From assembly GCA_030622545.1 (NCBI GenBank), contig JAUXGA010000006.1, positions 1 through 64,000 of the forward strand: a stretch of 64,000 nt of DNA, in the 5' to 3' direction. The notes under the pieces are model-generated. The model searched no databases. It saw only the letters and a list, made by a program, of their open reading frames with translations, and had not been told where the DNA came from. How positions within the stretch are numbered: position 1 is the first letter of the stretch; every line of letters starts with the position of its first letter. This document shows, in pieces, positions 1 to 64,000 of the stretch. Source of the stretch: a bacterium. Its GTDB lineage: Bacteria > Electryoneota > RPQS01 > DYHQ01. The translations under genes and the position numbers were made by a program.

Positions 1-150
1 TTCGGTTTGCGTACTTTTAGCTTTGCCGATAGGCTGTTACCTTAATCGATTCTGAAGGGTCAGTTATATTTGTCTTTTTCCGATTTCCGAAAGCATGCCT
101 CTCGAACGAGATTCATTAAAGTGTACCAATATTGTTCAAGATAGGTCGGA

Positions 151-225
151 AACTCACCGAGCCGGGTTCGGCGCAGGTTTTCATTTACCATACGACAAAC
201 TAACGCGCGTAACCCGGCCGGAACT
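151..225. repeat. Long dispersed hairpin repeat, copy A
   Basis: About 75 nt whose ends form an imperfect inverted repeat: GAGCCGGGTTC near 159 and GTAACCCGGCC near 209, with GCGC blocks inside the stem. The same two arms recur at 6204, 8971, 53283, 60249 and 62263, each time between genes, while the central loop differs. The rest of 1-384 holds no gene I can support. An open frame on the minus strand (60-440) runs through this repeat and into the rpe start and is probably spurious. Confidence 0.8.
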
Positions 226-384
226 CTCGTCAGCATCATTTTCTTCAAATAGGCTCTAATTGACAATGCATTGAGAAATCCGTATTTTGAAGTCAAACGG
301 AACTCGTCCACGTTATTGTAATCGCTGGAACTGAGAAGTGCTCCTTCTCGTTTAATTTCTGATGTTTCATAAAAGCGGCATTCT

Positions 385-1059
385 ATGAAATCCCTTCCTA
401 TACGTATCGCGCCGTCGATGCTGGCGGCTGACTTCAGCAAATTGGCTCAGCAAATCAGCGAAGCTGAAAAAGGCGGCGCTGATTTAATTCATTGCGATGT
501 TATGGATGGCCTTTTTGTACCGAATCTGACCTTCGGGCCTGAAATCATCCGCACTCTCCGCAAGGTAACAGACGTTCCCCTTGATGTCCACCTGATGATC
601 GTCAAGCCCGAGCTTTCGATACAGGCTTACGCGGATGCGGGCGCGGCGATTATCACGATCCATCAGGAAGCGAGTGTGCATCTTCATCGCACTCTGACGG
701 AAATTCGCCGGATGGGAATTCAAGCGGGCGTGTCGCTGAATCCATCCACGCCCGTATCGACGATTGAACCGGTCCTGGAAAAAATTGATTTACTGCTGAT
801 AATGACGGTCAATCCCGGATTCGGCGGTCAGCAGTTCATCGAGGCTTGCCTGCGCAAAGTGGAAGAAGCGCACGCACTTCGCGAGCGTTCCGGTCTTGGT
901 TTTTCTATCGAGGTGGACGGCGGTATCGAACCCGCTACGATTGGACGCGTCGCGCGCGCGGGAGCCGATACGTTTGTCGCGGGAACAGCCGTTTTCCATG
1001 GGGCGATTGCGAAAAACATTCAGTCTCTTCGAGAGGCTACACAAAAAGAACGGTTTTAG
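385..1059 (+). CDS. rpe: Ribulose-phosphate 3-epimerase
   Basis: Interconverts ribulose 5-phosphate and xylulose 5-phosphate in the pentose phosphate pathway, in the cytoplasm. The 224-residue product has the usual family length and a TIM-barrel layout. Diagnostic motifs are CDVMDGLFVPNLTFGP near residue 38 (metal and catalytic Asp), VHLMIVKP near 68, MTVNPGFGGQQF near 140 and the second catalytic Asp in EVDGGI near 176. The ATG at 385 is preceded only by a weak purine stretch. Metallo-beta-lactamase and Xer genes follow closely on the same strand, so the three may be co-transcribed. The identity is secure; the exact start is slightly less so. Confidence 0.95.
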   Translation: MKSLPIRIAPSMLAADFSKLAQQISEAEKGGADLIHCDVMDGLFVPNLTFGPEIIRTLRKVTDVPLDVHLMIVKPELSIQAYADAGAAIITIHQEASVHLHRTLTEIRRMGIQAGVSLNPSTPVSTIEPVLEKIDLLLIMTVNPGFGGQQFIEACLRKVEEAHALRERSGLGFSIEVDGGIEPATIGRVARAGADTFVAGTAVFHGAIAKNIQSLREATQKERF

Positions 1060-1098
1060 ATTGGAACGCATCCCCACTCTCTACTCGAAAGTAATCGT

Positions 1099-1725
1099 AT
1101 GTTAAAAATAGAATCGTGGGCTGTTGGGCCTTTTGAAGTGAATGTCTATCTTGTCTGGTGTACGGAAAGCCTGCAAGCTCTCCTTATTGATCCCGGCGGA
1201 GAAACGGAACGGATTCTTGATTTCGCGCGGCAGGAAAGCTTGACTATTCGATATATTCTCAACACGCACGGCCACGCTGATCATATCGCTGAGAACGCTG
1301 TTGCGAAGGGGAAGACGGGAGCCGAACTTCTGATTCACGAAGACGACCACCCTATGTTGACCCATTCGGAGCACAATCTCTCTCTCTACTTTGAAGCACC
1401 GGTAACATCACCAAATGCTGATCGTTTTCTGCGCGACGGAGATACGCTGACGCTTGGCTCCCTTACTTTTTCAATCGTCCACACTCCCGGGCATTCACCG
1501 GGTTCGATTTGTCTCGTGCGCGACGGACTTGTCATCGCAGGGGACACTCTCTTTTATCGCGGCATCGGACGAACCGACCTTCCCGGAGGTTCTATGGAAA
1601 CACTCGAACGTTCAATACGCGAGAAGCTCTATATACTGCCTGACGAAACGGTCGTTTATTCAGGTCATGGCCCCCAAACAACCATCGGCGAAGAACGCCG
1701 CGAAAATCCCTTTGTCTGGGGATAA
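1099..1725 (+). CDS. MBL-fold metallohydrolase (glyoxalase II-like)
   Basis: A 208-residue metallo-beta-lactamase-fold hydrolase. The metal-binding motif HGHADH is at residues 57-62. Further ligands are His in HTPGHSPGS, Asp in AGDTLF and the C-terminal GHGP histidine. The length and the absence of a long C-terminal domain match the small YcbL/GloB-like group, which hydrolyses S-lactoylglutathione-type thioesters or related substrates. The substrate cannot be told from sequence. It follows rpe by 39 bp, and its last 59 bp overlap the probable start of the Xer recombinase gene, which suggests translational coupling. Confidence 0.88.
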   Translation: MLKIESWAVGPFEVNVYLVWCTESLQALLIDPGGETERILDFARQESLTIRYILNTHGHADHIAENAVAKGKTGAELLIHEDDHPMLTHSEHNLSLYFEAPVTSPNADRFLRDGDTLTLGSLTFSIVHTPGHSPGSICLVRDGLVIAGDTLFYRGIGRTDLPGGSMETLERSIREKLYILPDETVVYSGHGPQTTIGEERRENPFVWG

Positions 1726-2650
1726 AACCGCGCTCATCGAGAAGTTTCTGGCCTATCTTTCGATTGAAGTGAATCTGAGGCCGAATACTCTCGATAACTA
1801 CCGGCGGGATTTGAGCAGGTTTGCGGCATGGTGCGACCTTGCCGAGCTTGGTTTTGACAAGATTACGCAGCAGAATTTACTCGAGTACTTGCAGCAACTT
1901 TCAGGTAGTCTTTCAGCGCGCAGTCGGGCACGGCATTTGTCAAGCCTACGTCAGTTTTTTCGCTGGCGAATCGCCACTCACCAAGGGCAGCTCTATCCGA
2001 CATCCGGTCTGCAGGGGCCGAAGATGCCTTTGCTGTTGCCGGATGTTTTGGAAACCGTTGAAATCGAAGCGGTACTCGGAGCTGTTGCAGGCTCGCAGCC
2101 GGTTGCTCTTCGAGATCGTGCGCTCTTGGAAATCGCCTACGGCTGTGGATTGCGTGCAAGCGAGTTGGTAACGCTGTGCCGTAAGGATTTCCGTGAAAAG
2201 AATAGTGAGGTTCTGGTACGCGGCAAAGGCGGTCGCGAGCGCATCGTGCCGGTGGGAGCTCATGCAAAAAACGCCCTCGAAATCTGGCTTTCGGATGGAC
2301 GGCCTTCTATCAAACGGCAAAATATCAAACGGCTAAAAAAGGGTAAATTCGTGCCGTTGCCTGTTGGCGCTGGAGATTACGTTTTCCTGAACCAGCGCGG
2401 TCTGCCGCTAACGCGGATGGGTTACTGGAATATTCTCCGCAAATATCTCGATAAGGCGGGTATCAAAAAGAAAGCCTCACCGCATACACTGCGCCATTCG
2501 TTTGCCACGCACCTGCTTGAAGGCGGAGCGGACTTGCGGGTTGTGCAGGAACTTTTAGGACACGTTTCGATTTCGACGACCGAAATTTACACGCACCTTG
2601 ACCGTGATTACTTGCGTGAAGTTTTGCGCACATTTCATCCGCGAGGATAG
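1667..2650 (+). CDS. Tyrosine site-specific recombinase, XerC/XerD type
   Basis: Tyrosine recombinase of the Xer family, which resolves chromosome dimers at dif together with FtsK; other roles are possible. From the ATG at 1667 it is 327 residues, close to the normal ~300. It has an N-terminal SAM-like core-binding domain (KFLAYLSIEVNLRPNTLDNY) and a C-terminal catalytic domain. The catalytic residues are visible: Arg in GCGLRASEL, the HxxR box in SPHTLRHSFATHLLEGG, His in LLGHVS and the nucleophilic Tyr in TEIYTHLD. The frame is open back to 1454, but that extension lies inside the MBL gene and looks unrelated to recombinases, so I prefer 1667. XerC and XerD cannot be separated here. Confidence 0.9.
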   Translation: MAPKQPSAKNAAKIPLSGDKTALIEKFLAYLSIEVNLRPNTLDNYRRDLSRFAAWCDLAELGFDKITQQNLLEYLQQLSGSLSARSRARHLSSLRQFFRWRIATHQGQLYPTSGLQGPKMPLLLPDVLETVEIEAVLGAVAGSQPVALRDRALLEIAYGCGLRASELVTLCRKDFREKNSEVLVRGKGGRERIVPVGAHAKNALEIWLSDGRPSIKRQNIKRLKKGKFVPLPVGAGDYVFLNQRGLPLTRMGYWNILRKYLDKAGIKKKASPHTLRHSFATHLLEGGADLRVVQELLGHVSISTTEIYTHLDRDYLREVLRTFHPRG

Positions 2651-3286
2651 ATGTTAGATATACAGACCATACTCCTCTTCGTGCCCGGTTTTATTCTGGG
2701 CTTGACGTTTCATGAAGTCGCGCATGGCTGGGTGGCGGATAAACTCGGCGACCCGACAGCGCGCCGCGCGGGGAGACTTACGCTCAATCCCTTAGCACAC
2801 CTCGACCCACTGGGCAGCTTGATGCTCGTCTTCGCGGGCTTCGGGTGGGCTAAACCCGTGCCGGTCAATCCCTTCAACCTGAAAAATCCCCGGCGCGATA
2901 TGCTCTGGGTCGCTCTGGCAGGGCCCGCAGCGAATCTTATATTTGCTCTTGTGCTGGGAATCATTTTTCAACTCCTTTTCAAAGGGCAATTCCAGCGCGA
3001 GCTTTTCGGGTCATCGGTTTTGACTCTCGTTATTATTATGGGCGTCCGGATTAATATCATCCTTGCGGTATTCAATCTCATACCGATACCGCCACTCGAC
3101 GGTTCGCGGATTATCGTCGGACTGCTGCCGCCGTCGATGACGTCCGGTTACGAAACCTTTGAACGTTTCGGCCCCTTCCTTTTATTGGGATTGATTCTTT
3201 TGGGCAATTTCGCAGGCATCCCGATTCTCCACTACATCATCGAACCCTTCGCCGGTCCCATCACGAAAATCCTCCTCGGTTTCTAA
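2651..3286 (+). CDS. Site-2 protease family zinc metallopeptidase (M50)
   Basis: An intramembrane metalloprotease-like protein of 211 residues, in the short SpoIVFB/YwhC-like branch of family M50, with about five or six hydrophobic segments and no PDZ domain. The zinc motif HEVAH is at residues 21-25 in the first membrane segment. The second motif, NLIPIPPLDGSR near residue 142, supplies the third ligand (Asp). Its ATG directly follows the Xer stop codon, so the two are coupled. Members usually cleave membrane-bound regulators; the target here is unknown. Confidence 0.88.
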   Translation: MLDIQTILLFVPGFILGLTFHEVAHGWVADKLGDPTARRAGRLTLNPLAHLDPLGSLMLVFAGFGWAKPVPVNPFNLKNPRRDMLWVALAGPAANLIFALVLGIIFQLLFKGQFQRELFGSSVLTLVIIMGVRINIILAVFNLIPIPPLDGSRIIVGLLPPSMTSGYETFERFGPFLLLGLILLGNFAGIPILHYIIEPFAGPITKILLGF

Positions 3287-3298
3287 AGGTTTTCTTAC

Positions 3299-4591
3299 AT
3301 GCAACGACTCCCTCGCCTTCTTGGATTTCTTATCCTGTGCGTTTACTCAACGCTTGGCAGCGCCGCCGACTTTGCCGCTTCGGTGAGCGCCTTGGTTTCA
3401 CAGGAAGAATTTCGAGGAGCACATTGGGGAATCTGCATCGCTTCGCCAGTCAATGACGCCGTCATCTTCAATCTGAACGCCGATAAATGTTTCATCCCGG
3501 CTTCCACCATAAAACTTCTGACGTCGGCGGCAGCGCTGGATTCTTTCGGCCCGGACTATCGGTTTGAAACAGCCTTCTTTGCCGCAAATGAATTGGATTC
3601 ATCAGGAACGCTTTGGGGTGATTTGATTATTCGCGGGAGCGGTGATCCATCCTTTTGCCAACGACAAAACGGGAATCATCTCCCGGTCGCATTTCTCCAG
3701 ATTGCGGATTCTCTTGCGGCTCGAGGCTTGCGGCGACTCTGCGGGCGCTTAAACGGAGACGAGCGAGCGTGGCAACGCGAACCTGTCTGCCCGAGCTGGG
3801 AAATCGGAGATGTCGGTGAAGACTGGCTGCCTGTTTCCGGCGCGCTTTCATTGGGCAAACAAGATGCACGTGAAAGCTCTGATTTATTTATTGTTCAGGA
3901 GACCACTGTTGGTTCCGCAGGTCCAAGCCCGACAGTCTTTTTTCTATCGGAATTCCGGAAAGCGCTCCTTGATGCGGGGATAAGCATTCCCGGATGCGAA
4001 TCGCAAAACGAAGCGCACGGCGAACCTCTGCTTCTCTATGTGCATCAATCGGAATTGCTCTGTAATATCATTAAACAGATGAATACCGAAAGCGATAACT
4101 TCATCGCAGAGCAATTGGGGTATGCTCTCGGTGGTGGAAGCCGCGCGCGTGGATTGGAAAAAATCCGCGCTTTTCTTGCAGACGCCGGTTTGGACACCAG
4201 CCAGATAAAACTTGCCGATGCGTCGGGTTTGTCTCGCAAGGATTTTGTCACACCCGCGCAAATCGTCCGGCTACTGACAACCATGCACCGCCATCGTTTC
4301 GGGAGTTGTTACATTGAATCACTTGCGGGTATGGGAGAAGGCACACTTGAAGAAAGAAAACTGACGAATGTACGCGCGAAAACCGGAACATTGAGCAACG
4401 TGTCCGCGCTTTCAGGTTATCTGTCCGCACCATCAGGAAACACATTTGCTTTCAGCATAATCTGCAATCATTTTCTTGGGAATGTCGATGAGATTCGGCG
4501 TGTGCAGGATGAAATCTGCGAGTCGCTTAGCGAGCATGCCGAAGTACTCTTGCAGATAAAACCAACAGAATTCGAAACGAACAGGAGATAG
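3299..4591 (+). CDS. dacB: D-alanyl-D-alanine carboxypeptidase/endopeptidase PBP4 (peptidase S13)
   Basis: Periplasmic peptidoglycan hydrolase that trims or cuts D-Ala-containing peptides. The 430-residue product starts with a signal peptide (LLGFLILCVYSTLGSAA). It carries the three penicillin-binding motifs in order: SxxK as STIK at residues 69-72, SxN as SDN within TESDNFIAEQL, and KTG within RAKTGTLSN. The length is a little shorter than the E. coli protein (about 477), consistent with a reduced insert domain. The gene lies 12 bp after the protease gene on the same strand. Confidence 0.9.
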   Translation: MQRLPRLLGFLILCVYSTLGSAADFAASVSALVSQEEFRGAHWGICIASPVNDAVIFNLNADKCFIPASTIKLLTSAAALDSFGPDYRFETAFFAANELDSSGTLWGDLIIRGSGDPSFCQRQNGNHLPVAFLQIADSLAARGLRRLCGRLNGDERAWQREPVCPSWEIGDVGEDWLPVSGALSLGKQDARESSDLFIVQETTVGSAGPSPTVFFLSEFRKALLDAGISIPGCESQNEAHGEPLLLYVHQSELLCNIIKQMNTESDNFIAEQLGYALGGGSRARGLEKIRAFLADAGLDTSQIKLADASGLSRKDFVTPAQIVRLLTTMHRHRFGSCYIESLAGMGEGTLEERKLTNVRAKTGTLSNVSALSGYLSAPSGNTFAFSIICNHFLGNVDEIRRVQDEICESLSEHAEVLLQIKPTEFETNRR

Positions 4592-4598
4592 AAAACCC

Positions 4599-6128
4599 AT
4601 GAAGCTTCGGTGCATGCACCTGTCAATAATTATCGCGCTTCTATGCTTTCAAGTCGTGTTGTGGGGGCAAACGGCGCCCGACACCTACCGCCTTTCCGCG
4701 GGAAGATTGGACGACTCTCCGCCGATAAATCGGTTAACAAGCAATGTCATTATCGACATTCGCTCTGATGAAAGCGACCTGACCGTTTGGGCGGGAACCG
4801 GTCAGGGCATTTCTCACTATCTGCAAACAGAAACTCGGTGGGAGTCTTTCGACGAAGCGCACGGACTCGGCAAAGGCGGCACATCCGCACTCGTGGTAAC
4901 CGACAGCATCATCTGGGCGGCGTTTGCGTTCGACACGACGGTTGGAATTTCCGGCGCGGGAGGAGGTCTGGCGTACAGCCGCGACGGCGGAGATAATTGG
5001 ACGTGGCTGCCGCAACCTCGTGATCCGATTGTAGAAGTCAACGACAACGGTTATTCCGAAGAACTCGGCTATTGGCCGACGACGACGAATGTGGATAATA
5101 TCACCTATGACATTGCGCTGTCGGATTCTTTCGTCTGGACAACATCGAAAGGCGGAGGACTTCGCCGTCACGCATGGGCTGCTGACTATACAGACTACTT
5201 GGATTGGGAAGTTGTCACGCCCGATACGAACAAATTCCATCCGGTCTCGGACTTGAACCATATCGCATTTGCTGTCGTCTATGCGGAAGGCGCGCTCTGG
5301 GTGGGAACCGCCGACGGCATCAACAAGAGCACGGATGAAGGCCGCACGTGGACGAACTACACTCACCTTTCCAGCGGCATATCAGGGAATTTCATCACGG
5401 CAATGGCTTGGCAGGATTCCATGCACGCGCTCTGGGCGGCGACATGGCGAGCGGAAGGCTTGACGGAATACTATGGCGTGACGAAAACAACGGACGGCGG
5501 CGCGACGTGGCAAATCGTTCTCGATGATACGCGCGCGCAACATGTCACGGGTATGCTTACGACCGTGCGCGCTCATAACTTTGGCTTTGATGATTCGATT
5601 GCTTATGTCTGCGACGACGCAGGACTGTGGAAATCGCCCGACAGCGGCGACTCGTGGGGACTGTTTCCTCCGATGAAAGATGCTCAAACCAGCAAACAAT
5701 TTTACGAAACGACCATCTACAGTATGCTGGCTTTTACGGGGCAATTATGGGTAGGCAGCACCGAAGGTTTGGCGCTGTCCGGAGACATGGGCAACACGTG
5801 GCATCTTTTTCAAGCGGCGCTTCCGCTTGCGCACCCGGCGCGTTCCACGGATACCTACGCCTACCCCAATCCATTTTCGCCGGAACGTTTCCCGGTCGTG
5901 CGTTTTCGATATAATAACACATCCGCCGGGAATGTGAGCGTGACGATTTTCGATTTCTCGATGACGAAAGTTACGGACGCGGTTTCGGATGTCAGCCGTC
6001 CCGCCGGTGAACAATATGAAGTTTGGGACGGAAGAAAAGATGGCGAAGTCATCGCGAACGGCACCTACTTCTACCGCATTAAAAAACCGGGCGGCGATGT
6101 CTGGGGGAAAGTCGTTATTCTGGATTAA
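4599..6128 (+). CDS. Secreted beta-propeller (BNR-like) protein with C-terminal sorting domain
   Basis: A 509-residue exported protein of unknown specific function. It has a signal peptide (about residues 1-24, cleaved near GQTAP). It also has repeated blades with the Asp-box style pattern SxDxGxTW (YSRDGGDNWTW, KSTDEGRTW, KTTDGGATW, KSPDSGDSW, LSGDMGNTW), as in sialidase/photosystem-stability-like propellers. The last ~90 residues form an FlgD-like immunoglobulin domain beginning TYAYPNPFSPERF and ending GKVVILD. This is the kind of tail used for type IX-like secretion or surface attachment in FCB bacteria. Catalytic residues are not recognisable, so an adhesion or sensor role is as likely as enzymatic activity. 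Confidence 0.82.
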   Translation: MKLRCMHLSIIIALLCFQVVLWGQTAPDTYRLSAGRLDDSPPINRLTSNVIIDIRSDESDLTVWAGTGQGISHYLQTETRWESFDEAHGLGKGGTSALVVTDSIIWAAFAFDTTVGISGAGGGLAYSRDGGDNWTWLPQPRDPIVEVNDNGYSEELGYWPTTTNVDNITYDIALSDSFVWTTSKGGGLRRHAWAADYTDYLDWEVVTPDTNKFHPVSDLNHIAFAVVYAEGALWVGTADGINKSTDEGRTWTNYTHLSSGISGNFITAMAWQDSMHALWAATWRAEGLTEYYGVTKTTDGGATWQIVLDDTRAQHVTGMLTTVRAHNFGFDDSIAYVCDDAGLWKSPDSGDSWGLFPPMKDAQTSKQFYETTIYSMLAFTGQLWVGSTEGLALSGDMGNTWHLFQAALPLAHPARSTDTYAYPNPFSPERFPVVRFRYNNTSAGNVSVTIFDFSMTKVTDAVSDVSRPAGEQYEVWDGRKDGEVIANGTYFYRIKKPGGDVWGKVVILD

Positions 6129-6129
6129 G

Positions 6130-6164
6130 ATTCCGGTCAGGTGACACACCCACCACGGCGAGAA
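6130..6164. repeat. Short constant-end hairpin repeat
   Basis: Starts with ATTCCGG and ends with CGGCGAGAAT, the same outer ends as the other short hairpins. The inner pairing is GGTG with CACC. A CAGGTGA at 6138 can also pair with TCACCTG at 6167. It lies directly after the propeller gene stop and may double as a transcript end structure. Confidence 0.55.
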
Positions 6165-6172
6165 TATCACCT

Positions 6173-6195
6173 GGTAGTGCCGTACGGCAGTGCGC
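6173..6195 (+). repeat. 23-nt palindromic repeat, copy 1
   Basis: Begins GGTAGTGCCG and contains the perfect 10-bp palindrome GCCGTACGGC. Near-identical copies lie at 31214-31236 (two differences, opposite strand) and 40561-40583 (three differences, opposite strand). All three are intergenic. Confidence 0.75.
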
Positions 6196-6203
6196 TTTGT
6201 GAC

Positions 6204-6279
6204 ATTCCGGCCGGGTTACGCGCGCAAGCTGTGTGGTTTGGCAGATGAAGATTTGCGCTGAACCCGGCTCGGCGAGAAT
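6204..6279. repeat. Long dispersed hairpin repeat, copy B
   Basis: Runs from ATTCCGGCCGGGTTACGCGC to AACCCGGCTCGGCGAGAAT, in the opposite orientation to copy A. The arms can pair over about 20 nt around a non-conserved 30-nt loop. It sits between the propeller gene and preT. Confidence 0.8.
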
Positions 6280-6306
6280 GGGGGGTAATATAAAAATGAG
6301 TATGAA

Positions 6307-7614
6307 ATGACAATTCCTTTCACTCTTCCAAAACAGCGCTGGGAGTTGAAATTCTCTGAAGCCTATCCGCTCTATACGGACGCTGAAGCGATAGCGGAAG
6401 CGAATCGTTGCTTGTACTGCTACGACGCTCCCTGCACAAAGACGTGCCCCGCCGGAATTGATGTCGCGGTTTTTATCCGCAAAATCGCCGAGCGCAACCG
6501 GCACGGAGCTGCTAAGACAGTTCTTGCGTCGAATATCCTCGGCTATTCCTGCGGCTGTGTCTGCCCGGACGTGGTGCTTTGCGCCGGGAGTTGCGTACTA
6601 AAGGATTTTAAAAAACCCGTCATCCAAATCGCGCGTCTGCATCGCTATGCTACGGAAAAATTCTTGTCGGACGGCAAGCATTTCTTCACTCCCGCAACCG
6701 CGACCGGAAAAAAAGTCGCCCTTGTTGGAGCGGGACCGGCATCGTTGGCATGCGCGTATGAATTGAAACTGCTCGGCCATGAACCCGTCATCTTCGAGAA
6801 AAAAACTCTCCCCGGCGGACTCAACACAACCGGCATCGCTCCCTATAAGATGACAGCGGAGGATGCGCTTCGTGAAGTCGAGGCGATTCGCCGTATCGGC
6901 ATCGAAATTCGCACCGGTGTTGACATCAGTTCGCAAATCAAAACTCTCCTGAAGGATTACGACGCGGTTTTCATCGGCGTCGGCATTGGAGACGATACTG
7001 AATTGAACGTGCCGGGTATCGACGGCGATGGCGTCATCGGTTCCATCGAATGGATCGAGCAATTGAGATTGTCCGACAAGCCCGCGCTTCCGAAAAACAC
7101 CAAACGCGCGCTCGTGGTCGGCGGCGGAAATACCGCACTCGATGCCGCGCGAGAACTGGCTCAGCTCGGCGTGCCGGAAGTCACGATGGTTTATCGCCGA
7201 ACGGCGCAACTGATGCCCGGATTTCGCCATGAGCTCAACGACGCGCGCATCGAAGGCGTGCATCTTTTGGAACACGCTGTCATCACCGAAATCGTACGGG
7301 AAAAGGGCAAACTTAAGGGTGCGCGAGTTCGTGCGTCGGATGAGGACATCTTCCTGCAAGCGGATATCATTATTATCGCTATCGGGCAGGCGAAATGGCG
7401 CGACCTGCTGATGAAATTCCCCGACGTTGAACTCAACGAAGCAAACGAAATTATCGTGGATGAGGAAACCGGACGAACAGGAAACCAGCGCATCTACGCG
7501 GGAGGTGACGCGACACCGGGGATGAAGCTGGTCGTTCAGGCGGTCGCCGATGGAAAGCGAGCAGCGCAAGCCATGCACCGAGAACTTCTGCAAACCGGAA
7601 AAGGAGGTGCCTGA
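6307..7614 (+). CDS. preT: NAD-dependent dihydropyrimidine dehydrogenase, subunit PreT
   Basis: FAD-, NAD- and iron-sulfur-containing subunit that passes electrons between NAD(H) and PreA during reduction or oxidation of uracil and thymine. The 435-residue product has the glutamate-synthase-small-subunit layout. N-terminal cysteine clusters are CLYCYDAPCTKTCP and CGCVCPDVVLCAGSC (4Fe-4S). The FAD-binding site is VALVGAGPASLACAYEL near residue 138, and the NAD-binding site is ALVVGGGNTALDAARELA near residue 268. It ends in the FAD-closing motif IYAGGDATPGMKLVVQAVADG. The stop overlaps the preA start by one base, so the pair is translationally coupled. A standalone GltD-like oxidoreductase is the alternative, but the neighbour argues for PreT. 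Confidence 0.92.
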   Translation: MTIPFTLPKQRWELKFSEAYPLYTDAEAIAEANRCLYCYDAPCTKTCPAGIDVAVFIRKIAERNRHGAAKTVLASNILGYSCGCVCPDVVLCAGSCVLKDFKKPVIQIARLHRYATEKFLSDGKHFFTPATATGKKVALVGAGPASLACAYELKLLGHEPVIFEKKTLPGGLNTTGIAPYKMTAEDALREVEAIRRIGIEIRTGVDISSQIKTLLKDYDAVFIGVGIGDDTELNVPGIDGDGVIGSIEWIEQLRLSDKPALPKNTKRALVVGGGNTALDAARELAQLGVPEVTMVYRRTAQLMPGFRHELNDARIEGVHLLEHAVITEIVREKGKLKGARVRASDEDIFLQADIIIIAIGQAKWRDLLMKFPDVELNEANEIIVDEETGRTGNQRIYAGGDATPGMKLVVQAVADGKRAAQAMHRELLQTGKGGA

Positions 7615-8963
7615 TGGCTGAGTTGTCTGTGAATCTTGCCGGCATCAAATCGCCGAATCCTTTCTGGCTGGCATCGGCTCCCCCGACGAATTCCGCCGAA
7701 CAAGTGATGCGCGCTTTTGATTTAGGTTGGGGCGGCGTTGTGTGGAAAACCATCGGAGATCCGATTGTAAATGTGTCGAGTCGTTTGGGGTCGATTGACG
7801 CGGATGGCATTCGCATGGTGGGACTGAACAATATCGAACTCATTACCGACCGGCCACTGAACGAGAACTTACGCGAGATACGCGAGGTTAAAAAACGCTT
7901 CCCTGACCGCGCGGTTGTTGTGTCCATTATGGCTGAATCGAAAGATGACTGGCGCGAACTGATACGCCGCAGCGAAGACACTGGCTGTGATGGATTGGAA
8001 CTCAACTTCGGCTGTCCGCATGGTATGTGCGAACGCGGCATGGGCTCCGCGGTTGGTCAGGAACCGAAAGTGATTCGAGAAATCACGGCATGGGCGCGAG
8101 AATTTGCGAGCACGCCAGTTATCGTCAAACTGACTCCGAACATTTCGGATATTGTCGAACCCGGACGCGCGGCGACTGAAGGCGGTGCACACGCTTTATC
8201 GCTGATTAACACCATCAAGAGCCTGACCGGCGTGGACCTCGATAATTTCGTACCGTTTCCTGTGGTCGGAGGTCAATCGACACCGGGAGGTTTTTGCGGT
8301 CCCGCAGTGAAACCTATCGCGCTTCACATGGTCAGCGCACTCGCGAAAGATTCAAAAATCAACATCCCCATCTCTGCGATTGGCGGTATTTCGACATGGC
8401 GCGACGCGGCGGAGTTCATGGCACTCGGCGCGACGAATGTGCAGATTTGCACGGCGGTCATGCACTACGGCTATCGCATTATCGAACAGCTCACCGACGG
8501 ACTTTCCAACTACCTCGATGAACACAACATGGCTTCCGCTCAAGAATTGATTGGGCGAGCGGTTCCGGCGGTCGTTGATTGGGGAGATTTAAATTTGAAT
8601 TATAAAGTTGTCGCAGACATCAATCAAGAAAAGTGCATCGGCTGTCAGCTTTGTATTCCCGCATGCCATGACGGCGCTCATCAGTGCATCTATCCTCCGG
8701 GCGTTGAAGCGAAACCGGGACACACGGCTCCGCATGCCGCCGAAGCCGCGGAGAAACTCGCGGATGACCCGACGTATCGCGTCCCGTGGGTGGATGAAAC
8801 CGATTGCGTTGGATGTAACCTATGTGCGCATGTCTGCCCTGTTCCCGATTGCATCACGATGAAACAGGTCGAGACAAAAAAGCCGCGCGAAAGCTGGAAC
8901 GAACGCATCGCGAAGGGAACCACATTTATTCCGGGCGGCTTGCACGACTCTCCCGCATCGTAA
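7614..8963 (+). CDS. preA: NAD-dependent dihydropyrimidine dehydrogenase, subunit PreA
   Basis: Catalytic subunit that reduces uracil and thymine to dihydropyrimidines, using FMN and two 4Fe-4S clusters. The 449-residue product has a dihydroorotate-dehydrogenase-type barrel (about residues 1-300; LELNFGCPHGMCERGMG, PVIVKLTPNISD, ISAIGGISTWRDAAEFMALGA). A two-cluster ferredoxin tail follows, with CIGCQLCIPACHDGAHQC and CVGCNLCAHVCPVPDC. A strong ribosome-binding site (AAGGAGGTG, 7601-7609) lies inside the end of preT. With preT it forms a complete bacterial PreTA enzyme. No other pyrimidine-degradation gene is in the window. Confidence 0.94.
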   Translation: MAELSVNLAGIKSPNPFWLASAPPTNSAEQVMRAFDLGWGGVVWKTIGDPIVNVSSRLGSIDADGIRMVGLNNIELITDRPLNENLREIREVKKRFPDRAVVVSIMAESKDDWRELIRRSEDTGCDGLELNFGCPHGMCERGMGSAVGQEPKVIREITAWAREFASTPVIVKLTPNISDIVEPGRAATEGGAHALSLINTIKSLTGVDLDNFVPFPVVGGQSTPGGFCGPAVKPIALHMVSALAKDSKINIPISAIGGISTWRDAAEFMALGATNVQICTAVMHYGYRIIEQLTDGLSNYLDEHNMASAQELIGRAVPAVVDWGDLNLNYKVVADINQEKCIGCQLCIPACHDGAHQCIYPPGVEAKPGHTAPHAAEAAEKLADDPTYRVPWVDETDCVGCNLCAHVCPVPDCITMKQVETKKPRESWNERIAKGTTFIPGGLHDSPAS

Positions 8964-8970
8964 CGTCTCC

Positions 8971-9041
8971 GCCGAGCCGGGTTCAGCGCTAAAACCTGTT
9001 TGCCTAACGATGAAGCTGGCGCGCGTAACCCGGCCGAAATT
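8971..9041. repeat. Long dispersed hairpin repeat, copy C
   Basis: GCCGAGCCGGGTTCAGCGC on the left and GCGCGTAACCCGGCCG on the right, same orientation as copy A. It fills most of the gap between preA and the PorV-like gene. Confidence 0.8.
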
Positions 9042-9058
9042 TTTAAGAAAGGAATATA

Positions 9059-10033
9059 ATGAACCGTCGAATTTTCGCTGTCGCCTGTACGATTCTGCTC
9101 ATCTCCACACCGCTCCTCCATGCAGGAACGAATGGCGGTTTCGCCGGAGCATTCGGGCGGATGGGAGTCGGCGCGCGCGCGAAAGCGCTGGGCGATGCTT
9201 TCACGGGCTACGCAAACGGGCCGGAAGCGATTTATTTTAATCCCGGTGCGCTGCCGTTTCTGGAAACGCGCGAATTCTCGTCGGCGATGTCCGTGATGGC
9301 TCTCGACCGCAGCATGCACTTCCTGTCGTTCGCAACTCCTCTGCATCCCAAGACAGGAGAAATCCGTGCGAACGCCGGATTTGGCGCGGGATGGCTGCAT
9401 GCGGGCGTGGGCGACATCGACAGCCGCGGCTTCGACGGCGAACCGCTGGATATGATGAGCATGTCATCGAATCTCTTCTTCTTTTCTTTCGCGAATCGGT
9501 TTCATCCGAAGGTGGGCATCGGCATCACCGCGAAAGTCGCGTACGAAACCTTCGGCAAAATCGGCAACGAAGGCCGTTCGATAAACGGCAACGGATTCGG
9601 TCTGGATTTCGGCGTGCATGTGCGGCCGATTGACAAGCTCTATGTCGGCGCGCAGGTGAAAGACATCGCGATGAAAACGACATGGAACACGACCGATTAC
9701 TGGTCGCAGGGCACATCGAAAACGGACAAATGGCCGCTGCAATACCGGTTCGGCGCGGCGTACCAACCGGCACCTTATTTGTTAGCGCTGGCCGACATCG
9801 AAGGCTCGGATAAAGAAGACATCCGGCTGCACATCGGCGCAGAAAGCATGTGGCAAGTCGGCGACAAGCAATCCTTCGCTTTGCGCGCAGGCCTCAGCCA
9901 CGAAGACATCGCTTTCGGCTTCGGCCTCTATTTCGACTTCTGGAAGGTGACCTCGAAAGTGGACGTCGCCTACGTCATCGAATCCATCGCCCCGAATGAT
10001 TCGCAGGTCTTGGCGTGGAGCGTAGAGTTTTAG
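9059..10033 (+). CDS. PorV/PorQ family outer-membrane protein
   Basis: A 324-residue predicted outer-membrane beta-barrel with a signal peptide (AVACTILLISTPLLHAG). The signature is the N-terminal segment MGVGARAKALGDAFTGYANG followed by YFNPGALPFLE. This is characteristic of the PorV/PorQ/FadL-like proteins of FCB bacteria, where PorV is an outer-membrane partner of type IX secretion. The C-terminus ends in an aromatic residue (AWSVEF), as expected for a barrel. The ATG has a good ribosome-binding site (AAGGAAT). A second member lies at 13636. The role here is inferred from family and lineage. Confidence 0.82.
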   Translation: MNRRIFAVACTILLISTPLLHAGTNGGFAGAFGRMGVGARAKALGDAFTGYANGPEAIYFNPGALPFLETREFSSAMSVMALDRSMHFLSFATPLHPKTGEIRANAGFGAGWLHAGVGDIDSRGFDGEPLDMMSMSSNLFFFSFANRFHPKVGIGITAKVAYETFGKIGNEGRSINGNGFGLDFGVHVRPIDKLYVGAQVKDIAMKTTWNTTDYWSQGTSKTDKWPLQYRFGAAYQPAPYLLALADIEGSDKEDIRLHIGAESMWQVGDKQSFALRAGLSHEDIAFGFGLYFDFWKVTSKVDVAYVIESIAPNDSQVLAWSVEF

Positions 10034-10051
10034 GCCACAACTGGAGAGAAA

Positions 10052-12175
10052 ATGACAAAAGATTCAGCACAGGAAAAGTGGGTATATCGCGAGCACACAA
10101 GAGTAAAGCACATCTTACTTGAAAAATACCTTTGGGCCTGGATACCTATTCTTGGAAAAGGGAATCCGAAGATCTGCTATTTTGATGGATTTGCAGGTAA
10201 AGGAAAATACGAAGATGGAACTAAAGGCTCGCCAGTAATTGCACTCAAAGTTGCTGACGAAAGAGCAGATTATTACGGAAGAATATTTCTCTACTTCATT
10301 GAAAAGGACAAAAATAACTTTTCTGATCTCGAAAATGTTCTGGAAGCAGAAAGGAAAAATCTAAACAACTCAGATAAAATTGAAATTATCAAAAAAAATG
10401 ATGTCTTTGCAAATACTGTGGATAAGATATTCGATTATCTAAAAGATAAGAAGGGCATTCTTGTTCCATCCTTCTTTTTTATCGATCCTTTTGGTTTCAG
10501 CGGCATTCCCTTCAAAGCTGTAAGTAGAATTTTGGCAAATCCTAAGACAGAGATCTTTTTTACTTTTATGGCGAGAGACATTGGACGCTTCATTCAAGAT
10601 CCTAAACTCAGGGATACTCTTACGGATCTTTTTGGAACTGATCAATGGAAAGAAATAATAAATCTACCTGACAGGGACAAAGGTCTAATTCAGTTGTATA
10701 GGAGACAATTGCACGAGGCGGCAAATGCAAAATTCAGTCTTCACTTCAAAGTGTGTGAAAGCGAGAGATTGCGAACCCTATACTATCTGATCCACGCAAC
10801 AAATAACTTTGACGGTCATTCCATAATGAAATCGGTCATGTTCAATCAGAGTGTTTCGGGAGACTTTGCGTATCTGGGTCCAACAGACGTAACAAAAAGA
10901 TCTCAGACCATACTATTCGACATCCATGATATGGGTCAGTTGAGAGAATTCTTGTTGAAAAGATTTGCGGGTCGGACACTTACCTATGAAAAAATCCAGG
11001 AAGAAGCCTGCTTCCCTTGGTATTCCGAACCACCCTATATTAGTAAACACTATAGAGCAGTCCTAAGAGAACTCAAAAAGGAAAATAAAGTAAGCGTAAG
11101 ACCAGTTACCTCAAAGACACCCAGAGGAATGCAGAAAGATGACAAGATAACGTTTGTTAAAAGCAATCCTATTGAACTAGATATCCCTGATTTAGAACCA
11201 GCTTCTATAAAGAGAATCCCCCGAAGAATCCAAATTCATTATAAAGAGTATGAAGTTCTTGATGGACCCAAACAAACGTTAGTATGGAAGGTTAATGATG
11301 GTTCAATAATCACTCGATTTGATAAGACTCCAATTCCAACCAAAGACACGGATGTTGTCTGTCCCCACTTTATAGAACTCAAGTGGGCATATGGTTGTCC
11401 TTTTGACTGTTCATGGTGCTATCTAAAAGGAACCTTCAGATTTCAACCAACCAAATCGGCTCCTGTTATCAAGCCCTACGAAAAAACAGAACTTCATGTA
11501 CGCAGCTTTTTGGAGGAAGCAAAAACTCCCGAGATTTTGAATACTGGTGAACTCGCTGACTCACTAATGTATGAAAACGGTGAGTCTTCCTTTTCCAAAT
11601 TTATCATACCTCTCTTTGAGACCCAAAATCGACATAAAGTGCTTTTTTTGACGAAATCCGACAATATAAAGAATCTTCTTAAATTGGAATCTCATAAACA
11701 AGTGATTGTCAGCTTCACGCTCAATGCCTTACCCGTTGCGAAAACTTGGGAAAAAGCACCATCAGTTAATAAGAGAATTAAGGCAGCGAAAGAACTTTTT
11801 GATGCCGGATATGAAGTAAGGATTCGAATTGATCCATTAGTTCCGATTAAAAATTGGGAGAAGCATTATATTGAATTGCTCGAAAGTATCTTTGAAAATC
11901 TTACACCTGAAAGGATAACGTTAGGATCCCTACGTGGTCTGCAGAGCACAATTAATAATTGTCCAGATAAAACATGGGTGGACTATCTAACTGAAACGTC
12001 TAATTGGGGTAAGAGAATAGATTTTAGTACTAGATATGAAATCTACGAGCGACTTATCAGCGAGCTAAAACAAAACTATAATTTTCGGAATATCTCTTTA
12101 TGTAAAGAAACGGTTGGTATCTGGGAGGCTCTTGGGGGGAAATACAAGAGAATAAAATGCAATTGCATATGGTGA
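10052..12175 (+). CDS. TcmP-like domain fused to radical SAM (three-Cys-motif) domain
   Basis: A 707-residue two-part protein. The N-terminal ~330 residues match the three-Cys-motif partner family TcmP. They show methyltransferase-like signatures, FDGFAGKG at residues 44-51 and IDPFG at 144-148. A linker follows. The C-terminal ~300 residues form a radical SAM domain resembling spore-photoproduct-lyase/Gp37-Gp68 proteins, with the cluster motif C449-x3-C453-x2-C456 (CPFDCSWC). In other genomes these are usually two adjacent genes; here they are one frame. The gene is clearly A+T-richer than its neighbours and uses AGA arginine codons where they use CGC, so transfer is likely. Function is unproven; nucleic-acid modification, repair or defence are possible. 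Confidence 0.8.
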   Translation: MTKDSAQEKWVYREHTRVKHILLEKYLWAWIPILGKGNPKICYFDGFAGKGKYEDGTKGSPVIALKVADERADYYGRIFLYFIEKDKNNFSDLENVLEAERKNLNNSDKIEIIKKNDVFANTVDKIFDYLKDKKGILVPSFFFIDPFGFSGIPFKAVSRILANPKTEIFFTFMARDIGRFIQDPKLRDTLTDLFGTDQWKEIINLPDRDKGLIQLYRRQLHEAANAKFSLHFKVCESERLRTLYYLIHATNNFDGHSIMKSVMFNQSVSGDFAYLGPTDVTKRSQTILFDIHDMGQLREFLLKRFAGRTLTYEKIQEEACFPWYSEPPYISKHYRAVLRELKKENKVSVRPVTSKTPRGMQKDDKITFVKSNPIELDIPDLEPASIKRIPRRIQIHYKEYEVLDGPKQTLVWKVNDGSIITRFDKTPIPTKDTDVVCPHFIELKWAYGCPFDCSWCYLKGTFRFQPTKSAPVIKPYEKTELHVRSFLEEAKTPEILNTGELADSLMYENGESSFSKFIIPLFETQNRHKVLFLTKSDNIKNLLKLESHKQVIVSFTLNALPVAKTWEKAPSVNKRIKAAKELFDAGYEVRIRIDPLVPIKNWEKHYIELLESIFENLTPERITLGSLRGLQSTINNCPDKTWVDYLTETSNWGKRIDFSTRYEIYERLISELKQNYNFRNISLCKETVGIWEALGGKYKRIKCNCIW

Positions 12176-12184
12176 TGCTTTGAA

Positions 12185-12412
12185 TCTGTGCTGAACCCCG
12201 CTCGGCGAACATGATTTCCGGGCGAATCTGGAGATTCGCCGCGGCGGGATATGGGTCGGCTGCGAGCAGCCAACACCGTGGATTGTATTTCCGCGACCGG
12301 AGGTCGCGGGTAGCAATATACTTGAATATTGAACATTCCGGGCAGATCGGGGGATCTGCCTCGGCGGAACAAGGTCGGCTACAAAGCGGCGAGGCAGCGT
12401 GGATTTGGTAGT
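12185..12412. repeat. Array of hairpin repeats between the TcmP fusion and the nitronate monooxygenase-like gene
   Basis: This explains the 310-bp gap 12176-12485. In order: a half copy of the long repeat (CTGAACCCCGCTCGGCGAA, from 12190); a short hairpin at 12215-12249 (stem GGCGAATC/GATTCGCC); a hairpin GGCTGC/GCAGCC at 12258-12271; CCGCGACC/GGTCGCGG at 12291-12309; and a short hairpin at 12335-12369 (GGCAGATC/GATCTGCC). After each TTCCGG-type hairpin follows a related tail, GGTCGGCT...GCGTGGATT or ACCGTGGATT, so a composite unit seems to be present twice. Confidence 0.75.
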
Positions 12413-12485
12413 TACCGAATGGGTTTGGATATGAACAAGTCAAGAGTTATCTTATATAACTCTGATTGAAAGGAATAGTACGAAT

Positions 12486-13610
12486 TTGAAGACGATACCA
12501 ACATTGAGAATTGGTGAACTCGAGGCCAAAATACCCATTGTACAAGGAGGAATGAGTGTTGGAATTTCTCTGGCAGGGTTGGCTTCAGCGGTCGCAAATG
12601 AAGGCGGTATTGGAGTCATCGGCGCTGCCGGTATTGGCATGCTTGAACCCGATTTCGCCACAAATTACAGGGGAACAAATAGAAGAGCCTTAATAAAAGA
12701 AATCCGAAAAGCAAAGGAAATGACGGATGGAATTATAGCCATAAATATCATGGTAGCCGCTACAGATTTCTGTGATCTCGTCATGGATGCGGTTGATGAA
12801 GCGGTTGATATAATCTTCTTTGGAGCAGGACTTCTATTCAGGAACCCCATCACGTTGCCGCCGGAGGAATTGAAAAAGGTTGCCACGAAGCTTGTTCCTA
12901 TCGTGTCGTCTGCGAAAGCCGTAAACATCATATTTCAACGTTGGTCGAAAAACTGCGATCATGTTCCCGATGCCGTCGTTGTCGAAGGGCCGATGGCGGG
13001 TGGGCACCTCGGTTTCAAGCGAGAGAGAATCGATAATCCAGATTATTCTCTCGATAAGATTTTGCCGGAGGTTGTTTCTGCCGTAAAACCCTTTGAGGAA
13101 CAGTATCATAGAAGTATTCCGGTCATCGCCGCCGGAGGCATCTATACCGGAGCGGATATTCATAAATACTTGCAGATGGGAGCGCAAGGAGCGCAAATGG
13201 CGACTCGATTTGTTGCCACTCACGAATGTGATGCTTCCTTGGAATTTAAAGAGTCTTACGTCAATTGCAAAAAAGAGGATTTAGCGATTATCGAAAGCCC
13301 TGTGGGATTGCCGGGAAGAGCGATTCAGAACAAGTACCTTGAAGATGTTTCAGCCGGAATTAGGAAGCCCTTCAAATGTCCGTGGAAATGCCTGATGACC
13401 TGTGATTATAAAAAGGCTCCGTATTGCATTGCTCTGGCATTAACCAACGCCAAAAGAGGGCGTTTTAAAAACGGGTTCGCTTTTGCAGGAGCGAATGCCT
13501 ATCGGATAGATGAAATCATTTCTGTCAAAGAGCTAATCAAAATTCTAACAGAAGAGTATAAAGAGGCGGCAGGTATACCTTGCTCTGAAGAAACCACGGC
13601 GGGTTCTTAA
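12486..13610 (+). CDS. Nitronate monooxygenase-like flavin oxidoreductase
   Basis: FMN-dependent TIM-barrel enzyme of the 2-nitropropane dioxygenase/nitronate monooxygenase family, 374 residues. Motifs include IPIVQGGMSVGISLAGLASA near the N-terminus, the EGPMAGGHLGF loop with the conserved His, VIAAGGIYTGADIHKYLQMG and GAQMATRF (phosphate binding). It carries extra cysteines near the C-terminus (CPWKCLMTCDYKKAPYC), a feature of a clostridial-type subgroup. The start is TTG at 12486 behind GAAAGGAATAG; the next internal ATG would remove the flavin-binding start. The physiological substrate is unknown. Confidence 0.88.
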   Translation: MKTIPTLRIGELEAKIPIVQGGMSVGISLAGLASAVANEGGIGVIGAAGIGMLEPDFATNYRGTNRRALIKEIRKAKEMTDGIIAINIMVAATDFCDLVMDAVDEAVDIIFFGAGLLFRNPITLPPEELKKVATKLVPIVSSAKAVNIIFQRWSKNCDHVPDAVVVEGPMAGGHLGFKRERIDNPDYSLDKILPEVVSAVKPFEEQYHRSIPVIAAGGIYTGADIHKYLQMGAQGAQMATRFVATHECDASLEFKESYVNCKKEDLAIIESPVGLPGRAIQNKYLEDVSAGIRKPFKCPWKCLMTCDYKKAPYCIALALTNAKRGRFKNGFAFAGANAYRIDEIISVKELIKILTEEYKEAAGIPCSEETTAGS

Positions 13611-13635
13611 AGAAGAGCGCAGTTATTGCAGTTTA

Positions 13636-14562
13636 ATGTATGTATCAAAAGGAGATAGGGCGACGGGAACACGACATTTGAAACTCTGGCTGCTGGTGAT
13701 TCTGACAGCGTTGAGTGCGCCGGTGATGGCCGCTCCCGGCTTTACATTCCTGCAGATTGGCGTCGGGGCGCGCGAGGGGGCGATGGGCGGGGTTGGAGCC
13801 GCCTTATCTACCGGACCTTCCGCGGCTTATTTTAATCCAGCGAATCTGACCCTCGCCAAACGCGGCGGCGCGTTGCTAATGCTAAACCGGCATTTCGCGG
13901 ACATCACCAGCCAATATCTCGCCGTAACGATGCGCAGCAGTTCCTGGGCGATTACGCCGCACTATCTGGGAACGACCGTACCGGGAATTGAATTGCGCGA
14001 CCGCCCCACACAGGAGCCTGTCGCGCTGTTCGACAGCCGCAATGCCGCTTTGGGAGTGTCTGTCGCGAGGGAACTTTACGCGGGTCTGCTGGTCGGAGCC
14101 ACTGTAAACTATTTATATGAAAAGATTTATATAGAAGCTTCCGATGGCTGGGGCTTCGATTTCGGCGCGTCATGGGCGGCTCCTATCTCGGGATTGCGAC
14201 TTGGCGCGGCGGTTCAAAACCTTGGACAGGCGAGCAAATTCGTCGCGGAAGCCCCTGACCTCCCCACCTTGCTACGCGGCGGAGCAGCTTTTACAAAATC
14301 GCTTGGGAGGTTTGGCGAGGCGACTATCGCGGCGGACTGGCTTTCAGTTCGGGATCAAAGCCCGGAACAGCGATTCGGCCTCGAACTGGCGACGCTCACT
14401 ATCCTGCGGCTTCGCGGAGGCTTCATCAATGGAGTTGAAGCTTTGGACGCCACCGCCGGATTCGGCCTGTTTTATCGGGGTCTTCAGTTTGATTATGCGT
14501 ATATTCCCTTCCGCGAGGAATTGGGCGAAGGCCACCGGTTTGCATTTGGTGTGGAGCTTTAG
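13636..14562 (+). CDS. PorV/PorQ family outer-membrane protein (second copy)
   Basis: A 308-residue predicted beta-barrel. After a signal peptide (KLWLLVILTALSAPVMAAPG) comes IGVGAREGAMGGVGAALSTG and YFNPANL, the same signature as in the gene at 9059. It ends RFAFGVEL. The ATG at 13636 has no clear ribosome-binding site. An AAAAGGAGATAGG lies inside the frame, upstream of a TTG at 13678, which would give a cleaner signal peptide, so the true start may be 13678. The role is inferred as an outer-membrane accessory or transport barrel. Confidence 0.78.
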   Translation: MYVSKGDRATGTRHLKLWLLVILTALSAPVMAAPGFTFLQIGVGAREGAMGGVGAALSTGPSAAYFNPANLTLAKRGGALLMLNRHFADITSQYLAVTMRSSSWAITPHYLGTTVPGIELRDRPTQEPVALFDSRNAALGVSVARELYAGLLVGATVNYLYEKIYIEASDGWGFDFGASWAAPISGLRLGAAVQNLGQASKFVAEAPDLPTLLRGGAAFTKSLGRFGEATIAADWLSVRDQSPEQRFGLELATLTILRLRGGFINGVEALDATAGFGLFYRGLQFDYAYIPFREELGEGHRFAFGVEL

Positions 14563-14589
14563 GTTTTCTCACCGAATTTAAGAAAAAGC

Positions 14590-14618
14590 TTGATTTTGAC
14601 GAAAAATATTTGTAGGAT
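14590..14618 (+). promoter_or_regulatory. Sigma-70-type promoter for a small structured transcript
   Basis: TTGATT at 14590-14595 and TAGGAT at 14613-14618 with a 17-bp spacer. The predicted transcript starts near 14625 and ends at the terminator near 14764. It lies in the 348-bp gap 14563-14910. Confidence 0.55.
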
Positions 14619-14676
14619 AGATTGTCCCCCGGCGACAGGGGGGGTTCGGTTGGTTTGACCGAAAGGAGGTGGTCCA

Positions 14677-14709
14677 GTGAATAAACGGCCCGGGAGGTTA
14701 GATCCGTAG
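14677..14709 (+). CDS. Possible 10-codon leader peptide
   Basis: GTG start 7 nt after AGGAGG, ten codons, then TAG. The ribosome-binding site is far stronger than at most genes here, yet the product is tiny. The coding hypothesis rests only on start, spacing and stop. Confidence 0.35.
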   Translation: MNKRPGRLDP

Positions 14710-14728
14710 GTCTAACGCCCTTATCCGT

Positions 14729-14764
14729 AAAGCCTGCGCGAAGTTTATCGCGTGGGCTTTTTTT
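14729..14764 (+). terminator. Intrinsic terminator
   Basis: AAAGCCTGCGCG pairs with CGCGTGGGCTTT (two wobble pairs) around an 8-nt loop, followed by a T-run. It ends the small transcript before the aminotransferase gene. Confidence 0.85.
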
Positions 14765-14772
14765 ATTCCAAC

Positions 14773-14806
14773 ATTCCGGGCAGATCAGGGGATCTGCCTC
14801 GGCGAG
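14773..14806. repeat. Short constant-end hairpin repeat
   Basis: ATTCCGG then a perfect stem GGCAGATC/GATCTGCC with loop AGGG, then TCGGCGAG. It is almost identical to the copy at 12335. Confidence 0.75.
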
Positions 14807-14910
14807 GGCAAAGAAGGGCTTGAAATTTCCGATAATTCTTTATATATTATTTAATTCGGAAAAATCCACTCTTTTACGCTATTCACAGCTCAAATCTTTC
14901 GAGGTAACCC

Positions 14911-15984
14911 ATGCACAAGAAACTTTTTATTCCCGGTCCCAGCGAAGTGCGGCCGGAGATGCTGCAAGTAATGGCTACTCCTCAAATCGGCCACCGCAGC
15001 AAGGATTACAAAGACCTGCACGGCGCCGTCGTTCCGAAACTGAAGAAGATGCTCTATACCGAGCAGGAAGTCTTCCTTTTCACATCATCTTCCACTGCGG
15101 TTATGGAAGCGGCGCTCCGGAATCTGTGCGGCAAGAAAGTCCTTTCATGTGCCAACGGCGCATTCGCTGACCGGTGGTATAAAATGACCACTTCCAACAA
15201 CATTCCCAGCAAGAAACTCGATGTCCCGTGGGGAAAGCCCATCACGCCTGACCTGATTGAGCCTGAGTTGAAAACCGGCGACTACGACTGCATCACCATC
15301 GTTATGAATGAAACATCCGTCGGAGTGCGCTCGCCGATTGAAGAGCTTGCCGAGGTCATCAAGAAATATCCCGATGTCATGTTTTGCATCGATGCCGTTT
15401 CGTGCATGGCTGGTGACAAAATTGAAACGGACAAACTTGGGGTTGATATCGTTTTAGCGGGAATGCAGAAATGCTTTGCCCTGCCGACGGGACTCACGGT
15501 GGCGATGTTGTCCAATCGAGCTTTGGAAAAAGCGACGACGATTCCTTATCGCGGTTACTACCTCGATTTCCTGCTGGCGAAAAAATCCAGCGATAAAAGC
15601 CAGACGCCTTCAACTCCGGCAATTCCGCAGATTTTCGCTTTGAATGCTCAGATGACTCATATTTTGAATGAGGAAGGCCTTGAAAATCGCTGGGCACGCC
15701 ATATTCATTTGGCTGAAATCGTGCAGAAGTGGGCACTGGGTGCCGGCTTCACGCTCTTCCCTGAAAAGGGCTACGAGTCGCGCACGCTCACCTGCATCAA
15801 CAATAACAAAGGAATTCCCATCGCCGCTTTGAACAAAGAACTTGGCAAGCGGGGCGCGGTGATTTCCAACGGCTACGGCGATTTGAAAGAGAAGACTTTC
15901 CGAATCGCTCACATGGGAGATGTTACCGAACCGGAAATCCGTGAACTTCTGGGCTGGATTGACGAAATTCTACCGACGCTATAA
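14911..15984 (+). CDS. Class V PLP aminotransferase (serine/alanine-glyoxylate type)
   Basis: Cytoplasmic PLP enzyme of 357 residues in the alanine-glyoxylate/serine-pyruvate aminotransferase group. The N-terminal FIPGPSEVRPEMLQVM and IGHRSKDY are typical. The cofactor region TSSSTAVMEAALRNL is near residue 56, and the PLP-binding Lys lies in AGMQKCFALPTG near residue 190. serA follows, separated only by a broken gene, so I infer that it acts as the phosphoserine-type transaminase of serine synthesis. Classical SerC is absent from the window. Substrate specificity cannot be proved from sequence. Confidence 0.88.
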   Translation: MHKKLFIPGPSEVRPEMLQVMATPQIGHRSKDYKDLHGAVVPKLKKMLYTEQEVFLFTSSSTAVMEAALRNLCGKKVLSCANGAFADRWYKMTTSNNIPSKKLDVPWGKPITPDLIEPELKTGDYDCITIVMNETSVGVRSPIEELAEVIKKYPDVMFCIDAVSCMAGDKIETDKLGVDIVLAGMQKCFALPTGLTVAMLSNRALEKATTIPYRGYYLDFLLAKKSSDKSQTPSTPAIPQIFALNAQMTHILNEEGLENRWARHIHLAEIVQKWALGAGFTLFPEKGYESRTLTCINNNKGIPIAALNKELGKRGAVISNGYGDLKEKTFRIAHMGDVTEPEIRELLGWIDEILPTL

Positions 15985-16001
15985 CTTCGACTGAATTAAA
16001 A

Positions 16002-16373
16002 ATGACAACACATCGCAACAATTTCCTTATACTGTTCTTCTTGCTGCTTTTTGCTGCTCCGGTTTTAGGACAAATCAGTTTTGCTCCAATTTGTCTTTAC
16101 GATGAGCCCAACACTCAGTATGAGCTGAGCGACGCCATCTTAACCTCTGACGGAAATCTGATGATTGCGTGGAGCTTCTACAGTGATGAGCGGATAGGTT
16201 CGAAGGTGCATACGTTTTCACCGGAAGGCGAGCCGTGCAAAAAATTATGCTCATTCGCTAATAAATTTTACACAACAAAATCAGGGAAAAATCATGGCAA
16301 AGATTCTTATCACGGACGGCATGTCAGCAGATGCCGTGAAAAGCCTGAAAGCTGCCGGGCTTCAGGTCGATGA
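16002..16373 (+). pseudogene. Broken gene for a secreted protein (N-terminal fragment)
   Basis: The open frame begins with a clear signal peptide (FLILFFLLLFAAPVLGQ). About 60 residues of a secreted beta-propeller-like start follow (ILTSDGNLMIAWSFYSDE). It then loses all resemblance near 16245 and runs into the serA ribosome-binding site and coding region, overlapping serA by 80 bp. Secreted proteins of this type here are 400-700 residues, so this looks like a truncated remnant inserted between the aminotransferase and serA. A genuine small exported protein is less likely. Confidence 0.55.
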
Positions 16374-17205
16374 ACAGCACTACGACGAACCGGAACTCAT
16401 CAAAGTTATCCCGAAATACGATTGCGTCGTTGTGCGCAGCGCGACGAAAATCACCGAGCCCGTTTTAGAAGCCGCGACGAGTCTGAAGCTTGTCGTTCGC
16501 GGAGGTGTCGGTCTGGACAACATCAAAGTGGACTATGCGGAAAAGCTCGGCATCTCTGTGCGCAATACTCCGCGAGCGTCGTCGGCGTCTGTCGCCGAGT
16601 TGGCGCTGAGTTTCATTTTCGCGATTGCAAGACGCATTCCGGACGCGACCGTTTCGATGAAAGACGGAAAGTGGGAGAAGAAAGTTTTCTCGAAGGGCTT
16701 TGAAGTCCAAAACAAAACACTTGGCATCTTGGGCATTGGACGCATCGGCATGGAACTCGCCGTGAAAGCAAGCTCGCTGGGTCTGGAAACCATCCTTGCG
16801 CATGACAAATATGTGGATGACACGCCGTTCCGCTGGATAGAAATGGTTTCCAAAGATGAGCTGCTTGAAGAATCCGATATCATCTCGCTGCATATTCCCG
16901 CGGCGGGAAAGGTTCCTGAAATCAGCCATGAAGAATTCGAGAAAATGAAAGACGGCGTGATCCTGATTAACTGCGCGCGCGGAGGTGTTGTCGATGAAGA
17001 CGCACTGCTCGTCGCACTGAATTCTGGAAAAGTGTACGCCGCCGGCATCGATGTCTGGGTGGGCGAACCCAATCCGCGGCGCGAACTCGTCGAACACCCG
17101 AGTGTCTATTGCACGCCGCATATCGGCGCCGCCACCGGAGAAGCTCAAGCGCGCATTGGAGCGGAAGTCGCTTCAATTATCCTGCGCGAATTCGGAAAAG
17201 CATAA
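16294..17205 (+). CDS. serA: D-3-phosphoglycerate dehydrogenase (short form)
   Basis: NAD-dependent oxidation of 3-phosphoglycerate, the first step of serine synthesis. The 303 residues contain only the catalytic and nucleotide-binding domains, with no ACT or intervening domain, so classical serine feedback through ACT is not expected. Visible motifs are GVGLDNIKVDYAEKLGI, RASSASVAELAL, the Rossmann motif LGIGRIGMELA near residue 145, LINCARGGVVDEDAL and the catalytic His in TPHIGAATGEAQ. ATG at 16294 follows CAGGGAAAAATC. It probably works with the class V aminotransferase upstream. Confidence 0.93.
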   Translation: MAKILITDGMSADAVKSLKAAGLQVDEQHYDEPELIKVIPKYDCVVVRSATKITEPVLEAATSLKLVVRGGVGLDNIKVDYAEKLGISVRNTPRASSASVAELALSFIFAIARRIPDATVSMKDGKWEKKVFSKGFEVQNKTLGILGIGRIGMELAVKASSLGLETILAHDKYVDDTPFRWIEMVSKDELLEESDIISLHIPAAGKVPEISHEEFEKMKDGVILINCARGGVVDEDALLVALNSGKVYAAGIDVWVGEPNPRRELVEHPSVYCTPHIGAATGEAQARIGAEVASIILREFGKA

Positions 17206-17224
17206 TAACAGGGGGAAACAGCTC

Positions 17225-18344
17225 ATGCCAAGAGACGACCTCGCCATAGAGATTAAAAACCTGTCCACTCGCTTAGGCGAACTCAGGAGGGGCCTTTGAC
17301 CTCGATACACGCCAAAAAGAAATCGCGCGTCTGGAAACTCAGGCCGCCGCCGATGGTTTCTGGAACGATAATCAAAAAGCGCAGCAAATCCTGAAAGAAC
17401 TCGCGGAGCATCGCGGTTGGGCGGAGAAATATGCCGAGCTTGAAAAATCCTTAGAAGATTTGCAAGTCTTCGTTGAAATCGCGGCGGAACAGGGCGACCC
17501 AGCATCACAGGAAGAACTGGGTAAGGAATACCGCGCACTGCTGTCTTCTTTCGAAGCGGTGGAGCTTCAGGCGATGCTTTCGGGTCCCGACGATGCGCGC
17601 AACGCGATTGTCTCTTTGCATCCCGGTGCTGGCGGAACGGAATCCGCTGATTGGGCCGGGATGCTTTTCCGTATGTATATGCGCTGGTTCGAGCGGCGCG
17701 GCTGGAAAGCGGAAGTGATGCACTTCGACCCCGCCGATGAAGCGGGCATTCGCTCCGCCGCCGTCGAAGTCACCGGCGAGTATACGTACGGTTTTTTGCG
17801 CGCAGAAATTGGCGTTCATCGGCTCGTGCGCATCTCCCCTTTCGACGCGAACGCGCGACGGCATACATCTTTCGCCAGCGTCTTCGTCTATCCCGAAGTG
17901 GACGAAATTCCGGACGTCACCATTCGACCGGATGATATCCGCATCGATACGTATCGCTCGTCAGGCGCCGGAGGACAGCACGTCAACAAAACCGACAGCG
18001 CCGTGCGGATGACGCACATTCCGACCGGCATCGTCGTGACATGCCAGAGCGAACGTTCGCAGTTTCGCAATCGCGACTCGGCGATGAAGATGCTGCTGGC
18101 TCGTATCTATCAGAAACGGCTCGACGAAGAACGCGAGCGGCTGGAAAAAATCGAAGAAGGTAAAACCGATATCGCGTGGGGTCATCAGATTCGCTCCTAT
18201 GTCTTCCAACCCTACCAGATGGTGAAAGACCATCGCACCGACGTCGAAACATCGAACACGCAAGCTGTCATGGACGGCGACCTCGATCAGTTTGTCAGGG
18301 CGTATTTGTTATTGGGGCGGAAAGGTAGCAAGAAATTAAAATAG
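17225..18344 (+). CDS. prfB: Peptide chain release factor 2 (programmed +1 frameshift)
   Basis: Terminates translation at UGA and UAA. The frame from ATG 17225 stops at an in-frame TGA at 17297-17299 (codon 25). Reading resumes in the +1 frame from 17298, giving 372 residues in all, so the coding sequence is join(17225-17296, 17298-18344). The slippage site is the classic one (CTT TGA C, with AGGAGG three bases upstream). The second part has RF2 motifs: the stop-recognition tripeptide SPF in VRISPFDANARRH and the GGQ motif in SSGAGGQHVNKTDSAVR. The gene follows serA by 19 bp. The frameshift is autoregulatory: low RF2 favours shifting. Confidence 0.95.
17285..17300 (+). promoter_or_regulatory. 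prfB programmed frameshift signal
   Basis: AGGAGG at 17285-17290, three bases, CTT at 17294-17296, TGA at 17297-17299 and C at 17300. Spacing and the CTTTGAC heptamer match the established RF2 recoding site. Confidence 0.93.
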
Positions 18345-18380
18345 CATCTATCAAAGCATATAACTCAGCGGGAGATAGAA

Positions 18381-19550
18381 ATGACTATGTTTTCATCTTG
18401 GCCACATCCACGACCAGAACCGCCACCAATACCTGAGACGCCATCCTTGAAAGCATTGCTGCTGTGCCCGACTGAACCGCAGGAGCATTTTAACCGCGTG
18501 CGTGATTTTATCTGGCAAGAAGGCACGTACGTTTGTAAATTGGCTGGAATTACATTCAAGCGCGTGCGAATCATGGATGTCAGATATCCCGGCATCATCA
18601 CACAGCAGATATGGGATGAAATATCTTATTCAGATATTATTTTCCTAGATCTTAGCGGATTGAATCCCAATGTGCTTATCGAGCTGGGAGTCGCATCGGC
18701 CTGGCGATCTCCTTTCGACGTTGTTTCTATATTCAATGAAAGCATTCATCTATTGAGAATATCTTCTCATAGGAACAAATATCCGCATGAGATATTCGAT
18801 GTGGCACAACTACGCCACTTTCGCTATGATTTCTCTACTGAGCATGGCGTCAATGAATTTATGGCAACAATAAGGACTGCTTTTTTTAGCGTGCTCGGAT
18901 CCGTGCCTCGAGAATGGCCATCTGTAGAAGTGCAGCCTCAACCAATCGACTGGGGAGCTGGACAAGCACTTCCCAGAACCATTGAGGCACCACCTAGATG
19001 TCATTTCAATCTCAACGATAGTGGACTCAGTTTTGGAGCTCCATACTACTGGCCTGCAAGCTACGTCAGGTTAACCCGCAGTAAATTACGCAATTGCGTC
19101 TTAGAAACGAGATTTAGATTCAAACCTGTTAAGGATAGCTCTGGAAACCTGGTATTCAGTGATGATTGGGTAGGAATTAAGGTGCGTGCATCAAATACAT
19201 TCGCTGACTATGGTCATCTGGTCTATGTTCGGCCCAATGGCAAGGTGGTTCGAGTTACAATACCGGTGATACGCCGTCCCGGTCAAAATACATGGCATGA
19301 TAAAGTTTTAATGGAATTAGGACGAATCGATGACCAACACGATTGGATAACTCTCAAAGTCGAATCTACTGATCGTGGATTCATAGTAAGTGTGGCGAAG
19401 AATGAAGAAACATTGCGACAAATAGAGGAAATCCCAACTGACGACGAAATGGTTGAATTCGAAGGTTATCCTTTAATACAGACTCACCAAACAAGGGCGC
19501 TACTGAAGAAGGTTTACTTCGAATCAAAGGATTTGCCTCCCGAGGTGTAA
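18381..19550 (+). CDS. TIR/deoxyribosyltransferase-like domain with C-terminal beta-sandwich
   Basis: A 389-residue protein of no named family that I recognise. Residues ~24-170 look like a flavodoxin-like nucleotide-cleaving domain of the deoxyribosyltransferase/TIR-like group. The hallmark is SYSDIIFLDLSGLNPNVLIELGVA, in which Glu101 is the predicted catalytic residue. This fold often cleaves NAD or nucleotides in bacterial immunity proteins. Residues ~205-385 look like a concanavalin/LamG-type beta-sandwich (LETRFRFKP, DWVGIKVRAS, HLVYVRPNGKVVRV, DWITLKVESTDRGFIVSV). No signal peptide is present, so it should be cytoplasmic. It stands alone between prfB and a hairpin-repeat cluster. A sensor-effector role is my inference. 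Confidence 0.6.
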   Translation: MTMFSSWPHPRPEPPPIPETPSLKALLLCPTEPQEHFNRVRDFIWQEGTYVCKLAGITFKRVRIMDVRYPGIITQQIWDEISYSDIIFLDLSGLNPNVLIELGVASAWRSPFDVVSIFNESIHLLRISSHRNKYPHEIFDVAQLRHFRYDFSTEHGVNEFMATIRTAFFSVLGSVPREWPSVEVQPQPIDWGAGQALPRTIEAPPRCHFNLNDSGLSFGAPYYWPASYVRLTRSKLRNCVLETRFRFKPVKDSSGNLVFSDDWVGIKVRASNTFADYGHLVYVRPNGKVVRVTIPVIRRPGQNTWHDKVLMELGRIDDQHDWITLKVESTDRGFIVSVAKNEETLRQIEEIPTDDEMVEFEGYPLIQTHQTRALLKKVYFESKDLPPEV

Positions 19551-19556
19551 GGATTA

Positions 19557-19662
19557 AATTCCGGCCGGGGCCTGAGCGACTCGGCTCGGTGAATATGATT
19601 TCCGGGCGAATCTGGAGATTCGCCGCGGCGGGAAAATTCAATCTGGGGATTCACCGCGACGG
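19557..19662. repeat. Hairpin repeat cluster (shortened long repeat plus two short hairpins)
   Basis: 19557-19595 keeps only the two ends of the long repeat (ATTCCGGCCGGG and GGCTCGGTGAATAT) with the middle lost. 19599-19633 is a short hairpin with stem GGCGAATC/GATTCGCC, the same as the copy at 12215. 19636-19662 is a decayed third unit (AATC TGGG GATT then CCGCG). Confidence 0.7.
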
Positions 19663-19728
19663 CGATGTAAGGCGCGGAAATTGCACGAATATCTCGCAAA
19701 ACCATAACCTGAAAATGGAGAAGCGAAC

Positions 19729-21798
19729 ATGCGAAAACTATTCGTTTTAATCGTAATGCTACTGACAGCTTGCACAGCGTTCGCAGCCAAGGACCGTGCG
19801 TTACTCAAGGACGGCGAGCCGTTCTACGAGTATCGCAAAGGTGAAGTGCTCGTGAAGCTTCATGCGACGGCTGCTTCAGCGGATGTGTCTGCTCTGGCCG
19901 CTCAGGTGAATGGTCAAGTCATACGCCACAGTGAGCTTCTAAATTTCTACACCATCGAGCTGAATCAGGGTTGCCACGCTATCGACGCCGTCAGACATCT
20001 GCGAGCGATGCCTGAAGTGGCGTGGGCGAATTTCAACTACATCCTTCGTTCCTGCTTCACCCCGAATGATACTTTTTTTCCCTATCAATGGCACTACCCG
20101 CGTATTAATATGGAAGCCGCGTGGGATATTACAATGGGCTCCGCCGGCGTCACTGTAGCGGTTTGCGATCAGGGTTGGCAGTTTGACCATGAAGACTACG
20201 CCGGAGTCCAGACGGTCTCACCGTATGATGCTGTTGATGACGATAACGATCCTTCCGCTGACATAGACAATTCTCATGGAATGCACGTCGCGGGAACGAT
20301 AATCGCCGCGACGAATAACAACCTTGGCGTTGCGGGTATTGCTCCGCAGTGCCGATTGATGCCCATTCGTGTGCTGGACGATTCATCAGGAAGCGGCACA
20401 GCCGACTGGATTGCCGACGGTATCACATGGGCGGGAGATCACGGTGCGGATATATTAAATTTATCACTGGGAATTCCGGTGTCCGGCCCTCCTTCTGATC
20501 CCGGCCCGCCGATTTCCACCGCCATCTATCAAACATCCGGAAACGGTACACTCATTTTCGCCGCGACGGGAAACGACGGCGAACCTTATGTGGGGTATCC
20601 GGCGGCGTATGATGCGTGCATCGCCGTAGGTTCGACGGGTTTCGATGACGCCATCGCGCCGTATTCCAATCAAGGCTCCGCCATCGACATCGTCGCTCCA
20701 GGCGGTAATCTGCTGGAAGACCTGAACCAGGATGGTTATACTGATGGCGTTCTTTCCACTACGCGCTATGAGGGCAGCTGGGTGTATACGTTCTTCGAAG
20801 GAACGTCGATGGCGTCTCCGCATGCCGCCGCCGTCGGCGCGCTACTTCTGTCGAATGGTTTGCCTGCGGAGCAAGTTCGCCAGGCATTGCAGGAGACCGC
20901 TGTGGATCTCGGCAGCGCCGGATGGGACAACACATTCGGACATGGCCGGATTGATGCGTATGCGGCTCTGCAATGGCAAGGCGGCGACGGTGAAGAAATA
21001 ACCTTACTCGAAGAAGGTTTTGAAGGAGCTTTTCCACCCACGGGTTGGCAGATTCAACAACTCGGACCGCAGACAGATAATTGGATGTTGCTGGCGGGAA
21101 ACCCTGATGCCGGCTGCGGCAACCATTCTCACGGCGGAGCAGACGCAGTTTTCCACAATGATGATGATGGTGTCAGCGGTGCTGATGTGCGCGATATGCT
21201 GGTCTGTGCTCCGGTGTCCGTTCCGGCAGACGCCGAGGAACTCAGGCTTCGCTTCTATCAGCGCAACTGCTGGGTGGAAGGGTATTATACGGACAGCTCA
21301 GCCCACTTGGTCATGGGTTCGACGGATGGGACAACGTTCAATATGCTCACGGAGCTTGATCAGGCGCAGAACGATTGGGCTGAAATCAATATGGAAATTA
21401 CCGGCGGAGAAGGTCAGCAAGTCTGGTTTGCCTTTTACTACCAAGGGGATTACGCGACGGAATGGTACATCGATGATGTGCGCGTGACCATTCGCATACC
21501 CTCGGCGACACCGCGGCATTCTCCGGTGCCCGAAACAATTACGCTGCTCGAACCGTATCCAAATCCGTTCAATTCCACAACGCATATTCCGCTGGAACTG
21601 CCAACCGCTTCGCGCGTAGAATTGGCGGTGTTTAACATTTTAGGTCAACGAGTGGCAACGCTTCTGCCGTTGTCGAATTTGGCGGCGGGCGTTCATCGTT
21701 TCACATGGAATGCGCAAAATGCTGCTACCGGAATGTACGTGATTACCTTACAAGGCGAAGACATCCTGCAGACTCGCCGCGTTCTGTTTGTCAAGTAA
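19729..21798 (+). CDS. Secreted subtilisin-like serine protease with sorting domain
   Basis: Exported endopeptidase of family S8, 689 residues. Signal peptide about 1-19, then an inhibitor-like propeptide (~35-105). The catalytic domain carries Asp147 (VAVCDQGWQFDHED), His183 (DNSHGMHVAGTI) and Ser360 (EGTSMASPHAAAVGALL), with oxyanion Asn in FAATGNDGEP. A beta-sandwich domain (about 425-595) follows. The ~85-residue C-terminal sorting domain starts EPYPNPFNSTTHIPLEL and ends RRVLFVK, as in type IX-like cargo. It is likely active at the surface or outside the cell, degrading protein. Confidence 0.92.
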   Translation: MRKLFVLIVMLLTACTAFAAKDRALLKDGEPFYEYRKGEVLVKLHATAASADVSALAAQVNGQVIRHSELLNFYTIELNQGCHAIDAVRHLRAMPEVAWANFNYILRSCFTPNDTFFPYQWHYPRINMEAAWDITMGSAGVTVAVCDQGWQFDHEDYAGVQTVSPYDAVDDDNDPSADIDNSHGMHVAGTIIAATNNNLGVAGIAPQCRLMPIRVLDDSSGSGTADWIADGITWAGDHGADILNLSLGIPVSGPPSDPGPPISTAIYQTSGNGTLIFAATGNDGEPYVGYPAAYDACIAVGSTGFDDAIAPYSNQGSAIDIVAPGGNLLEDLNQDGYTDGVLSTTRYEGSWVYTFFEGTSMASPHAAAVGALLLSNGLPAEQVRQALQETAVDLGSAGWDNTFGHGRIDAYAALQWQGGDGEEITLLEEGFEGAFPPTGWQIQQLGPQTDNWMLLAGNPDAGCGNHSHGGADAVFHNDDDGVSGADVRDMLVCAPVSVPADAEELRLRFYQRNCWVEGYYTDSSAHLVMGSTDGTTFNMLTELDQAQNDWAEINMEITGGEGQQVWFAFYYQGDYATEWYIDDVRVTIRIPSATPRHSPVPETITLLEPYPNPFNSTTHIPLELPTASRVELAVFNILGQRVATLLPLSNLAAGVHRFTWNAQNAATGMYVITLQGEDILQTRRVLFVK

Positions 21799-21822
21799 TT
21801 TCACCTTCATAAATCGCAATTC

Positions 21823-22992
21823 ATGACCTCAGAACAGATTCAGACTTTTACCGATAAATCCTATTTGCAAAAGCCGGCTCCAGAAACGCACCGACCGACT
21901 TTTGCACGTGTGAGTATTTCAGCGCTGGAGCATAATTTTAAAGCAGTGCGCTCTCTGGCTACGCCAGCGAAACTGATGGCGGTCGTTAAGGCGGACGCTT
22001 ACGGTCACGGTTTGATGCCCTGCGCGAGAGCCTTTTCCACACTAAGAGTCGATTATTTCGGCGTCGGTTTCCTTGAAGAAGGAATCGAACTGCGCCGCGG
22101 AGGACTCCGCGAACCGATTTTAGTTCTCGGCGGTATCGTCGGGCAGCAGATTCATCACTTCCTCGATTTCGACCTTGACATGACGGCGAGTTCCGTCTAC
22201 AAAACACGTGCTATCTCTGAAGCTGCTGTGCGCACAGGAAAACGCGCACGCGTTCATCTGAAGATTGATACGGGCATCGGTCGCATCGGTCAGAATTTCC
22301 GAACGGCTTCGCTGCTTTTTGAGGCAGCTCGCGAGCTTCCCGGATTGGAAATCGTCGGGTTATATTCTCACTTCGCTACGGCTGAAGAGAGCGACACAGC
22401 CTTCGCTCGCGAACAAATCAAACGTTTCGATGACTGTATCAATCTGGCGAAGTCCATGGGAATAAATCCGCCGCTGCTTCACATGGCTAACAGCGCCGCG
22501 CTTATAAATTTCTCCGAAGCGAAGCTGACAATGGTACGACCGGGGCTGGCGCTCTATGGTCAACACGCCGCGCCGGAGTTGTCCGAGAAACTCTCGCTCG
22601 AACCTGCGATGTCATTGCGTTCTGAAATCGTTTATATCAAGAAAGTGCGCAAGGGCGATGGCGTTTCGTACGGTTTAACTTGGAAAGCTCCGCAGGATAC
22701 ATGGGTAGGCACCGTCCCTATCGGCTATGGCGACGGTTATCCGCGCGCGCTGTCGAATAAGGCTCCTGTGCTTATCGGCGGCAAACGCTACAGCGTCGTT
22801 GGTACGGTGTGTATGGATCAGATTCTGGTGAATCTTGGCGACGATTATTATCCTATCGGCGAGGAAGTCATTCTATGGGGGAAACAAGGTGACGAAAAAA
22901 TTTCACTGTGGGAACTTTGCGAACTCAGCGACATGACTCCCTATGAACTGCCGATTCTTCTGACCGGCCGCGTTCCGCGAATTTACGAATAA
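21823..22992 (+). CDS. alr: Alanine racemase
   Basis: PLP enzyme that makes D-alanine for peptidoglycan. The 389-residue length is normal. The PLP lysine is Lys56 in MAVVKADAYGHG, and the opposing catalytic Tyr lies in GVSYGLTWKAP near residue 284. A typical barrel motif, RVHLKIDTGIGRIG, is present. The C-terminal domain includes VGTVCMDQILVNLG. The gene follows the protease by 24 bp but is functionally unrelated to it. Confidence 0.94.
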   Translation: MTSEQIQTFTDKSYLQKPAPETHRPTFARVSISALEHNFKAVRSLATPAKLMAVVKADAYGHGLMPCARAFSTLRVDYFGVGFLEEGIELRRGGLREPILVLGGIVGQQIHHFLDFDLDMTASSVYKTRAISEAAVRTGKRARVHLKIDTGIGRIGQNFRTASLLFEAARELPGLEIVGLYSHFATAEESDTAFAREQIKRFDDCINLAKSMGINPPLLHMANSAALINFSEAKLTMVRPGLALYGQHAAPELSEKLSLEPAMSLRSEIVYIKKVRKGDGVSYGLTWKAPQDTWVGTVPIGYGDGYPRALSNKAPVLIGGKRYSVVGTVCMDQILVNLGDDYYPIGEEVILWGKQGDEKISLWELCELSDMTPYELPILLTGRVPRIYE

Positions 22993-23011
22993 ACATGAGC
23001 CATCAAAAAAC

Positions 23012-24649
23012 ATGACAGAACATTCAAAGAACTCATCTCCCGCAGAGCGCGAGGAAAACCTCAATCAGATTTTGCGCGCAAGACGGGACAAGCTCGAACG
23101 GCTGCGGGAGTTGGGTGTGAATCCTTATCCCTATCGTTTTGAGGTTAAAGATAGTATTGCCAGTGTTCGAGAGTATTTCGATGAAAAATCCAAAACAGCC
23201 GATGAGCTAAACCATTCACAAGAATTTTCAATCGCTGGACGCATTGTCACGATTCGCGTCATGGGTAAAGCCGCGTTTTGCCATCTACGAGATTTATCGG
23301 GGCATAAACAGCTTCAGCTCTACATCAAGAAAGATATCGTCGGCGAAAAAAGCTATGAGATTTTTAAGCTACTCGACATCGGCGATATTATTGGTGTAGT
23401 CGGCACTGCTTTTCGCACAAAGACCGGAGAAGAGACTCTACGTGTTCTATCTTTCGAGCTTCTCTGTAAGAATATTTATCCTCTGCCTATCGTCAAGGAA
23501 CGCGAAGGTCATGTGTTCGATGAATTCACCGACAAGGAAGCTCGCTATCGCCAGCGCTATGTGGACGTAGCTGTGAACTGGAAGACTTATGAAGTCTTTA
23601 AGAAACGCGCGCTTCTCATTAGCACCTTGCGTCACTTTTTAGATAAGAAAGAGTTTCTGGAGGTCGAAACACCCGTTCTTCAGCCACTCTATGGGGGGGC
23701 ATTAGCAAAGCCTTTCACCACGAAATATCATGTGCTTGACAGAACTTTCTTCCTACGCATTGCTGATGAACTCTACTTGAAACGCTTGCTTGTGGGTGGT
23801 ATCGAGAAGGTCTATGAAATCGGCAAGGATTTCCGCAATGAAGGAATAGATAGATTCCACAATCCCGAATTTACGATGCTTGAACTTTATCAAGCATACG
23901 CTGATTACAATGACACGATGAACCTTACCGAAAAAATGTTGCGGAAGTGCGCTCTGAAGGTAACGGGTAACTACAAAGTTATTTTCAATCTTAAGGAGAC
24001 CATACCCCTCCCAAAACCATCTCGCGTTCCATCGGAACCTTCAACAGTTTTTACAATCGAAATTGATTTTGAGAAGGCATTTGAGCGCATTACTTTCTTT
24101 GAGCTTCTGCACGAGCTCACCGGCGAGGAGTTACTCGAGAAATCTCTTGAAGAGCTGCGCGAAATCGCTCGAAAGAGAAATATCGAGAATCCGGAAATTA
24201 TGGGAGAGGGAAAGATCCTTGACGAATTAATGAAAACGGAAATGAAGACCTATTTGAAACAGCATAATAGCCCCAAACTTGCACAGCCTACCATCGTTTA
24301 CGACTATCCACTTTCGCTTTCACCCCTCGCAAAAAAGCATCGAGACGATCCGCGCCTTGTTGAGCGATTTCAGATTTTCGCTGGTGGACTCGAACTGTGT
24401 AATGGCTTTAGCGAATTGAACGATCCCATCGACCAACGCGAGCGCTTTGAAGCACAGCGACAACTGCGCGACGCGGGTGACGAAGAAACGCAGCCGATAG
24501 ACGAAGACTTTTTACATGCGCTCGAAATCGGCATGCCGCCTGCCAGCGGTGTAGGCATCGGGATTGATCGCTTAACGATGCTGCTGACAAATCAAGCGTC
24601 CATACGGGAAGTCATTCTTTTCCCCGCGCTGCGAACAGAACAATACTAA
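23012..24649 (+). CDS. lysS: Lysyl-tRNA synthetase, class II
   Basis: Charges tRNA-Lys. The 545 residues comprise an N-terminal OB-fold anticodon-binding domain (SIAGRIVTIRVMGKAAFCHLRD) and a class II core. Motif 2 is KDFRNEGIDRFHNPEFTMLE and motif 3 is GVGIGIDRLTMLL. It is about 50 residues longer than usual because of an insertion near residues 325-420. It also deviates in normally invariant spots (FTTKYH, IADELYLK, EGIDRFHNP), so it belongs to a divergent LysRS branch. The codon bias is slightly A+T-richer than the neighbours. Confidence 0.92.
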   Translation: MTEHSKNSSPAEREENLNQILRARRDKLERLRELGVNPYPYRFEVKDSIASVREYFDEKSKTADELNHSQEFSIAGRIVTIRVMGKAAFCHLRDLSGHKQLQLYIKKDIVGEKSYEIFKLLDIGDIIGVVGTAFRTKTGEETLRVLSFELLCKNIYPLPIVKEREGHVFDEFTDKEARYRQRYVDVAVNWKTYEVFKKRALLISTLRHFLDKKEFLEVETPVLQPLYGGALAKPFTTKYHVLDRTFFLRIADELYLKRLLVGGIEKVYEIGKDFRNEGIDRFHNPEFTMLELYQAYADYNDTMNLTEKMLRKCALKVTGNYKVIFNLKETIPLPKPSRVPSEPSTVFTIEIDFEKAFERITFFELLHELTGEELLEKSLEELREIARKRNIENPEIMGEGKILDELMKTEMKTYLKQHNSPKLAQPTIVYDYPLSLSPLAKKHRDDPRLVERFQIFAGGLELCNGFSELNDPIDQRERFEAQRQLRDAGDEETQPIDEDFLHALEIGMPPASGVGIGIDRLTMLLTNQASIREVILFPALRTEQY

Positions 24650-24666
24650 AAACAGAATATCAAACT

Positions 24667-24951
24667 ATGCTGCACTTAAAATTTCACGCTCTCGCCGAAC
24701 CCGATGGAGACGGCGGGTATATCGCCAAAATGCCGGCGCTGCCTCAGGTCTTTGCGCCAGGTGACACGCCGGAAGAAGCTTTGGAAAATATCGAAGATGT
24801 TGCGCGGCTGGTTCTGGAAGTGATGGTCTTTAACGGCGAAGCTATCCCCAAGGACATCCCGAGTGACGACGGAACTGTTCTCGAATTCAAAATAAATCCG
24901 AAAGACCTCGAAGGAAAAACTCCGGACACTCTCGGAGAAGGAGCACAGTAG
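24667..24951 (+). CDS. HicB-family antitoxin-like protein (orphan)
   Basis: A 94-residue protein with the partial RNase H fold typical of HicB/UPF0150: FHALAEPDGDGGYIAKMPALPQVFAPGDTPEEALENIEDV. HicB normally neutralises the HicA RNase toxin, but no HicA-like frame lies next to it and no C-terminal DNA-binding domain is evident. It is tightly packed before the LolC/E permease gene. An orphan family member with another role is likely. Confidence 0.75.
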   Translation: MLHLKFHALAEPDGDGGYIAKMPALPQVFAPGDTPEEALENIEDVARLVLEVMVFNGEAIPKDIPSDDGTVLEFKINPKDLEGKTPDTLGEGAQ

Positions 24952-24958
24952 CTACACC

Positions 24959-26179
24959 ATGCGCTACGAACTCTGGATTGCGCTCCGTTACCTGCGCAGC
25001 AAATCCCGCACGGGCTTCCTGTCGGTCATCACTTACCTTTCCGTCGGCGGCGTGACCGTCGGGGTCGCGGCGCTGTGTATTGTGCTTTCGGTGATGAACG
25101 GTTTCGAGACGGAAGTGCGCGGACGCATTTTAGGAGTGGACGCTCACCTGCGGCTCACCTCGATAAACAACGTCGGGATTCCGCTCGACTCCGACATGAT
25201 AACGCTTGTCCGGCAGACAGCTCATGTGACCGGCGTTTCTCCCTACGTTTTTGAAAAAGGAATGATTCGTGTCGGCGAACACGCGGAAGGTATCTTGCTG
25301 CGAGGCACTGATCCGAAGACCATCGGCGAGGTTTCCGATTTGCCTCAGAACATCTGCGCCGGTTCGTTGGATTTTCATTCGGGCGAATTGCCGGGACTCG
25401 TCCTCGGTAAATTCCTCGCCGACCGATTAGGAACCATCGTTGGCGACACCGCGGTGATTTTTTCACCGGCCGGAATGACGTCTCCGTTTTCTGCGCCGGT
25501 GGTGCGGCAATTTGTAGTCGTTGGACTTTTTCAAACGGGTCTTTTTGAATTCGATGACCTCGTCGGTTATCTTGACATCACTGAAGCACGGAAAACATTT
25601 CTGCGTGATGACAAAATTGACGGTTTGGAAATCCGTCTCGATAATCTTTGGAACGCCGCTGACGTGAAGCAAGTCATCGAAAACAAAATCCAATTGCCTT
25701 ACTATGTGCGCACTTGGTTTGAACTGCGTCGGACTCTTTTTTCATGGATGCAAATCGAGAAATGGATGTGGTTCATTGTCCTGTCGCTTATCATCATTGT
25801 CGCGGCTTTCAATATTCTCTCGACCTTAATCATGGTGAGTATGGAGAAGCGACGAGACATCGGAATTCTCAAAGCAATGGGTTCCCAGCGGCGCGCGATT
25901 GCTCGCATATTTTCGTATCAAGGACTATTGGTGGGCGTCGTGGGCGCGGCTTTGGGATTGTTTCTTGGGTGGCTGCTTTGCTTCCTGCAGCTTCACTACA
26001 AATTCGTCTCCCTTCCTTCCGATCTCTATTTTCTCGACGCACTTCCTGTGAAAATGCAGCCGTTGGATTTCCTTCTGGTTGCTTTAGCTGCAATCTTGCT
26101 GTCCTACCTCGGCGCGACATATCCCGCTCGTCAGGCGGCAAAGCTCTCGCCGGTGGACGCGATTCGTGACACAGGGTGA
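24959..26179 (+). CDS. Lipoprotein-releasing ABC transporter permease (LolC/LolE family)
   Basis: Inner-membrane permease, 406 residues. An N-terminal membrane helix (TGFLSVITYLSVGGVTVGVAALCIVLSVMNG) is followed by a large periplasmic MacB-like core domain (~50-270) and three C-terminal helices (WMWFIVLSLIIIVAAFNILSTL and two more). ALRYLRSKSRTGFLS at the start and LKAMGSQRRAIARIF in the cytoplasmic loop are LolC/E hallmarks. It would extract lipoproteins for delivery to the outer membrane. The ATPase partner LolD is not in the window. Confidence 0.9.
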   Translation: MRYELWIALRYLRSKSRTGFLSVITYLSVGGVTVGVAALCIVLSVMNGFETEVRGRILGVDAHLRLTSINNVGIPLDSDMITLVRQTAHVTGVSPYVFEKGMIRVGEHAEGILLRGTDPKTIGEVSDLPQNICAGSLDFHSGELPGLVLGKFLADRLGTIVGDTAVIFSPAGMTSPFSAPVVRQFVVVGLFQTGLFEFDDLVGYLDITEARKTFLRDDKIDGLEIRLDNLWNAADVKQVIENKIQLPYYVRTWFELRRTLFSWMQIEKWMWFIVLSLIIIVAAFNILSTLIMVSMEKRRDIGILKAMGSQRRAIARIFSYQGLLVGVVGAALGLFLGWLLCFLQLHYKFVSLPSDLYFLDALPVKMQPLDFLLVALAAILLSYLGATYPARQAAKLSPVDAIRDTG

Positions 26180-26222
26180 AGCACTAAAGATGATCAAATT
26201 ATAAACCGAGGAGAACCTAATC

Positions 26223-26876
26223 ATGATTAAGAAGCTCGTTCCTCTCATTTCTCCTAATTTCCGAGAGAAAAGAGAACTCATTTTTCGCAATCTTTTTATA
26301 GATCTTATCCAGCGGGGATGCAAGATTTTAGATGTCGGCGGTGAACCGGATTACTGGGAGCATTCTATCCGGAGGGCAAAGGACCTTTACCAGCATTGTG
26401 AAATTGTTTGTGTGAATCCTAAAACATTTGAATCGCACTCTAAGAATATCCGCTGCGTGATCGGTAATGCAACGGATATGTCCGAGTTCGAAGATAAGTC
26501 TTTTGATATTGTCTTCTCTAACGCAGTTATCGAACATGTCGGGGACTTCAAAAAGCAAGCGAAAATGGCGGCGAATATGCAACGCATTGGACGCTACTAC
26601 TTTATCCATAGCGCGAATTATTATTTCCCCATCGAACCCCACTATTTCTTTCCCTTTGCAAATCGACTGCCGTTCAGCATGCAATATGTTATTGGACGCT
26701 ATTGGCCCGGACATCCGCGCATTAAAGATTTCAGCGCCAAGTCAAAGGAATACATTCGCACCCATACTCGCCTTTTGAAACTTCCAGAACTAATGAAACT
26801 TTTCCCCGGCGCTACCATCGTTAAAGAGAAGTTCTTGGGAATGACAAAATCCTTTATGGTTCATAACGCCTCATGA
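26223..26876 (+). CDS. Class I SAM-dependent methyltransferase
   Basis: A 217-residue predicted methyltransferase. Motif I is ILDVGGEPDYW near residue 38, and the later motif FEDKSFDIVFSNAVIEHVGDF is typical of Methyltransf_11 enzymes. The ATG is preceded by a strong GAGGAG. Its stop overlaps the start of the GT39-like glycosyltransferase by 4 bp, so a glycan or lipid-sugar acceptor is plausible. The actual substrate is unknown. Confidence 0.82.
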   Translation: MIKKLVPLISPNFREKRELIFRNLFIDLIQRGCKILDVGGEPDYWEHSIRRAKDLYQHCEIVCVNPKTFESHSKNIRCVIGNATDMSEFEDKSFDIVFSNAVIEHVGDFKKQAKMAANMQRIGRYYFIHSANYYFPIEPHYFFPFANRLPFSMQYVIGRYWPGHPRIKDFSAKSKEYIRTHTRLLKLPELMKLFPGATIVKEKFLGMTKSFMVHNAS

Positions 26877-28348
26877 CAAAGTTGCTCAATCACTCCTGGA
26901 TAGCGCCGGTTTTATTAATGATTCTGGCGCTTTGCTTGCGTCTTCCGAATTTAGGCTACAGCTTCTACGGAGACGAAGGATTTTCACTCCTGCGCGACAG
27001 TAACCATTTCATCACTCAGACCGAAGATCGTTTTCGTCCAGTCTTTTTTTCTCTCCTTTTTCTCTGGCGCACGATTGGATTCGACGGCGAAGTGGGACTG
27101 CGACTCTTGCCGCTGATTTTTGGCGTACTTTCCATTCCTTTAGCGTGGATATGCGGAAACAAATTAGGAGGGCGCAACGTCGCGCTTGGCCTCAGCCTGC
27201 TTTTGGCAACGTCGCCTTTTCACATCGAATTCTCGCAGGAGCTGCGGATGTATTCGCTCGTCGTCTTCATAAGTTTCGCGCAGCTTGCCTGCTATTTGTA
27301 CTACCGCAAAAGCAAGCGTTTCTTGCCTTTGGCGCTGGGAACACTTGTCGCGCTCTTGGGCATGTACACCCACCTTTTCTATGTACTATACCTGCTCGGT
27401 TTTGGTCTGCTTGCGATTTTAGACAGACGCACTCTTCCCTACAAGACCTACCTCGCATCGCTGGTTGTCGTCGCTCTTCTCTACCTGCCGAATATCGGCA
27501 ATGTTCTCTATTTTCAAACGGTGCGTCAAAGTGGATACGCGGTTCATCTCGCGAGCGCGCTGCCGAAACTCGCCGCCGCTCTCAGCATTGGTTTTAATCT
27601 GTTCAACCTCCCGGATCTCGGTTTAGGTCGAGGGATAAGCTGGCAAGTCATCTGGCTGAATTGGCATTACGTACTGCTCTGCCTGCTCGTTTTCGGTATG
27701 CTCGTTGCGGGCGCTGTGCGTTTCATGTTTTCCACAGGCGGACGATTTGCTTTGATTTTGAAGACGTCGCTGCTCGCGCTTCCGACAATCTTGGCTTTGG
27801 CGGCAAGTTTTGCGACGCAGAAGAATTTCGCAAGCGCGAAATACATTGTCTTTCTGCTGCCGCCGCTGCTGCTCTTTTTTATATGGGGATTTCAGGGCCT
27901 CCGCAAAAAGCCGCTGCAAATTGCTGTGGGAGCACTTTACGGTGTGCTTGTCATAATCGCCCTGCTCCATTTCTACACGGCGCCGGTAAATTATGGCCGC
28001 CGTATCAACTGGCGCGGAGCATCGGAATATCTGGACAACCGCCTAAAAACCGAAGCTCCTCTTGCCCTCATCGACGGTTTCAGTTACCGGCTACTGCGTT
28101 ATTACACCACGCCGACTCGCCCCTACTGGAAATTCGTGAAGCCGCCGGAAGGTTCTGTTGACGAGTATACACCGTACCTGCGAGATAGGCTTTCACGTGC
28201 TACGGAAATCTATTACCTGCGCGAGGATGACATGCAGAACCGGATGGATCCGAATGATATTGTCTTGCAAGCATTGCGAACTATTGGAACCGATGAAACC
28301 TGCATTCAATACAATCGCCGCCTGAAGCTTTATCACTGGAATCTGTAA
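26873..28348 (+). CDS. Membrane glycosyltransferase, family 39 type (ArnT/PMT-like)
   Basis: A 491-residue polytopic membrane protein with about ten hydrophobic segments. The first periplasmic loop has the acidic catalytic signature YSFYGDEGFSLLRDS near residue 38, as in lipid-linked sugar transferases of the ArnT/PMT family. The loop motif SPFHIEFSQELRMYSL is also typical. It likely transfers a sugar from a polyprenyl phosphate donor onto a lipid or protein outside the membrane. It overlaps the methyltransferase gene by 4 bp. Confidence 0.85.
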   Translation: MTKLLNHSWIAPVLLMILALCLRLPNLGYSFYGDEGFSLLRDSNHFITQTEDRFRPVFFSLLFLWRTIGFDGEVGLRLLPLIFGVLSIPLAWICGNKLGGRNVALGLSLLLATSPFHIEFSQELRMYSLVVFISFAQLACYLYYRKSKRFLPLALGTLVALLGMYTHLFYVLYLLGFGLLAILDRRTLPYKTYLASLVVVALLYLPNIGNVLYFQTVRQSGYAVHLASALPKLAAALSIGFNLFNLPDLGLGRGISWQVIWLNWHYVLLCLLVFGMLVAGAVRFMFSTGGRFALILKTSLLALPTILALAASFATQKNFASAKYIVFLLPPLLLFFIWGFQGLRKKPLQIAVGALYGVLVIIALLHFYTAPVNYGRRINWRGASEYLDNRLKTEAPLALIDGFSYRLLRYYTTPTRPYWKFVKPPEGSVDEYTPYLRDRLSRATEIYYLREDDMQNRMDPNDIVLQALRTIGTDETCIQYNRRLKLYHWNL

Positions 28349-28365
28349 GGAGTCATCTAAAAACC

Positions 28366-28677
28366 ATGTTCAAGCTCATCCGAAAAATAAATCTGGAAGC
28401 GCTCGCGTGGCTAATAGGACTGCTTTATCTGGCGCTCATAAATCCCGCTTCCGCCAATCACTTCAGCTTCTGCATCTTCAAGCTCCTGGGATTCGAGCTT
28501 TGTCCGGGGTGCGGGCTTGGGCTTTCGATTTCTTTCCTATTGCACGGAGACTTTGTCAATTCGTTTCACGCGCATCCGCTCGGAAGTATTGCTCTTGTTA
28601 TTCTGATCTTTCGAATTTTTTCATTGCTTAAGAAAGCGTTCCTTCGCTCATTTTCAATAGAGCATACGACAACCTAA
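28366..28677 (+). CDS. DUF2752 family membrane protein
   Basis: A 103-residue protein with two or three hydrophobic helices. The DUF2752 signature is present: FCIFKLLGFELCPGCGLGLS followed by LLHGDFVNSFHAHPLG. The paired cysteines CPGC and the His residues are conserved in this family, whose function is unknown. It precedes a TM2 protein gene by 11 bp, and the two families are frequent neighbours. Confidence 0.85.
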   Translation: MFKLIRKINLEALAWLIGLLYLALINPASANHFSFCIFKLLGFELCPGCGLGLSISFLLHGDFVNSFHAHPLGSIALVILIFRIFSLLKKAFLRSFSIEHTTT

Positions 28678-28688
28678 AGGAGAGAAAT

Positions 28689-29036
28689 ATGCCGAACATT
28701 CTACAGGTTTTGCCTGAACTCGAGGGGATGGAAATGACGTTTGTTCAGGGTTTGATTAAGGATATGAGTGATGAGCAAGTGCAACTTTTTGCGAATGCCT
28801 ATCGTTCCAGAAGAAAAGATCCGTTGTTGATTTTACTGACATGTCTTATCGGTTTTTTGGGGTTTGCGGGAATTCACCGGTTCATTATTGGGCACGCCGG
28901 CATGGGAATCTTGTATCTGCTCACAGCCGGAATCTGCTTCATTGGAACCATTATCGATATTGTGAACTATAAAAATTTGACCTTTGAGTACAATCAAGTC
29001 ATCGCGCAGCAGGTGGCCAGTTTGATTCGCAGTTAA
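28689..29036 (+). CDS. TM2 domain-containing protein
   Basis: A 115-residue protein with a TM2 domain at about residues 50-105: a first helix (LLILLTCLIGFLGFAGIHRF), a short turn and a second helix (GILYLLTAGICFIGTIIDIV). The N-terminal 45 residues are soluble and helical. TM2 proteins are small membrane proteins of unknown function. A good ribosome-binding site (AAAGGAGAG) precedes the ATG. Confidence 0.88.
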   Translation: MPNILQVLPELEGMEMTFVQGLIKDMSDEQVQLFANAYRSRRKDPLLILLTCLIGFLGFAGIHRFIIGHAGMGILYLLTAGICFIGTIIDIVNYKNLTFEYNQVIAQQVASLIRS

Positions 29037-29067
29037 AACTGATACATCGAAAGAATTTGATGACTTC

Positions 29068-29913
29068 ATGCTTATCGGCGCTCATGTTTCGATTCAAGGG
29101 GGACTTCATGAAGGAGCGGTTCGCGCGGCGGCGTCAAAATGCGAGTGCTTCCAAATCTTCTCGCGCAACCAGAGGCAATGGATCGCTCCGCCACTGACAG
29201 ATGAACAGATTAAAAGCTATCGAAAAGCGTGGACGAAGAACGGTCGCCTACCCGTACTCATCCATGACAGCTACCTGAATAATCTTTCGAGTCCCGATGA
29301 TAATCTGCGCGCGAAATCCTGCAACGCCCTCGCCGAAGAGTTAAAACGCGCCGAAGCGTTGGGAGTTCGCTGGGTCGTGATTCATCCCGGTTCTCATCGT
29401 GGTGCGGGAGAAAAAGCGGGGCTTGCGCATTGCGCAAAATCTCTCAAATGGATTTTCAAACAAACCTTGCGCTTGAAATCCGGCATCCTGCTCGAAACAA
29501 CCGCCGGGCAGGGAAACGGCATCGGACATAAACTCGAACATTTAGCTTTCTTGCTGGAACATGTAAGGAATGCAAAACGTCTGGCGATATGCGCGGATAC
29601 TTGTCATTTGTTTGCGGCGGGTTACGACCTGAAAAGCAAACGCGGCGCGGACGCATTCTGGAATGAATTCGATTCTCTTATCGGTCTTGCTCGCTTGAAG
29701 GCGTTTCATATGAATGATAGTATTGGCGAACTCGGAAGCCGCCTTGATAGACACGCGTTCATCGGAGAAGGGCAAATCGGAAAAACTGCCTTTCGCCGGC
29801 TCCTCCGGGACGAACGTTTCGCAAAACTGCCCGGAATTATGGAAATCCCTCGCTGGGATGACGAACTGACTCGAACCGTTGCGGATATTAAAAAACTGCG
29901 AGGAAAAATCTGA
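29068..29913 (+). CDS. nfo: Deoxyribonuclease IV (AP endonuclease IV)
   Basis: Cuts DNA 5-prime to abasic sites in base excision repair. The 281-residue length is normal. The trinuclear zinc-site motifs are visible: LIGAHVSIQGGL at the start, VIHPGSHRGAGEKAGL near residue 109, LLETTAGQGNGIG (Glu ligand), CADTCHLFAAGYDL, FHMNDSIGELGSRLDRH and GIMEIPR near the end. It is a single-gene unit between unrelated genes. Confidence 0.94.
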   Translation: MLIGAHVSIQGGLHEGAVRAAASKCECFQIFSRNQRQWIAPPLTDEQIKSYRKAWTKNGRLPVLIHDSYLNNLSSPDDNLRAKSCNALAEELKRAEALGVRWVVIHPGSHRGAGEKAGLAHCAKSLKWIFKQTLRLKSGILLETTAGQGNGIGHKLEHLAFLLEHVRNAKRLAICADTCHLFAAGYDLKSKRGADAFWNEFDSLIGLARLKAFHMNDSIGELGSRLDRHAFIGEGQIGKTAFRRLLRDERFAKLPGIMEIPRWDDELTRTVADIKKLRGKI

Positions 29914-29937
29914 CACGGTGAATAACAGCCAACCTCT

Positions 29938-31203
29938 ATGGAACTAATAGCGAAATACATCCAAACGGTTGTCTCTCTTTTCAATGAGATGGCGTTCTGG
30001 CTTTTGCTCGGTTTTGCGCTGGCAGGAGTGCTCTATTTTCTGATTCCGAAATCGGCAATTGTGCGCCACCTCGGAAAAGAATCCATCGGTTCCTCTTGGA
30101 AGGCGAGCCTTTTGGGTGTGCCTCTGCCGCTGTGCTCTTGTGGAGTCATTCCCACTGCGATAGGACTGCGCAAACAAGGAGCGAGCCGAGGCGCAACGAT
30201 ATCTTTTTTGATTTCGACGCCTCAAACCGGTCTTGATTCCATCGCTGTGACCTACAGCTTTTTGGGGCCACTCTTTGCTCTCTTCCGCCCTGTAGCCGCG
30301 TTCATTTCCGGCGTCGTCGGTGGAGTCGCTATCACGCTTTTTAACCGGAAACAAAGGATTGCGGAATCGTCCGTAGAGATAGATTCTGATGAGGATCTGT
30401 TAGCGCATGAACGTCACATGCGTGGCTTGCCGCTGCGCACCAAACTTCGCAAGATGGTTCACTATGCCTTTGGCGATCTTTTGGGAGATATTGCGTTCTG
30501 GCTGGTGATAGGACTTTTAATTGCCGCGCTGATCGATCTTTTGATTCCGGAGAATTTTTTTGCGGAGCGAATCAATCCGGGATTGCCGTCGATGTTGCTG
30601 CTGATGGTCGCCGGGATTCCGCTGTACATCTGCGCCACGGCGTCCGTTCCAATTGCGGCAGTGCTGATGCTCAAAGGCGTATCGGCGGGCGCCGCTTTCG
30701 TTTTTCTCATGGTCGGGCCTGCGACGAATGCCGCGACCATCGCCGTTATCGGGCGCGTGATGGGCAAACGCACGCTGACCGCTTACCTTGCAACCGTCGC
30801 GCTTCTAAGCTTGGTTTTCGGACTTCTGCTGAACGCTTTCTTAAGCTGGACACAAATGGAGCAATCCGTCACGGGCTATTTCGGCGGAGGGATGCTTCCT
30901 CTCTGGCTGCAAATTAGCGCATCGGTCGTGCTTGCGGCGCTTCTGCTGCACTATTTCGTTTCTGTCTGGCAGCGGAAACTCGCACGTCCCAGCGAAGAAA
31001 AATCCGGCGTAATAACTCTGCGCATCGTGGGCATGCACTGCTCGCATTGTGTGGAGTCCGTGCATAACGCGCTTGCGAAAGTTCCGGGCGTGCAAAATGT
31101 GGATGTGAATATAGAGCGAGGAATCGCTCGAGTGGAAGGAACAGCGATAAAAGATAGTGATTTGAAAGTGGCGGTGGAAGGAGTTGGCTACAAGCTCGGG
31201 TAG
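29938..31203 (+). CDS. SO_0444-type permease (Cu/Zn efflux family) with C-terminal HMA domain
   Basis: A 421-residue inner-membrane protein. Two homologous halves of about four helices each carry the permease motifs PLPLCSCGVIPTAIGLRKQG and CATASVPIAAVLMLKGVSAG. Both halves contain the family's signature stretches STPQTGLDS and GPATNAAT. The last ~65 residues form a heavy-metal-associated domain with the ligand pair Cys368-x2-Cys371 in GMHCSHCVESV. The family is proposed to export copper, zinc or organoarsenicals; the HMA domain favours a soft metal such as copper. No metal regulator is adjacent. Confidence 0.87.
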   Translation: MELIAKYIQTVVSLFNEMAFWLLLGFALAGVLYFLIPKSAIVRHLGKESIGSSWKASLLGVPLPLCSCGVIPTAIGLRKQGASRGATISFLISTPQTGLDSIAVTYSFLGPLFALFRPVAAFISGVVGGVAITLFNRKQRIAESSVEIDSDEDLLAHERHMRGLPLRTKLRKMVHYAFGDLLGDIAFWLVIGLLIAALIDLLIPENFFAERINPGLPSMLLLMVAGIPLYICATASVPIAAVLMLKGVSAGAAFVFLMVGPATNAATIAVIGRVMGKRTLTAYLATVALLSLVFGLLLNAFLSWTQMEQSVTGYFGGGMLPLWLQISASVVLAALLLHYFVSVWQRKLARPSEEKSGVITLRIVGMHCSHCVESVHNALAKVPGVQNVDVNIERGIARVEGTAIKDSDLKVAVEGVGYKLG

Positions 31204-31213
31204 CTAATCTGAA

Positions 31214-31236
31214 GTGCACTGCCGTGCGGCACTACC
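31214..31236 (-). repeat. 23-nt palindromic repeat, copy 2
   Basis: On the minus strand it reads GGTAGTGCCGCACGGCAGTG, then CAC, differing at two positions from the copy at 6173. It occupies the gap between the convergent permease and glycosyltransferase genes, where a bidirectional end structure would fit. Confidence 0.75.
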
Positions 31237-31247
31237 AAACCATGCCT

Positions 31248-32654
31248 TCATTCCAGTGTTTGTTTTTGTCGGCGAAGCAATGCTCGCTGACGCGCTAAAG
31301 TTTTATTTGACAGCTTCATTAATGGAGCGCGGCACATGTCCGTGTTATCCGGGTGGCGACGGTAGCGATAGCAGACTTCATGGACGCGCCCGATTTCGTA
31401 TTTTTCAGATACCTTTAGAACTAAATCATAGTCTTCGCCGTAGTCAGCGAAATCCTGTTCGTCGAAACCGCCCATTTCTTCGATGACACTCCGGTGCCAG
31501 CATCGCAGCGCGCCCGCACCATCGACGCGCAGGATATTGTTGCGATTGTATTCCAGATGTCTGATGATGCCGAACTCAGGCAAGGATTGTCCCGCTTCGT
31601 CCATCAATTCATAGTAACTGATTGCCAGCGCCCAAGTCGGATGCGCTTCCAAAGCATCGACCATGGACTGCAGCGTATGCGGCAGGTACTCATCGTCGCT
31701 GTCAAGCTGAGCGATATATTTTCCGCGTGCGTGGCTACGCGCGATGTTTAATGAAACGGCGATGATGTTGCGGTCGTTTTCGATAAGCTGAATCCGCGAG
31801 TCTTCGGCGGCAAACTTCCTGACGATATCGCGCGTACCATCGGTCGAACCGTTATCAACGATGATATATTCCCAGTCTTTGAACGTATTCTTTTGAACAG
31901 AAACGATGGCATCGCCGATGAAGGCGGCGCGATTATAAACCGGCGTAATTACAGAGACGAGAAGTGACGCAACTTCCCTATGCGGCGGTAACGCTGTGCG
32001 TTCACCTTCCAGCCACGCGCCGCGCCGTTTCAATGCTTTTTGAAATACGGTTTCAATCTGACGCTCATGCTCTGGGTCCATGAAGAGATAGGAAAAGCCG
32101 CCCAATTTCCCTCGCCCCGGAAAAAAGAGCTTGTCTTTTTGAATCTCTGTTTCATCTTCGGGAGGTTCAATGGTCGCCAAGGGTGAAGCGATACGCACGC
32201 GCTGACCGACTTCCTGCATTTTCAGGAGTAAATCATAGAACGCGGCTTGAGGATTCGCTTCATCAAGCCCTCCCGCGGCGCGCAGTTTTTCCAAGCGAAT
32301 CACCCAGACCGCCCCCCAGTCTTCGCGCTCTGTGATGTCACCGGTATCGTCGAAAACCGTAACAACCTCTTCCGTATCTGCGCTGCGAATACGGTAGTCT
32401 CCATAGAGGAATGCTCCTTCGGGATGCGCGTCGCACGCCGCGTGAACCCGCGCGGCAAAATCGGATTCGAGGTCCGCGACATCGGGAGATAATACTATCA
32501 GGAACGGTGTTTGAACTGAGCGTACTGTGGCATTAATTGAAGTTGCCAGATTTTCGCCGGGCATCAAACGCTCTGAGTCCAAAGGCAACTTCTCCTTCGG
32601 GAAATTTGCACAAAGGCATAAGAAAATCAATTGTGACATCGACACCTCACTCAT
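31248..32654 (-). CDS. Glycosyltransferase family 2 with an extra N-terminal domain
   Basis: A 468-residue cytoplasmic or membrane-associated sugar transferase. The C-terminal ~260 residues are a standard GT-A domain: SVITPVYNRAAFIGDAIVSV, DNGSTDGT and the metal-binding DSDDE in AQLDSDDEYLPHTLQ. The N-terminal ~200 residues resemble a degenerate second GT-A half (TPFLIVLSPDVADLESDF, GAFLYGDYRIR) without a DxD motif. It is transcribed divergently from the patatin-BamA gene, whose start is only 28 bp away. The acceptor is unknown. Confidence 0.85.
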   Translation of the reverse strand: MSEVSMSQLIFLCLCANFPKEKLPLDSERLMPGENLATSINATVRSVQTPFLIVLSPDVADLESDFAARVHAACDAHPEGAFLYGDYRIRSADTEEVVTVFDDTGDITEREDWGAVWVIRLEKLRAAGGLDEANPQAAFYDLLLKMQEVGQRVRIASPLATIEPPEDETEIQKDKLFFPGRGKLGGFSYLFMDPEHERQIETVFQKALKRRGAWLEGERTALPPHREVASLLVSVITPVYNRAAFIGDAIVSVQKNTFKDWEYIIVDNGSTDGTRDIVRKFAAEDSRIQLIENDRNIIAVSLNIARSHARGKYIAQLDSDDEYLPHTLQSMVDALEAHPTWALAISYYELMDEAGQSLPEFGIIRHLEYNRNNILRVDGAGALRCWHRSVIEEMGGFDEQDFADYGEDYDLVLKVSEKYEIGRVHEVCYRYRRHPDNTDMCRAPLMKLSNKTLARQRALLRRQKQTLE

Positions 32655-32682
32655 CTATCAAAATTTCTGTAAAACTGAAGAA

Positions 32683-35169
32683 ATGATTTTCACGCGAAAA
32701 AGACTCATCGCTCTATTGGTTCTTCTATTCGCTCTGGCGCTGCCTGCGCAGGGAAATCCGAGCGTCGCTCTCGCGCTTTCAGGGGGCGGAGCCCGAGGAT
32801 TCGCTCATCTTGGAGTTCTGCGAGCGTTGGAAGAAAACGGAATTCGCGTGAATCTGATTGTCGGCACATCCATAGGAGCGGTGATTGGTGGTCTTTACGC
32901 GTCCGGCTACACGCTGAATGAACTCGAAAGCACTATGCGCTCGGTTGACTGGAGCGATATCTTTTTGGATCGTCCGGCACGGCGAAATCTCTTCCTTGCT
33001 CAAAAAGAAACCAACGCGCGCCATATGCTCGCGCTCCGATTTCGCGGCTGGACACCGGAAGTTCCCATGGCGCTCACCACAGGCCAGAAACTGAACGACC
33101 TGCTCTTCCATCTGACGAAAACCGCCCCCTATCAACCTATCAATTCCTTTGATGATTTGCAAATATCTTTTCGAGCGCTCGCCACGGATCTCTTCACGGG
33201 TCAGAGCGTTGTCTTCCGACGCGGCGATCTTTGCGAAGCGCTGAGAGCTTCCATATCCATGCCGCTGATTTTCGTACCGTTCCAGATGGACACATTGGAA
33301 CTCATCGATGGCGGCACTCTGGAAAATATTCCGGTGAATACCGCCCGCAACGAAGGAGGCGATTTCATTATCGCTGTCGATGTCACATCGCCGGTTTTAC
33401 AAACAGAGCGTGCCGAACAACCCTGGGAATTAGCGGATCGAGTGACGTCGATTATGCACATCGAGGATAATAAGAAGCTTCGTGAATCGGCCGACTTCAC
33501 CCTTATACCTGCCTTGGCCGGTTATCGTTCCACCGATTTTGCTGACATTGACAGCGTGATTCGCGCGGGTTACGATGCCACCGTGCATGCGATGCCGTCC
33601 TTGCTCGAACGCCTCTCCGATGCCGGAATTCGGGTGAAGGATTCAAACTCAGATGACAGCCTTCGTCAAGAACATCACAAGCTGACTCTCGAAAAAGCTC
33701 TCGAATTTCTCGCGCAAAATGCACAAGGTCGTCTGGAGAATCCGGCCGCATCTTGGCCGGAAATAGAAGAGAACCGCACGGTGCGTACTGTGCGTATCGA
33801 AGGGAGTCATCTGCGCTCGGACTCGACTCTTGAAAGGTATTTCACTCCTCTGATTGGAAACTCTTTCGACCTGCGGGAAGGGATGCGAGCTTGTCGCCGT
33901 CTGGTCGGATTTTATCGCAGAGCAGGCTACAGCTTTATGCACCTTCAGAAAATAACGCTTGACGACTCCGGAACGCTGACGGTAATTATAAACGAAGGGC
34001 GGCTGCTGACGCTTCGAGTGCAGGGTTTGAAACGCAATCGTCCGTGGTCGGTTCTGCGCGAATTTCCTTTGCGGCCGGGAGAACCGTTTATCCTGCAAAA
34101 AGCGGAACGAGGTATCGCGCAAATCTATGGGACAGCTCTTTTCGAAAGCGTCCTATTCAGTGTGTCTCCGGCTCATGACGGATTCGATGGTGTACTGCGG
34201 GTGAGAGAACGTGAATCTCCGCAATTGCGTCTGGGGGGAGGATTTTCCAGCGAACGAAAAGGCCGGGGCTTCGCTGAATTCCTAAATGATAATGTGGGAG
34301 GAGTCGGAGCGCGCTTCTCACTCTTTGGAAAATACGCTGAGATGGACGAAGAAATCCGTGGACAGTTGGTCTTTGACCGCATTCTGAAATCCCAATTGAC
34401 GACGGAATTAACAGCACGCTGGCGACGCGAAGAATATTACTCTTTTAATGCAGAGCACGATAAAAGAGGTTTCTACTTCTTAGAGAAATCAAGCGCTGAA
34501 CTTTGGCTCGGGCATCAATTACGTCGATGGGGACAACTCGCCGCCGGACTTGCGTTCGAAGATATTGAAGCGGGGGGAGTGCCCGACGAACCGGAAACAC
34601 AAATCACCACCGTGCGGATTCGCAGCCTGCTCGACACCGAAAACGATTACCCATTCCCTTCGCGGGGAATCAAATTCACAGGCGTCTATGATATTGCGGT
34701 ACCGGAATGGAGTGAAAACCGAGCCCTCACGCGGTTGAATCTTGAGTCCGGAATTACCTTCCCTTTGTTCAAGAGAACGGTTTTTCACAATTCCGCCCAT
34801 TATCAGTGGAACGACCGAATTCTGCCTCTCTGGGCGAGCTATCACCTCGGAGGGCGTTCGAGTCTTTTGGGACTTCACGAGGCGGAGCTCACCGGGAACG
34901 TGAAACTCTCGTCGCTGTTCGAAATTCGTTATGACCTGCTCAGTCGTTTTCTCGCCGACGCCTATCTCTCTTTTTTATACACCGTCGGCGCTGTCTCACA
35001 AAAAAGCGATCCTTTCCCTGATTCCAGAGATTACTTACATGGTGCAGGGATACGTCTGGCTCTGTCAACTTTTCTGGGGCCTATCAGTTTCACCTATGGA
35101 CACCTGCTTCCATCACATGCCGGAGGTGACCAGCCGCGAATCTATCTTGATTTCGGCCATGAGTTTTAA
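32683..35169 (+). CDS. Patatin-like phospholipase fused to BamA-type outer-membrane barrel
   Basis: An 828-residue protein from ATG 32683. The frame is open to 32527, but that extension is antisense to the glycosyltransferase gene and would precede the signal peptide (LIALLVLLFALALPAQG). Patatin domain ~25-300: oxyanion loop GGGARGFAHLGVL, nucleophile GTSIGAVIGG and the catalytic Asp in LIDGGTLENIPV. A POTRA-like domain (~365-440) and a 16-strand BamA/TamA-like barrel ending YLDFGHEF follow. This is the PlpD/type Vd arrangement, in which the barrel may expose or release the lipase. The substrate is likely phospholipid. Confidence 0.9.
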   Translation: MIFTRKRLIALLVLLFALALPAQGNPSVALALSGGGARGFAHLGVLRALEENGIRVNLIVGTSIGAVIGGLYASGYTLNELESTMRSVDWSDIFLDRPARRNLFLAQKETNARHMLALRFRGWTPEVPMALTTGQKLNDLLFHLTKTAPYQPINSFDDLQISFRALATDLFTGQSVVFRRGDLCEALRASISMPLIFVPFQMDTLELIDGGTLENIPVNTARNEGGDFIIAVDVTSPVLQTERAEQPWELADRVTSIMHIEDNKKLRESADFTLIPALAGYRSTDFADIDSVIRAGYDATVHAMPSLLERLSDAGIRVKDSNSDDSLRQEHHKLTLEKALEFLAQNAQGRLENPAASWPEIEENRTVRTVRIEGSHLRSDSTLERYFTPLIGNSFDLREGMRACRRLVGFYRRAGYSFMHLQKITLDDSGTLTVIINEGRLLTLRVQGLKRNRPWSVLREFPLRPGEPFILQKAERGIAQIYGTALFESVLFSVSPAHDGFDGVLRVRERESPQLRLGGGFSSERKGRGFAEFLNDNVGGVGARFSLFGKYAEMDEEIRGQLVFDRILKSQLTTELTARWRREEYYSFNAEHDKRGFYFLEKSSAELWLGHQLRRWGQLAAGLAFEDIEAGGVPDEPETQITTVRIRSLLDTENDYPFPSRGIKFTGVYDIAVPEWSENRALTRLNLESGITFPLFKRTVFHNSAHYQWNDRILPLWASYHLGGRSSLLGLHEAELTGNVKLSSLFEIRYDLLSRFLADAYLSFLYTVGAVSQKSDPFPDSRDYLHGAGIRLALSTFLGPISFTYGHLLPSHAGGDQPRIYLDFGHEF

Positions 35170-35253
35170 GCACAACGCAACTTAACGGAAATTCACCTCT
35201 CTAAAGAGATAGTTCAAACTATAATTCTATTAAAGCCAGCTTAGGGAGATGCG

Positions 35254-36513
35254 ATGCGATATTGCGGAACTATTTTTACTATTCTGATTCTGCTCGGGAC
35301 AGCTCACGGGCAGACAGACTGGAATCGATGGGGAACAGCGCCTGTCTTACCGACCGGGAATCCGGGGCAATGGGATGATTACCGGTGCATTCCCGGAAGT
35401 GTGGTAGCTAATGATACGGGCTATACGATGTACTACACGGGCACGCATGATTTTACCTTTATTCCTCTTGGAGTTGCCACCTCACCCGACGGCTACACGT
35501 GGACTCGATACCCCTCAAATCCACTCACTTTCCCTGAGGGTTGGACTCCTTATGCTCCTTATTGTCCTCACGTCATGCCGGATATGGGCTCGCAAGGATG
35601 GGTGATGTTCGCGATGCGGATTGAAGCCGGGCCTTTTATTGATGTCTGCCGAGCTGTTTCCGAAGACGGGATTCAATGGTACATGGATCCGGCACAACCA
35701 GTTTTCGAAGCGGATTCTTCTGGAGCATGGGATCATTCCAACATCTACACACCTTCTGTTTTTGAATGGCAGGATACTCTATGGATGATATATTCCGCCT
35801 ATGATAATAATATCGGAGTAACTGGAATAGGACTCGCGTTCTCTCTGGATCGCGGAGAAACATGGACACGGGACGAAGCGAATCCGGTTTTTATTCCCAA
35901 TCAAAATCCAGGTTGGGATCACTATATGATTGATGCCAGAGTGGCTCCGTGGAACGATACTCTCTTTGTCATGACCTACACAGGAATGTCGAATCTTCCA
36001 GGACTGCCCTCCATCGGTATTGCGACATCCACAGACTTGCGCAATTGGACACGCGCTCTTGATTATCCTGTCTTGGGACGCGGTGGCCCCAGTTCGTGGG
36101 ATAATGGGTTTGTGTATCAGCCCGTTCTAAGCGTCATTGGTGGCGAGAATGTTATGTTTTATTCCGGAGTGAACTACTTCGGTGATGCTGCAGTCGGCCT
36201 CGTAGTTCAGCCTGCGAGCGCAGCGCCGGATAATCTCTCCCAATGGCTCCCACAGGAAATACGGCTCTCATCCTTTCCGAATCCTTTCAATGCCAGCACA
36301 ACCATTACGTTTACTCTCGCGCAACCCGCACAAGTTAAACTTTCCGTCTATGACATCCTCGGTCGCCGCGTCGCCGTGCTTCAAAACGGTTGGCTGCCTT
36401 CAGGCGAATCGTCAGTTATCTGGAACGCAGAGGTTCAATCCAGCGGCGTCTACTATGTCAAACTTGACGCGAATGGACAGCAAGTCACTCGACCGATGAT
36501 GTTGGTAAAATAG
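35254..36513 (+). CDS. Secreted five-bladed beta-propeller (glycosidase-like) protein with sorting domain
   Basis: A 419-residue exported protein with a signal peptide (IFTILILLGTAHGQ). Blades resemble GH43/GH32/GH130-type five-bladed propellers (YTMYYTGTHDFTFIPLGVATS, YMIDARVAPWNDTLFVMTYTG, GIATSTDLRNWTR). The C-terminal ~85 residues form a sorting domain, LSSFPNPFNASTTITFTLAQ through RPMMLVK. Glycoside hydrolase activity is plausible, but I cannot assign the catalytic acids with certainty. A strong terminator follows at 36540. Confidence 0.82.
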   Translation: MRYCGTIFTILILLGTAHGQTDWNRWGTAPVLPTGNPGQWDDYRCIPGSVVANDTGYTMYYTGTHDFTFIPLGVATSPDGYTWTRYPSNPLTFPEGWTPYAPYCPHVMPDMGSQGWVMFAMRIEAGPFIDVCRAVSEDGIQWYMDPAQPVFEADSSGAWDHSNIYTPSVFEWQDTLWMIYSAYDNNIGVTGIGLAFSLDRGETWTRDEANPVFIPNQNPGWDHYMIDARVAPWNDTLFVMTYTGMSNLPGLPSIGIATSTDLRNWTRALDYPVLGRGGPSSWDNGFVYQPVLSVIGGENVMFYSGVNYFGDAAVGLVVQPASAAPDNLSQWLPQEIRLSSFPNPFNASTTITFTLAQPAQVKLSVYDILGRRVAVLQNGWLPSGESSVIWNAEVQSSGVYYVKLDANGQQVTRPMMLVK

Positions 36514-36539
36514 ACAAAGATAGAATCTTTTGTATGAAG

Positions 36540-36577
36540 AGCGGGACTGGAATCATCCAGCCCCGCTTATTTTTTTT
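36540..36577 (+). terminator. Intrinsic terminator
   Basis: Stem AGCGGGACTGG with CCAGCCCCGCT around the loop AATCAT, followed by TAT and eight T. It ends the propeller gene. Confidence 0.88.
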
Positions 36578-36673
36578 GAGGAGTGCAAAACACGGTCGAC
36601 TTGGACTACAGCTCTTGACTCTTAGCTTCAGGTAATGTAACTTTATGTTGTTTATTATAACACAGGAGACACC

Positions 36674-37690
36674 ATGGCATTTGTTCGTCTGGGGCATTCC
36701 GGACTCAAAGTATCACGTGTCTGTCTGGGGACGATGAATTTCGGAAATCGGGATTGGGGCTGCGATGAAACCGTCTCCCGTCGAATCCTTGACCGCTATC
36801 TCGATGCCGGACATAATTTCATTGACACCGCCGATGCTTACGGTCACGAAGGCGAATCCGAAAAAATCCTGGGGCGAGCACTCGGGAATCGCCGGAAAGA
36901 TATTGTGCTCGCGACAAAATGTTTCTGGCGCATGGGAAGAGGGCCGAATGACAACGGCTTATCACGTAAGCATATTATTGACGCCGTCAACGCAAGTCTT
37001 TCGCGCCTGCAAACCGATTGGATTGACCTGCTCTATGTTCATATCTGGGATCCGGTCACGCCGTTCGAAGAAACGATGAGCGCGCTAAATGAGCTTATTC
37101 GTCAGGGCAAAGTGCGCTATATCGGCTGCTCGGATTTCACAGGCTGGCAGGTCAGCGAAGCGGCGGCATGTGCTCGGCAGTATAGCTTCGACAATTTTAT
37201 TTGCCATCAGATTGAGTACAGCCTGCTCGTGCGCGATGTCGAAGTAGAAATCGCTCCGGCATGCCGCTACAACAACGTCGGACTCGTCGCATGGAGTCCT
37301 CTGGCCGGAGGAATGCTGGCCGGGAAATACAAATGGCAAAAACCTGACCCGGAAGGGAGCCGTTTTGCCGCTGGCGAATCGGGCGCATGGTGGAAAGATC
37401 GCTGGGCGATGGAACAGAACTTTCGCGCCGTCGAAGCCTTCCTGAAAATCGCGAAGGAAATGGTCGTCTCTCCCGTCGCGCTGGCGATTGCCTACAGCCT
37501 GCTTCCCGAAGGCATGGACTCCACGATTATCGGACCAAGATACGAAGAACAGCTCGAAAACAATTTGACCGGTGAAGCGATTGAAATCCCTGAAGACATT
37601 CAAGAACGTCTGCATGCTCTGAAACCGCCTCCAATGCTTTTCCCACACGAAATGCAGGAAACTGCTCGCCAAATCCGGGAGGAGCGATGA
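36674..37690 (+). CDS. Aldo/keto reductase
   Basis: NADPH-dependent TIM-barrel oxidoreductase of 338 residues, in the YhdN/Kv-beta-like AKR branch. Catalytic tetrad residues appear in FIDTADAYGHEGESEKILG (Asp, Tyr), VLATKCFW (Lys) and DLLYVHIWDP (His). The C-terminal motif DSTIIGPRYEEQLENNL is typical. A clear CAGGAGA ribosome-binding site precedes the ATG. Its stop overlaps the start of the DUF5020 gene. The physiological substrate is unknown. Confidence 0.9.
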   Translation: MAFVRLGHSGLKVSRVCLGTMNFGNRDWGCDETVSRRILDRYLDAGHNFIDTADAYGHEGESEKILGRALGNRRKDIVLATKCFWRMGRGPNDNGLSRKHIIDAVNASLSRLQTDWIDLLYVHIWDPVTPFEETMSALNELIRQGKVRYIGCSDFTGWQVSEAAACARQYSFDNFICHQIEYSLLVRDVEVEIAPACRYNNVGLVAWSPLAGGMLAGKYKWQKPDPEGSRFAAGESGAWWKDRWAMEQNFRAVEAFLKIAKEMVVSPVALAIAYSLLPEGMDSTIIGPRYEEQLENNLTGEAIEIPEDIQERLHALKPPPMLFPHEMQETARQIREER

Positions 37691-38367
37691 GAAAAGCACT
37701 GCTCTTTATTTTCATTATCGTAGCCGCTGCACAAGCCGGAGAAAAAAACACATTCGTCAATACTCAGCTCCATTATGACTTCCACCGGGAAATCACGACA
37801 TCGACGCTGGAATTCTTTCATATCGACCGCTACGGAAATACCTTTTTCTTCGTGGATTTCGATTTCGATAAAACCGGGCAGCACGGTTCCTACTTTGAAA
37901 TCGCTCACAATTTCCGCGTTGCCAAGACAGCTCCCGGAAATCTCAATCTGTCTATTCAATACAATGACGGCGTTTTGGAAGCTCCGGTTAAAATTATTCC
38001 CGGCGTTTTTCTCTATGGAATCGCCTTGGACAATGTGCGCATCGGAAAAGCGTGGCTTGAATTCCAAGCGCTGGCTCGCAAAGAATTCCCTGCAGAACTT
38101 TCATGGCAGTTCACGTTCGTTTGGCTGGCGCCATTGAAATCTTGGCTAAGTTTTAACGGTTACGTGGATATCAACAGCGATAAACTGAACGACGGACGCA
38201 CTCGTATTCAGGCAGAACCTCAGCTCAAATTCTTATGGCGACAATGGGCTGTCGGCAGTGAAGTCGAAGTCTCACGGAACTTCCCTCCCGCCGGGACAAA
38301 TAGCAAACCCTTTGAAGAAGATATCTGGTTCACACATCCGACAATTTTCTTGCAGTATAATTTTTAG
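37687..38367 (+). CDS. DUF5020 family outer-membrane protein (Tsx-like)
   Basis: A 226-residue protein with a signal peptide (KALLFIFIIVAAAQAG), then LHYDFHREITTSTLEFFHID and GNTFFFVDFDFDK, the DUF5020 signature. The alternating hydrophobic pattern and C-terminal FLQYNF suggest a 10-12-strand barrel related to nucleoside-specific Tsx channels. It is coupled to the aldo/keto reductase gene by a 4-bp overlap. The cargo is unknown. Confidence 0.8.
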   Translation: MRKALLFIFIIVAAAQAGEKNTFVNTQLHYDFHREITTSTLEFFHIDRYGNTFFFVDFDFDKTGQHGSYFEIAHNFRVAKTAPGNLNLSIQYNDGVLEAPVKIIPGVFLYGIALDNVRIGKAWLEFQALARKEFPAELSWQFTFVWLAPLKSWLSFNGYVDINSDKLNDGRTRIQAEPQLKFLWRQWAVGSEVEVSRNFPPAGTNSKPFEEDIWFTHPTIFLQYNF

Positions 38368-38370
38368 TTT

Positions 38371-39444
38371 ATGGATTTTCCAACCGACAAAGCCGTCAAG
38401 CCATTCTGGCTGACCATCCCCGCTTCGCGCGCGTACGAAATCTTGGCGGAATTCCATCACTGGCGCTTCGAGAAAACTCCCACCCGAATTGAACGCGTGG
38501 ATGTTCCGGTGATTTCCGTGGGGAATATCACGGTTGGCGGCACCGGCAAGACGCCGTGCGTTGCCAGTCTTGTACCGATATTGCGGGACTTGCTTCAGCG
38601 CCACCGAAAACCCGGTGTCCCGGCGATTCTCAGCCGCGGTTACGGACGGCAGGAAAAATCCATGCGAATCATCGAACCAAAGGTGGATGAAGATTTAAAT
38701 TGGCAGGAAGTCGGTGACGAACCTCTGCTATTGCACCGGCTGCTTCCGAAAATTCCAATCATTGTCAACCGCAACCGCGTATCCGGCGCTCGCGCGGCAA
38801 TCGAGAAGTATCAATCACCGGTGCTGCTATTGGATGACGGATTTCAACATCGCACGCTTCAGAAGGATCTTGAAATTGTTTTGTTGGATGCTCAGAAACC
38901 TTTGGGAAACGGTTACCTGCTTCCGGCGGGGCCTATGCGCGAACCGGTATCTGCATTGCGCCGAGCCGACATACTTGTCAGTGTCGGTTCGCAAACGACC
39001 GATGCAGTAGCCGAACTCGCGGATAAATTCGGCAAACCGTTTATCGAAGCACATCTTCAAACCGGCAAACCTGTGCGGTTTTCCGCGCGCAAAACAGACA
39101 CTCCTCCGGAAAAAGTCGTGCTCCTATCCGGCATTGCACGCCCGGAAAGATTTCACCGGGCTGCGCTGGAATCCGGATTTCGGGTATTGGAGCATTGTCG
39201 CTTTCGCGACCATCATCCGTTTTCTCAGAGTGACATCGGCAACATCTCAAGCCTCGCCCGCCAGCTTGAAGCAGAGGCCATCGTCACAACTCATAAGGAT
39301 GCCATGCGCCTTGCCGGACTGACCTTCGGCCTTCCCGTCTGGATTCTGCCGGTCGAATTCGTATGGAAACAACCGGAGGAAATTACCGCACGCCTTGAAC
39401 AGGTCTTCGCTGAGTTCGCCGTGCCAGATTCGATTCCCGGATAA
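38371..39444 (+). CDS. lpxK: Tetraacyldisaccharide 4'-kinase
   Basis: Phosphorylates the lipid A disaccharide precursor at the 4' position, at the inner membrane. The 357-residue length is usual. The Walker A segment is SVGNITVGGTGKTPCVASL near residue 50. Later family motifs include ILSRGYGRQ, GDEPLLLHR, LLLDDGFQHRTL and the C-terminal HKDAMRL. It shows that the organism makes lipid A. It is followed by a terminator. Confidence 0.93.
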   Translation: MDFPTDKAVKPFWLTIPASRAYEILAEFHHWRFEKTPTRIERVDVPVISVGNITVGGTGKTPCVASLVPILRDLLQRHRKPGVPAILSRGYGRQEKSMRIIEPKVDEDLNWQEVGDEPLLLHRLLPKIPIIVNRNRVSGARAAIEKYQSPVLLLDDGFQHRTLQKDLEIVLLDAQKPLGNGYLLPAGPMREPVSALRRADILVSVGSQTTDAVAELADKFGKPFIEAHLQTGKPVRFSARKTDTPPEKVVLLSGIARPERFHRAALESGFRVLEHCRFRDHHPFSQSDIGNISSLARQLEAEAIVTTHKDAMRLAGLTFGLPVWILPVEFVWKQPEEITARLEQVFAEFAVPDSIPG

Positions 39445-39464
39445 TATTCACCAATGGAAATGAG

Positions 39465-39505
39465 AAAAGGCCAACCCACTTCGGGTCGGCCTTTTTCTTT
39501 TTTTT
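39465..39505 (+). terminator. Intrinsic terminator after lpxK
   Basis: AAAAGGCCAACCC pairs with GGGTCGGCCTTTTT across a short loop, followed by a long T-run. Confidence 0.88.
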
Positions 39506-39591
39506 ACAAACAGAGAGGGCAACTTAGAAAATCGAGAAGAAGAAAAGAGCATTTATGACAAATCGGGGAGGAGGAGTCTTATTAAAAAATT

Positions 39592-39640
39592 AAACAAACA
39601 AGCCCGCCGACTTGTCTTATGTCAGCGGGCCTGTTTGTTT
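39592..39640 (-). terminator. Intrinsic terminator after the Hsp20 gene
   Basis: Two 20-nt arms (39592-39611 and 39621-39640) pair with two mismatches around a 9-nt loop. On the minus strand a T-rich run follows, ending the Hsp20 transcript. Confidence 0.85.
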
Positions 39641-39658
39641 CGAGTGCTTAGCTTATGA

Positions 39659-40321
39659 TTAGCCGATCTTGACCGGTACGTGCTTGGATTTAGTGGTTTT
39701 ATGCAGCGTCACCGTCAGAACGCCGTTCTTGCATACCGCCTTCACATTCTTTGAATCAACGCCCGTAGGAAAATTGAAATAGCGCTGGAAATTGCCCGTG
39801 TAGCATTCATTACAGAAGCAGTTGGATTTGGTCGGGCACGGCTTGGCGGAGGTGGTTCCATAGATCGTCAAGGTATTGCCCTGAAGAGAAATATGGCAAT
39901 CCTTCTGAGTACAGCCGGGAACGTAGGCACGAATCGTATAGGTCTTGCCCGATTCCCACCAGTCACAACGGGGAGTCCAAGGGCGACCTTCCATGTCATT
40001 CTCGACCTGCCAAACCATTTCGTCGAACATCCGGTTTACCTTCTCCTGCATATTAGGATTGGAAAGCATCGCCTGCATGTTCGGCGGCGTGTATCCGGAA
40101 TAGCCGGGAGCATAGCCCGATGTATAGGGCGTTGGACTTGCCGCATAGCCGGTCATTGGATAATTTGTGTAAGATGTGTGCTGCCACGTGTCTCCATTGG
40201 TCTTCTTCCAATACTTGTTCCACGTGGGAGTCGTCTTGCTTGTCTTGGTTTTGCTCGGTTTGGTTGTACGTGGTTTGGCTTTTGTTTTTGCTTTCGTCCG
40301 GGTTTTCGTCATGGTGGCCAT
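39659..40321 (-). CDS. Hsp20/alpha-crystallin chaperone with basic N-terminal tail
   Basis: A 220-residue small heat-shock protein. The alpha-crystallin domain covers about residues 115-220 (CDWWESGKTYTIRAYVPGC, LQGNTLTIYG, FQRYFNFPTGVDSKNVKAVC, NGVLTVTLHK) and ends in an IxI-like VPVKI. Odd features: residues 1-32 are almost pure Lys/Thr/Arg/Ala/Pro, like histone H1 tails. Residues ~45-85 are Tyr/Pro/Gly/Thr-rich. A cysteine cluster (CPTKSNCFCNEC) is inserted in the loop between strands. A perfect sigma-54 promoter lies upstream at 40412-40427. It may bind nucleic acid or metal, or be redox-responsive; this is inference. Confidence 0.85.
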   Translation of the reverse strand: MATMTKTRTKAKTKAKPRTTKPSKTKTSKTTPTWNKYWKKTNGDTWQHTSYTNYPMTGYAASPTPYTSGYAPGYSGYTPPNMQAMLSNPNMQEKVNRMFDEMVWQVENDMEGRPWTPRCDWWESGKTYTIRAYVPGCTQKDCHISLQGNTLTIYGTTSAKPCPTKSNCFCNECYTGNFQRYFNFPTGVDSKNVKAVCKNGVLTVTLHKTTKSKHVPVKIG

Positions 40322-40411
40322 GTTACAAACCTCCTGCGCTTGGTGGGTGGGTGTTTTATAAAACGATTTTGGGTGTGTTCGCTATGTTTTGCCAAATCAT
40401 AGAACATACGT

Positions 40412-40427
40412 TGCAACGGACGTGCCA
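40412..40427 (-). promoter_or_regulatory. Sigma-54 (RpoN) promoter of the Hsp20 gene
   Basis: On the minus strand the 16 bases read TGGCACGTCCGTTGCA, an exact match to the -24/-12 consensus TGGCACG-N4-TTGCW, about 90 bp upstream of the Hsp20 ATG. A GAAGCTTC palindrome at 40498-40505, about 70 bp upstream, could be an activator site. A consensus ribosome-binding site (AGGAGG) precedes the ATG. Together with the repeat at 40561 and the terminator at 40603, this accounts for the gap 40322-40660. Confidence 0.8.
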
Positions 40428-40560
40428 ATAGCATTAAAGCTTGTGACGAAAGCCATGTCTTATCATGAAACTCCTGTTTTGCTTCGAAAAACGGGAAGAA
40501 GCTTCCGATTGAAGCGGCCATATTTACCCAAGCTATTACAACTGCTTGGAACCGACCAAA

Positions 40561-40583
40561 GCGCACGGCCGCGCGGCACTACC
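40561..40583 (-). repeat. 23-nt palindromic repeat, copy 3
   Basis: On the minus strand it begins GGTAGTGCCGCGCGGC. It differs from copy 1 at three positions, and the core remains palindromic. Confidence 0.7.
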
Positions 40584-40602
40584 GGATTGTGTTCGCCCAC
40601 GC

Positions 40603-40637
40603 AAAAAAGCGTCCCCGCCACAAAGGCGAGGACGCTT
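40603..40637 (-). terminator. Intrinsic terminator of the Tyr/His/Pro-rich protein gene
   Basis: On the minus strand, AAGCGTCCTCGCC pairs with GGCGGGGACGCTT around TTTGT and is followed by a run of T. Confidence 0.85.
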
Positions 40638-40660
40638 CCATTTTCTGAATCAAGAATTTC

Positions 40661-41269
40661 TCACGGCCACCAGAAGCCGACATGGATGCCGAAATGGGGA
40701 CGGCAGTGACGCCTGTGCCACCCTCTCCGGGGTTCCCAGACATAGCCGTAGCGGGGACCATAGCGATGATAACGAGGGTGATGGCGATACCAGCGCGGAG
40801 GAGGCGGTGGTGGGGACGGCGGCGGACAATAATAATAGTCATCATAGAAGCCTCGGGACGGATACCAGCCGTCATAATATCCATCACCGGGAGCCCAACG
40901 CGGATAGCCGTATTCATCGGCTAAATCCATATGATAGCCATCCCCTTCGATTTCGTAAGGGTAGACATATCCCCCTTCATCTTCATAACACTCACCATAC
41001 CCGCGTACCTCAACATGTGAACCGGTACGCAGCCGAAAGCCGCGCTGTCGCCAGTACCATTTTGGTCCGAGATGAACGTTTACATGAGCGCCGGTTTCGG
41101 TGCGGATGGTCGCCTTCTGTCCTTCGATGCGCATCACCTTTCCTCGCACATGAACCCGCTCAAGGTCCTGAGTGGAATGGCGTTGCCGATAGCGCGGCGC
41201 CGCGTAAAGACTCGCAGCCGCCACGAAGAACGCTAACAGTATTAGGATGAAGAAGTGTTTGTTTCGCAT
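40661..41269 (-). CDS. Exported Tyr/Pro/Arg/His-rich protein with an OB-like domain
   Basis: A 202-residue protein of unknown function. Signal peptide: FFILILLAFFVAAASLYAAP. Residues ~36-75 look like a small OB-type beta domain (VHVRGKVMRIEGQKATIRTE, HVNVHLGPKWYW, GSHVEVRGYGE). From about residue 110 the sequence is low complexity, rich in Tyr, Pro, Arg, His and Trp, with a run of prolines, and ends in FWWP. A TGGAGGAT ribosome-binding site precedes the ATG. The His-rich tail could bind metal or the cell wall; no family name is assigned. Confidence 0.7.
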   Translation of the reverse strand: MRNKHFFILILLAFFVAAASLYAAPRYRQRHSTQDLERVHVRGKVMRIEGQKATIRTETGAHVNVHLGPKWYWRQRGFRLRTGSHVEVRGYGECYEDEGGYVYPYEIEGDGYHMDLADEYGYPRWAPGDGYYDGWYPSRGFYDDYYYCPPPSPPPPPPRWYRHHPRYHRYGPRYGYVWEPRRGWHRRHCRPHFGIHVGFWWP

Positions 41270-41335
41270 GGTATCCTCCAGAAAAAACTGGCTTTCCCCT
41301 GTCCACTTTTTAGACTCGGCGACGCGGCGAAAAGT

Positions 41336-41614
41336 TTAATGACTCCCCGGTTCAGTCGGGGATTTGTCAATTCTTAGAAGCCGATTCGCAACGGTTTCCA
41401 CTGTTTCGCGGCTCCATGCCCGCCAGGAACCTTCGATAAGATATTGAAAACGAAGGAAATAGATGAATTTCTGAATGTTTTTTTGTGTATGTGGGTGTTT
41501 CAGGGCCGCTTCGAGCTTGGAATTCAACTCAGAAGGTTCATCACAATGAAAAACAATACCTTCCTTATTATAAGATGCTTGATCAAACATTTCACAAACT
41601 GATAAGAGACTCAC
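41336..41614 (-). CDS. Short hypothetical, possible C-terminal remnant of a surface-glycan enzyme
   Basis: A 92-residue frame. The segment YNKEGIVFHCDEPSELNSKL resembles the C-terminal part of glycosyltransferases (a Rossmann-like end with a trailing helix), but no N-terminal part is present. It lies beside two real glycan genes on the other strand. I favour a decayed remnant. The next 288 bp (41615-41902) hold no gene that I can support; the short frames there look random. Confidence 0.35.
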   Translation of the reverse strand: MSLLSVCEMFDQASYNKEGIVFHCDEPSELNSKLEAALKHPHTQKNIQKFIYFLRFQYLIEGSWRAWSRETVETVANRLLRIDKSPTEPGSH

Positions 41615-41902
41615 AAGTTGCTTAGGTTATTGAATCCCAATGGTAAAACTGCTATATAACCGGTATTGCCATCAGGGCGTTATAGAACAACGTTTTTGCA
41701 ATTACTTGCAACGAAACGGGGCACTCGAGAGTATTAAAGGAATAGAACAGAAGCGAAAACAGTGCCGACAAAATCCTCGATGGATATGGATGCATGAATA
41801 CAAGTCAAAACCAATTCCTTCCACTGAAGAACAAGCCGACCGTAGGACATCCCCGAATTTTACAATAATCATATCAATCGAACAAAGAAATCCGAAAACC
41901 TC

Positions 41903-42706
41903 ATGCACTCACCCGCGATAACCGTTGCGCTACCTATTTATAACAGTGAACAGTTTTTGGCTGAATGCATCCTATCACTAAAGGCTCAGACCTTTGAAGA
42001 TTTCGAGGTCGTTGCTGTGTTAGACGGCTGCAACGATCGTTCTGAGGAAATCCTCATGGATATGCAGGATCACCAGTTTGTCATCGTCAAGAAAGATAGA
42101 AATGAAGGATTGGCAGCTGCATTAAACACAGCACTTGCACACGCCACGGCTCCCATCATCGCACGTATGGATGCTGACGATTTAATACATCCTGAACGCT
42201 TTAACCGACAATTCGAGTTTTTGGCTCGCGCACCTCAAATCGATGTTCTGGGTACGTGGTTTGATTATATTGACGAAAAAGGGAACTGTGTGAAAAGAGC
42301 CTTCCCATTTCCTATAACACATGAAGAGATCAAATGGGATTTCCGAATCCGAAACTCTATCGGTGGCGCGACCACCATGTTTCGCAAAGAACGGATTCTT
42401 CGCATGGGAGGTTACCCTGCGGATTTTCAACTTGCTCAGGACTTGGCGCTATGGTTAAAATGTCTGGCGACAGACATACAGTTTGCGAATCTTCCTGAGA
42501 TCTTGTATCATTATCGCCAGTATAGAATGCAGGCAACAAGACAGCGGCGAGCGGAACAACTTCGATTGACCAATCTTGCCTATGAGTTATATGGGCAGGC
42601 AATCTGGGGTCATGACGCACCCAAATACGAACTCGGACTGCCTCTCTACCGAAGAATTATTAAGAAACTGAAGCGAATTTTGCAGATAGACACTTCTTTA
42701 CTCTAA
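41903..42706 (+). CDS. Glycosyltransferase family 2
   Basis: A 267-residue GT-A sugar transferase: ITVALPIYNSEQFLAECILS at the start, the nucleotide loop VAVLDGCNDRSEEIL, the DxD motif in IARMDADDLIHPERF and the acceptor-side GGATTMFRKERILRMGGY. It probably adds a sugar to a surface polysaccharide intermediate. A flippase gene begins 8 bp after its stop, so the two are likely co-transcribed. Confidence 0.9.
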   Translation: MHSPAITVALPIYNSEQFLAECILSLKAQTFEDFEVVAVLDGCNDRSEEILMDMQDHQFVIVKKDRNEGLAAALNTALAHATAPIIARMDADDLIHPERFNRQFEFLARAPQIDVLGTWFDYIDEKGNCVKRAFPFPITHEEIKWDFRIRNSIGGATTMFRKERILRMGGYPADFQLAQDLALWLKCLATDIQFANLPEILYHYRQYRMQATRQRRAEQLRLTNLAYELYGQAIWGHDAPKYELGLPLYRRIIKKLKRILQIDTSLL

Positions 42707-42714
42707 AAAAACAT

Positions 42715-44169
42715 TTGCCTTCCTCACTCCTCAAAAAAACCTTCAGCAACGCAGCCGCCCTCCTTTTTGGTTCGGTATCAGAAGGAGTCCTGCACTTTAT
42801 CTTCCTGATCATCGCAGGGCGAGCACTCGGCCCGGAAGAGTTCGGTTTCTACGGGTATATCCTCTCCATTCTGATGTTTGCTCTGGTCGTTACCAACTGG
42901 GGTTTGCCGGTGATTGTCGTTCGGGAACTCGCTCAAAGACCTGAAGCGGAAGCTCACATCTTTGCTTCGATGTTTCGCGTTCGCGCCACCTTCGCTGTTG
43001 TTTTTTTCATCAGCATGATGACAATCATCCACTTGCAGCCCCTCGAATCAACACATCAGGTGGCGGTTGCGCTCTTATTCCTCTATCTGCTTTTTGTTCC
43101 TTTTGATCTTGCACCACTTTTTGACGCCCACAAGCTATCTCGCTGGGATGTGCCCGGGAAACTCTCCGGTAGGATTGCGTCAGTGGCTGTGCTCTTCATT
43201 CTATGGATTGTGAAAGGTTCGCTAAACGTTGTTGATATCGCCGCCTGCTCCTCTTTACTTATGCTCGTGAATGTCACCATCGCCTGGAGAATCGCCCGGC
43301 GACTTGGCTTTGCCCTTCGCCCGTTTGGAGCGGCAGCGGATACTCGAAAGCTCTTCCGTATCTCTGCATATGTCATGTGGGGAAGTTTAATGCTGACGAC
43401 GTATTTGTACAGTCAAACCATACTGGTGAAATGGCTCTCGACCCTGCTCGAAACCGGTTACTATTCTATGGCCACTCGCCTGCTCATGCCTCTTTTCATA
43501 GTGAAAGCGATTCTTTATCGGCTGCTGCTTCCCATCATTTCAGAAGTGGCGAACGATCACAAGGTCTTCACAGAACGGCTGCAGCGAATCTTCCCGGCTA
43601 TCACGCTTATCTTCGCACCTCTGGTGGCTTTGGGGATTCCAGCAATAAAAATCGTCGTCGTTCCTATTTTCGGTCAAGACTATGCGGGAGCCATCTTGCC
43701 ATTTCAAATCGGCATCAGTCATTTTGTGCTCACCGGAGCCGGTTCACTGTATGGCACCGCTCTATTAGCCGCGGGTGATCAGCGAACTCCTGCATGGGGT
43801 CTTACGGTAGGGTGTGCTGTTGGTGTAGGATTGAGTCTCTTCTTGATTCCCCAATATGGCGCCGTGGGTGCGGCTTGGTCAGCATTCACTGCTGCGATAG
43901 TTTCCGCTGCTATTCCGGTTCCCTTTTTCTTTCGTCGATGGCGGCCGGTAATCGGTTGGCGGATTCTACGTATTACATTGAGTTCGCTTGCAGGAACAGC
44001 AGTGTTTTATGCACTGACATACAATGCAACAATTTCAGAGATAGGGGCGTTGGTTGTGTCGGTTGTAATTATTTTGGCAGGTTTATGGCTGAGTGGAGAG
44101 ATTTCAAAGGCGAAGTTGGATAGTCTTCTTTCAATGTTCAAAAAATCGACGCAGGAACCTGAAAGGTAA
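42715..44169 (+). CDS. Polysaccharide flippase (Wzx/MATE-like, MOP superfamily)
   Basis: A 484-residue inner-membrane protein with about 12-14 helices, in the polysaccharide biosynthesis (PST) family. N-terminal FSNAAALLFGSVSEGVLHFI and GPEEFGFYGYILSI are typical, as is TALLAAGDQRTPAWGLTVG in the second half. It would move undecaprenyl-linked glycan across the inner membrane. The start is a TTG at 42715, so exact initiation is uncertain. It pairs with the GT2 gene upstream. Confidence 0.88.
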   Translation: MPSSLLKKTFSNAAALLFGSVSEGVLHFIFLIIAGRALGPEEFGFYGYILSILMFALVVTNWGLPVIVVRELAQRPEAEAHIFASMFRVRATFAVVFFISMMTIIHLQPLESTHQVAVALLFLYLLFVPFDLAPLFDAHKLSRWDVPGKLSGRIASVAVLFILWIVKGSLNVVDIAACSSLLMLVNVTIAWRIARRLGFALRPFGAAADTRKLFRISAYVMWGSLMLTTYLYSQTILVKWLSTLLETGYYSMATRLLMPLFIVKAILYRLLLPIISEVANDHKVFTERLQRIFPAITLIFAPLVALGIPAIKIVVVPIFGQDYAGAILPFQIGISHFVLTGAGSLYGTALLAAGDQRTPAWGLTVGCAVGVGLSLFLIPQYGAVGAAWSAFTAAIVSAAIPVPFFFRRWRPVIGWRILRITLSSLAGTAVFYALTYNATISEIGALVVSVVIILAGLWLSGEISKAKLDSLLSMFKKSTQEPER

Positions 44170-44190
44170 AAGCGTTTCCCTCACGCTATA

Positions 44191-44457
44191 TCATCGTAAA
44201 ACAGACAAGGGAAACAGCCCCATATCCAAGCTGTCGGAAGCGGCGTTGGAACCGGGAGAATCCGGTTGAAGCCGATAATCCGACGTGAACTGCGGCACTC
44301 CCGTCATGCAACCTTCTCCATCATCATAATCGGGCTGGTTGACGATAGAATAGGTGATTGCTCTCGCCTCGAAGGCGGATGCGAGCGTCATCACGAACGA
44401 TATATGACCGAACCGGAAATTGTCACGTTCCCGACACATGATTTGCCTGTTATCCAA
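44191..44457 (-). pseudogene. C-terminal remnant of a secreted beta-helix protein
   Basis: The minus strand encodes GCMTGVPQF, then TSDYRLQPDSPGSNAAS and DSLDMGLFP. This is the standard end of right-handed parallel beta-helix repeat proteins (phrases like DYHLQ-SPCID-G-DMG). Nothing of the upstream repeats survives, and a stop lies just before the TTG at 44457. Apart from the remnant and the promoter below, the gap 44170-44733 holds only a GC-rich leader. Confidence 0.5.
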
Positions 44458-44574
44458 CGCAAAATCTCAGGAAACAGCTTTACATCCCCTTCATAAAATA
44501 AGGCATTAGCGTTTATGTGTCAAGTCGGCTGGAAGTGTCCGGCAAATAGACAGAATCTTTGGGAAAGAAGGTGC

Positions 44575-44603
44575 TTGATTTCTATCGAGAAATTTCGTAA
44601 TAT
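44575..44603 (+). promoter_or_regulatory. Sigma-70-type promoter
   Basis: TTGATT at 44575-44580 and TAATAT at 44598-44603 with 17-bp spacing. It points at the zinc-ribbon protein gene through a ~124-nt leader that contains two AAAGCGGGC blocks. Confidence 0.6.
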
Positions 44604-44733
44604 GGTATTTCTTGGAAGAAAGCGGGCCCGAGCCAAGCTTGTCAAGGTGTCCCCGCCTGAAACGCCTCATCCCACCCGGCCAAAGCGGGCAGGAAACTCT
44701 GAAATTCCCTTCCCCATATGAAGGAGTACCGGT

Positions 44734-45273
44734 ATGTCAGCCAATACCTGTGAACATGAATGGAAAATCATCGATGCCAAGGACGGGTTTATTATAACCG
44801 AGAAGTGTTTTCACTGCAATGACATTCGAGAATACTTCGCCCGCGAACTCGCTCCCCCCAAAGAAGAATACCGGGAAGGACCCCATTATTACAACTTCAT
44901 GGCCGCCGCTCAGACCATTCAGTTCGATTTGTTCTGCGAGAAATGCGGGACGGTGGTTTCGCTGAGCAACCTGATGGCGATTATGCAGTGCGAACACTGC
45001 ATTGACAGCTGTCCGCTGAACCTTATCTCCCAAAGCGCGGAGGAACAGAAAATCTGGGCTTATGGCGCCCTCTGCTATGCCACTCCCGACGGGAAAGAAG
45101 GCACCCTGAATATCGAACAGCTTAGGGCGTTAAACGAATTTTTCAACGCTCGAATTCGTTCCGTCGGGAAGAAAATTCTTATTCTGCCCGGTTTTTTCCG
45201 CGCGGACCCGGCAAACTGCAAGGCGATTATCCTGACAGACGTGGGGATGTTGCCAGAAGACGAAGACCTCTAA
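44734..45273 (+). CDS. Hypothetical cysteine-rich (zinc-ribbon-like) protein
   Basis: A 179-residue soluble protein of unknown function. It has C-x-H/C pairs suited to zinc: NTCEHEW and EKCFHCND near the N-terminus, FCEKCGTVV near residue 69, and MQCEHCIDSC near residue 90. The C-terminal half is alpha/beta with no known motif. The ATG follows GAAGGAGTACCGGT. The DRTGG and PEPCK-like genes come next on the same strand, so a metabolic regulatory role is possible but unproven. Confidence 0.65.
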   Translation: MSANTCEHEWKIIDAKDGFIITEKCFHCNDIREYFARELAPPKEEYREGPHYYNFMAAAQTIQFDLFCEKCGTVVSLSNLMAIMQCEHCIDSCPLNLISQSAEEQKIWAYGALCYATPDGKEGTLNIEQLRALNEFFNARIRSVGKKILILPGFFRADPANCKAIILTDVGMLPEDEDL

Positions 45274-45347
45274 GCGCGCCCGCCGCGATTCTTCGATAAC
45301 CTGCTAAGAAATCAGCACATACGACCAATACAAAAGGAGATTCGGCA

Positions 45348-45701
45348 ATGACAATTGCAGAACTCATGAAAAAAGTAAACATGACTCCCATGAGCAAACT
45401 CTTTGATAAGGAAATCACCGGAGGCCTTGTCACGGATATGGTCAGCGATGTCATGAAAACCGGACAAGCCGGAAATCTGTGGGTCACGGTTCAGACCAAT
45501 AAAAAAGTCATCGCTGCCGCCAACCTTGTCGATATCACCGCTATCGTCATCACACAAGGAAAAAAGGTGGATGCCGATGTACTCCAAGCCGCCGATAAAG
45601 TCGAAATCACCATTTTTTCCACTCCTATGACCTCTTGGGATTTTGTCGGTCAAACCCATGCTCTGGGTATCCGAATTGAGCCCTATGGGCAACCGAAATA
45701 G
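45348..45701 (+). CDS. DRTGG domain protein
   Basis: A 117-residue stand-alone DRTGG domain (KEITGGLVTDMVSDVMKTG, GNLWVTVQTNKKVIAAANLV, AIVITQGKKVDADVLQAA, TPMTSWDFVGQTHALG). The name-giving motif is KEITGG here. The domain also occurs inside Pta and next to CBS-domain or redox proteins; it is thought to bind nucleotides or other ligands. AAAGGAG precedes the ATG. The PEPCK-like kinase follows. Confidence 0.85.
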   Translation: MTIAELMKKVNMTPMSKLFDKEITGGLVTDMVSDVMKTGQAGNLWVTVQTNKKVIAAANLVDITAIVITQGKKVDADVLQAADKVEITIFSTPMTSWDFVGQTHALGIRIEPYGQPK

Positions 45702-45756
45702 AAGTATAAAAGTCTGTTTCGGGTGAAGAATAAATCTGCGATAGACGTACTTTGAG

Positions 45757-45785
45757 TTGATTTTCACAAAATATTTTGATAATGT
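45757..45785 (+). promoter_or_regulatory. Possible sigma-70-type promoter of the PEPCK-like gene
   Basis: TTGATT at 45757-45762 and TAATGT at 45780-45785, spacing 17, in a strongly A+T-rich stretch 105 bp before the start. Confidence 0.4.
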
Positions 45786-45890
45786 TATAAACTACGGAAA
45801 AAATGCAGACCCGCATATAACTGCTTTAAATCTATGATATTATTATAATTACACTTGCACCTTCGCCTTCGATTTTTTAAGGTACCTCAA

Positions 45891-47762
45891 ATGGCAGAAG
45901 ATTATATCGGCAAAGAAGAATGTCAACGAATTTTTGACAACCTTCAGCTTGTTTTGAAGGGCCCAAATATCAAACATTTAAAGATGCGTGACATTTGGCC
46001 AATCGCCGAAAAAACAGGAACTCGTACGAAATACGGCTCTTATGGTTGGCGCGCAATGATTTCGAGCCGGGTGGCGCCGCGTACAGTCTATCTGGGCTCT
46101 CCCTCGGTACTGCTGCCGAATCCTACTGAGTTGCAGCGCGGTCTGATGGCCGGGGCGGCTGAAGAGCTGCATAAAATGACGCAAGTCATGCGCACGCTTC
46201 CCATGATTCATCTGCGCAGGCAAATGGGGAACAACAGTGACTATAACCCGATTTGCAACTTGTATATATCAATGGCAGATCCGAAAAATGCGCGGCTTGC
46301 TTTTATGTGGGGCGCCACGATGCGCGAGCCTGACCGGAAGTCCCCCGGACCTGAATTTACGATGATTCATATTCCGGAGGAACATCTCCTGCGTCAGCAG
46401 GTGCTGGCACTTCCCGAAGTCGGATTGAATGTCGCTCTCGGCACGGATTATATGGGGGAAGACAAGAAAGGATTCCTGCGTCAGGCGATGTACAGCGCCG
46501 ATGCGCTGGGGATGCTGGGACTCCATGCCGGTACGAAAATCGTTACGGTTCGGGATGCGGCGACGGATCAACTGAAAAAATACGGCGTTTTTCTCTTTGG
46601 ATTAAGCGCGACCGGAAAATCCACATGGTCTTGTCATCAGCTCGGGCTGGATCATCATCGCGGTGAAGCCACGGAAGTCGCTCAGGACGACATTGTTTTC
46701 CTGAAGAAAGACGGCTCCGCGCTTGGGACGGAGATGGGTTTCTTCGTTAAAACCGATGTCGATCCGCGCTTTCAGGAGGCGATGTACAGCGCTTTGATTC
46801 ATCGCAGCGCGCTGTTTGAAAACGTCATGATTGACGCCGATGGCAATCCTGATTTCTTGGATGAAAGGCTCTGCGCCAATGGGCGGTCGGTGCTTCGCAA
46901 AGATAAATTAGCGGTGAAGCGAGGTCGCAAGATTGTCAGTATTGCTTCGCCATCGATTAATCTGCCGACATTGGATAACATGGACGGGCTCATCTTCGCC
47001 TTTATCACCCGGCGCAATACCATTATGGGCTTTTCGCAGGAGCTGACACCTGAGCAGGCCGTGCTCGCTTATTTATGGGGTGAATCCACGCACAGCTTCG
47101 CCAGTCAGCCCGCGAAAGCAGGCGAATCCACGCGCATTGTGGGGACGGATCCCTTTATTATTGGTTCCAGAGCGCATAAAGTCAACCTCTTTTGTGAAAT
47201 CATCATGACGCTCGCCGAGCGCTATCCCGGCAAAGTACGTTTCTTTCAGTACAACACGGGCGGCATCGGTGAAATTCTCGAAACGAAAGACGTCAACGGA
47301 AAGAAGCAGAAGAAACTTCTCCGCAAGACAACTCGCGTGCCGATTGATGCGATGGCCGCTATTCAACGCGGCGATTTGCGAAAAACCAACACCTATAAAA
47401 CCGGGCGGATTGGGACAAGCGAAATCGTACACTCCGATGGTACGGATTTACAGGCTTATGACCCGAAACGGTTTTATTCCCAAGAGCAGATTCAGGAATA
47501 CGTTCGCGATATTGTCGATGGACGGCGGAAATTCACAGAAGAGATTTCGCAAGAGGGATTGGATCCGAAAATCCTCGACTACGCCGAGAAATCCTTTGAA
47601 AGCTGCGGCCCGCCGAAGAAAAAAATCTTCCCCACAGGTTTTGATGTCGCGGAAAAGGAAGAAAAACCAGCACCTGCAGCCAAAGAGAGTCTGGTGCCTC
47701 GCTCTATCTTTTCTGAATCCAAAGCACGTCCACCGCGTATCTTTCACTCCCGTTTTCGATAG
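45891..47762 (+). CDS. Phosphoenolpyruvate carboxykinase (ATP)-like protein
   Basis: A 623-residue protein with the ATP-dependent PEP carboxykinase fold. It has GTDYMGEDKKGFLRQAMYSA before a P-loop GLSATGKST (Lys243), where typical enzymes have GLSGTGKTT, and a later acidic VAQDDIVFLKKDG segment. The usual N-terminal RSPKDK motif is absent and the protein is about 90 residues longer than classic enzymes. It may therefore be a true but divergent PEPCK or a kinase using the same fold. ATG 45891 follows AAGGT; an upstream TTG at 45855 is less likely. Neighbours carry DRTGG and HprK-like domains. Confidence 0.8.
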   Translation: MAEDYIGKEECQRIFDNLQLVLKGPNIKHLKMRDIWPIAEKTGTRTKYGSYGWRAMISSRVAPRTVYLGSPSVLLPNPTELQRGLMAGAAEELHKMTQVMRTLPMIHLRRQMGNNSDYNPICNLYISMADPKNARLAFMWGATMREPDRKSPGPEFTMIHIPEEHLLRQQVLALPEVGLNVALGTDYMGEDKKGFLRQAMYSADALGMLGLHAGTKIVTVRDAATDQLKKYGVFLFGLSATGKSTWSCHQLGLDHHRGEATEVAQDDIVFLKKDGSALGTEMGFFVKTDVDPRFQEAMYSALIHRSALFENVMIDADGNPDFLDERLCANGRSVLRKDKLAVKRGRKIVSIASPSINLPTLDNMDGLIFAFITRRNTIMGFSQELTPEQAVLAYLWGESTHSFASQPAKAGESTRIVGTDPFIIGSRAHKVNLFCEIIMTLAERYPGKVRFFQYNTGGIGEILETKDVNGKKQKKLLRKTTRVPIDAMAAIQRGDLRKTNTYKTGRIGTSEIVHSDGTDLQAYDPKRFYSQEQIQEYVRDIVDGRRKFTEEISQEGLDPKILDYAEKSFESCGPPKKKIFPTGFDVAEKEEKPAPAAKESLVPRSIFSESKARPPRIFHSRFR

Positions 47763-47813
47763 AATAAACAACCCTTTCCCCACGGAAAGTTAAGCGCTAA
47801 GAAGGAGAATAGA

Positions 47814-49238
47814 ATGGTCTCCACATTGATTATCATCGGCGTCATTGTCATTATCGTCGCTGTGTTCGTTGTGGCCATCGCCCTGAATTACCGAAAAGTC
47901 GGCCCGAATGAGGTGCTGATTATTTCGGGTGGCCGCAAAAGAACGGTCACGGATCCCGATGGAACGAAGAAAAAAATCGGTTACCGGATGCATATCGGGG
48001 GAGGTACGTTTATGCTGCCTCTCCTTGAAAGCGCCCAGACTCTTCCTCTGGAAGTCTTCACGGTTCCCATCAAGACCCCGGAAGTCCTCACCGCCGCCGG
48101 AGTGCATATCATTGCCGAAGCGATTGCTCAGGTTAAGGTCGGCAGCAAGGAGTATTTCATTCGCACGGCCGCCGAGCAGTTTTTAGGACGGGGCGCTGCC
48201 GGAATCAAAGAAGTAGCCTCTCAAATCCTTGAAGGCAGTGTTCGCGCCGTCTTAGGAAGTATGACGGTCGAGGAAATCTATCAGCAGCGCGAAGAGGTCG
48301 CCAGTCGCGTCATGCAAACGTCATCGGATGACTTTGAGCGGATGGGGCTTCAAGTCCTATCGTTTGCGTTGAAAGACATCAGCGACACTCAAGGATACCT
48401 CACCGCTCTCGGACAGCCGCGCATTGCGCAAGTTAAAGCGGAAGCTGAAGTGGCTCAAGCCGAGGCGGATAAGGAATCCACAATCAAGGCTGCGCTGGCT
48501 CGCAAAGAAGGGGATGTGGTTAAATTCCACGCGGAAACGGAACTGGCGGAAGCCAACCGCGACTATGAACTCAAGCGGTCGGAATATCAGGCTATTATTA
48601 ATCAGAAACGCGCCACGACCGATATGGCGTATGATATCGAACGCCAGAAACTCAATCAGCAGCTTCGCCGTCAGGAATTCGAGGTAAAACTCGTCGAAAA
48701 AGATGGGGGCATCAAACTCGAAGAGCGCGAAATCGAACGCAAGAAGAAAGAACTTGAAGCGCAGGTGAGACTTCCGGCGGAAGCGAAGAGTTTTCAGGCG
48801 AAAGCGGAAGCGGATGCCGAAAGCTATCGGCTGGCTTTGATGGCCAAAGGCAAGAATGAAGCAAAGCGCAACGACGGTCTGACGGAAGCGGAACTTCTGC
48901 GCGCCCGAGGTGAAGCGGAAGCGGCGGCAATGAAAGACAAAGCCGAGTCTTGGAAGACGTACAATGAAGCGGCGATTTATCAGATGGTTTTGGATAGACT
49001 GCCGGAACTGGCGCGTGCCGTTTCGGAACCGCTTTCCAAGGTGGACAAAATTGTCATGATGAACAGCGGCGAGGGCAATCTCGGCGCGTCAAAAATCACC
49101 GGACAGATTGCCGAAGTTTTAGCGCAGCTTCCGACGATTGTGGAAACCCTGACCGGCATGGATTTGAAATCCTTCCTGAAAAAAGCCAACGATACAAAGA
49201 AATCCGGTTCATCGGAAACACCTGATACACCGAAATAA
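47814..49238 (+). CDS. SPFH/flotillin family protein
   Basis: A 474-residue membrane-anchored scaffold. One N-terminal helix (TLIIIGVIVIIVAVFVVAIAL) is followed by an SPFH/band 7 domain (~25-200, KVGPNEVLIISGGRKR, EAIAQVKVGSKEYFI). A long coiled coil rich in Ala/Glu/Lys (~210-400) and a C-terminal region follow, as in flotillins. Flotillins organise membrane microdomains. A partner NfeD gene is not present. It lies between two genes of the PEPCK/HprK fold, an unusual context. Confidence 0.9.
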   Translation: MVSTLIIIGVIVIIVAVFVVAIALNYRKVGPNEVLIISGGRKRTVTDPDGTKKKIGYRMHIGGGTFMLPLLESAQTLPLEVFTVPIKTPEVLTAAGVHIIAEAIAQVKVGSKEYFIRTAAEQFLGRGAAGIKEVASQILEGSVRAVLGSMTVEEIYQQREEVASRVMQTSSDDFERMGLQVLSFALKDISDTQGYLTALGQPRIAQVKAEAEVAQAEADKESTIKAALARKEGDVVKFHAETELAEANRDYELKRSEYQAIINQKRATTDMAYDIERQKLNQQLRRQEFEVKLVEKDGGIKLEEREIERKKKELEAQVRLPAEAKSFQAKAEADAESYRLALMAKGKNEAKRNDGLTEAELLRARGEAEAAAMKDKAESWKTYNEAAIYQMVLDRLPELARAVSEPLSKVDKIVMMNSGEGNLGASKITGQIAEVLAQLPTIVETLTGMDLKSFLKKANDTKKSGSSETPDTPK

Positions 49239-49277
49239 TTTCCCCGAATTTGCGAACCCTCTGTTAAGGATTTTTGC

Positions 49278-51623
49278 ATGCTTGCAGATCGCATTCAACG
49301 TATTGGAACATCAGCGACGCTTCGCATCAACGCCAAAGCCAAGGCGCTGAAAGCCGAAGGCATTGACGTGATTGACCTCAGCGTCGGCGAACCTGATTTT
49401 CCGACTCCCTATAATGTAAAGGAAGCCGCCAAGCGCGCCATTGACGAGAATTTCACGAAATACACCTTAAACGCGGGGGTGCTTGAGCTGCGTCAAGTGA
49501 TTTGTCGTGAACTTTCGCGGACTCACGGGTTGGAATACGCGCCGGAGCAGGTGATTGTCTCGTGCGGAGCGAAACAGTCTCTGGCGAATTTGTGCACCGC
49601 GCTGCTCAATAAAGGCGACGAAGTCATCATCCCCGTCCCCTATTGGGTTTCCTACCCGGCGATGGTCTCTCTGGCGAAAGGCGTGCCTGTCCTCGTGCAA
49701 ACGACTGAGGAAAACGGCTTCCGAATCACGCCAGAGCAACTCAAAGCCTCGCTGTCATCGAAAACAAAAGCGATTATTATCAATAATCCTTCCAATCCCA
49801 CGGGCGCGACTTACGAACGCGAAGAGCTTGCCGAGCTTGTCGATATCGCCATTCAAGAAGGCCTCTATATAATCGCGGATGAAATCTACGAAAAGCTCGT
49901 GTACGATGGCTATCGTTTCACGTCCATCGGCTCTTTTGGCGATAAAGTGCGTCAGCGTACGATTTTGGTCAATGGCGTTTCGAAGGCGTACTCGATGACG
50001 GGATGGCGTTTGGGCTGGGCGGTCGGTCCGCAGGAGATTATCAGCGGGATGGCCGTTGTTCAAAGTCACTCAACATCGAACGCGAATTCGATTGCTCAGA
50101 TGGCGAGTATTGAAGCATTGACCGGACCGCAGGGCGAAACCTATCGCATGGTTTCCGAATTCCAGCGCCGCCGGGACGCGATGCTTTTCAAACTGCGCTC
50201 GATTCCGGGTGTCTCGTGTTTTAAGGCGAAAGGCGCATTCTATCTCTTCCCGAATTTCTCGGCGTACTACAATAAAGAGTTTGAAGGGACGCTGATTCGC
50301 AACTCACACGGGCTGGCCTACTATCTTTTAAAGCAAGCCCATGTCGCGGTTGTCCCCGGTGATGGTTTCGGCGACGACCGATTCCTGCGCTTCTCCTATG
50401 CGACGTCCCTCGAGCGAATCGAAGCCGGCATGGCACGAGTGATTGACGCGATTGCCAAATTGAAGACGCCCAAGAAAGCCGTTCAGATCGCTTTGGCCAA
50501 TACCCAGACTCGCGTTCGCGCTTCAGTGGAAACAGAGACATCGCTGACGCATGAGATGCGCGAAGCGTTAGTTGCCGAAGCCGAAGAGCATCTTTCGTAT
50601 GATAACTACTTCGAATGGAATGTGAATATCGCCGGACTCATTATTCAATTGCGCACGAATCATCGGCACGTGTACGATTTCTGGCTTGAGAATTTCTACC
50701 CGGCGCAGCTTGAAGCGGATATCGAACCGCATGGCATCATCTACGCTGTGGGTTTCGTACCGGGACGGGAACCTCGCGCCTATTATCACTCGGATACGCG
50801 AACCGCGATTCTGTTCAATTCCGCTTACTATACTCAGGTGCGCAGCCTTGCGATGGGCATGGTGGCCGATGCTATCAGTCATCAACTTGACCTCAACATG
50901 ATTCGCGGCTTCTGCCTCGATTTCAACGGCAGCGGGATCGCGATGATTGGAGCGCCGGGCACAGGCAAAGTTGGCCAGCTCGCAAAGCTAATCCGGCGAG
51001 ACGGCATTCGGTTGGTATCGGATGATGCGATATTCCTGCGTTTCGGGAGACGCGATGTAGCTGCCGAGACCGCGGAACGAAAATTCCACATGAAAACCAA
51101 CCTTGTGGATAAAATTCCGGAGCTTGAAGCCTTGTTCGCGCGTTCAAGATGTGAGAATGTGGTGATTCGCAAGGAAGACTGCACCAACGAACATTGTTTG
51201 CGCAGTGAGGAATGTATCCTTGACCGCGGAGCGCCTTTCTGCTTTATCGGCGCAGCAAATTCTTATGCGATGCTGGATCCATACTGGATGGGAGGTCAGG
51301 ACAAGCACAGCAAACGCACGCAACTACGGGCGCTCGTTCATTTCCACCGTGAAGCGTTTGAACCACCGATAAAGCGGCTATCCTCTGAAGAGGCGCTTTG
51401 GATTTTGGAACGCGGAGCTTCCACGAGCGGCGCGCCATCGGTGCCTTTCTATAATCCGCATTTACTCATCCAGTCGGAAGAACGACTCGCGGTCGAAAAA
51501 CGACATCTGGAACGCTTACTTTCGCTCGTGCCTTTCTACAGCGTCAACTCGGAAGGCGCTTCAGCAGATGAAATCGAACGTTATCTTTGCAGCATCCTTG
51601 CCGGCGAAAAAGTACCGGCTTGA
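49278..51623 (+). CDS. Aspartate aminotransferase fused to an HprK-like P-loop domain
   Basis: A 781-residue fusion. Residues 1-~395 form a complete class I aminotransferase: SVGEPDFPTPYNVKEAA, NNPSNPTGATYEREEL, the PLP Lys236 in NGVSKAYSMTGWRLG, and a C-terminal FLRFSYATS (substrate Arg). Residues ~415-781 resemble the PEPCK/HprK kinase fold: FNGSGIAMIGAPGTGKVGQL with Walker A at 558-565, RLVSDDAIFLRFG as the following acidic segment, and a cysteine patch (ENVVIRKEDCTNEHCLRSEEC). I know of no standard enzyme with this architecture. It may couple transamination to phosphorylation or sensing; that is inference. Confidence 0.8.
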   Translation: MLADRIQRIGTSATLRINAKAKALKAEGIDVIDLSVGEPDFPTPYNVKEAAKRAIDENFTKYTLNAGVLELRQVICRELSRTHGLEYAPEQVIVSCGAKQSLANLCTALLNKGDEVIIPVPYWVSYPAMVSLAKGVPVLVQTTEENGFRITPEQLKASLSSKTKAIIINNPSNPTGATYEREELAELVDIAIQEGLYIIADEIYEKLVYDGYRFTSIGSFGDKVRQRTILVNGVSKAYSMTGWRLGWAVGPQEIISGMAVVQSHSTSNANSIAQMASIEALTGPQGETYRMVSEFQRRRDAMLFKLRSIPGVSCFKAKGAFYLFPNFSAYYNKEFEGTLIRNSHGLAYYLLKQAHVAVVPGDGFGDDRFLRFSYATSLERIEAGMARVIDAIAKLKTPKKAVQIALANTQTRVRASVETETSLTHEMREALVAEAEEHLSYDNYFEWNVNIAGLIIQLRTNHRHVYDFWLENFYPAQLEADIEPHGIIYAVGFVPGREPRAYYHSDTRTAILFNSAYYTQVRSLAMGMVADAISHQLDLNMIRGFCLDFNGSGIAMIGAPGTGKVGQLAKLIRRDGIRLVSDDAIFLRFGRRDVAAETAERKFHMKTNLVDKIPELEALFARSRCENVVIRKEDCTNEHCLRSEECILDRGAPFCFIGAANSYAMLDPYWMGGQDKHSKRTQLRALVHFHREAFEPPIKRLSSEEALWILERGASTSGAPSVPFYNPHLLIQSEERLAVEKRHLERLLSLVPFYSVNSEGASADEIERYLCSILAGEKVPA

Positions 51624-51649
51624 TACGCAGAACTATAAGGACATGACAT

Positions 51650-53176
51650 ATGACGGTATTTTTAGACGGTGAAAGTTTAACGATTGAACAAGTCGAATCG
51701 GTAGCACGTAATGGCACGAAAACTGAATTCTCCGAAACGGGAATGCAGAAAATTGAAAAGTGTCGGGCGGTTGTGCAAGAATTGGTCGATACCGGCGAAG
51801 CCATCTATGGCGTGACGACCGGCATCGGCGAATTCGCCCGTATTCGCATCAAACCTGAAGACAGCGCAATCCTCCAGCGGCGCATCGTTCTCAGCCACGC
51901 GGCAGGCACCGGCGAGCCCAAGCCGGATGAATCTGTCCGTGCAGCGATGCTGTGCCGCGCGAATACTCTGGCGAAAGGCTATTCCGGTATTCGCCTCTCG
52001 ACAGCGCAAATGTTTCTCGACGCGTTAAACCTGGGGATTGTCCCGGTCGTTTTCAAAAAAGGTTCCGTCGGTACTTCCGGCGATTTAAGTCCCTTGAGCC
52101 AACTCGCCGAAGTTTTTTTAGGAGACGGAGAAGCTTTCTACAAAGGTGAACGCATTCCCGGAAAGGAAGCGCTCCGCCGCGCCGGATTGAAGCCGATTGA
52201 GTTGACGTACAAGGAAGGCCTGGGGATGATTAACGGCAGCCAGATGTGTACGGGAGAATCAGCGCTTCTCTTGGTGGATGCGCGTTCGCTGCTGAAAAAC
52301 AGCTTCATCGCTTCCGCGATGACGATTGACGCTCTTAAAGGAGTACCGAAAGCGTATGACGCAAGGCTTCATGCCGTACGGCCTTATCACGGGCAGAATC
52401 TCGTCGCACGCCATCTGCGCACCTTGATGGCGGATTCCGAAGTCATCGCTGAGAAATCGGGCAAAGTGCAGGACGGTTATTCGATGCGCTGTACTCCGCA
52501 GGTCATCGGCCCCAGTGTGGATGCTTGGCGTTATGCGCACGGCCAAATCGAAACGGAAATGAATTCCGCTGCGGATAATCCGCTTTTCTTTCCCGATGAC
52601 AAAGCGCACCTCGCCGGGGGAAATTTTCACGGACAATCTATCGGGATGGCGATAGATTTTCTGTGCATCGCCATGAGTGAAATCGCAAACCTTTCCGAAC
52701 GGCACACGAATCGGCTTCTGAATCCAACGCTCAGCGGCCTGCCCGATTTCCTTGTGAAAGGCCAAGGCTTGAACAGTGGCCTCATGGTTGCACAATACAC
52801 CGCCGCCGCATTGGTCAGTGAAAATAAAATCTTCTCTCATCCCTCGACGGTGGATTCCATCAGCGTCTCCGCTGATCAGGAAGACCATGTCGCGATGACG
52901 CCCATCGCTGTGCACAAGTGCCGGGAAATTCTGACGAATGTGGGAGCGGTGCTCGCAATTGAGATGATGTCCGCCGCACAGGCGTTCGACTTTCGCAAAC
53001 CGCTGAAACCCGGAAACGGCACCCGCATCGCCTATGAAGTCATTCGGGAACATGTCCCCCACCTTGAAACTGATCGAGTGCTGTATCCCGATATCAATAA
53101 AATCGCCGCTCTGGTTCGAGACAACACGATTCTAAGCGCGGTCGAAGCAAAAACAGGCGAGCTGTCGCTGGAATAA
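51650..53176 (+). CDS. hutH: Histidine ammonia-lyase
   Basis: Converts L-histidine to urocanate and ammonia. The 508-residue length is normal. The MIO cofactor triad is Thr142-Ser143-Gly144 in GSVGTSGDLSPLSQLAE, where most HutH enzymes have Ala-Ser-Gly. Tyr53 (AIYGVTTGIG) and His83 (LSHAAGTGEP) match the catalytic tyrosine and the histidine-selective position of characterised bacterial enzymes, so histidine is the best substrate guess. Other hut genes are absent here, so an aromatic amino acid lyase remains possible. A hairpin with a T-run follows. Confidence 0.88.
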   Translation: MTVFLDGESLTIEQVESVARNGTKTEFSETGMQKIEKCRAVVQELVDTGEAIYGVTTGIGEFARIRIKPEDSAILQRRIVLSHAAGTGEPKPDESVRAAMLCRANTLAKGYSGIRLSTAQMFLDALNLGIVPVVFKKGSVGTSGDLSPLSQLAEVFLGDGEAFYKGERIPGKEALRRAGLKPIELTYKEGLGMINGSQMCTGESALLLVDARSLLKNSFIASAMTIDALKGVPKAYDARLHAVRPYHGQNLVARHLRTLMADSEVIAEKSGKVQDGYSMRCTPQVIGPSVDAWRYAHGQIETEMNSAADNPLFFPDDKAHLAGGNFHGQSIGMAIDFLCIAMSEIANLSERHTNRLLNPTLSGLPDFLVKGQGLNSGLMVAQYTAAALVSENKIFSHPSTVDSISVSADQEDHVAMTPIAVHKCREILTNVGAVLAIEMMSAAQAFDFRKPLKPGNGTRIAYEVIREHVPHLETDRVLYPDINKIAALVRDNTILSAVEAKTGELSLE

Positions 53177-53183
53177 AACTCGC

Positions 53184-53220
53184 GAAAACACACGAATCTT
53201 TTTATGCGTGTTTTCTTTTC
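53184..53220 (+). terminator. Probable terminator after hutH
   Basis: GAAAACAC (53184-53191) pairs with GTGTTTTC (53208-53215), followed by TTTTC. The stem is A+T-rich, so strength is uncertain. Confidence 0.5.
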
Positions 53221-53236
53221 CGGAATGCGCTGCGAC

Positions 53237-53265
53237 AATTCCCTTCTCTTGATTTGAAGGGAATT
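53237..53265. repeat. Perfect 10-bp hairpin
   Basis: AATTCCCTTC and GAAGGGAATT around a 9-nt loop that contains TTGATT. The phrase ATTCCCTTCT recurs inside the long repeat just downstream. Confidence 0.55.
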
Positions 53266-53282
53266 GGAGTCTAAGGTGGATA

Positions 53283-53356
53283 ACTCGCCGAGCCGGGTTA
53301 AGCGCAGATTCCCTTCTGATGAACGATGAAAAACCGCGCGCAACCCGGCCGGAATT
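53283..53356. repeat. Long dispersed hairpin repeat, copy F
   Basis: ACTCGCCGAGCCGGGTTAAG on the left and CGCGCGCAACCCGGCCGGAA on the right. The left half shares GATAACTCGCCGA and GCGCAGATTCCC with copy H at 62263. It lies within the open extension upstream of the aconitase gene, which argues for the later start. Confidence 0.8.
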
Positions 53357-53411
53357 TGCATCTATACGAATACCCACTAGGCGGGACGCTCCTGCGTTCC
53401 GCAACACCAAC

Positions 53412-55244
53412 ATGATTGAAAGGGATTATTTCTTGGGCAAGACCATTCTTGAAAAAATACTTGAGCATCACGGTGCACAACATGTGAAACCGGGCGCGAT
53501 TGTCGATGTGGAAATTGATGTGCGCGTGGCTCGCGATTTTGGCGGTGCGAATGTCGTCAAGAACCTGCAAGCGAGTGGGTTGGAGATTGCCGATCCGTCT
53601 AAGACGCTCTTCACATTCGACTGCAATCCGGGAGGCTCCGACCAGAGCTACGCTTCGAATCAGCACTTTTGCCGCCTTTTCGCTCGCGAAACGGGTATTC
53701 CTGTCTATGATATTGACCGCGGTATCGGATCACATTTAGCGATGGATAACGGCCATGTGATTCCGGGTTCCACGTTCGTATCGACAGATTCCCATGCGAA
53801 TATCGTCGGCGCATTAGGAGCTTTCGGTCAAGGGATGGGTGATCAGGATATCGCCGCCGCCTTTGCAACGGGAAAAGTCTGGTTCAAGGTCCCCCCCACT
53901 GTGAAGGTTTTATTGAAAGGCACGCCCAGTTCTTTCGCAACACCGAAAGACGTGGGACTCGCTTGTTTGAAATTTTTCGGAGCGAATGGTTTGCTAGGCT
54001 ACGCGGCGGAATTCTATGGAGACTACGTTGACAGCCTCGATGTGGACGGGTGTATCACGATGGCTTCTCTGGCGACGGAAATGGGAGCCATCATCGCGCT
54101 CTTCCCTCCGAATGATGCGGTGATTGATTTTTGCCGGAGTGTTTCCAATGAACCTTTCGAGCCGATCTATGCTGACTCGGATGCCCGATACGAAAAAGTT
54201 TTTAAGATTGATATCGAAGGGCTGGAGCCGCTGATTTCGCGACCGGGACATCCCGAAGATGTCACTGCCGTCACAGAAATTGCAGGGCGTAAAATCGACT
54301 CCGCCTTCTTCGGTTCCTGCACAAACGGTCGCCTGTCGGATTTCCGGGTGGCCGCAGAAATTCTGAAAGGACGAAAGGTTGCACCGGGCGTCGTCTATAA
54401 AGTTGTTCCAGCAACCGATGCCACTTGGAAGCAGCTTCTCAAAGGAGGCTTGCTGGAAATTTTCAAAGAAGCGGGAGCTCTCGTCGGGAACGCCGGATGC
54501 GCGGGATGCGCCGCGGGACAAATCGGCCAGAACGGCCCCGGAGAAATCACCATCAGCACTGGCAATCGAAATTTCTCGGGCAAACAAGGCAAAGGAGAAG
54601 TGTATCTGGCTTCCCCGGCAACCGTTGCCGCATCGGCGGTCGCAGGTATGATTACCAGCGCTGCGAATATTCCGGTTGAGCCTGCGCGCTTCGAAAAACC
54701 AGCCACCGTTTTTTCTTCCGCGACAAAAAAAACTTCGGCGCCGGAGCGCACGGATAAACCTACCGAAGTCGAGGGGCGCGTCTGGGTTATTCCGGTGGAT
54801 AATATTGACACCGATATGATTTACCATAACCGTCACCTGACCGTCACCGACCGCGCAGAAATGGGACAATATACGTTCGGCAATCTGAAAGGTTATGAGG
54901 ATTTCTCGAAAAACGCGAAGCCCGGTGATATCATTGTCACGGGCAAGAATTTTGGAGCGGGTTCGTCACGGCAGCAGGCGGTCGATTGTTTCTTGAGTTT
55001 AAATGTTTCTATGATTATCGCAAAATCTTTTGGCGCCATCTACGAGCGGAATGCGATTAACGCAGGGTTGCCAATATTGATAGCGGATATGGATATGGAG
55101 AACCTCAAAGATGGCGACGTTATCCACGTCGATTTCAAATCGGGTAAAATTACGATACCGAGCACGGATCGAACGATTCAGGGCGCGCCCTTTTCCGATA
55201 TTCAGATGCAAATCTACCAGCGGGGCGGTCTGCTCGCAAAATAA
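53412..55244 (+). CDS. Aconitase/homoaconitase-type hydratase (large and small domains fused)
   Basis: A 4Fe-4S hydro-lyase, about 610 residues. The LeuC-like N-terminal part has GKTILEKILEHHGAQHVKPG, FVSTDSHANIVGALGAFGQG, the cluster Cys in FFGSCTNGRLSDF and two more in NAGCAGCAAG. The swivel domain at the C-terminus (~480-610) carries GKNFGAGSSRQQA. This one-chain arrangement matches the mitochondrial-type aconitase/homoaconitase branch. Start: ATG 53412, or TTG 53433, which has GAAAGGG before it and yields the usual LGKTILEKIL start. The longer frame from 53319 runs through a repeat and is rejected. Its place before citrate lyase genes suggests citrate/isocitrate interconversion. Confidence 0.88.
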   Translation: MIERDYFLGKTILEKILEHHGAQHVKPGAIVDVEIDVRVARDFGGANVVKNLQASGLEIADPSKTLFTFDCNPGGSDQSYASNQHFCRLFARETGIPVYDIDRGIGSHLAMDNGHVIPGSTFVSTDSHANIVGALGAFGQGMGDQDIAAAFATGKVWFKVPPTVKVLLKGTPSSFATPKDVGLACLKFFGANGLLGYAAEFYGDYVDSLDVDGCITMASLATEMGAIIALFPPNDAVIDFCRSVSNEPFEPIYADSDARYEKVFKIDIEGLEPLISRPGHPEDVTAVTEIAGRKIDSAFFGSCTNGRLSDFRVAAEILKGRKVAPGVVYKVVPATDATWKQLLKGGLLEIFKEAGALVGNAGCAGCAAGQIGQNGPGEITISTGNRNFSGKQGKGEVYLASPATVAASAVAGMITSAANIPVEPARFEKPATVFSSATKKTSAPERTDKPTEVEGRVWVIPVDNIDTDMIYHNRHLTVTDRAEMGQYTFGNLKGYEDFSKNAKPGDIIVTGKNFGAGSSRQQAVDCFLSLNVSMIIAKSFGAIYERNAINAGLPILIADMDMENLKDGDVIHVDFKSGKITIPSTDRTIQGAPFSDIQMQIYQRGGLLAK

Positions 55245-55268
55245 ACGCCTTTTTTAGTGAGGTAAACT

Positions 55269-56480
55269 ATGTCGAACGTCGGAACGGCTGGTCGCAAAGG
55301 ACCCGCCGTTCGTTCAGATTGCTTTGTGTCTCTCGAAGTGCGCAAATCGGGAGGTCTCGACATCGCCGCAACCAGTCGAGTGGATTCCATGTATGGCGAC
55401 TCCATTCAGCAGCTCTGCCGAGATGTCCTCGAGGGACTCGGCTTGCAGCACGCGCGACTTGAACTCGAGGATGCCGGCGCTCTCCCGTTTGCGCTCATGG
55501 CGCGCATCGAAACCGCCGCTGCCCGCGCAGGGATAACGGCAAGTTTCCTTCCGGAGATGAAATCCTATTGCACGGACACCACTCAGCGCGACAGATTCCG
55601 CCGTTCCCGTCTTTACCTCCCCGGCAACGACCCGCAATTTTTCATCAACGCGGGTCTGCATAAACCCGATGGGATTATTCTGGATTTGGAAGATTCCGTC
55701 GCTCCCGCGGAAAAAGACGCCGCGCGCATCATGGTTCGCAATGCGCTCCGTCAAGTGAATTTTTACGGCGCTGAACGCATGGTGCGCATCAATCAGGGTG
55801 CGGAAGGCATACGCGATTTGGACGAGATTGTGCCGAATAATGTGCATGTCGTTCTCATTCCGAAAGTCGAAAGCGCTGAGCAGGTTCAAGAAGTGGATAC
55901 GCATATTCAGAACCTTCAGAAGAAACACAAAAGCCGCTCGCCTGTTTACCTGATGCCGATTATCGAAAGCGCACTGGGAACGATTCGCGCCTATGACATC
56001 GCGACGGCGTCGGAAAATAATGTCGCCCTTGCGCTTGGACTCGAAGACTACACCGCAGACATCGGCGTGCAGCGCACTCTTGAAGGTCGGGAAAGTTTCT
56101 GGATGCGCTCGATGGTTGTCAATGCCGCGCGCGCTGCCGGTATCCAACCGATTGATACTGTCTTTTCCGATGTGGCTGACAAGAAAGGACTCATCGTTAG
56201 TGTCAAAGAAGCGAAAGCGCTCGGCTTCGACGGAAAGGGATGCATTCATCCTCGTCAGATTGCACCTATACACGACGCTTTCGCGCCGGAGAAATCAGAG
56301 ATTGATAAGGCGACGAAAATCATGCGCGCGTTTGAAAAAGCGGAGGCGCAAGGGCTCGCCGTTGTAGCGCTGGGCAGCAAGATGATTGATCCGCCGGTTG
56401 TCAAACGCGCTTTGAAAACCGTGGAAATGGCAGTATCGCTCGGCAGACTCCCTGAAAACTGGCGGGAGGAACACTCATGA
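55269..56480 (+). CDS. Citrate lyase acyl carrier (gamma) and beta subunits fused (CitD-CitE)
   Basis: A 403-residue protein. Residues 1-~95 are a CitD-like acyl carrier: GPAVRSDCFVSLEV, in which the Ser is the likely prosthetic-group site, then RVDSMYGDSIQQLCRDVLEG and FALMARIETAAARAG. Residues ~110-403 are CitE-like: RRSRLYLPGNDPQFFINA, GIILDLEDSVAPAEKD, LIPKVESAEQVQEVD and KGCIHPRQIAPIHDAF. In classic operons citD and citE are separate genes. The fusion would deliver acyl carrier and citryl-lyase together. Its stop overlaps citF by 4 bp. citC, citX and citG are not in the window. Confidence 0.87.
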   Translation: MSNVGTAGRKGPAVRSDCFVSLEVRKSGGLDIAATSRVDSMYGDSIQQLCRDVLEGLGLQHARLELEDAGALPFALMARIETAAARAGITASFLPEMKSYCTDTTQRDRFRRSRLYLPGNDPQFFINAGLHKPDGIILDLEDSVAPAEKDAARIMVRNALRQVNFYGAERMVRINQGAEGIRDLDEIVPNNVHVVLIPKVESAEQVQEVDTHIQNLQKKHKSRSPVYLMPIIESALGTIRAYDIATASENNVALALGLEDYTADIGVQRTLEGRESFWMRSMVVNAARAAGIQPIDTVFSDVADKKGLIVSVKEAKALGFDGKGCIHPRQIAPIHDAFAPEKSEIDKATKIMRAFEKAEAQGLAVVALGSKMIDPPVVKRALKTVEMAVSLGRLPENWREEHS

Positions 56481-58048
56481 AAAACCTGAAAGAAAACGCG
56501 GCGGGAAGATGGGTTCCTGTCGAAATAAACGGTGCGCAGCATGTCCCGTTTCAAGGCGTAGGGAAATTTAAACCGACCGGTAGGCGGTACGGCCCTCCTT
56601 TGACAAGGTGCGCTGATTACCCCGCTGATGGAAACAAAGTCGTCGCTGATTTTAAAACAGCGCTCAAAAAAACGGGTTTGCGCGACGGGATGACGATTAG
56701 CACACATCACCATTTCCGCAATGGTGATTTCGTAGCGAACGCAATTTTCGACGCGGCGGCGGAATTAGGCGTGAAGGACTTGCGCTGGTTTCCAAGCGCT
56801 TCCTTCCCCTGCCACGCTCCGATTATCGAACACTTGAAAAGTGGCGTCGTGCACCATATCGAAGGCAGTATGAACGGGCCACTGGGTGATTATTGCAGCA
56901 CCGGAAAGATGCGCGGCATGGCTGTCTTGCGTTCGCACGGCGGACGCTATCAGGCAGTGCAGGATGGTGAGGTGCATATTGACATCGCGGTTATCGCGGC
57001 TCCAACTGCGGATCCTTTCGGCAACGCTACCGGCGACCGGGGCCCATCGGCTTGCGGTCTTTTAGGATTCGCGCTGGCGGACAGTCAATACGCCGACCGC
57101 GTTATTGTCGCAACGGACAACCTGATTCCTTTCCCGTGCATCCCTTGGCAGATTCACGGCAACTACGTCGATTATGTTGTTGTGGTAGATTCTATTGGGG
57201 AACCGTCGAAGATTGTTTCCGGCACCACGGAAATCACGCGCAGTCCCGACCGGCTTCTTATCGCCGAATACGCCGCGCGTTTTGTAGCGGAAACGGGTAT
57301 CATGAGCGATGGGTTTTCGTTTCAGGCCGGCGCTGGAGGAACATCGCTTTCGTTCTCCATTTTCTTGAGCGAAATGATGCGCGAGCACAATATCAAAGCG
57401 CGTTTTGCTCGCGGCGGCTCGAATCAGTATCTCGTCAACATGCTCGAAGAGGGACTCGTAGAATATATTCTCGACGGTCAAACGTTCGACCTCGAAGGTG
57501 TGCGGTCGATGCGCGAGAATTCGAATCATGTGAACACGTCTCCGTTTACCAGCTACAACTATCACGGGAAAGGAAACTTCGCCTCGATGGTGGACGTGGT
57601 GGTTTTGGGTGCGACCGAAGTGGATGTTCAGTTTAACGCGAATGTCGTGACCCATTCAGACGGACGGCTGCTGCATGGCATCGGCGGCTGGCAGAATTGT
57701 CTTTTTTCCAAATGCACCATGCTCCCGATTCCCTCATTCCGCAACCGTATTCCGGTGTTGGTTGACCACGTCACTACGTTGTGTGGTCCGGGCGAGTTGA
57801 TTGATGTTATTGTCACCGAGCGCGGAATCGCTATCAATCCGCAACGACAGGATTTACTGAGTAAACTACGAGGTTCGTCGCTGCCGATTCGACCTATCGA
57901 AGACATCAAATCGGAAGTCGAAGACATTTGCGGCGGTAAATCGGCGGCTCCAGAGCTCGGCGAAAAAATCATCGCGGCGATTAAATGGGTGGACGGCACG
58001 GTGATCGATTGTGTCCGCCAGACAGAAACAATACCTTCTTCTCAATAA
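56477..58048 (+). CDS. citF: Citrate lyase alpha subunit (citrate:ACP transferase)
   Basis: A 523-residue CoA-transferase-fold subunit that exchanges the acetyl group on the carrier for citrate. Family signatures include TISTHHHFRNGDFVANAI near residue 76, CSTGKMRGMAVLRSHGG, FSFQAGAGGTSLSFSIFL and the C-terminal TERGIAINPQRQDL. With CitDE it completes the catalytic core of citrate lyase (citrate to acetate plus oxaloacetate). It overlaps citDE and is 15 bp before pta, so the cluster is probably one operon. Confidence 0.93.
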   Translation: MKNLKENAAGRWVPVEINGAQHVPFQGVGKFKPTGRRYGPPLTRCADYPADGNKVVADFKTALKKTGLRDGMTISTHHHFRNGDFVANAIFDAAAELGVKDLRWFPSASFPCHAPIIEHLKSGVVHHIEGSMNGPLGDYCSTGKMRGMAVLRSHGGRYQAVQDGEVHIDIAVIAAPTADPFGNATGDRGPSACGLLGFALADSQYADRVIVATDNLIPFPCIPWQIHGNYVDYVVVVDSIGEPSKIVSGTTEITRSPDRLLIAEYAARFVAETGIMSDGFSFQAGAGGTSLSFSIFLSEMMREHNIKARFARGGSNQYLVNMLEEGLVEYILDGQTFDLEGVRSMRENSNHVNTSPFTSYNYHGKGNFASMVDVVVLGATEVDVQFNANVVTHSDGRLLHGIGGWQNCLFSKCTMLPIPSFRNRIPVLVDHVTTLCGPGELIDVIVTERGIAINPQRQDLLSKLRGSSLPIRPIEDIKSEVEDICGGKSAAPELGEKIIAAIKWVDGTVIDCVRQTETIPSSQ

Positions 58049-58063
58049 ATACGGGGAACAGAC

Positions 58064-60208
58064 ATGGCAAAAAATCTTTATATAACCGCAACAGAGCCCT
58101 CCAGCGGCAAGAGCATGATCAGTTTGGGACTGCTCCAGCTATTTCGTGATCATGGAGATGAAATCGGATACCTGAAACCCATCGGACAGCGGTTTCGCGT
58201 CGAAAAAGAGCAGGATGAAGATATCGATCTGATTCGCCGCGTCTTTAACTTGGATCAACCGGCGGAACTTTTAAGTCCCGTGCCATCATACGAAGCGCGC
58301 GAATTTATCGCTCGCGGCAGGCAGGCACAGATTATGGAGCGCATCCTCGAGGCTTATCGCAAAATCGCCAAAGATAAAGATATCGTCATCATTGAAGGCA
58401 CCGACTATAAGGGAACGATGACGGCTTTTGAATTCGACATCAATGCCGAGATTTCAAAGACTCTGGATGCGCCGGTGATTCTGGTCGCGAACGGTGACGG
58501 TCGGACAACGGAACAAATTCTATCCAATTGCGCCGCCAGTAAAGAGTCGTTTGATGAACAGAGTTGTGATGTTTTAGGTGTTGTGGTCAATCGCGTAGAA
58601 GAAGAGGATGTCGATAAGGTCAAAGAAGCGCTACTGGATTGGTTAGAAGAAGAGAAACTCGCTCTTTTCGGCATTATCCCAAAGAATAAAATTCTGGGAA
58701 TGCCTCGCATCAGTGAAATCTCAGCGAAAATCGGCGCTCCGTGCATTTTCGGCGAAGAACATCTGGATAACCTTGTCGCGGAACCGGGTATCGCCGCGAT
58801 GCACATCGGCAACGCTCTGAACTATTTGAAAGACGGTCATCTTATCATCACACCCGGCGACCGTGAAGATATCATCTTGGGGATGATGATTTCGCGTGTG
58901 TCGGGTAACTATCCCAATCTCGCCGGAATTATTATCACGGGCGGTCTGGAACCCAGCGATTCCGTAAAGAAACTCATCGGCGGTCTGTCGGGTTTCCGGA
59001 TTCCGATTTTAGCCGCGAAAGGAAACACCTATGAAGTCGCCTTGCAAGTGCGGGACATGCCGGTCAGTCTCTTCTCGTCCGACAAACAAAAGCTGGATTT
59101 GGTGAACTTCCTCACCCGAAGATACTTCGATTACGACCATCTGTTTGAAGCGATTCGAGTCGAAAAAACAAGAAAACTCACGCCGATTGTTTTCCTGCAC
59201 GACATTATGGAACAAGCGCAAGCCGCTCACAAGCGCATTGTCCTGCCCGAAGGAGACGAACCGCGTACTCTGAAAGCCGCCGAGCGTATTCTTGAACGTG
59301 ACACTGCCGAACTGATTTTACTCGGCAATCCGGATGATGTACGCCATCAGGCTTCGCTCGTCGGGGCGGATATTTCAAAAGCCGAGATTGTGAATCCGTC
59401 TGCGTCCGAACATCTTTCTGATTTCACCAGCACCTACGCTGAACTGCGCAAACACAAAAACATCGCGGAATCCATGGCTCGGGACACGATGGTGGATCCT
59501 ATTTATTTTGGAACGATGATGGTTCACTTGGGGTTAGCCGACGGACTGGTTTCCGGAGCGGTGCACACAACCGCGCACACGATTCGACCCGCGTTTCAAA
59601 TCATTAAAACAACGCCGGGGATTTCGATTGTTTCCTCCGTTTTCCTCATGTGTTTACCGGAACGCGTACTTATCTATGGCGATTGCGCCGTGAATCCCGA
59701 GCCGACAAGCGAAGAACTCGCGGACATCGCCATCTCCAGCGCCGAAACCACCGCCAGTCTCGGCATCGAACCGATTATCGCAATGCTCTCCTATTCCACT
59801 GGCACATCCGCGGAAGGTCCGATGGTTTCGAAAGTCGCGGAAGCAACGAGAATCGCCAAGGAGAAGCGGCCTGATTTGCTCATCGAAGGTCCAATGCAGT
59901 ATGACACGGCGATATCACCGGAGACCGGCAAAGCGAAAATGCCCGATTCCAAAGTGGCGGGTCGTGCGACGATTTTCATCTTCCCGGATTTGGACGCGGG
60001 CAATACCGCTTATAAAGCTGTGCAAAGATCCGCGAAAGTCGTCGCGGTGGGACCGGTTCTTCAGGGACTGCGCAAACCCGTCAACGACTTGAGCCGCGGT
60101 TGTCTTGTTGAAGACATCCTCTACACCATCGCTATCACAGCTCTGCAGGCACAGCAGAATGAAGCCGCCGCCTCGAAACATGAATCCAGCGATGTCAGTG
60201 CTACATAA
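58064..60208 (+). CDS. pta: Phosphate acetyltransferase (full-length, three-domain)
   Basis: Interconverts acetyl-CoA and acetyl phosphate. The 714 residues comprise a BioD-like P-loop domain (~1-210, YITATEPSSGKSMISLGLLQ), a DRTGG domain (~215-350, GDREDIILGMMISRVSGNYP) and the catalytic PTA domain (~385-700, KRIVLPEGDEPRTLKAAERI and SGAVHTTAHTIRPAFQIIKT). This is the long, allosterically regulated E. coli-like form. Acetate kinase is not in the window. Together with citrate lyase it suggests acetate metabolism. Confidence 0.94.
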   Translation: MAKNLYITATEPSSGKSMISLGLLQLFRDHGDEIGYLKPIGQRFRVEKEQDEDIDLIRRVFNLDQPAELLSPVPSYEAREFIARGRQAQIMERILEAYRKIAKDKDIVIIEGTDYKGTMTAFEFDINAEISKTLDAPVILVANGDGRTTEQILSNCAASKESFDEQSCDVLGVVVNRVEEEDVDKVKEALLDWLEEEKLALFGIIPKNKILGMPRISEISAKIGAPCIFGEEHLDNLVAEPGIAAMHIGNALNYLKDGHLIITPGDREDIILGMMISRVSGNYPNLAGIIITGGLEPSDSVKKLIGGLSGFRIPILAAKGNTYEVALQVRDMPVSLFSSDKQKLDLVNFLTRRYFDYDHLFEAIRVEKTRKLTPIVFLHDIMEQAQAAHKRIVLPEGDEPRTLKAAERILERDTAELILLGNPDDVRHQASLVGADISKAEIVNPSASEHLSDFTSTYAELRKHKNIAESMARDTMVDPIYFGTMMVHLGLADGLVSGAVHTTAHTIRPAFQIIKTTPGISIVSSVFLMCLPERVLIYGDCAVNPEPTSEELADIAISSAETTASLGIEPIIAMLSYSTGTSAEGPMVSKVAEATRIAKEKRPDLLIEGPMQYDTAISPETGKAKMPDSKVAGRATIFIFPDLDAGNTAYKAVQRSAKVVAVGPVLQGLRKPVNDLSRGCLVEDILYTIAITALQAQQNEAAASKHESSDVSAT

Positions 60209-60248
60209 GTAGTCAACTTTTTTACGATACAAGGGGGGCGACCTTAAA

Positions 60249-60325
60249 ATTCCGGCCGGGTTACGCGCGATAAATTCATTGGTTGGTTTACGGGACTCTG
60301 CGCTGAACCCGGCTCGGCGGGAATT
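60249..60325. repeat. Long dispersed hairpin repeat, copy G
   Basis: ATTCCGGCCGGGTTACGCGC on the left and CGCTGAACCCGGCTCGGCGG then GAATT on the right, same orientation as copy B. It fills the gap between pta and the KamA-family gene. Confidence 0.82.
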
Positions 60326-60375
60326 ATAAGGAGTTGCTTATCGCTAAATTCGGTTTGATATAGGGAGGAACATTT

Positions 60376-62190
60376 ATGGAAACGACATCCTCTGCAAAAT
60401 CTCCCTCGAAGGCGAGAGACTCATGGACTCCCAAACGATTGTTTGAGGAAATTCCATGTTTGTTGAAAATCCTGAAGTCTAATCACTCCGACGATGAAGT
60501 CCGGCAGGAGCTTCTGAACCGAATTCAGGCTATTCAGCTCGAGCATGAGTTCCCGGAATTTTTCTATTCGGATCTGGAAGAGATAACCGTTCGGGACTGT
60601 GCCCGTTCCCTTCGGGCAATCTTGAAGCCTCGCAACGAACAGCGGACAGGATTTACTCTTCTGCGCACCTTGAGGGATATTGCTGATGAGAAACTGCGTC
60701 CCGATTTGTCTCCGGCTTTCATCGCGGACATCACGCACCTCTTTCGCGGTCTGCTTCGCAATACCAACCTGTATGAGCATACGATTCCCAAAAGCAGCGC
60801 TGAGGGACGGGAAGCGGCTATCTTGCGCTCGGAACAGCTCGATGATACATGGAACGACGCCTCAGCTTTCATGTCCAGATATAAGCATGGGTTGATGCCG
60901 GACGTTATCGAGAAGCGAGAACGAAATCGCAGCCGGATACTGAAAGCGCTTTCAGCGACGCTCGAAGATTGGAATTCATGGCACTGGCAATTCCGTCATA
61001 TTGCCCGTACAGCAGAGCAGTTGGAAGCAATGACCTCTTTGTCCGCTGAGGAGCGCGATCGCATCCAGTTCGCAAGCGCTCACAAGATTCCGTTTGGAGT
61101 GACTCCTTTCTATGCTTCCCTGATGGATACGGACACTGAATCCACAGCGGATCGCACGGTTCGCGCACAGGTGATTCCCCCACCGCACTACTTGAAAGAA
61201 ATGGCCGCTCACCACAGCAATCGGGAGCGGGCTTTCGATTTCATGCTGGAACGAGACACCTCGCCGATTGATTTGATTACACGCCGCTACCCCGCGATTG
61301 TTATTCTCAAACCCTACAACGCTTGTCCACAAATTTGTGTCTATTGCCAGAGAAATTGGGAAATCGACGAGCCCATGGCTCCGAAAGCGATGGCGGATCC
61401 TCACATTCTTTCTCGCGCGATTGATTGGATACGAGAGCACAAAGCGATTTGCGAAGTGCTCGTGACCGGCGGAGATACTCTGGCCATGTCCGACTCGCGA
61501 GTTCTGGACGTTGTGGAAAGACTGGCGGACATTGACCATATCGAACGGATTCGCATCGGAACCCGCGTGCCCGTCACCGTTCCAATGCGGATTACACCCG
61601 AGCTGGTCGAAAACCTGTCGCGCTTTCGTATTCCCGGCCAACGGGAAATCTGCGTCGTCACTCACATCGAACATCCCTACGAAATCAATCCGGACATGGC
61701 GAAGGCCGTTGATTTACTCAGACGAGCGGGGATTTCTGTTTATAACCAGCAGGTGTACACCTTCTATGTTTCCCGGCGTTTTGAAACAGCGCTGCTTCGG
61801 CGACTGCTGCGCCGCTGCCAAATCGATCCTTATTACACCTTCTCGACGAAAGGCAAAGAAGAAACATCAGACTATCACGTGCCTCTGGCGCGCATCCTGC
61901 AGGAGCAAAAAGAAGAAGCGCGCCTGTTGCCGGGGCTTTCCCGAACGGATGAAGCGGTTTACAACGTTCCCGGGCTCGGCAAAAACTATATTCGAGCTTG
62001 GCAGCACCATGATTTAATCGGCATCTTCCCCGATGGAAGACGCTACTATGAGTTTCACCCGTGGGAAAAGAAAGTCCTTTCGCAGAAATCGTATCTTGGA
62101 ACCGATATACCCATTCTGGATTATCTGGAACGACTGCGAGACATCGGAGAAGATCCCGCTCAGTACGAGAGTATTTGGTACTACTATTAA
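60376..62190 (+). CDS. KamA-family radical SAM protein (aminomutase-like) with long N-terminus
   Basis: A 604-residue protein. The radical SAM core (about 300-560) has the cluster motif C-x3-C-x2-C in YNACPQICVYCQRNWEID near residue 315, followed by VLVTGGDTLAMSDSRVLD and IRIGTRVPVTVPMRITPELV, as in lysine/glutamate 2,3-aminomutases. A PLP-type lysine may be present in VPGLGKNYIRA. The ~250-residue helical N-terminus is far longer than in LAM. It may isomerise an amino acid or modify a protein; the substrate is unknown. GGGAGG precedes the ATG. Confidence 0.83.
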   Translation: METTSSAKSPSKARDSWTPKRLFEEIPCLLKILKSNHSDDEVRQELLNRIQAIQLEHEFPEFFYSDLEEITVRDCARSLRAILKPRNEQRTGFTLLRTLRDIADEKLRPDLSPAFIADITHLFRGLLRNTNLYEHTIPKSSAEGREAAILRSEQLDDTWNDASAFMSRYKHGLMPDVIEKRERNRSRILKALSATLEDWNSWHWQFRHIARTAEQLEAMTSLSAEERDRIQFASAHKIPFGVTPFYASLMDTDTESTADRTVRAQVIPPPHYLKEMAAHHSNRERAFDFMLERDTSPIDLITRRYPAIVILKPYNACPQICVYCQRNWEIDEPMAPKAMADPHILSRAIDWIREHKAICEVLVTGGDTLAMSDSRVLDVVERLADIDHIERIRIGTRVPVTVPMRITPELVENLSRFRIPGQREICVVTHIEHPYEINPDMAKAVDLLRRAGISVYNQQVYTFYVSRRFETALLRRLLRRCQIDPYYTFSTKGKEETSDYHVPLARILQEQKEEARLLPGLSRTDEAVYNVPGLGKNYIRAWQHHDLIGIFPDGRRYYEFHPWEKKVLSQKSYLGTDIPILDYLERLRDIGEDPAQYESIWYYY

Positions 62191-62227
62191 GGTTTCCTCC
62201 CGCCTGCGTACTGAAACTCACACGAAA

Positions 62228-62255
62228 CCGGGCACGCGGGACGCATGCCGCGGCA
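62228..62255. repeat. Short constant-end hairpin repeat (GC-rich stem)
   Basis: CCGG, then GGCACGCG, loop GGA, CGCATGCC (one C/A mismatch), then GCGGC. It fits the same pattern as the copies at 12215 and 14773 with a third stem sequence. Confidence 0.5.
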
Positions 62256-62262
62256 AGTTGAT

Positions 62263-62337
62263 AACTCGCCGAACCGTTCAGCGCAGATTCCCGTTGGCCA
62301 AACAATAGAGCTGTCGCGCGTAACCCGGCCGGAATTT
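62263..62337. repeat. Long dispersed hairpin repeat, copy H
   Basis: Left arm ACTCGCCGAACCGTTCAGCG (slightly decayed), right arm GTCGCGCGTAACCCGGCCGG. It ends 19 bp before the IS element and is not part of it. Confidence 0.75.
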
Positions 62338-62355
62338 TTAAAGTCACTCCCCTTA

Positions 62356-62951
62356 GAGCCTATCTCGAAATAACTTTTCGCCAGACGATGTGTGGGCAAG
62401 CGAAGCAAAGCAGCACATAGTGGGCACGGACGGTTTTCTCGAAACGCACAAGGATTTTGCGGAAGCGGTTCAGCCAACTATGACAGACTTCCACGACCCA
62501 GCGGCGGGGAACATAGTCCGGATCATGTTTTTTGAGTCAGCGCTGGTGATGTTGGGTCTGGATACAGGGCTGATAGCCGTTGGCAATCATCAGATACCAT
62601 GCGTCGTAGCCGATATATCCGGCGTCGGCCCACTCCAGGAAGCGGCGATGAATCGTGGACGACGATCCGAACTGGCTGGGGACAGCGTTCCACTGGCAAC
62701 CGGTTCGCAGAACATAAAAGATCCCGGACAGAATCAATCGATCGTCAGCGCGCTTGCGTCCTCCTCCCGGCTTGCGGAGATAGGCCTTGTGAGGGTCGCG
62801 TCGCGGGGGCGGAATCAACCGTTCGGCCTGCGCCCAAAACTCGTCCGACAATACCCAAGACTTTCTGGCCACACACCCTCCATAATGATGTGTGGCCACT
62901 AAGATACGAAAATCCACTCCTCCCTGTCAAGAACCATTTTGGGATAGGTTC
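62356..62951 (-). mobile_element. Internally deleted IS5-family (IS427-like) insertion sequence
   Basis: A 596-bp element flanked by a TA duplication (62354-62355 and 62952-62953). Terminal inverted repeats are GAGCCTATCTCGAAAT on the left and, read inward from the right, GAACCTATCCCAAAAT. Full IS427-type elements are about 800-900 bp, so the middle, including part of the DDE catalytic region, is missing. Only non-autonomous movement would be possible. Confidence 0.8.
62360..62917 (-). pseudogene. Broken IS5-family transposase
   Basis: The N-terminal part reads RKSWVLSDEFWAQAERLIPP and ILSGIFYVLRTGCQWNAVPS (the DUF4096-type start). After QTQHHQR an in-frame TGA lies at 62537-62539. The same frame then continues with DPDYVPRRWVVEVCHSWLNR and ends HIVWRKVISR. 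With the stop and the missing central section, about 185 codons remain of a normal ~250-270. Confidence 0.8.
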
Positions 62952-62975
62952 TAAGGGCGGTAATCGGAAATTTCT

Positions 62976-64000
62976 TTACTCATACCATGAAACAACCAAC
63001 GGATTTTCAGAACCCTCTTGCTGAAGAACGGTAAGAGCCCTCTCAATCGCTTCACGACCGAAGTAAATTTCGCTCTTATTTTTCTTGCCTTTCCAAGTGC
63101 TTGAGGCTTGCGTAAGAAGTGTAACTCCTCCGATAATTTTATTTTCAATTGTCTTGATTTTATCTACGATAAGGATTCCTCTAAATCGTCCTTCTTTAAG
63201 CTTTTCCATTTGAGCATTAGTTTGAGAGTTGTGAACCACGAGAATTCCCCAGCTTTCCCTAAAGTCAATGTTATTCCACTTTCCCCCCGAAGGAAGTTCC
63301 ACGTAAGTGAGAGCTTGCAACGGCCATGTTAAGTTTGCCGGATCAGTGACATACTGGCTTCCGTCAACGCCGCTCTGCGCGATCTCCTTCAATCGTCCCT
63401 CCGGGAAACCCGCCTCTTCTCCACCAAAAACCTTATCAGGTGTATCAGGAAATCCGTTTGGCCATACAGCCTCTTCTTCGACGATACATGAAGTATAGTG
63501 TTCTTCCGGCTCATGATCCTCTTCCCCGCATGTTCCACCGATTTTCGATTTCTTCTTTGCCTCGAATGTCTCGATGGTACTTACCGCCAAGGTGCCGGTT
63601 TCCGCAATGAAACCTCCTTCCATATCATGATTTCGCCCATCAATGATAAGGTCTTTTTCCACAGTAAGCTTGCATTGCGCAACAACAGCGGCTCGCATAT
63701 CAAAAGATAGGCTGCTTGCTGAAAGATTGACAATCGCTTCCACGACAGCCGTGTCTTTTCCCGGCACATAACCTCGAGCGATAATCTTAATACGATTTTC
63801 GGTGAGAGCAAACGTATCCAAGGAAACCCGCGTCGAAAAAAGCGGCACATTCGATACTTCCTGCAGCTCCTCGCCGCGAGCAAGTGCACCGATGGCCATA
63901 TTCGCCACGCTGATGGCATTGCTTCGAGCACAGGTGCGATCATGTTGATCCACACAGCGACCAATGAACGCAACACTCACGCGATTCATTGCAAGCAATG
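62976..64000 (-). CDS. PilX-like/pilin-associated protein (5-prime end outside the window)
   Basis: At least 340 residues on the minus strand. The frame reaches the window edge, so the true start and the expected N-terminal prepilin-type helix lie outside. RSNAISVANMAIGALARGE near the start resembles the post-helix segment of PilX-type minor pilins. The later stretch WGILVVHNSQTNAQMEKL, FRGILIVDKIKTIE, NKIIGGVTLL matches the parallel-strand region common in such proteins. Several cysteines cluster in its middle. The assignment is from pattern only. Confidence 0.5.
   Translation of the reverse strand, partial: LLAMNRVSVAFIGRCVDQHDRTCARSNAISVANMAIGALARGEELQEVSNVPLFSTRVSLDTFALTENRIKIIARGYVPGKDTAVVEAIVNLSASSLSFDMRAAVVAQCKLTVEKDLIIDGRNHDMEGGFIAETGTLAVSTIETFEAKKKSKIGGTCGEEDHEPEEHYTSCIVEEEAVWPNGFPDTPDKVFGGEEAGFPEGRLKEIAQSGVDGSQYVTDPANLTWPLQALTYVELPSGGKWNNIDFRESWGILVVHNSQTNAQMEKLKEGRFRGILIVDKIKTIENKIIGGVTLLTQASSTWKGKKNKSEIYFGREAIERALTVLQQEGSENPLVVSWYE

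Follow-up and report, generated by a model that had tools for sequence, protein, structure and literature searches.

The TcmP–radical SAM fusion gene and its two halves

The window, that is, the whole stretch of 64,000 nucleotides analysed here, contains on its forward strand a gene (10052-12175) encoding a TcmP–radical SAM fusion protein of 707 aa. The frame opens with an ATG, preceded by GGAG at 10043-10046, and continues to its stop codon with no interruption; the gene is real and intact. A single frame of 707 residues carrying both domains had been described in the initial annotation, which was made from the sequence alone, and this description holds.

The TcmP domain occupies most of the N half (10091-10843, forward strand, aa 14-264) and matches TIGR04474 with 204.7 bits (E 2.4e-60; curated cut-off of 53) over positions 1-260 of the 263 in the model. 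It includes the motifs DGFAGKG (aa 45-51) and IDPFG (aa 144-148), and residues K19, D45, G49, G51, P61, D145, P146 and G148 are invariant across an alignment of 31 TcmP rows. Each half of the protein was modelled separately with AlphaFold2, using alignments of viral relatives as input, and the resulting models were compared with the PDB using Foldseek. The top matches of the N-half model (pLDDT 85.4) were class I methyltransferases. The best nucleic-acid methyltransferase among them was the 23S rRNA m6A methyltransferase RlmJ (6qe5, E 6.1e-6, TM 0.56 on the target). The resemblance to RlmJ lies in the fold: a search against PDB sequences returned no match, and the TcmP half reads DPFG, whereas RlmJ-type enzymes carry DPPY. 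The profile match and the predicted structure bear out the methyltransferase-like TcmP half initially recognized from FDGFAGKG and IDPFG. By its predicted fold and motifs, the N half is a class I SAM methyltransferase with putative methylation activity. It also contains a GMT-like winged helix-turn-helix (wHTH) on the same strand (10898-11104, aa 283-351; PF22560, 43.3 bits, cut-off of 27), and it matches the PADLOC profile PDC-M30A at E 2.1e-38.

The C half (11252-12172, forward strand, aa 401-707) is a radical SAM domain of the spore photoproduct lyase (SPL) type. It matches the SPL profile PF20903 at aa 445-620 with 54.1 bits (cut-off of 27), the SPL equivalog TIGR04070 with 70.7 bits, far under its cut-off of 400, and PF04055 with 19.2 bits, below its cut-off of 29.5. 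The radical SAM [4Fe-4S] motif C449xxxC453xxC456 (CPFDCSWC; 11396-11419, forward strand, aa 449-456) is invariant in alignments A2, A4 and A6. The model of this half (pLDDT 89.8) had spore photoproduct lyase as its best PDB match in Foldseek (E 8.6e-14, probability 1.0), and other radical SAM enzymes were matched as well. The CxxxCxxC motif and the modelled barrel place the C half in the radical SAM superfamily. The initial annotation was thus right in assigning a radical SAM partner with this motif, but not in its family: instead of the usual DUF5131/PF07505, the partner is of the SPL type (PF20903). DUF5131 was ruled out by HMM search, as the Pfam profile search of the C half gave no match to it at E<=1. 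A PADLOC search of the C half returned nothing, with neither PDC-M30B nor PDC-M41B matched; DUF5131 proteins themselves match PDC-M30B at E 9e-120.

The protein has in common with spore photoproduct lyase the Pfam match, the nearest solved fold and a CxxxCxxC motif followed by Tyr-Leu, but differs from it in three respects: it is fused to TcmP, it has no catalytic Cys and it has four additional near-invariant Cys. Where SPL has its H-donor Cys (C140/C141), the motif NTGELADSL (11540-11566, forward strand, aa 497-505) has a Glu. The family of the C half reads GE(L/I)xD at this position, and the consensus of the class, built on 34 sequences, has no Cys there. The invariant NSMSDLF of DUF5131 aligns to the same position only weakly (hhalign probability of 18%). 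Glu thus occupies the position of the SPL Cys in the C-half family, and so, on that weak profile match, does Ser in DUF5131. The additional residues are Cys 437 (11360-11362, forward strand) and Cys 684, in a CKE motif, together with Cys 703 and 705, in CNC (12101-12166, forward strand). Among 34 SPL-type sequences, each of them is present in 94-100%, whereas in DUF5131 only the three radical SAM Cys are fully conserved. The four may be ligands of a second Fe-S or metal site. Strict SPL-type photoproduct repair is disfavoured and very unlikely, because the H-donor Cys is absent; the missing catalytic residue and the equivalog score under its cut-off rule out spore photoproduct lyase function. 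The loss of this Cys and the gain of four others point to a chemistry other than photoproduct repair.

Insertion site, base composition and flanking repeats

The fusion gene has a GC content of 0.379 and a GC3 of 0.350, the lowest GC3 among the 43 window ORFs of >=200 aa (median of 0.565). Its left border is a PorV/PorQ-like core gene upstream (9059-10033, forward strand). An NMO/FabK-like flavoprotein gene (12486-13610, forward strand, GC 0.46) lies between the fusion and a second PorV-like gene (13636-14562, forward strand). Two order-level relatives (G002 and G004) have the PorV-like genes side by side, leaving the site empty, whereas in the window the fusion and the NMO/FabK-like gene separate them. 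A family-level relative (G001) carries an HSDR_N/DUF5655 gene with a PDC-S18 match (L258, G001:C57, 344-2535) after the first PorV-like gene. Homologues of the radical half at E<=1e-12 were absent from all other genomes of the order searched. The fusion gene was horizontally acquired, given its lowest GC3, the empty site in relatives and the restriction-type gene at the corresponding site of G001. An acquired gene with a base composition differing from its neighbours had been proposed initially, and the GC3, the empty site and the order-wide absence agree with that proposal. Since the site is empty in G002 and G004 and holds the HSDR_N/PDC-S18 gene in G001, it looks like a small insertion (defence) hot spot amid core genes. 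In the source genome, the fusion gene stands alone between core genes, with no island. The NMO/FabK-like gene has orthologues elsewhere in the order, leaving a two-gene acquired unit with the fusion unsupported.

On its 3' side, the gene is followed by hairpin-forming intergenic repeats (12187-12366, no strand assigned), which had been taken for flanks of defence or mobile cargo. The repeats exist, but they are dispersed throughout the genome and not specific to this gene: a search with the first 66 bases gave 12 matches, spread over nine contigs, and these genome-wide copies rule out attachment sites or cargo flanks. Related intergenic copies occur in the window at 155-223, 6204-6279, 8969-9046, 14770-14804, 19579-19633, 53286-53354, 60246-60324 and 62265-62341. 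The window repeats are of two related types, with a hairpin at 12187-12250 (z -3.5), and an Rfam search near the 3' repeats gave no match. They constitute a genome-wide REP- or MITE-like family of this bacterium.

Recurrent fusion of TcmP with radical SAM partners

We surveyed 386 genomes and found TcmP in 63 of them, with 57 TcmP genes called in the neighbourhoods fetched. Four of these were fused and 48 had an adjoining radical SAM gene; among the remaining five, three adjoined a radical SAM ORF and two were at contig ends. The TcmP gene came first in 37 of the 48 adjacent pairs, and the two genes mostly overlapped, in many cases by 4 bases, or abutted. Nearly all viral TcmPs had a radical SAM neighbour, in the same order. 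These figures (48/57 adjacent and 4/57 fused) confirm that the two families are normally adjacent separate genes, as initially stated. In the window protein, the partnership of TcmP with a three-Cys radical SAM domain is found within one chain; elsewhere, separate adjacency is the rule. The partners fall into DUF5131 (the majority), an SPL-type class, an rSAM_mob_pairB-like class and one further small class, and TcmP with radical SAM partners is widespread in chromosomes, prophages and plasmids. Three-gene forms with two radical SAM genes and one TcmP were also seen (L218-L220, L114, L179 and L180), on viral contigs (two SPL-type) and haloarchaeal plasmids.

Fused proteins were found in seven genomes, one in each, always as a single chain with TcmP first. 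Alongside the window protein, four belong to its SPL-type radical SAM subfamily (L055, L069, L151 and L156, the last cut by a contig end), whereas the other two (L089 and L095) have a different radical SAM class, nearest to rSAM_mob_pairB/Rv2578c-like proteins. Separate pairs often overlap by a few bases, and a single error could merge their frames; however, the occurrence of fused proteins in as many as seven genomes, with conserved sequence running through the N-terminal region of the radical half, rules out two genes joined by an assembly or sequencing error. Such an artefact is extremely improbable for the window gene and already refuted for the fusion family as a whole. The sequencing-created join that the initial annotation had considered is likewise contradicted by the six other genomes in which an ORF joins the two parts in this order.

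The TcmP tree requires at least four switches between the fused and separate states. A single ancestral fusion, with all fused TcmPs in one clade, was rejected by the AU test (p-AU 0.0004). Similar fusions have therefore arisen several times, in unrelated microbes. Given this repeated and independent origin, joint action of the two halves is very probable, and the recurrence suggests that both active sites contribute to a single reaction or act on a single target. Among the SPL-type fusions, identity is 58-73% in the radical half and 22-43% in the TcmP half, as if one radical chemistry were paired with exchangeable TcmP target modules. A radical half that stays constant beside a methyltransferase half that varies suggests a division of labour that can be tested. 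A pattern search for relatives in the genome contigs found one distant locus only.

Gene neighbourhoods and candidate functions

At E<=1e-15, 104 immediate neighbours of TcmP pairs matched 209 PADLOC families, as against seven matched by 104 control genes from distant places in a subset of the same genomes; these are counts of families and not of genes, as one restriction-modification (RM) gene can match many, and the contrast is strong but has no measured odds ratio. Among those listed, the families matched were mostly RM parts. Pfam domains in these neighbours included, on the RM side, N6_N4_Mtase (5), ResIII (5), Eco57I (3) and MmeI (3), and on the SOS/repair side, S24 (3), LexA (2), UvrB (2) and RecA (1). 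Rhizobium plasmid pC6.5b has a DUF5131-TcmP pair and a second TcmP adjoining a DEAD/DEAH helicase, in an island that also contains RT, UvrD, a type ISP RM and DUF262. The defence-like setting suggested in the initial annotation is thus upheld for the family, whose neighbours are rich in RM genes, but not for the gene in its source genome, where there is no island around it. Elsewhere, a TcmP-SPL pair lies in a gene run with an nSTAND3 NTPase (PDC-S73) and an Eco57I-like type IIG enzyme (L160, 8011-15960).

In Gordonia phages ThankyouJordi and Easley, TcmP is located directly behind the immunity repressor, a place typical of prophage-expressed genes. Very similar TcmP genes behind the repressor, together with a convergent DUF5131-like gene, were observed in Gordonia phages of two genera (L113, 8290-10868; L178, 4377-6868), and this locus is a candidate prophage-expressed defence cassette. 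In Sinorhizobium, a TcmP gene is tabulated next to the defence gene Hna among genes affected by NolR (PMC12445080). One paper reports PDC-M30 predictions for 32 P. aeruginosa strains, with phage resistance in 68.8% of them; this is a correlation only (PMC10855318).

Other neighbourhoods are linked to DNA repair. In one genome (G092), a 719-aa TcmP-SPL fusion (L055, G092:C223, 6028-9991) is flanked by recA and by a RecX-like gene, the latter recognized by eye, and a second TcmP pair adjoins lexA (L077). SOS control of these two loci is possible. Burkholderia TcmP pairs have imuA and genes for a Y-family and an error-prone polymerase nearby, and a Streptomyces pair has an SRAP gene nearby. Relatives in the SPL-type subfamily also occur in housekeeping operons, namely recA-recX, mnmA, rimO and yidC-mnmE (mnmA, rimO and mnmE assigned by eye).

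TcmP with a radical SAM neighbour is already known and is listed among candidate defence systems. The window protein resembles TcmP with DUF5131 (phage Gp37/Gp68; PDC-M30 and PDC-M41) in having a TcmP domain over its cut-off, a PDC-M30A match and TcmP placed before the radical SAM domain. It differs in being one chain and in its SPL-type partner with CX3CX2C, whereas DUF5131 has CX6CX2C. It therefore has the A component of PDC-M30 (TcmP) but not the B component (DUF5131), in line with the lack of PDC-M30B and PDC-M41B matches. The single-chain SPL-type form is a new version of the known TcmP pair. In the literature searched, which included few subscription journals, we found no functional paper on the TcmP pair and none on a fusion, no functional paper on TcmP, DUF5131, GMT or SPL in defence, and no experiment showing defence by any TcmP pair.

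Our best explanation, put forward tentatively, is that the fusion is a nucleic-acid enzyme with two coupled active sites in one chain, serving defence. The wHTH and the methyltransferase domain would bind nucleic acid, present a target base and probably methylate it. The SPL-type domain would then spend a second SAM to generate a 5'-deoxyadenosyl radical acting on the same base or on the newly installed methyl, giving a modified, cross-linked or cleaved product. The putative second Fe-S or metal site (Cys 437, 684, 703 and 705) may assist the radical step. The radical half, being conserved, would always perform the same chemistry, and the choice of target would fall to the divergent TcmP half, with the fusion coupling the methyltransferase and radical steps in one chain. 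As repeated fusion links both active sites to one reaction or target, the single-chain form offers the least complicated protein with which to begin biochemical work. The physiological role would most likely be phage or plasmid defence, and the fusion would then be a single-gene relative of PDC-M30, a candidate system. Defence is likely given that the neighbours of TcmP pairs are enriched in RM genes and that TcmP with DUF5131 constitutes PDC-M30/M41; the HSDR_N/PDC-S18 gene at the sister site also favours it. Against defence, the fusion protein contains no nuclease or killing domain, the gene is solitary among core genes, and several subfamily relatives are in housekeeping operons. A more specific proposal, which we consider unlikely, is a new hypermodified or cross-linked base for immunity, with an exchangeable TcmP half methylating and the SPL half acting radically with the second metal site.

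The main rival to defence is SOS-linked nucleic-acid repair, in which the SPL-like half would reverse or process a damaged or unusual DNA or RNA base, and mobile elements would carry the pair for improved survival. Spore photoproduct lyase is the closest relative of the radical half in sequence and fold, and the recA and lexA loci of G092, the Burkholderia polymerase genes and the Streptomyces SRAP gene all fit such a role. However, with Glu in this protein and Ser in DUF5131 where SPL has its H-donor Cys, SPL chemistry as such is excluded, RM genes outnumber SOS genes as neighbours of TcmP pairs, and a methyltransferase is an odd partner for repair, so that we regard this reading as possible but rather doubtful.

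The frequent carriage of the pair by phages and plasmids, with RM genes adjoining and methyltransferase motifs conserved, could instead reflect cargo serving the mobile element itself, that is, counter-defence or self-marking in which the pair modifies phage or plasmid DNA against host restriction. This is quite unlikely, as in Gordonia phages the gene follows the repressor within the lysogeny region, away from replication genes, and the gene also occurs alone on chromosomes, as in the source genome. We give still less credence to a radical half that matures or regulates the TcmP half, or to both halves acting on a small nucleotide-like molecule in the manner of viperin. Several distant radical SAM classes partner TcmP, so the partner fold is not fixed, but nucleic acid is indicated by the wHTH and by both folds, RlmJ-like and SPL-like, and a weak profile match hints at a motif common to the partner classes where SPL has its Cys.

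SPL-type genes with the same extra Cys and a GExxD motif were also observed on IMG/VR contigs, some of them >100 kb, with no TcmP found adjoining (L222, L223 and L225-L235). We regard these as large-phage homologues with another role or partner.
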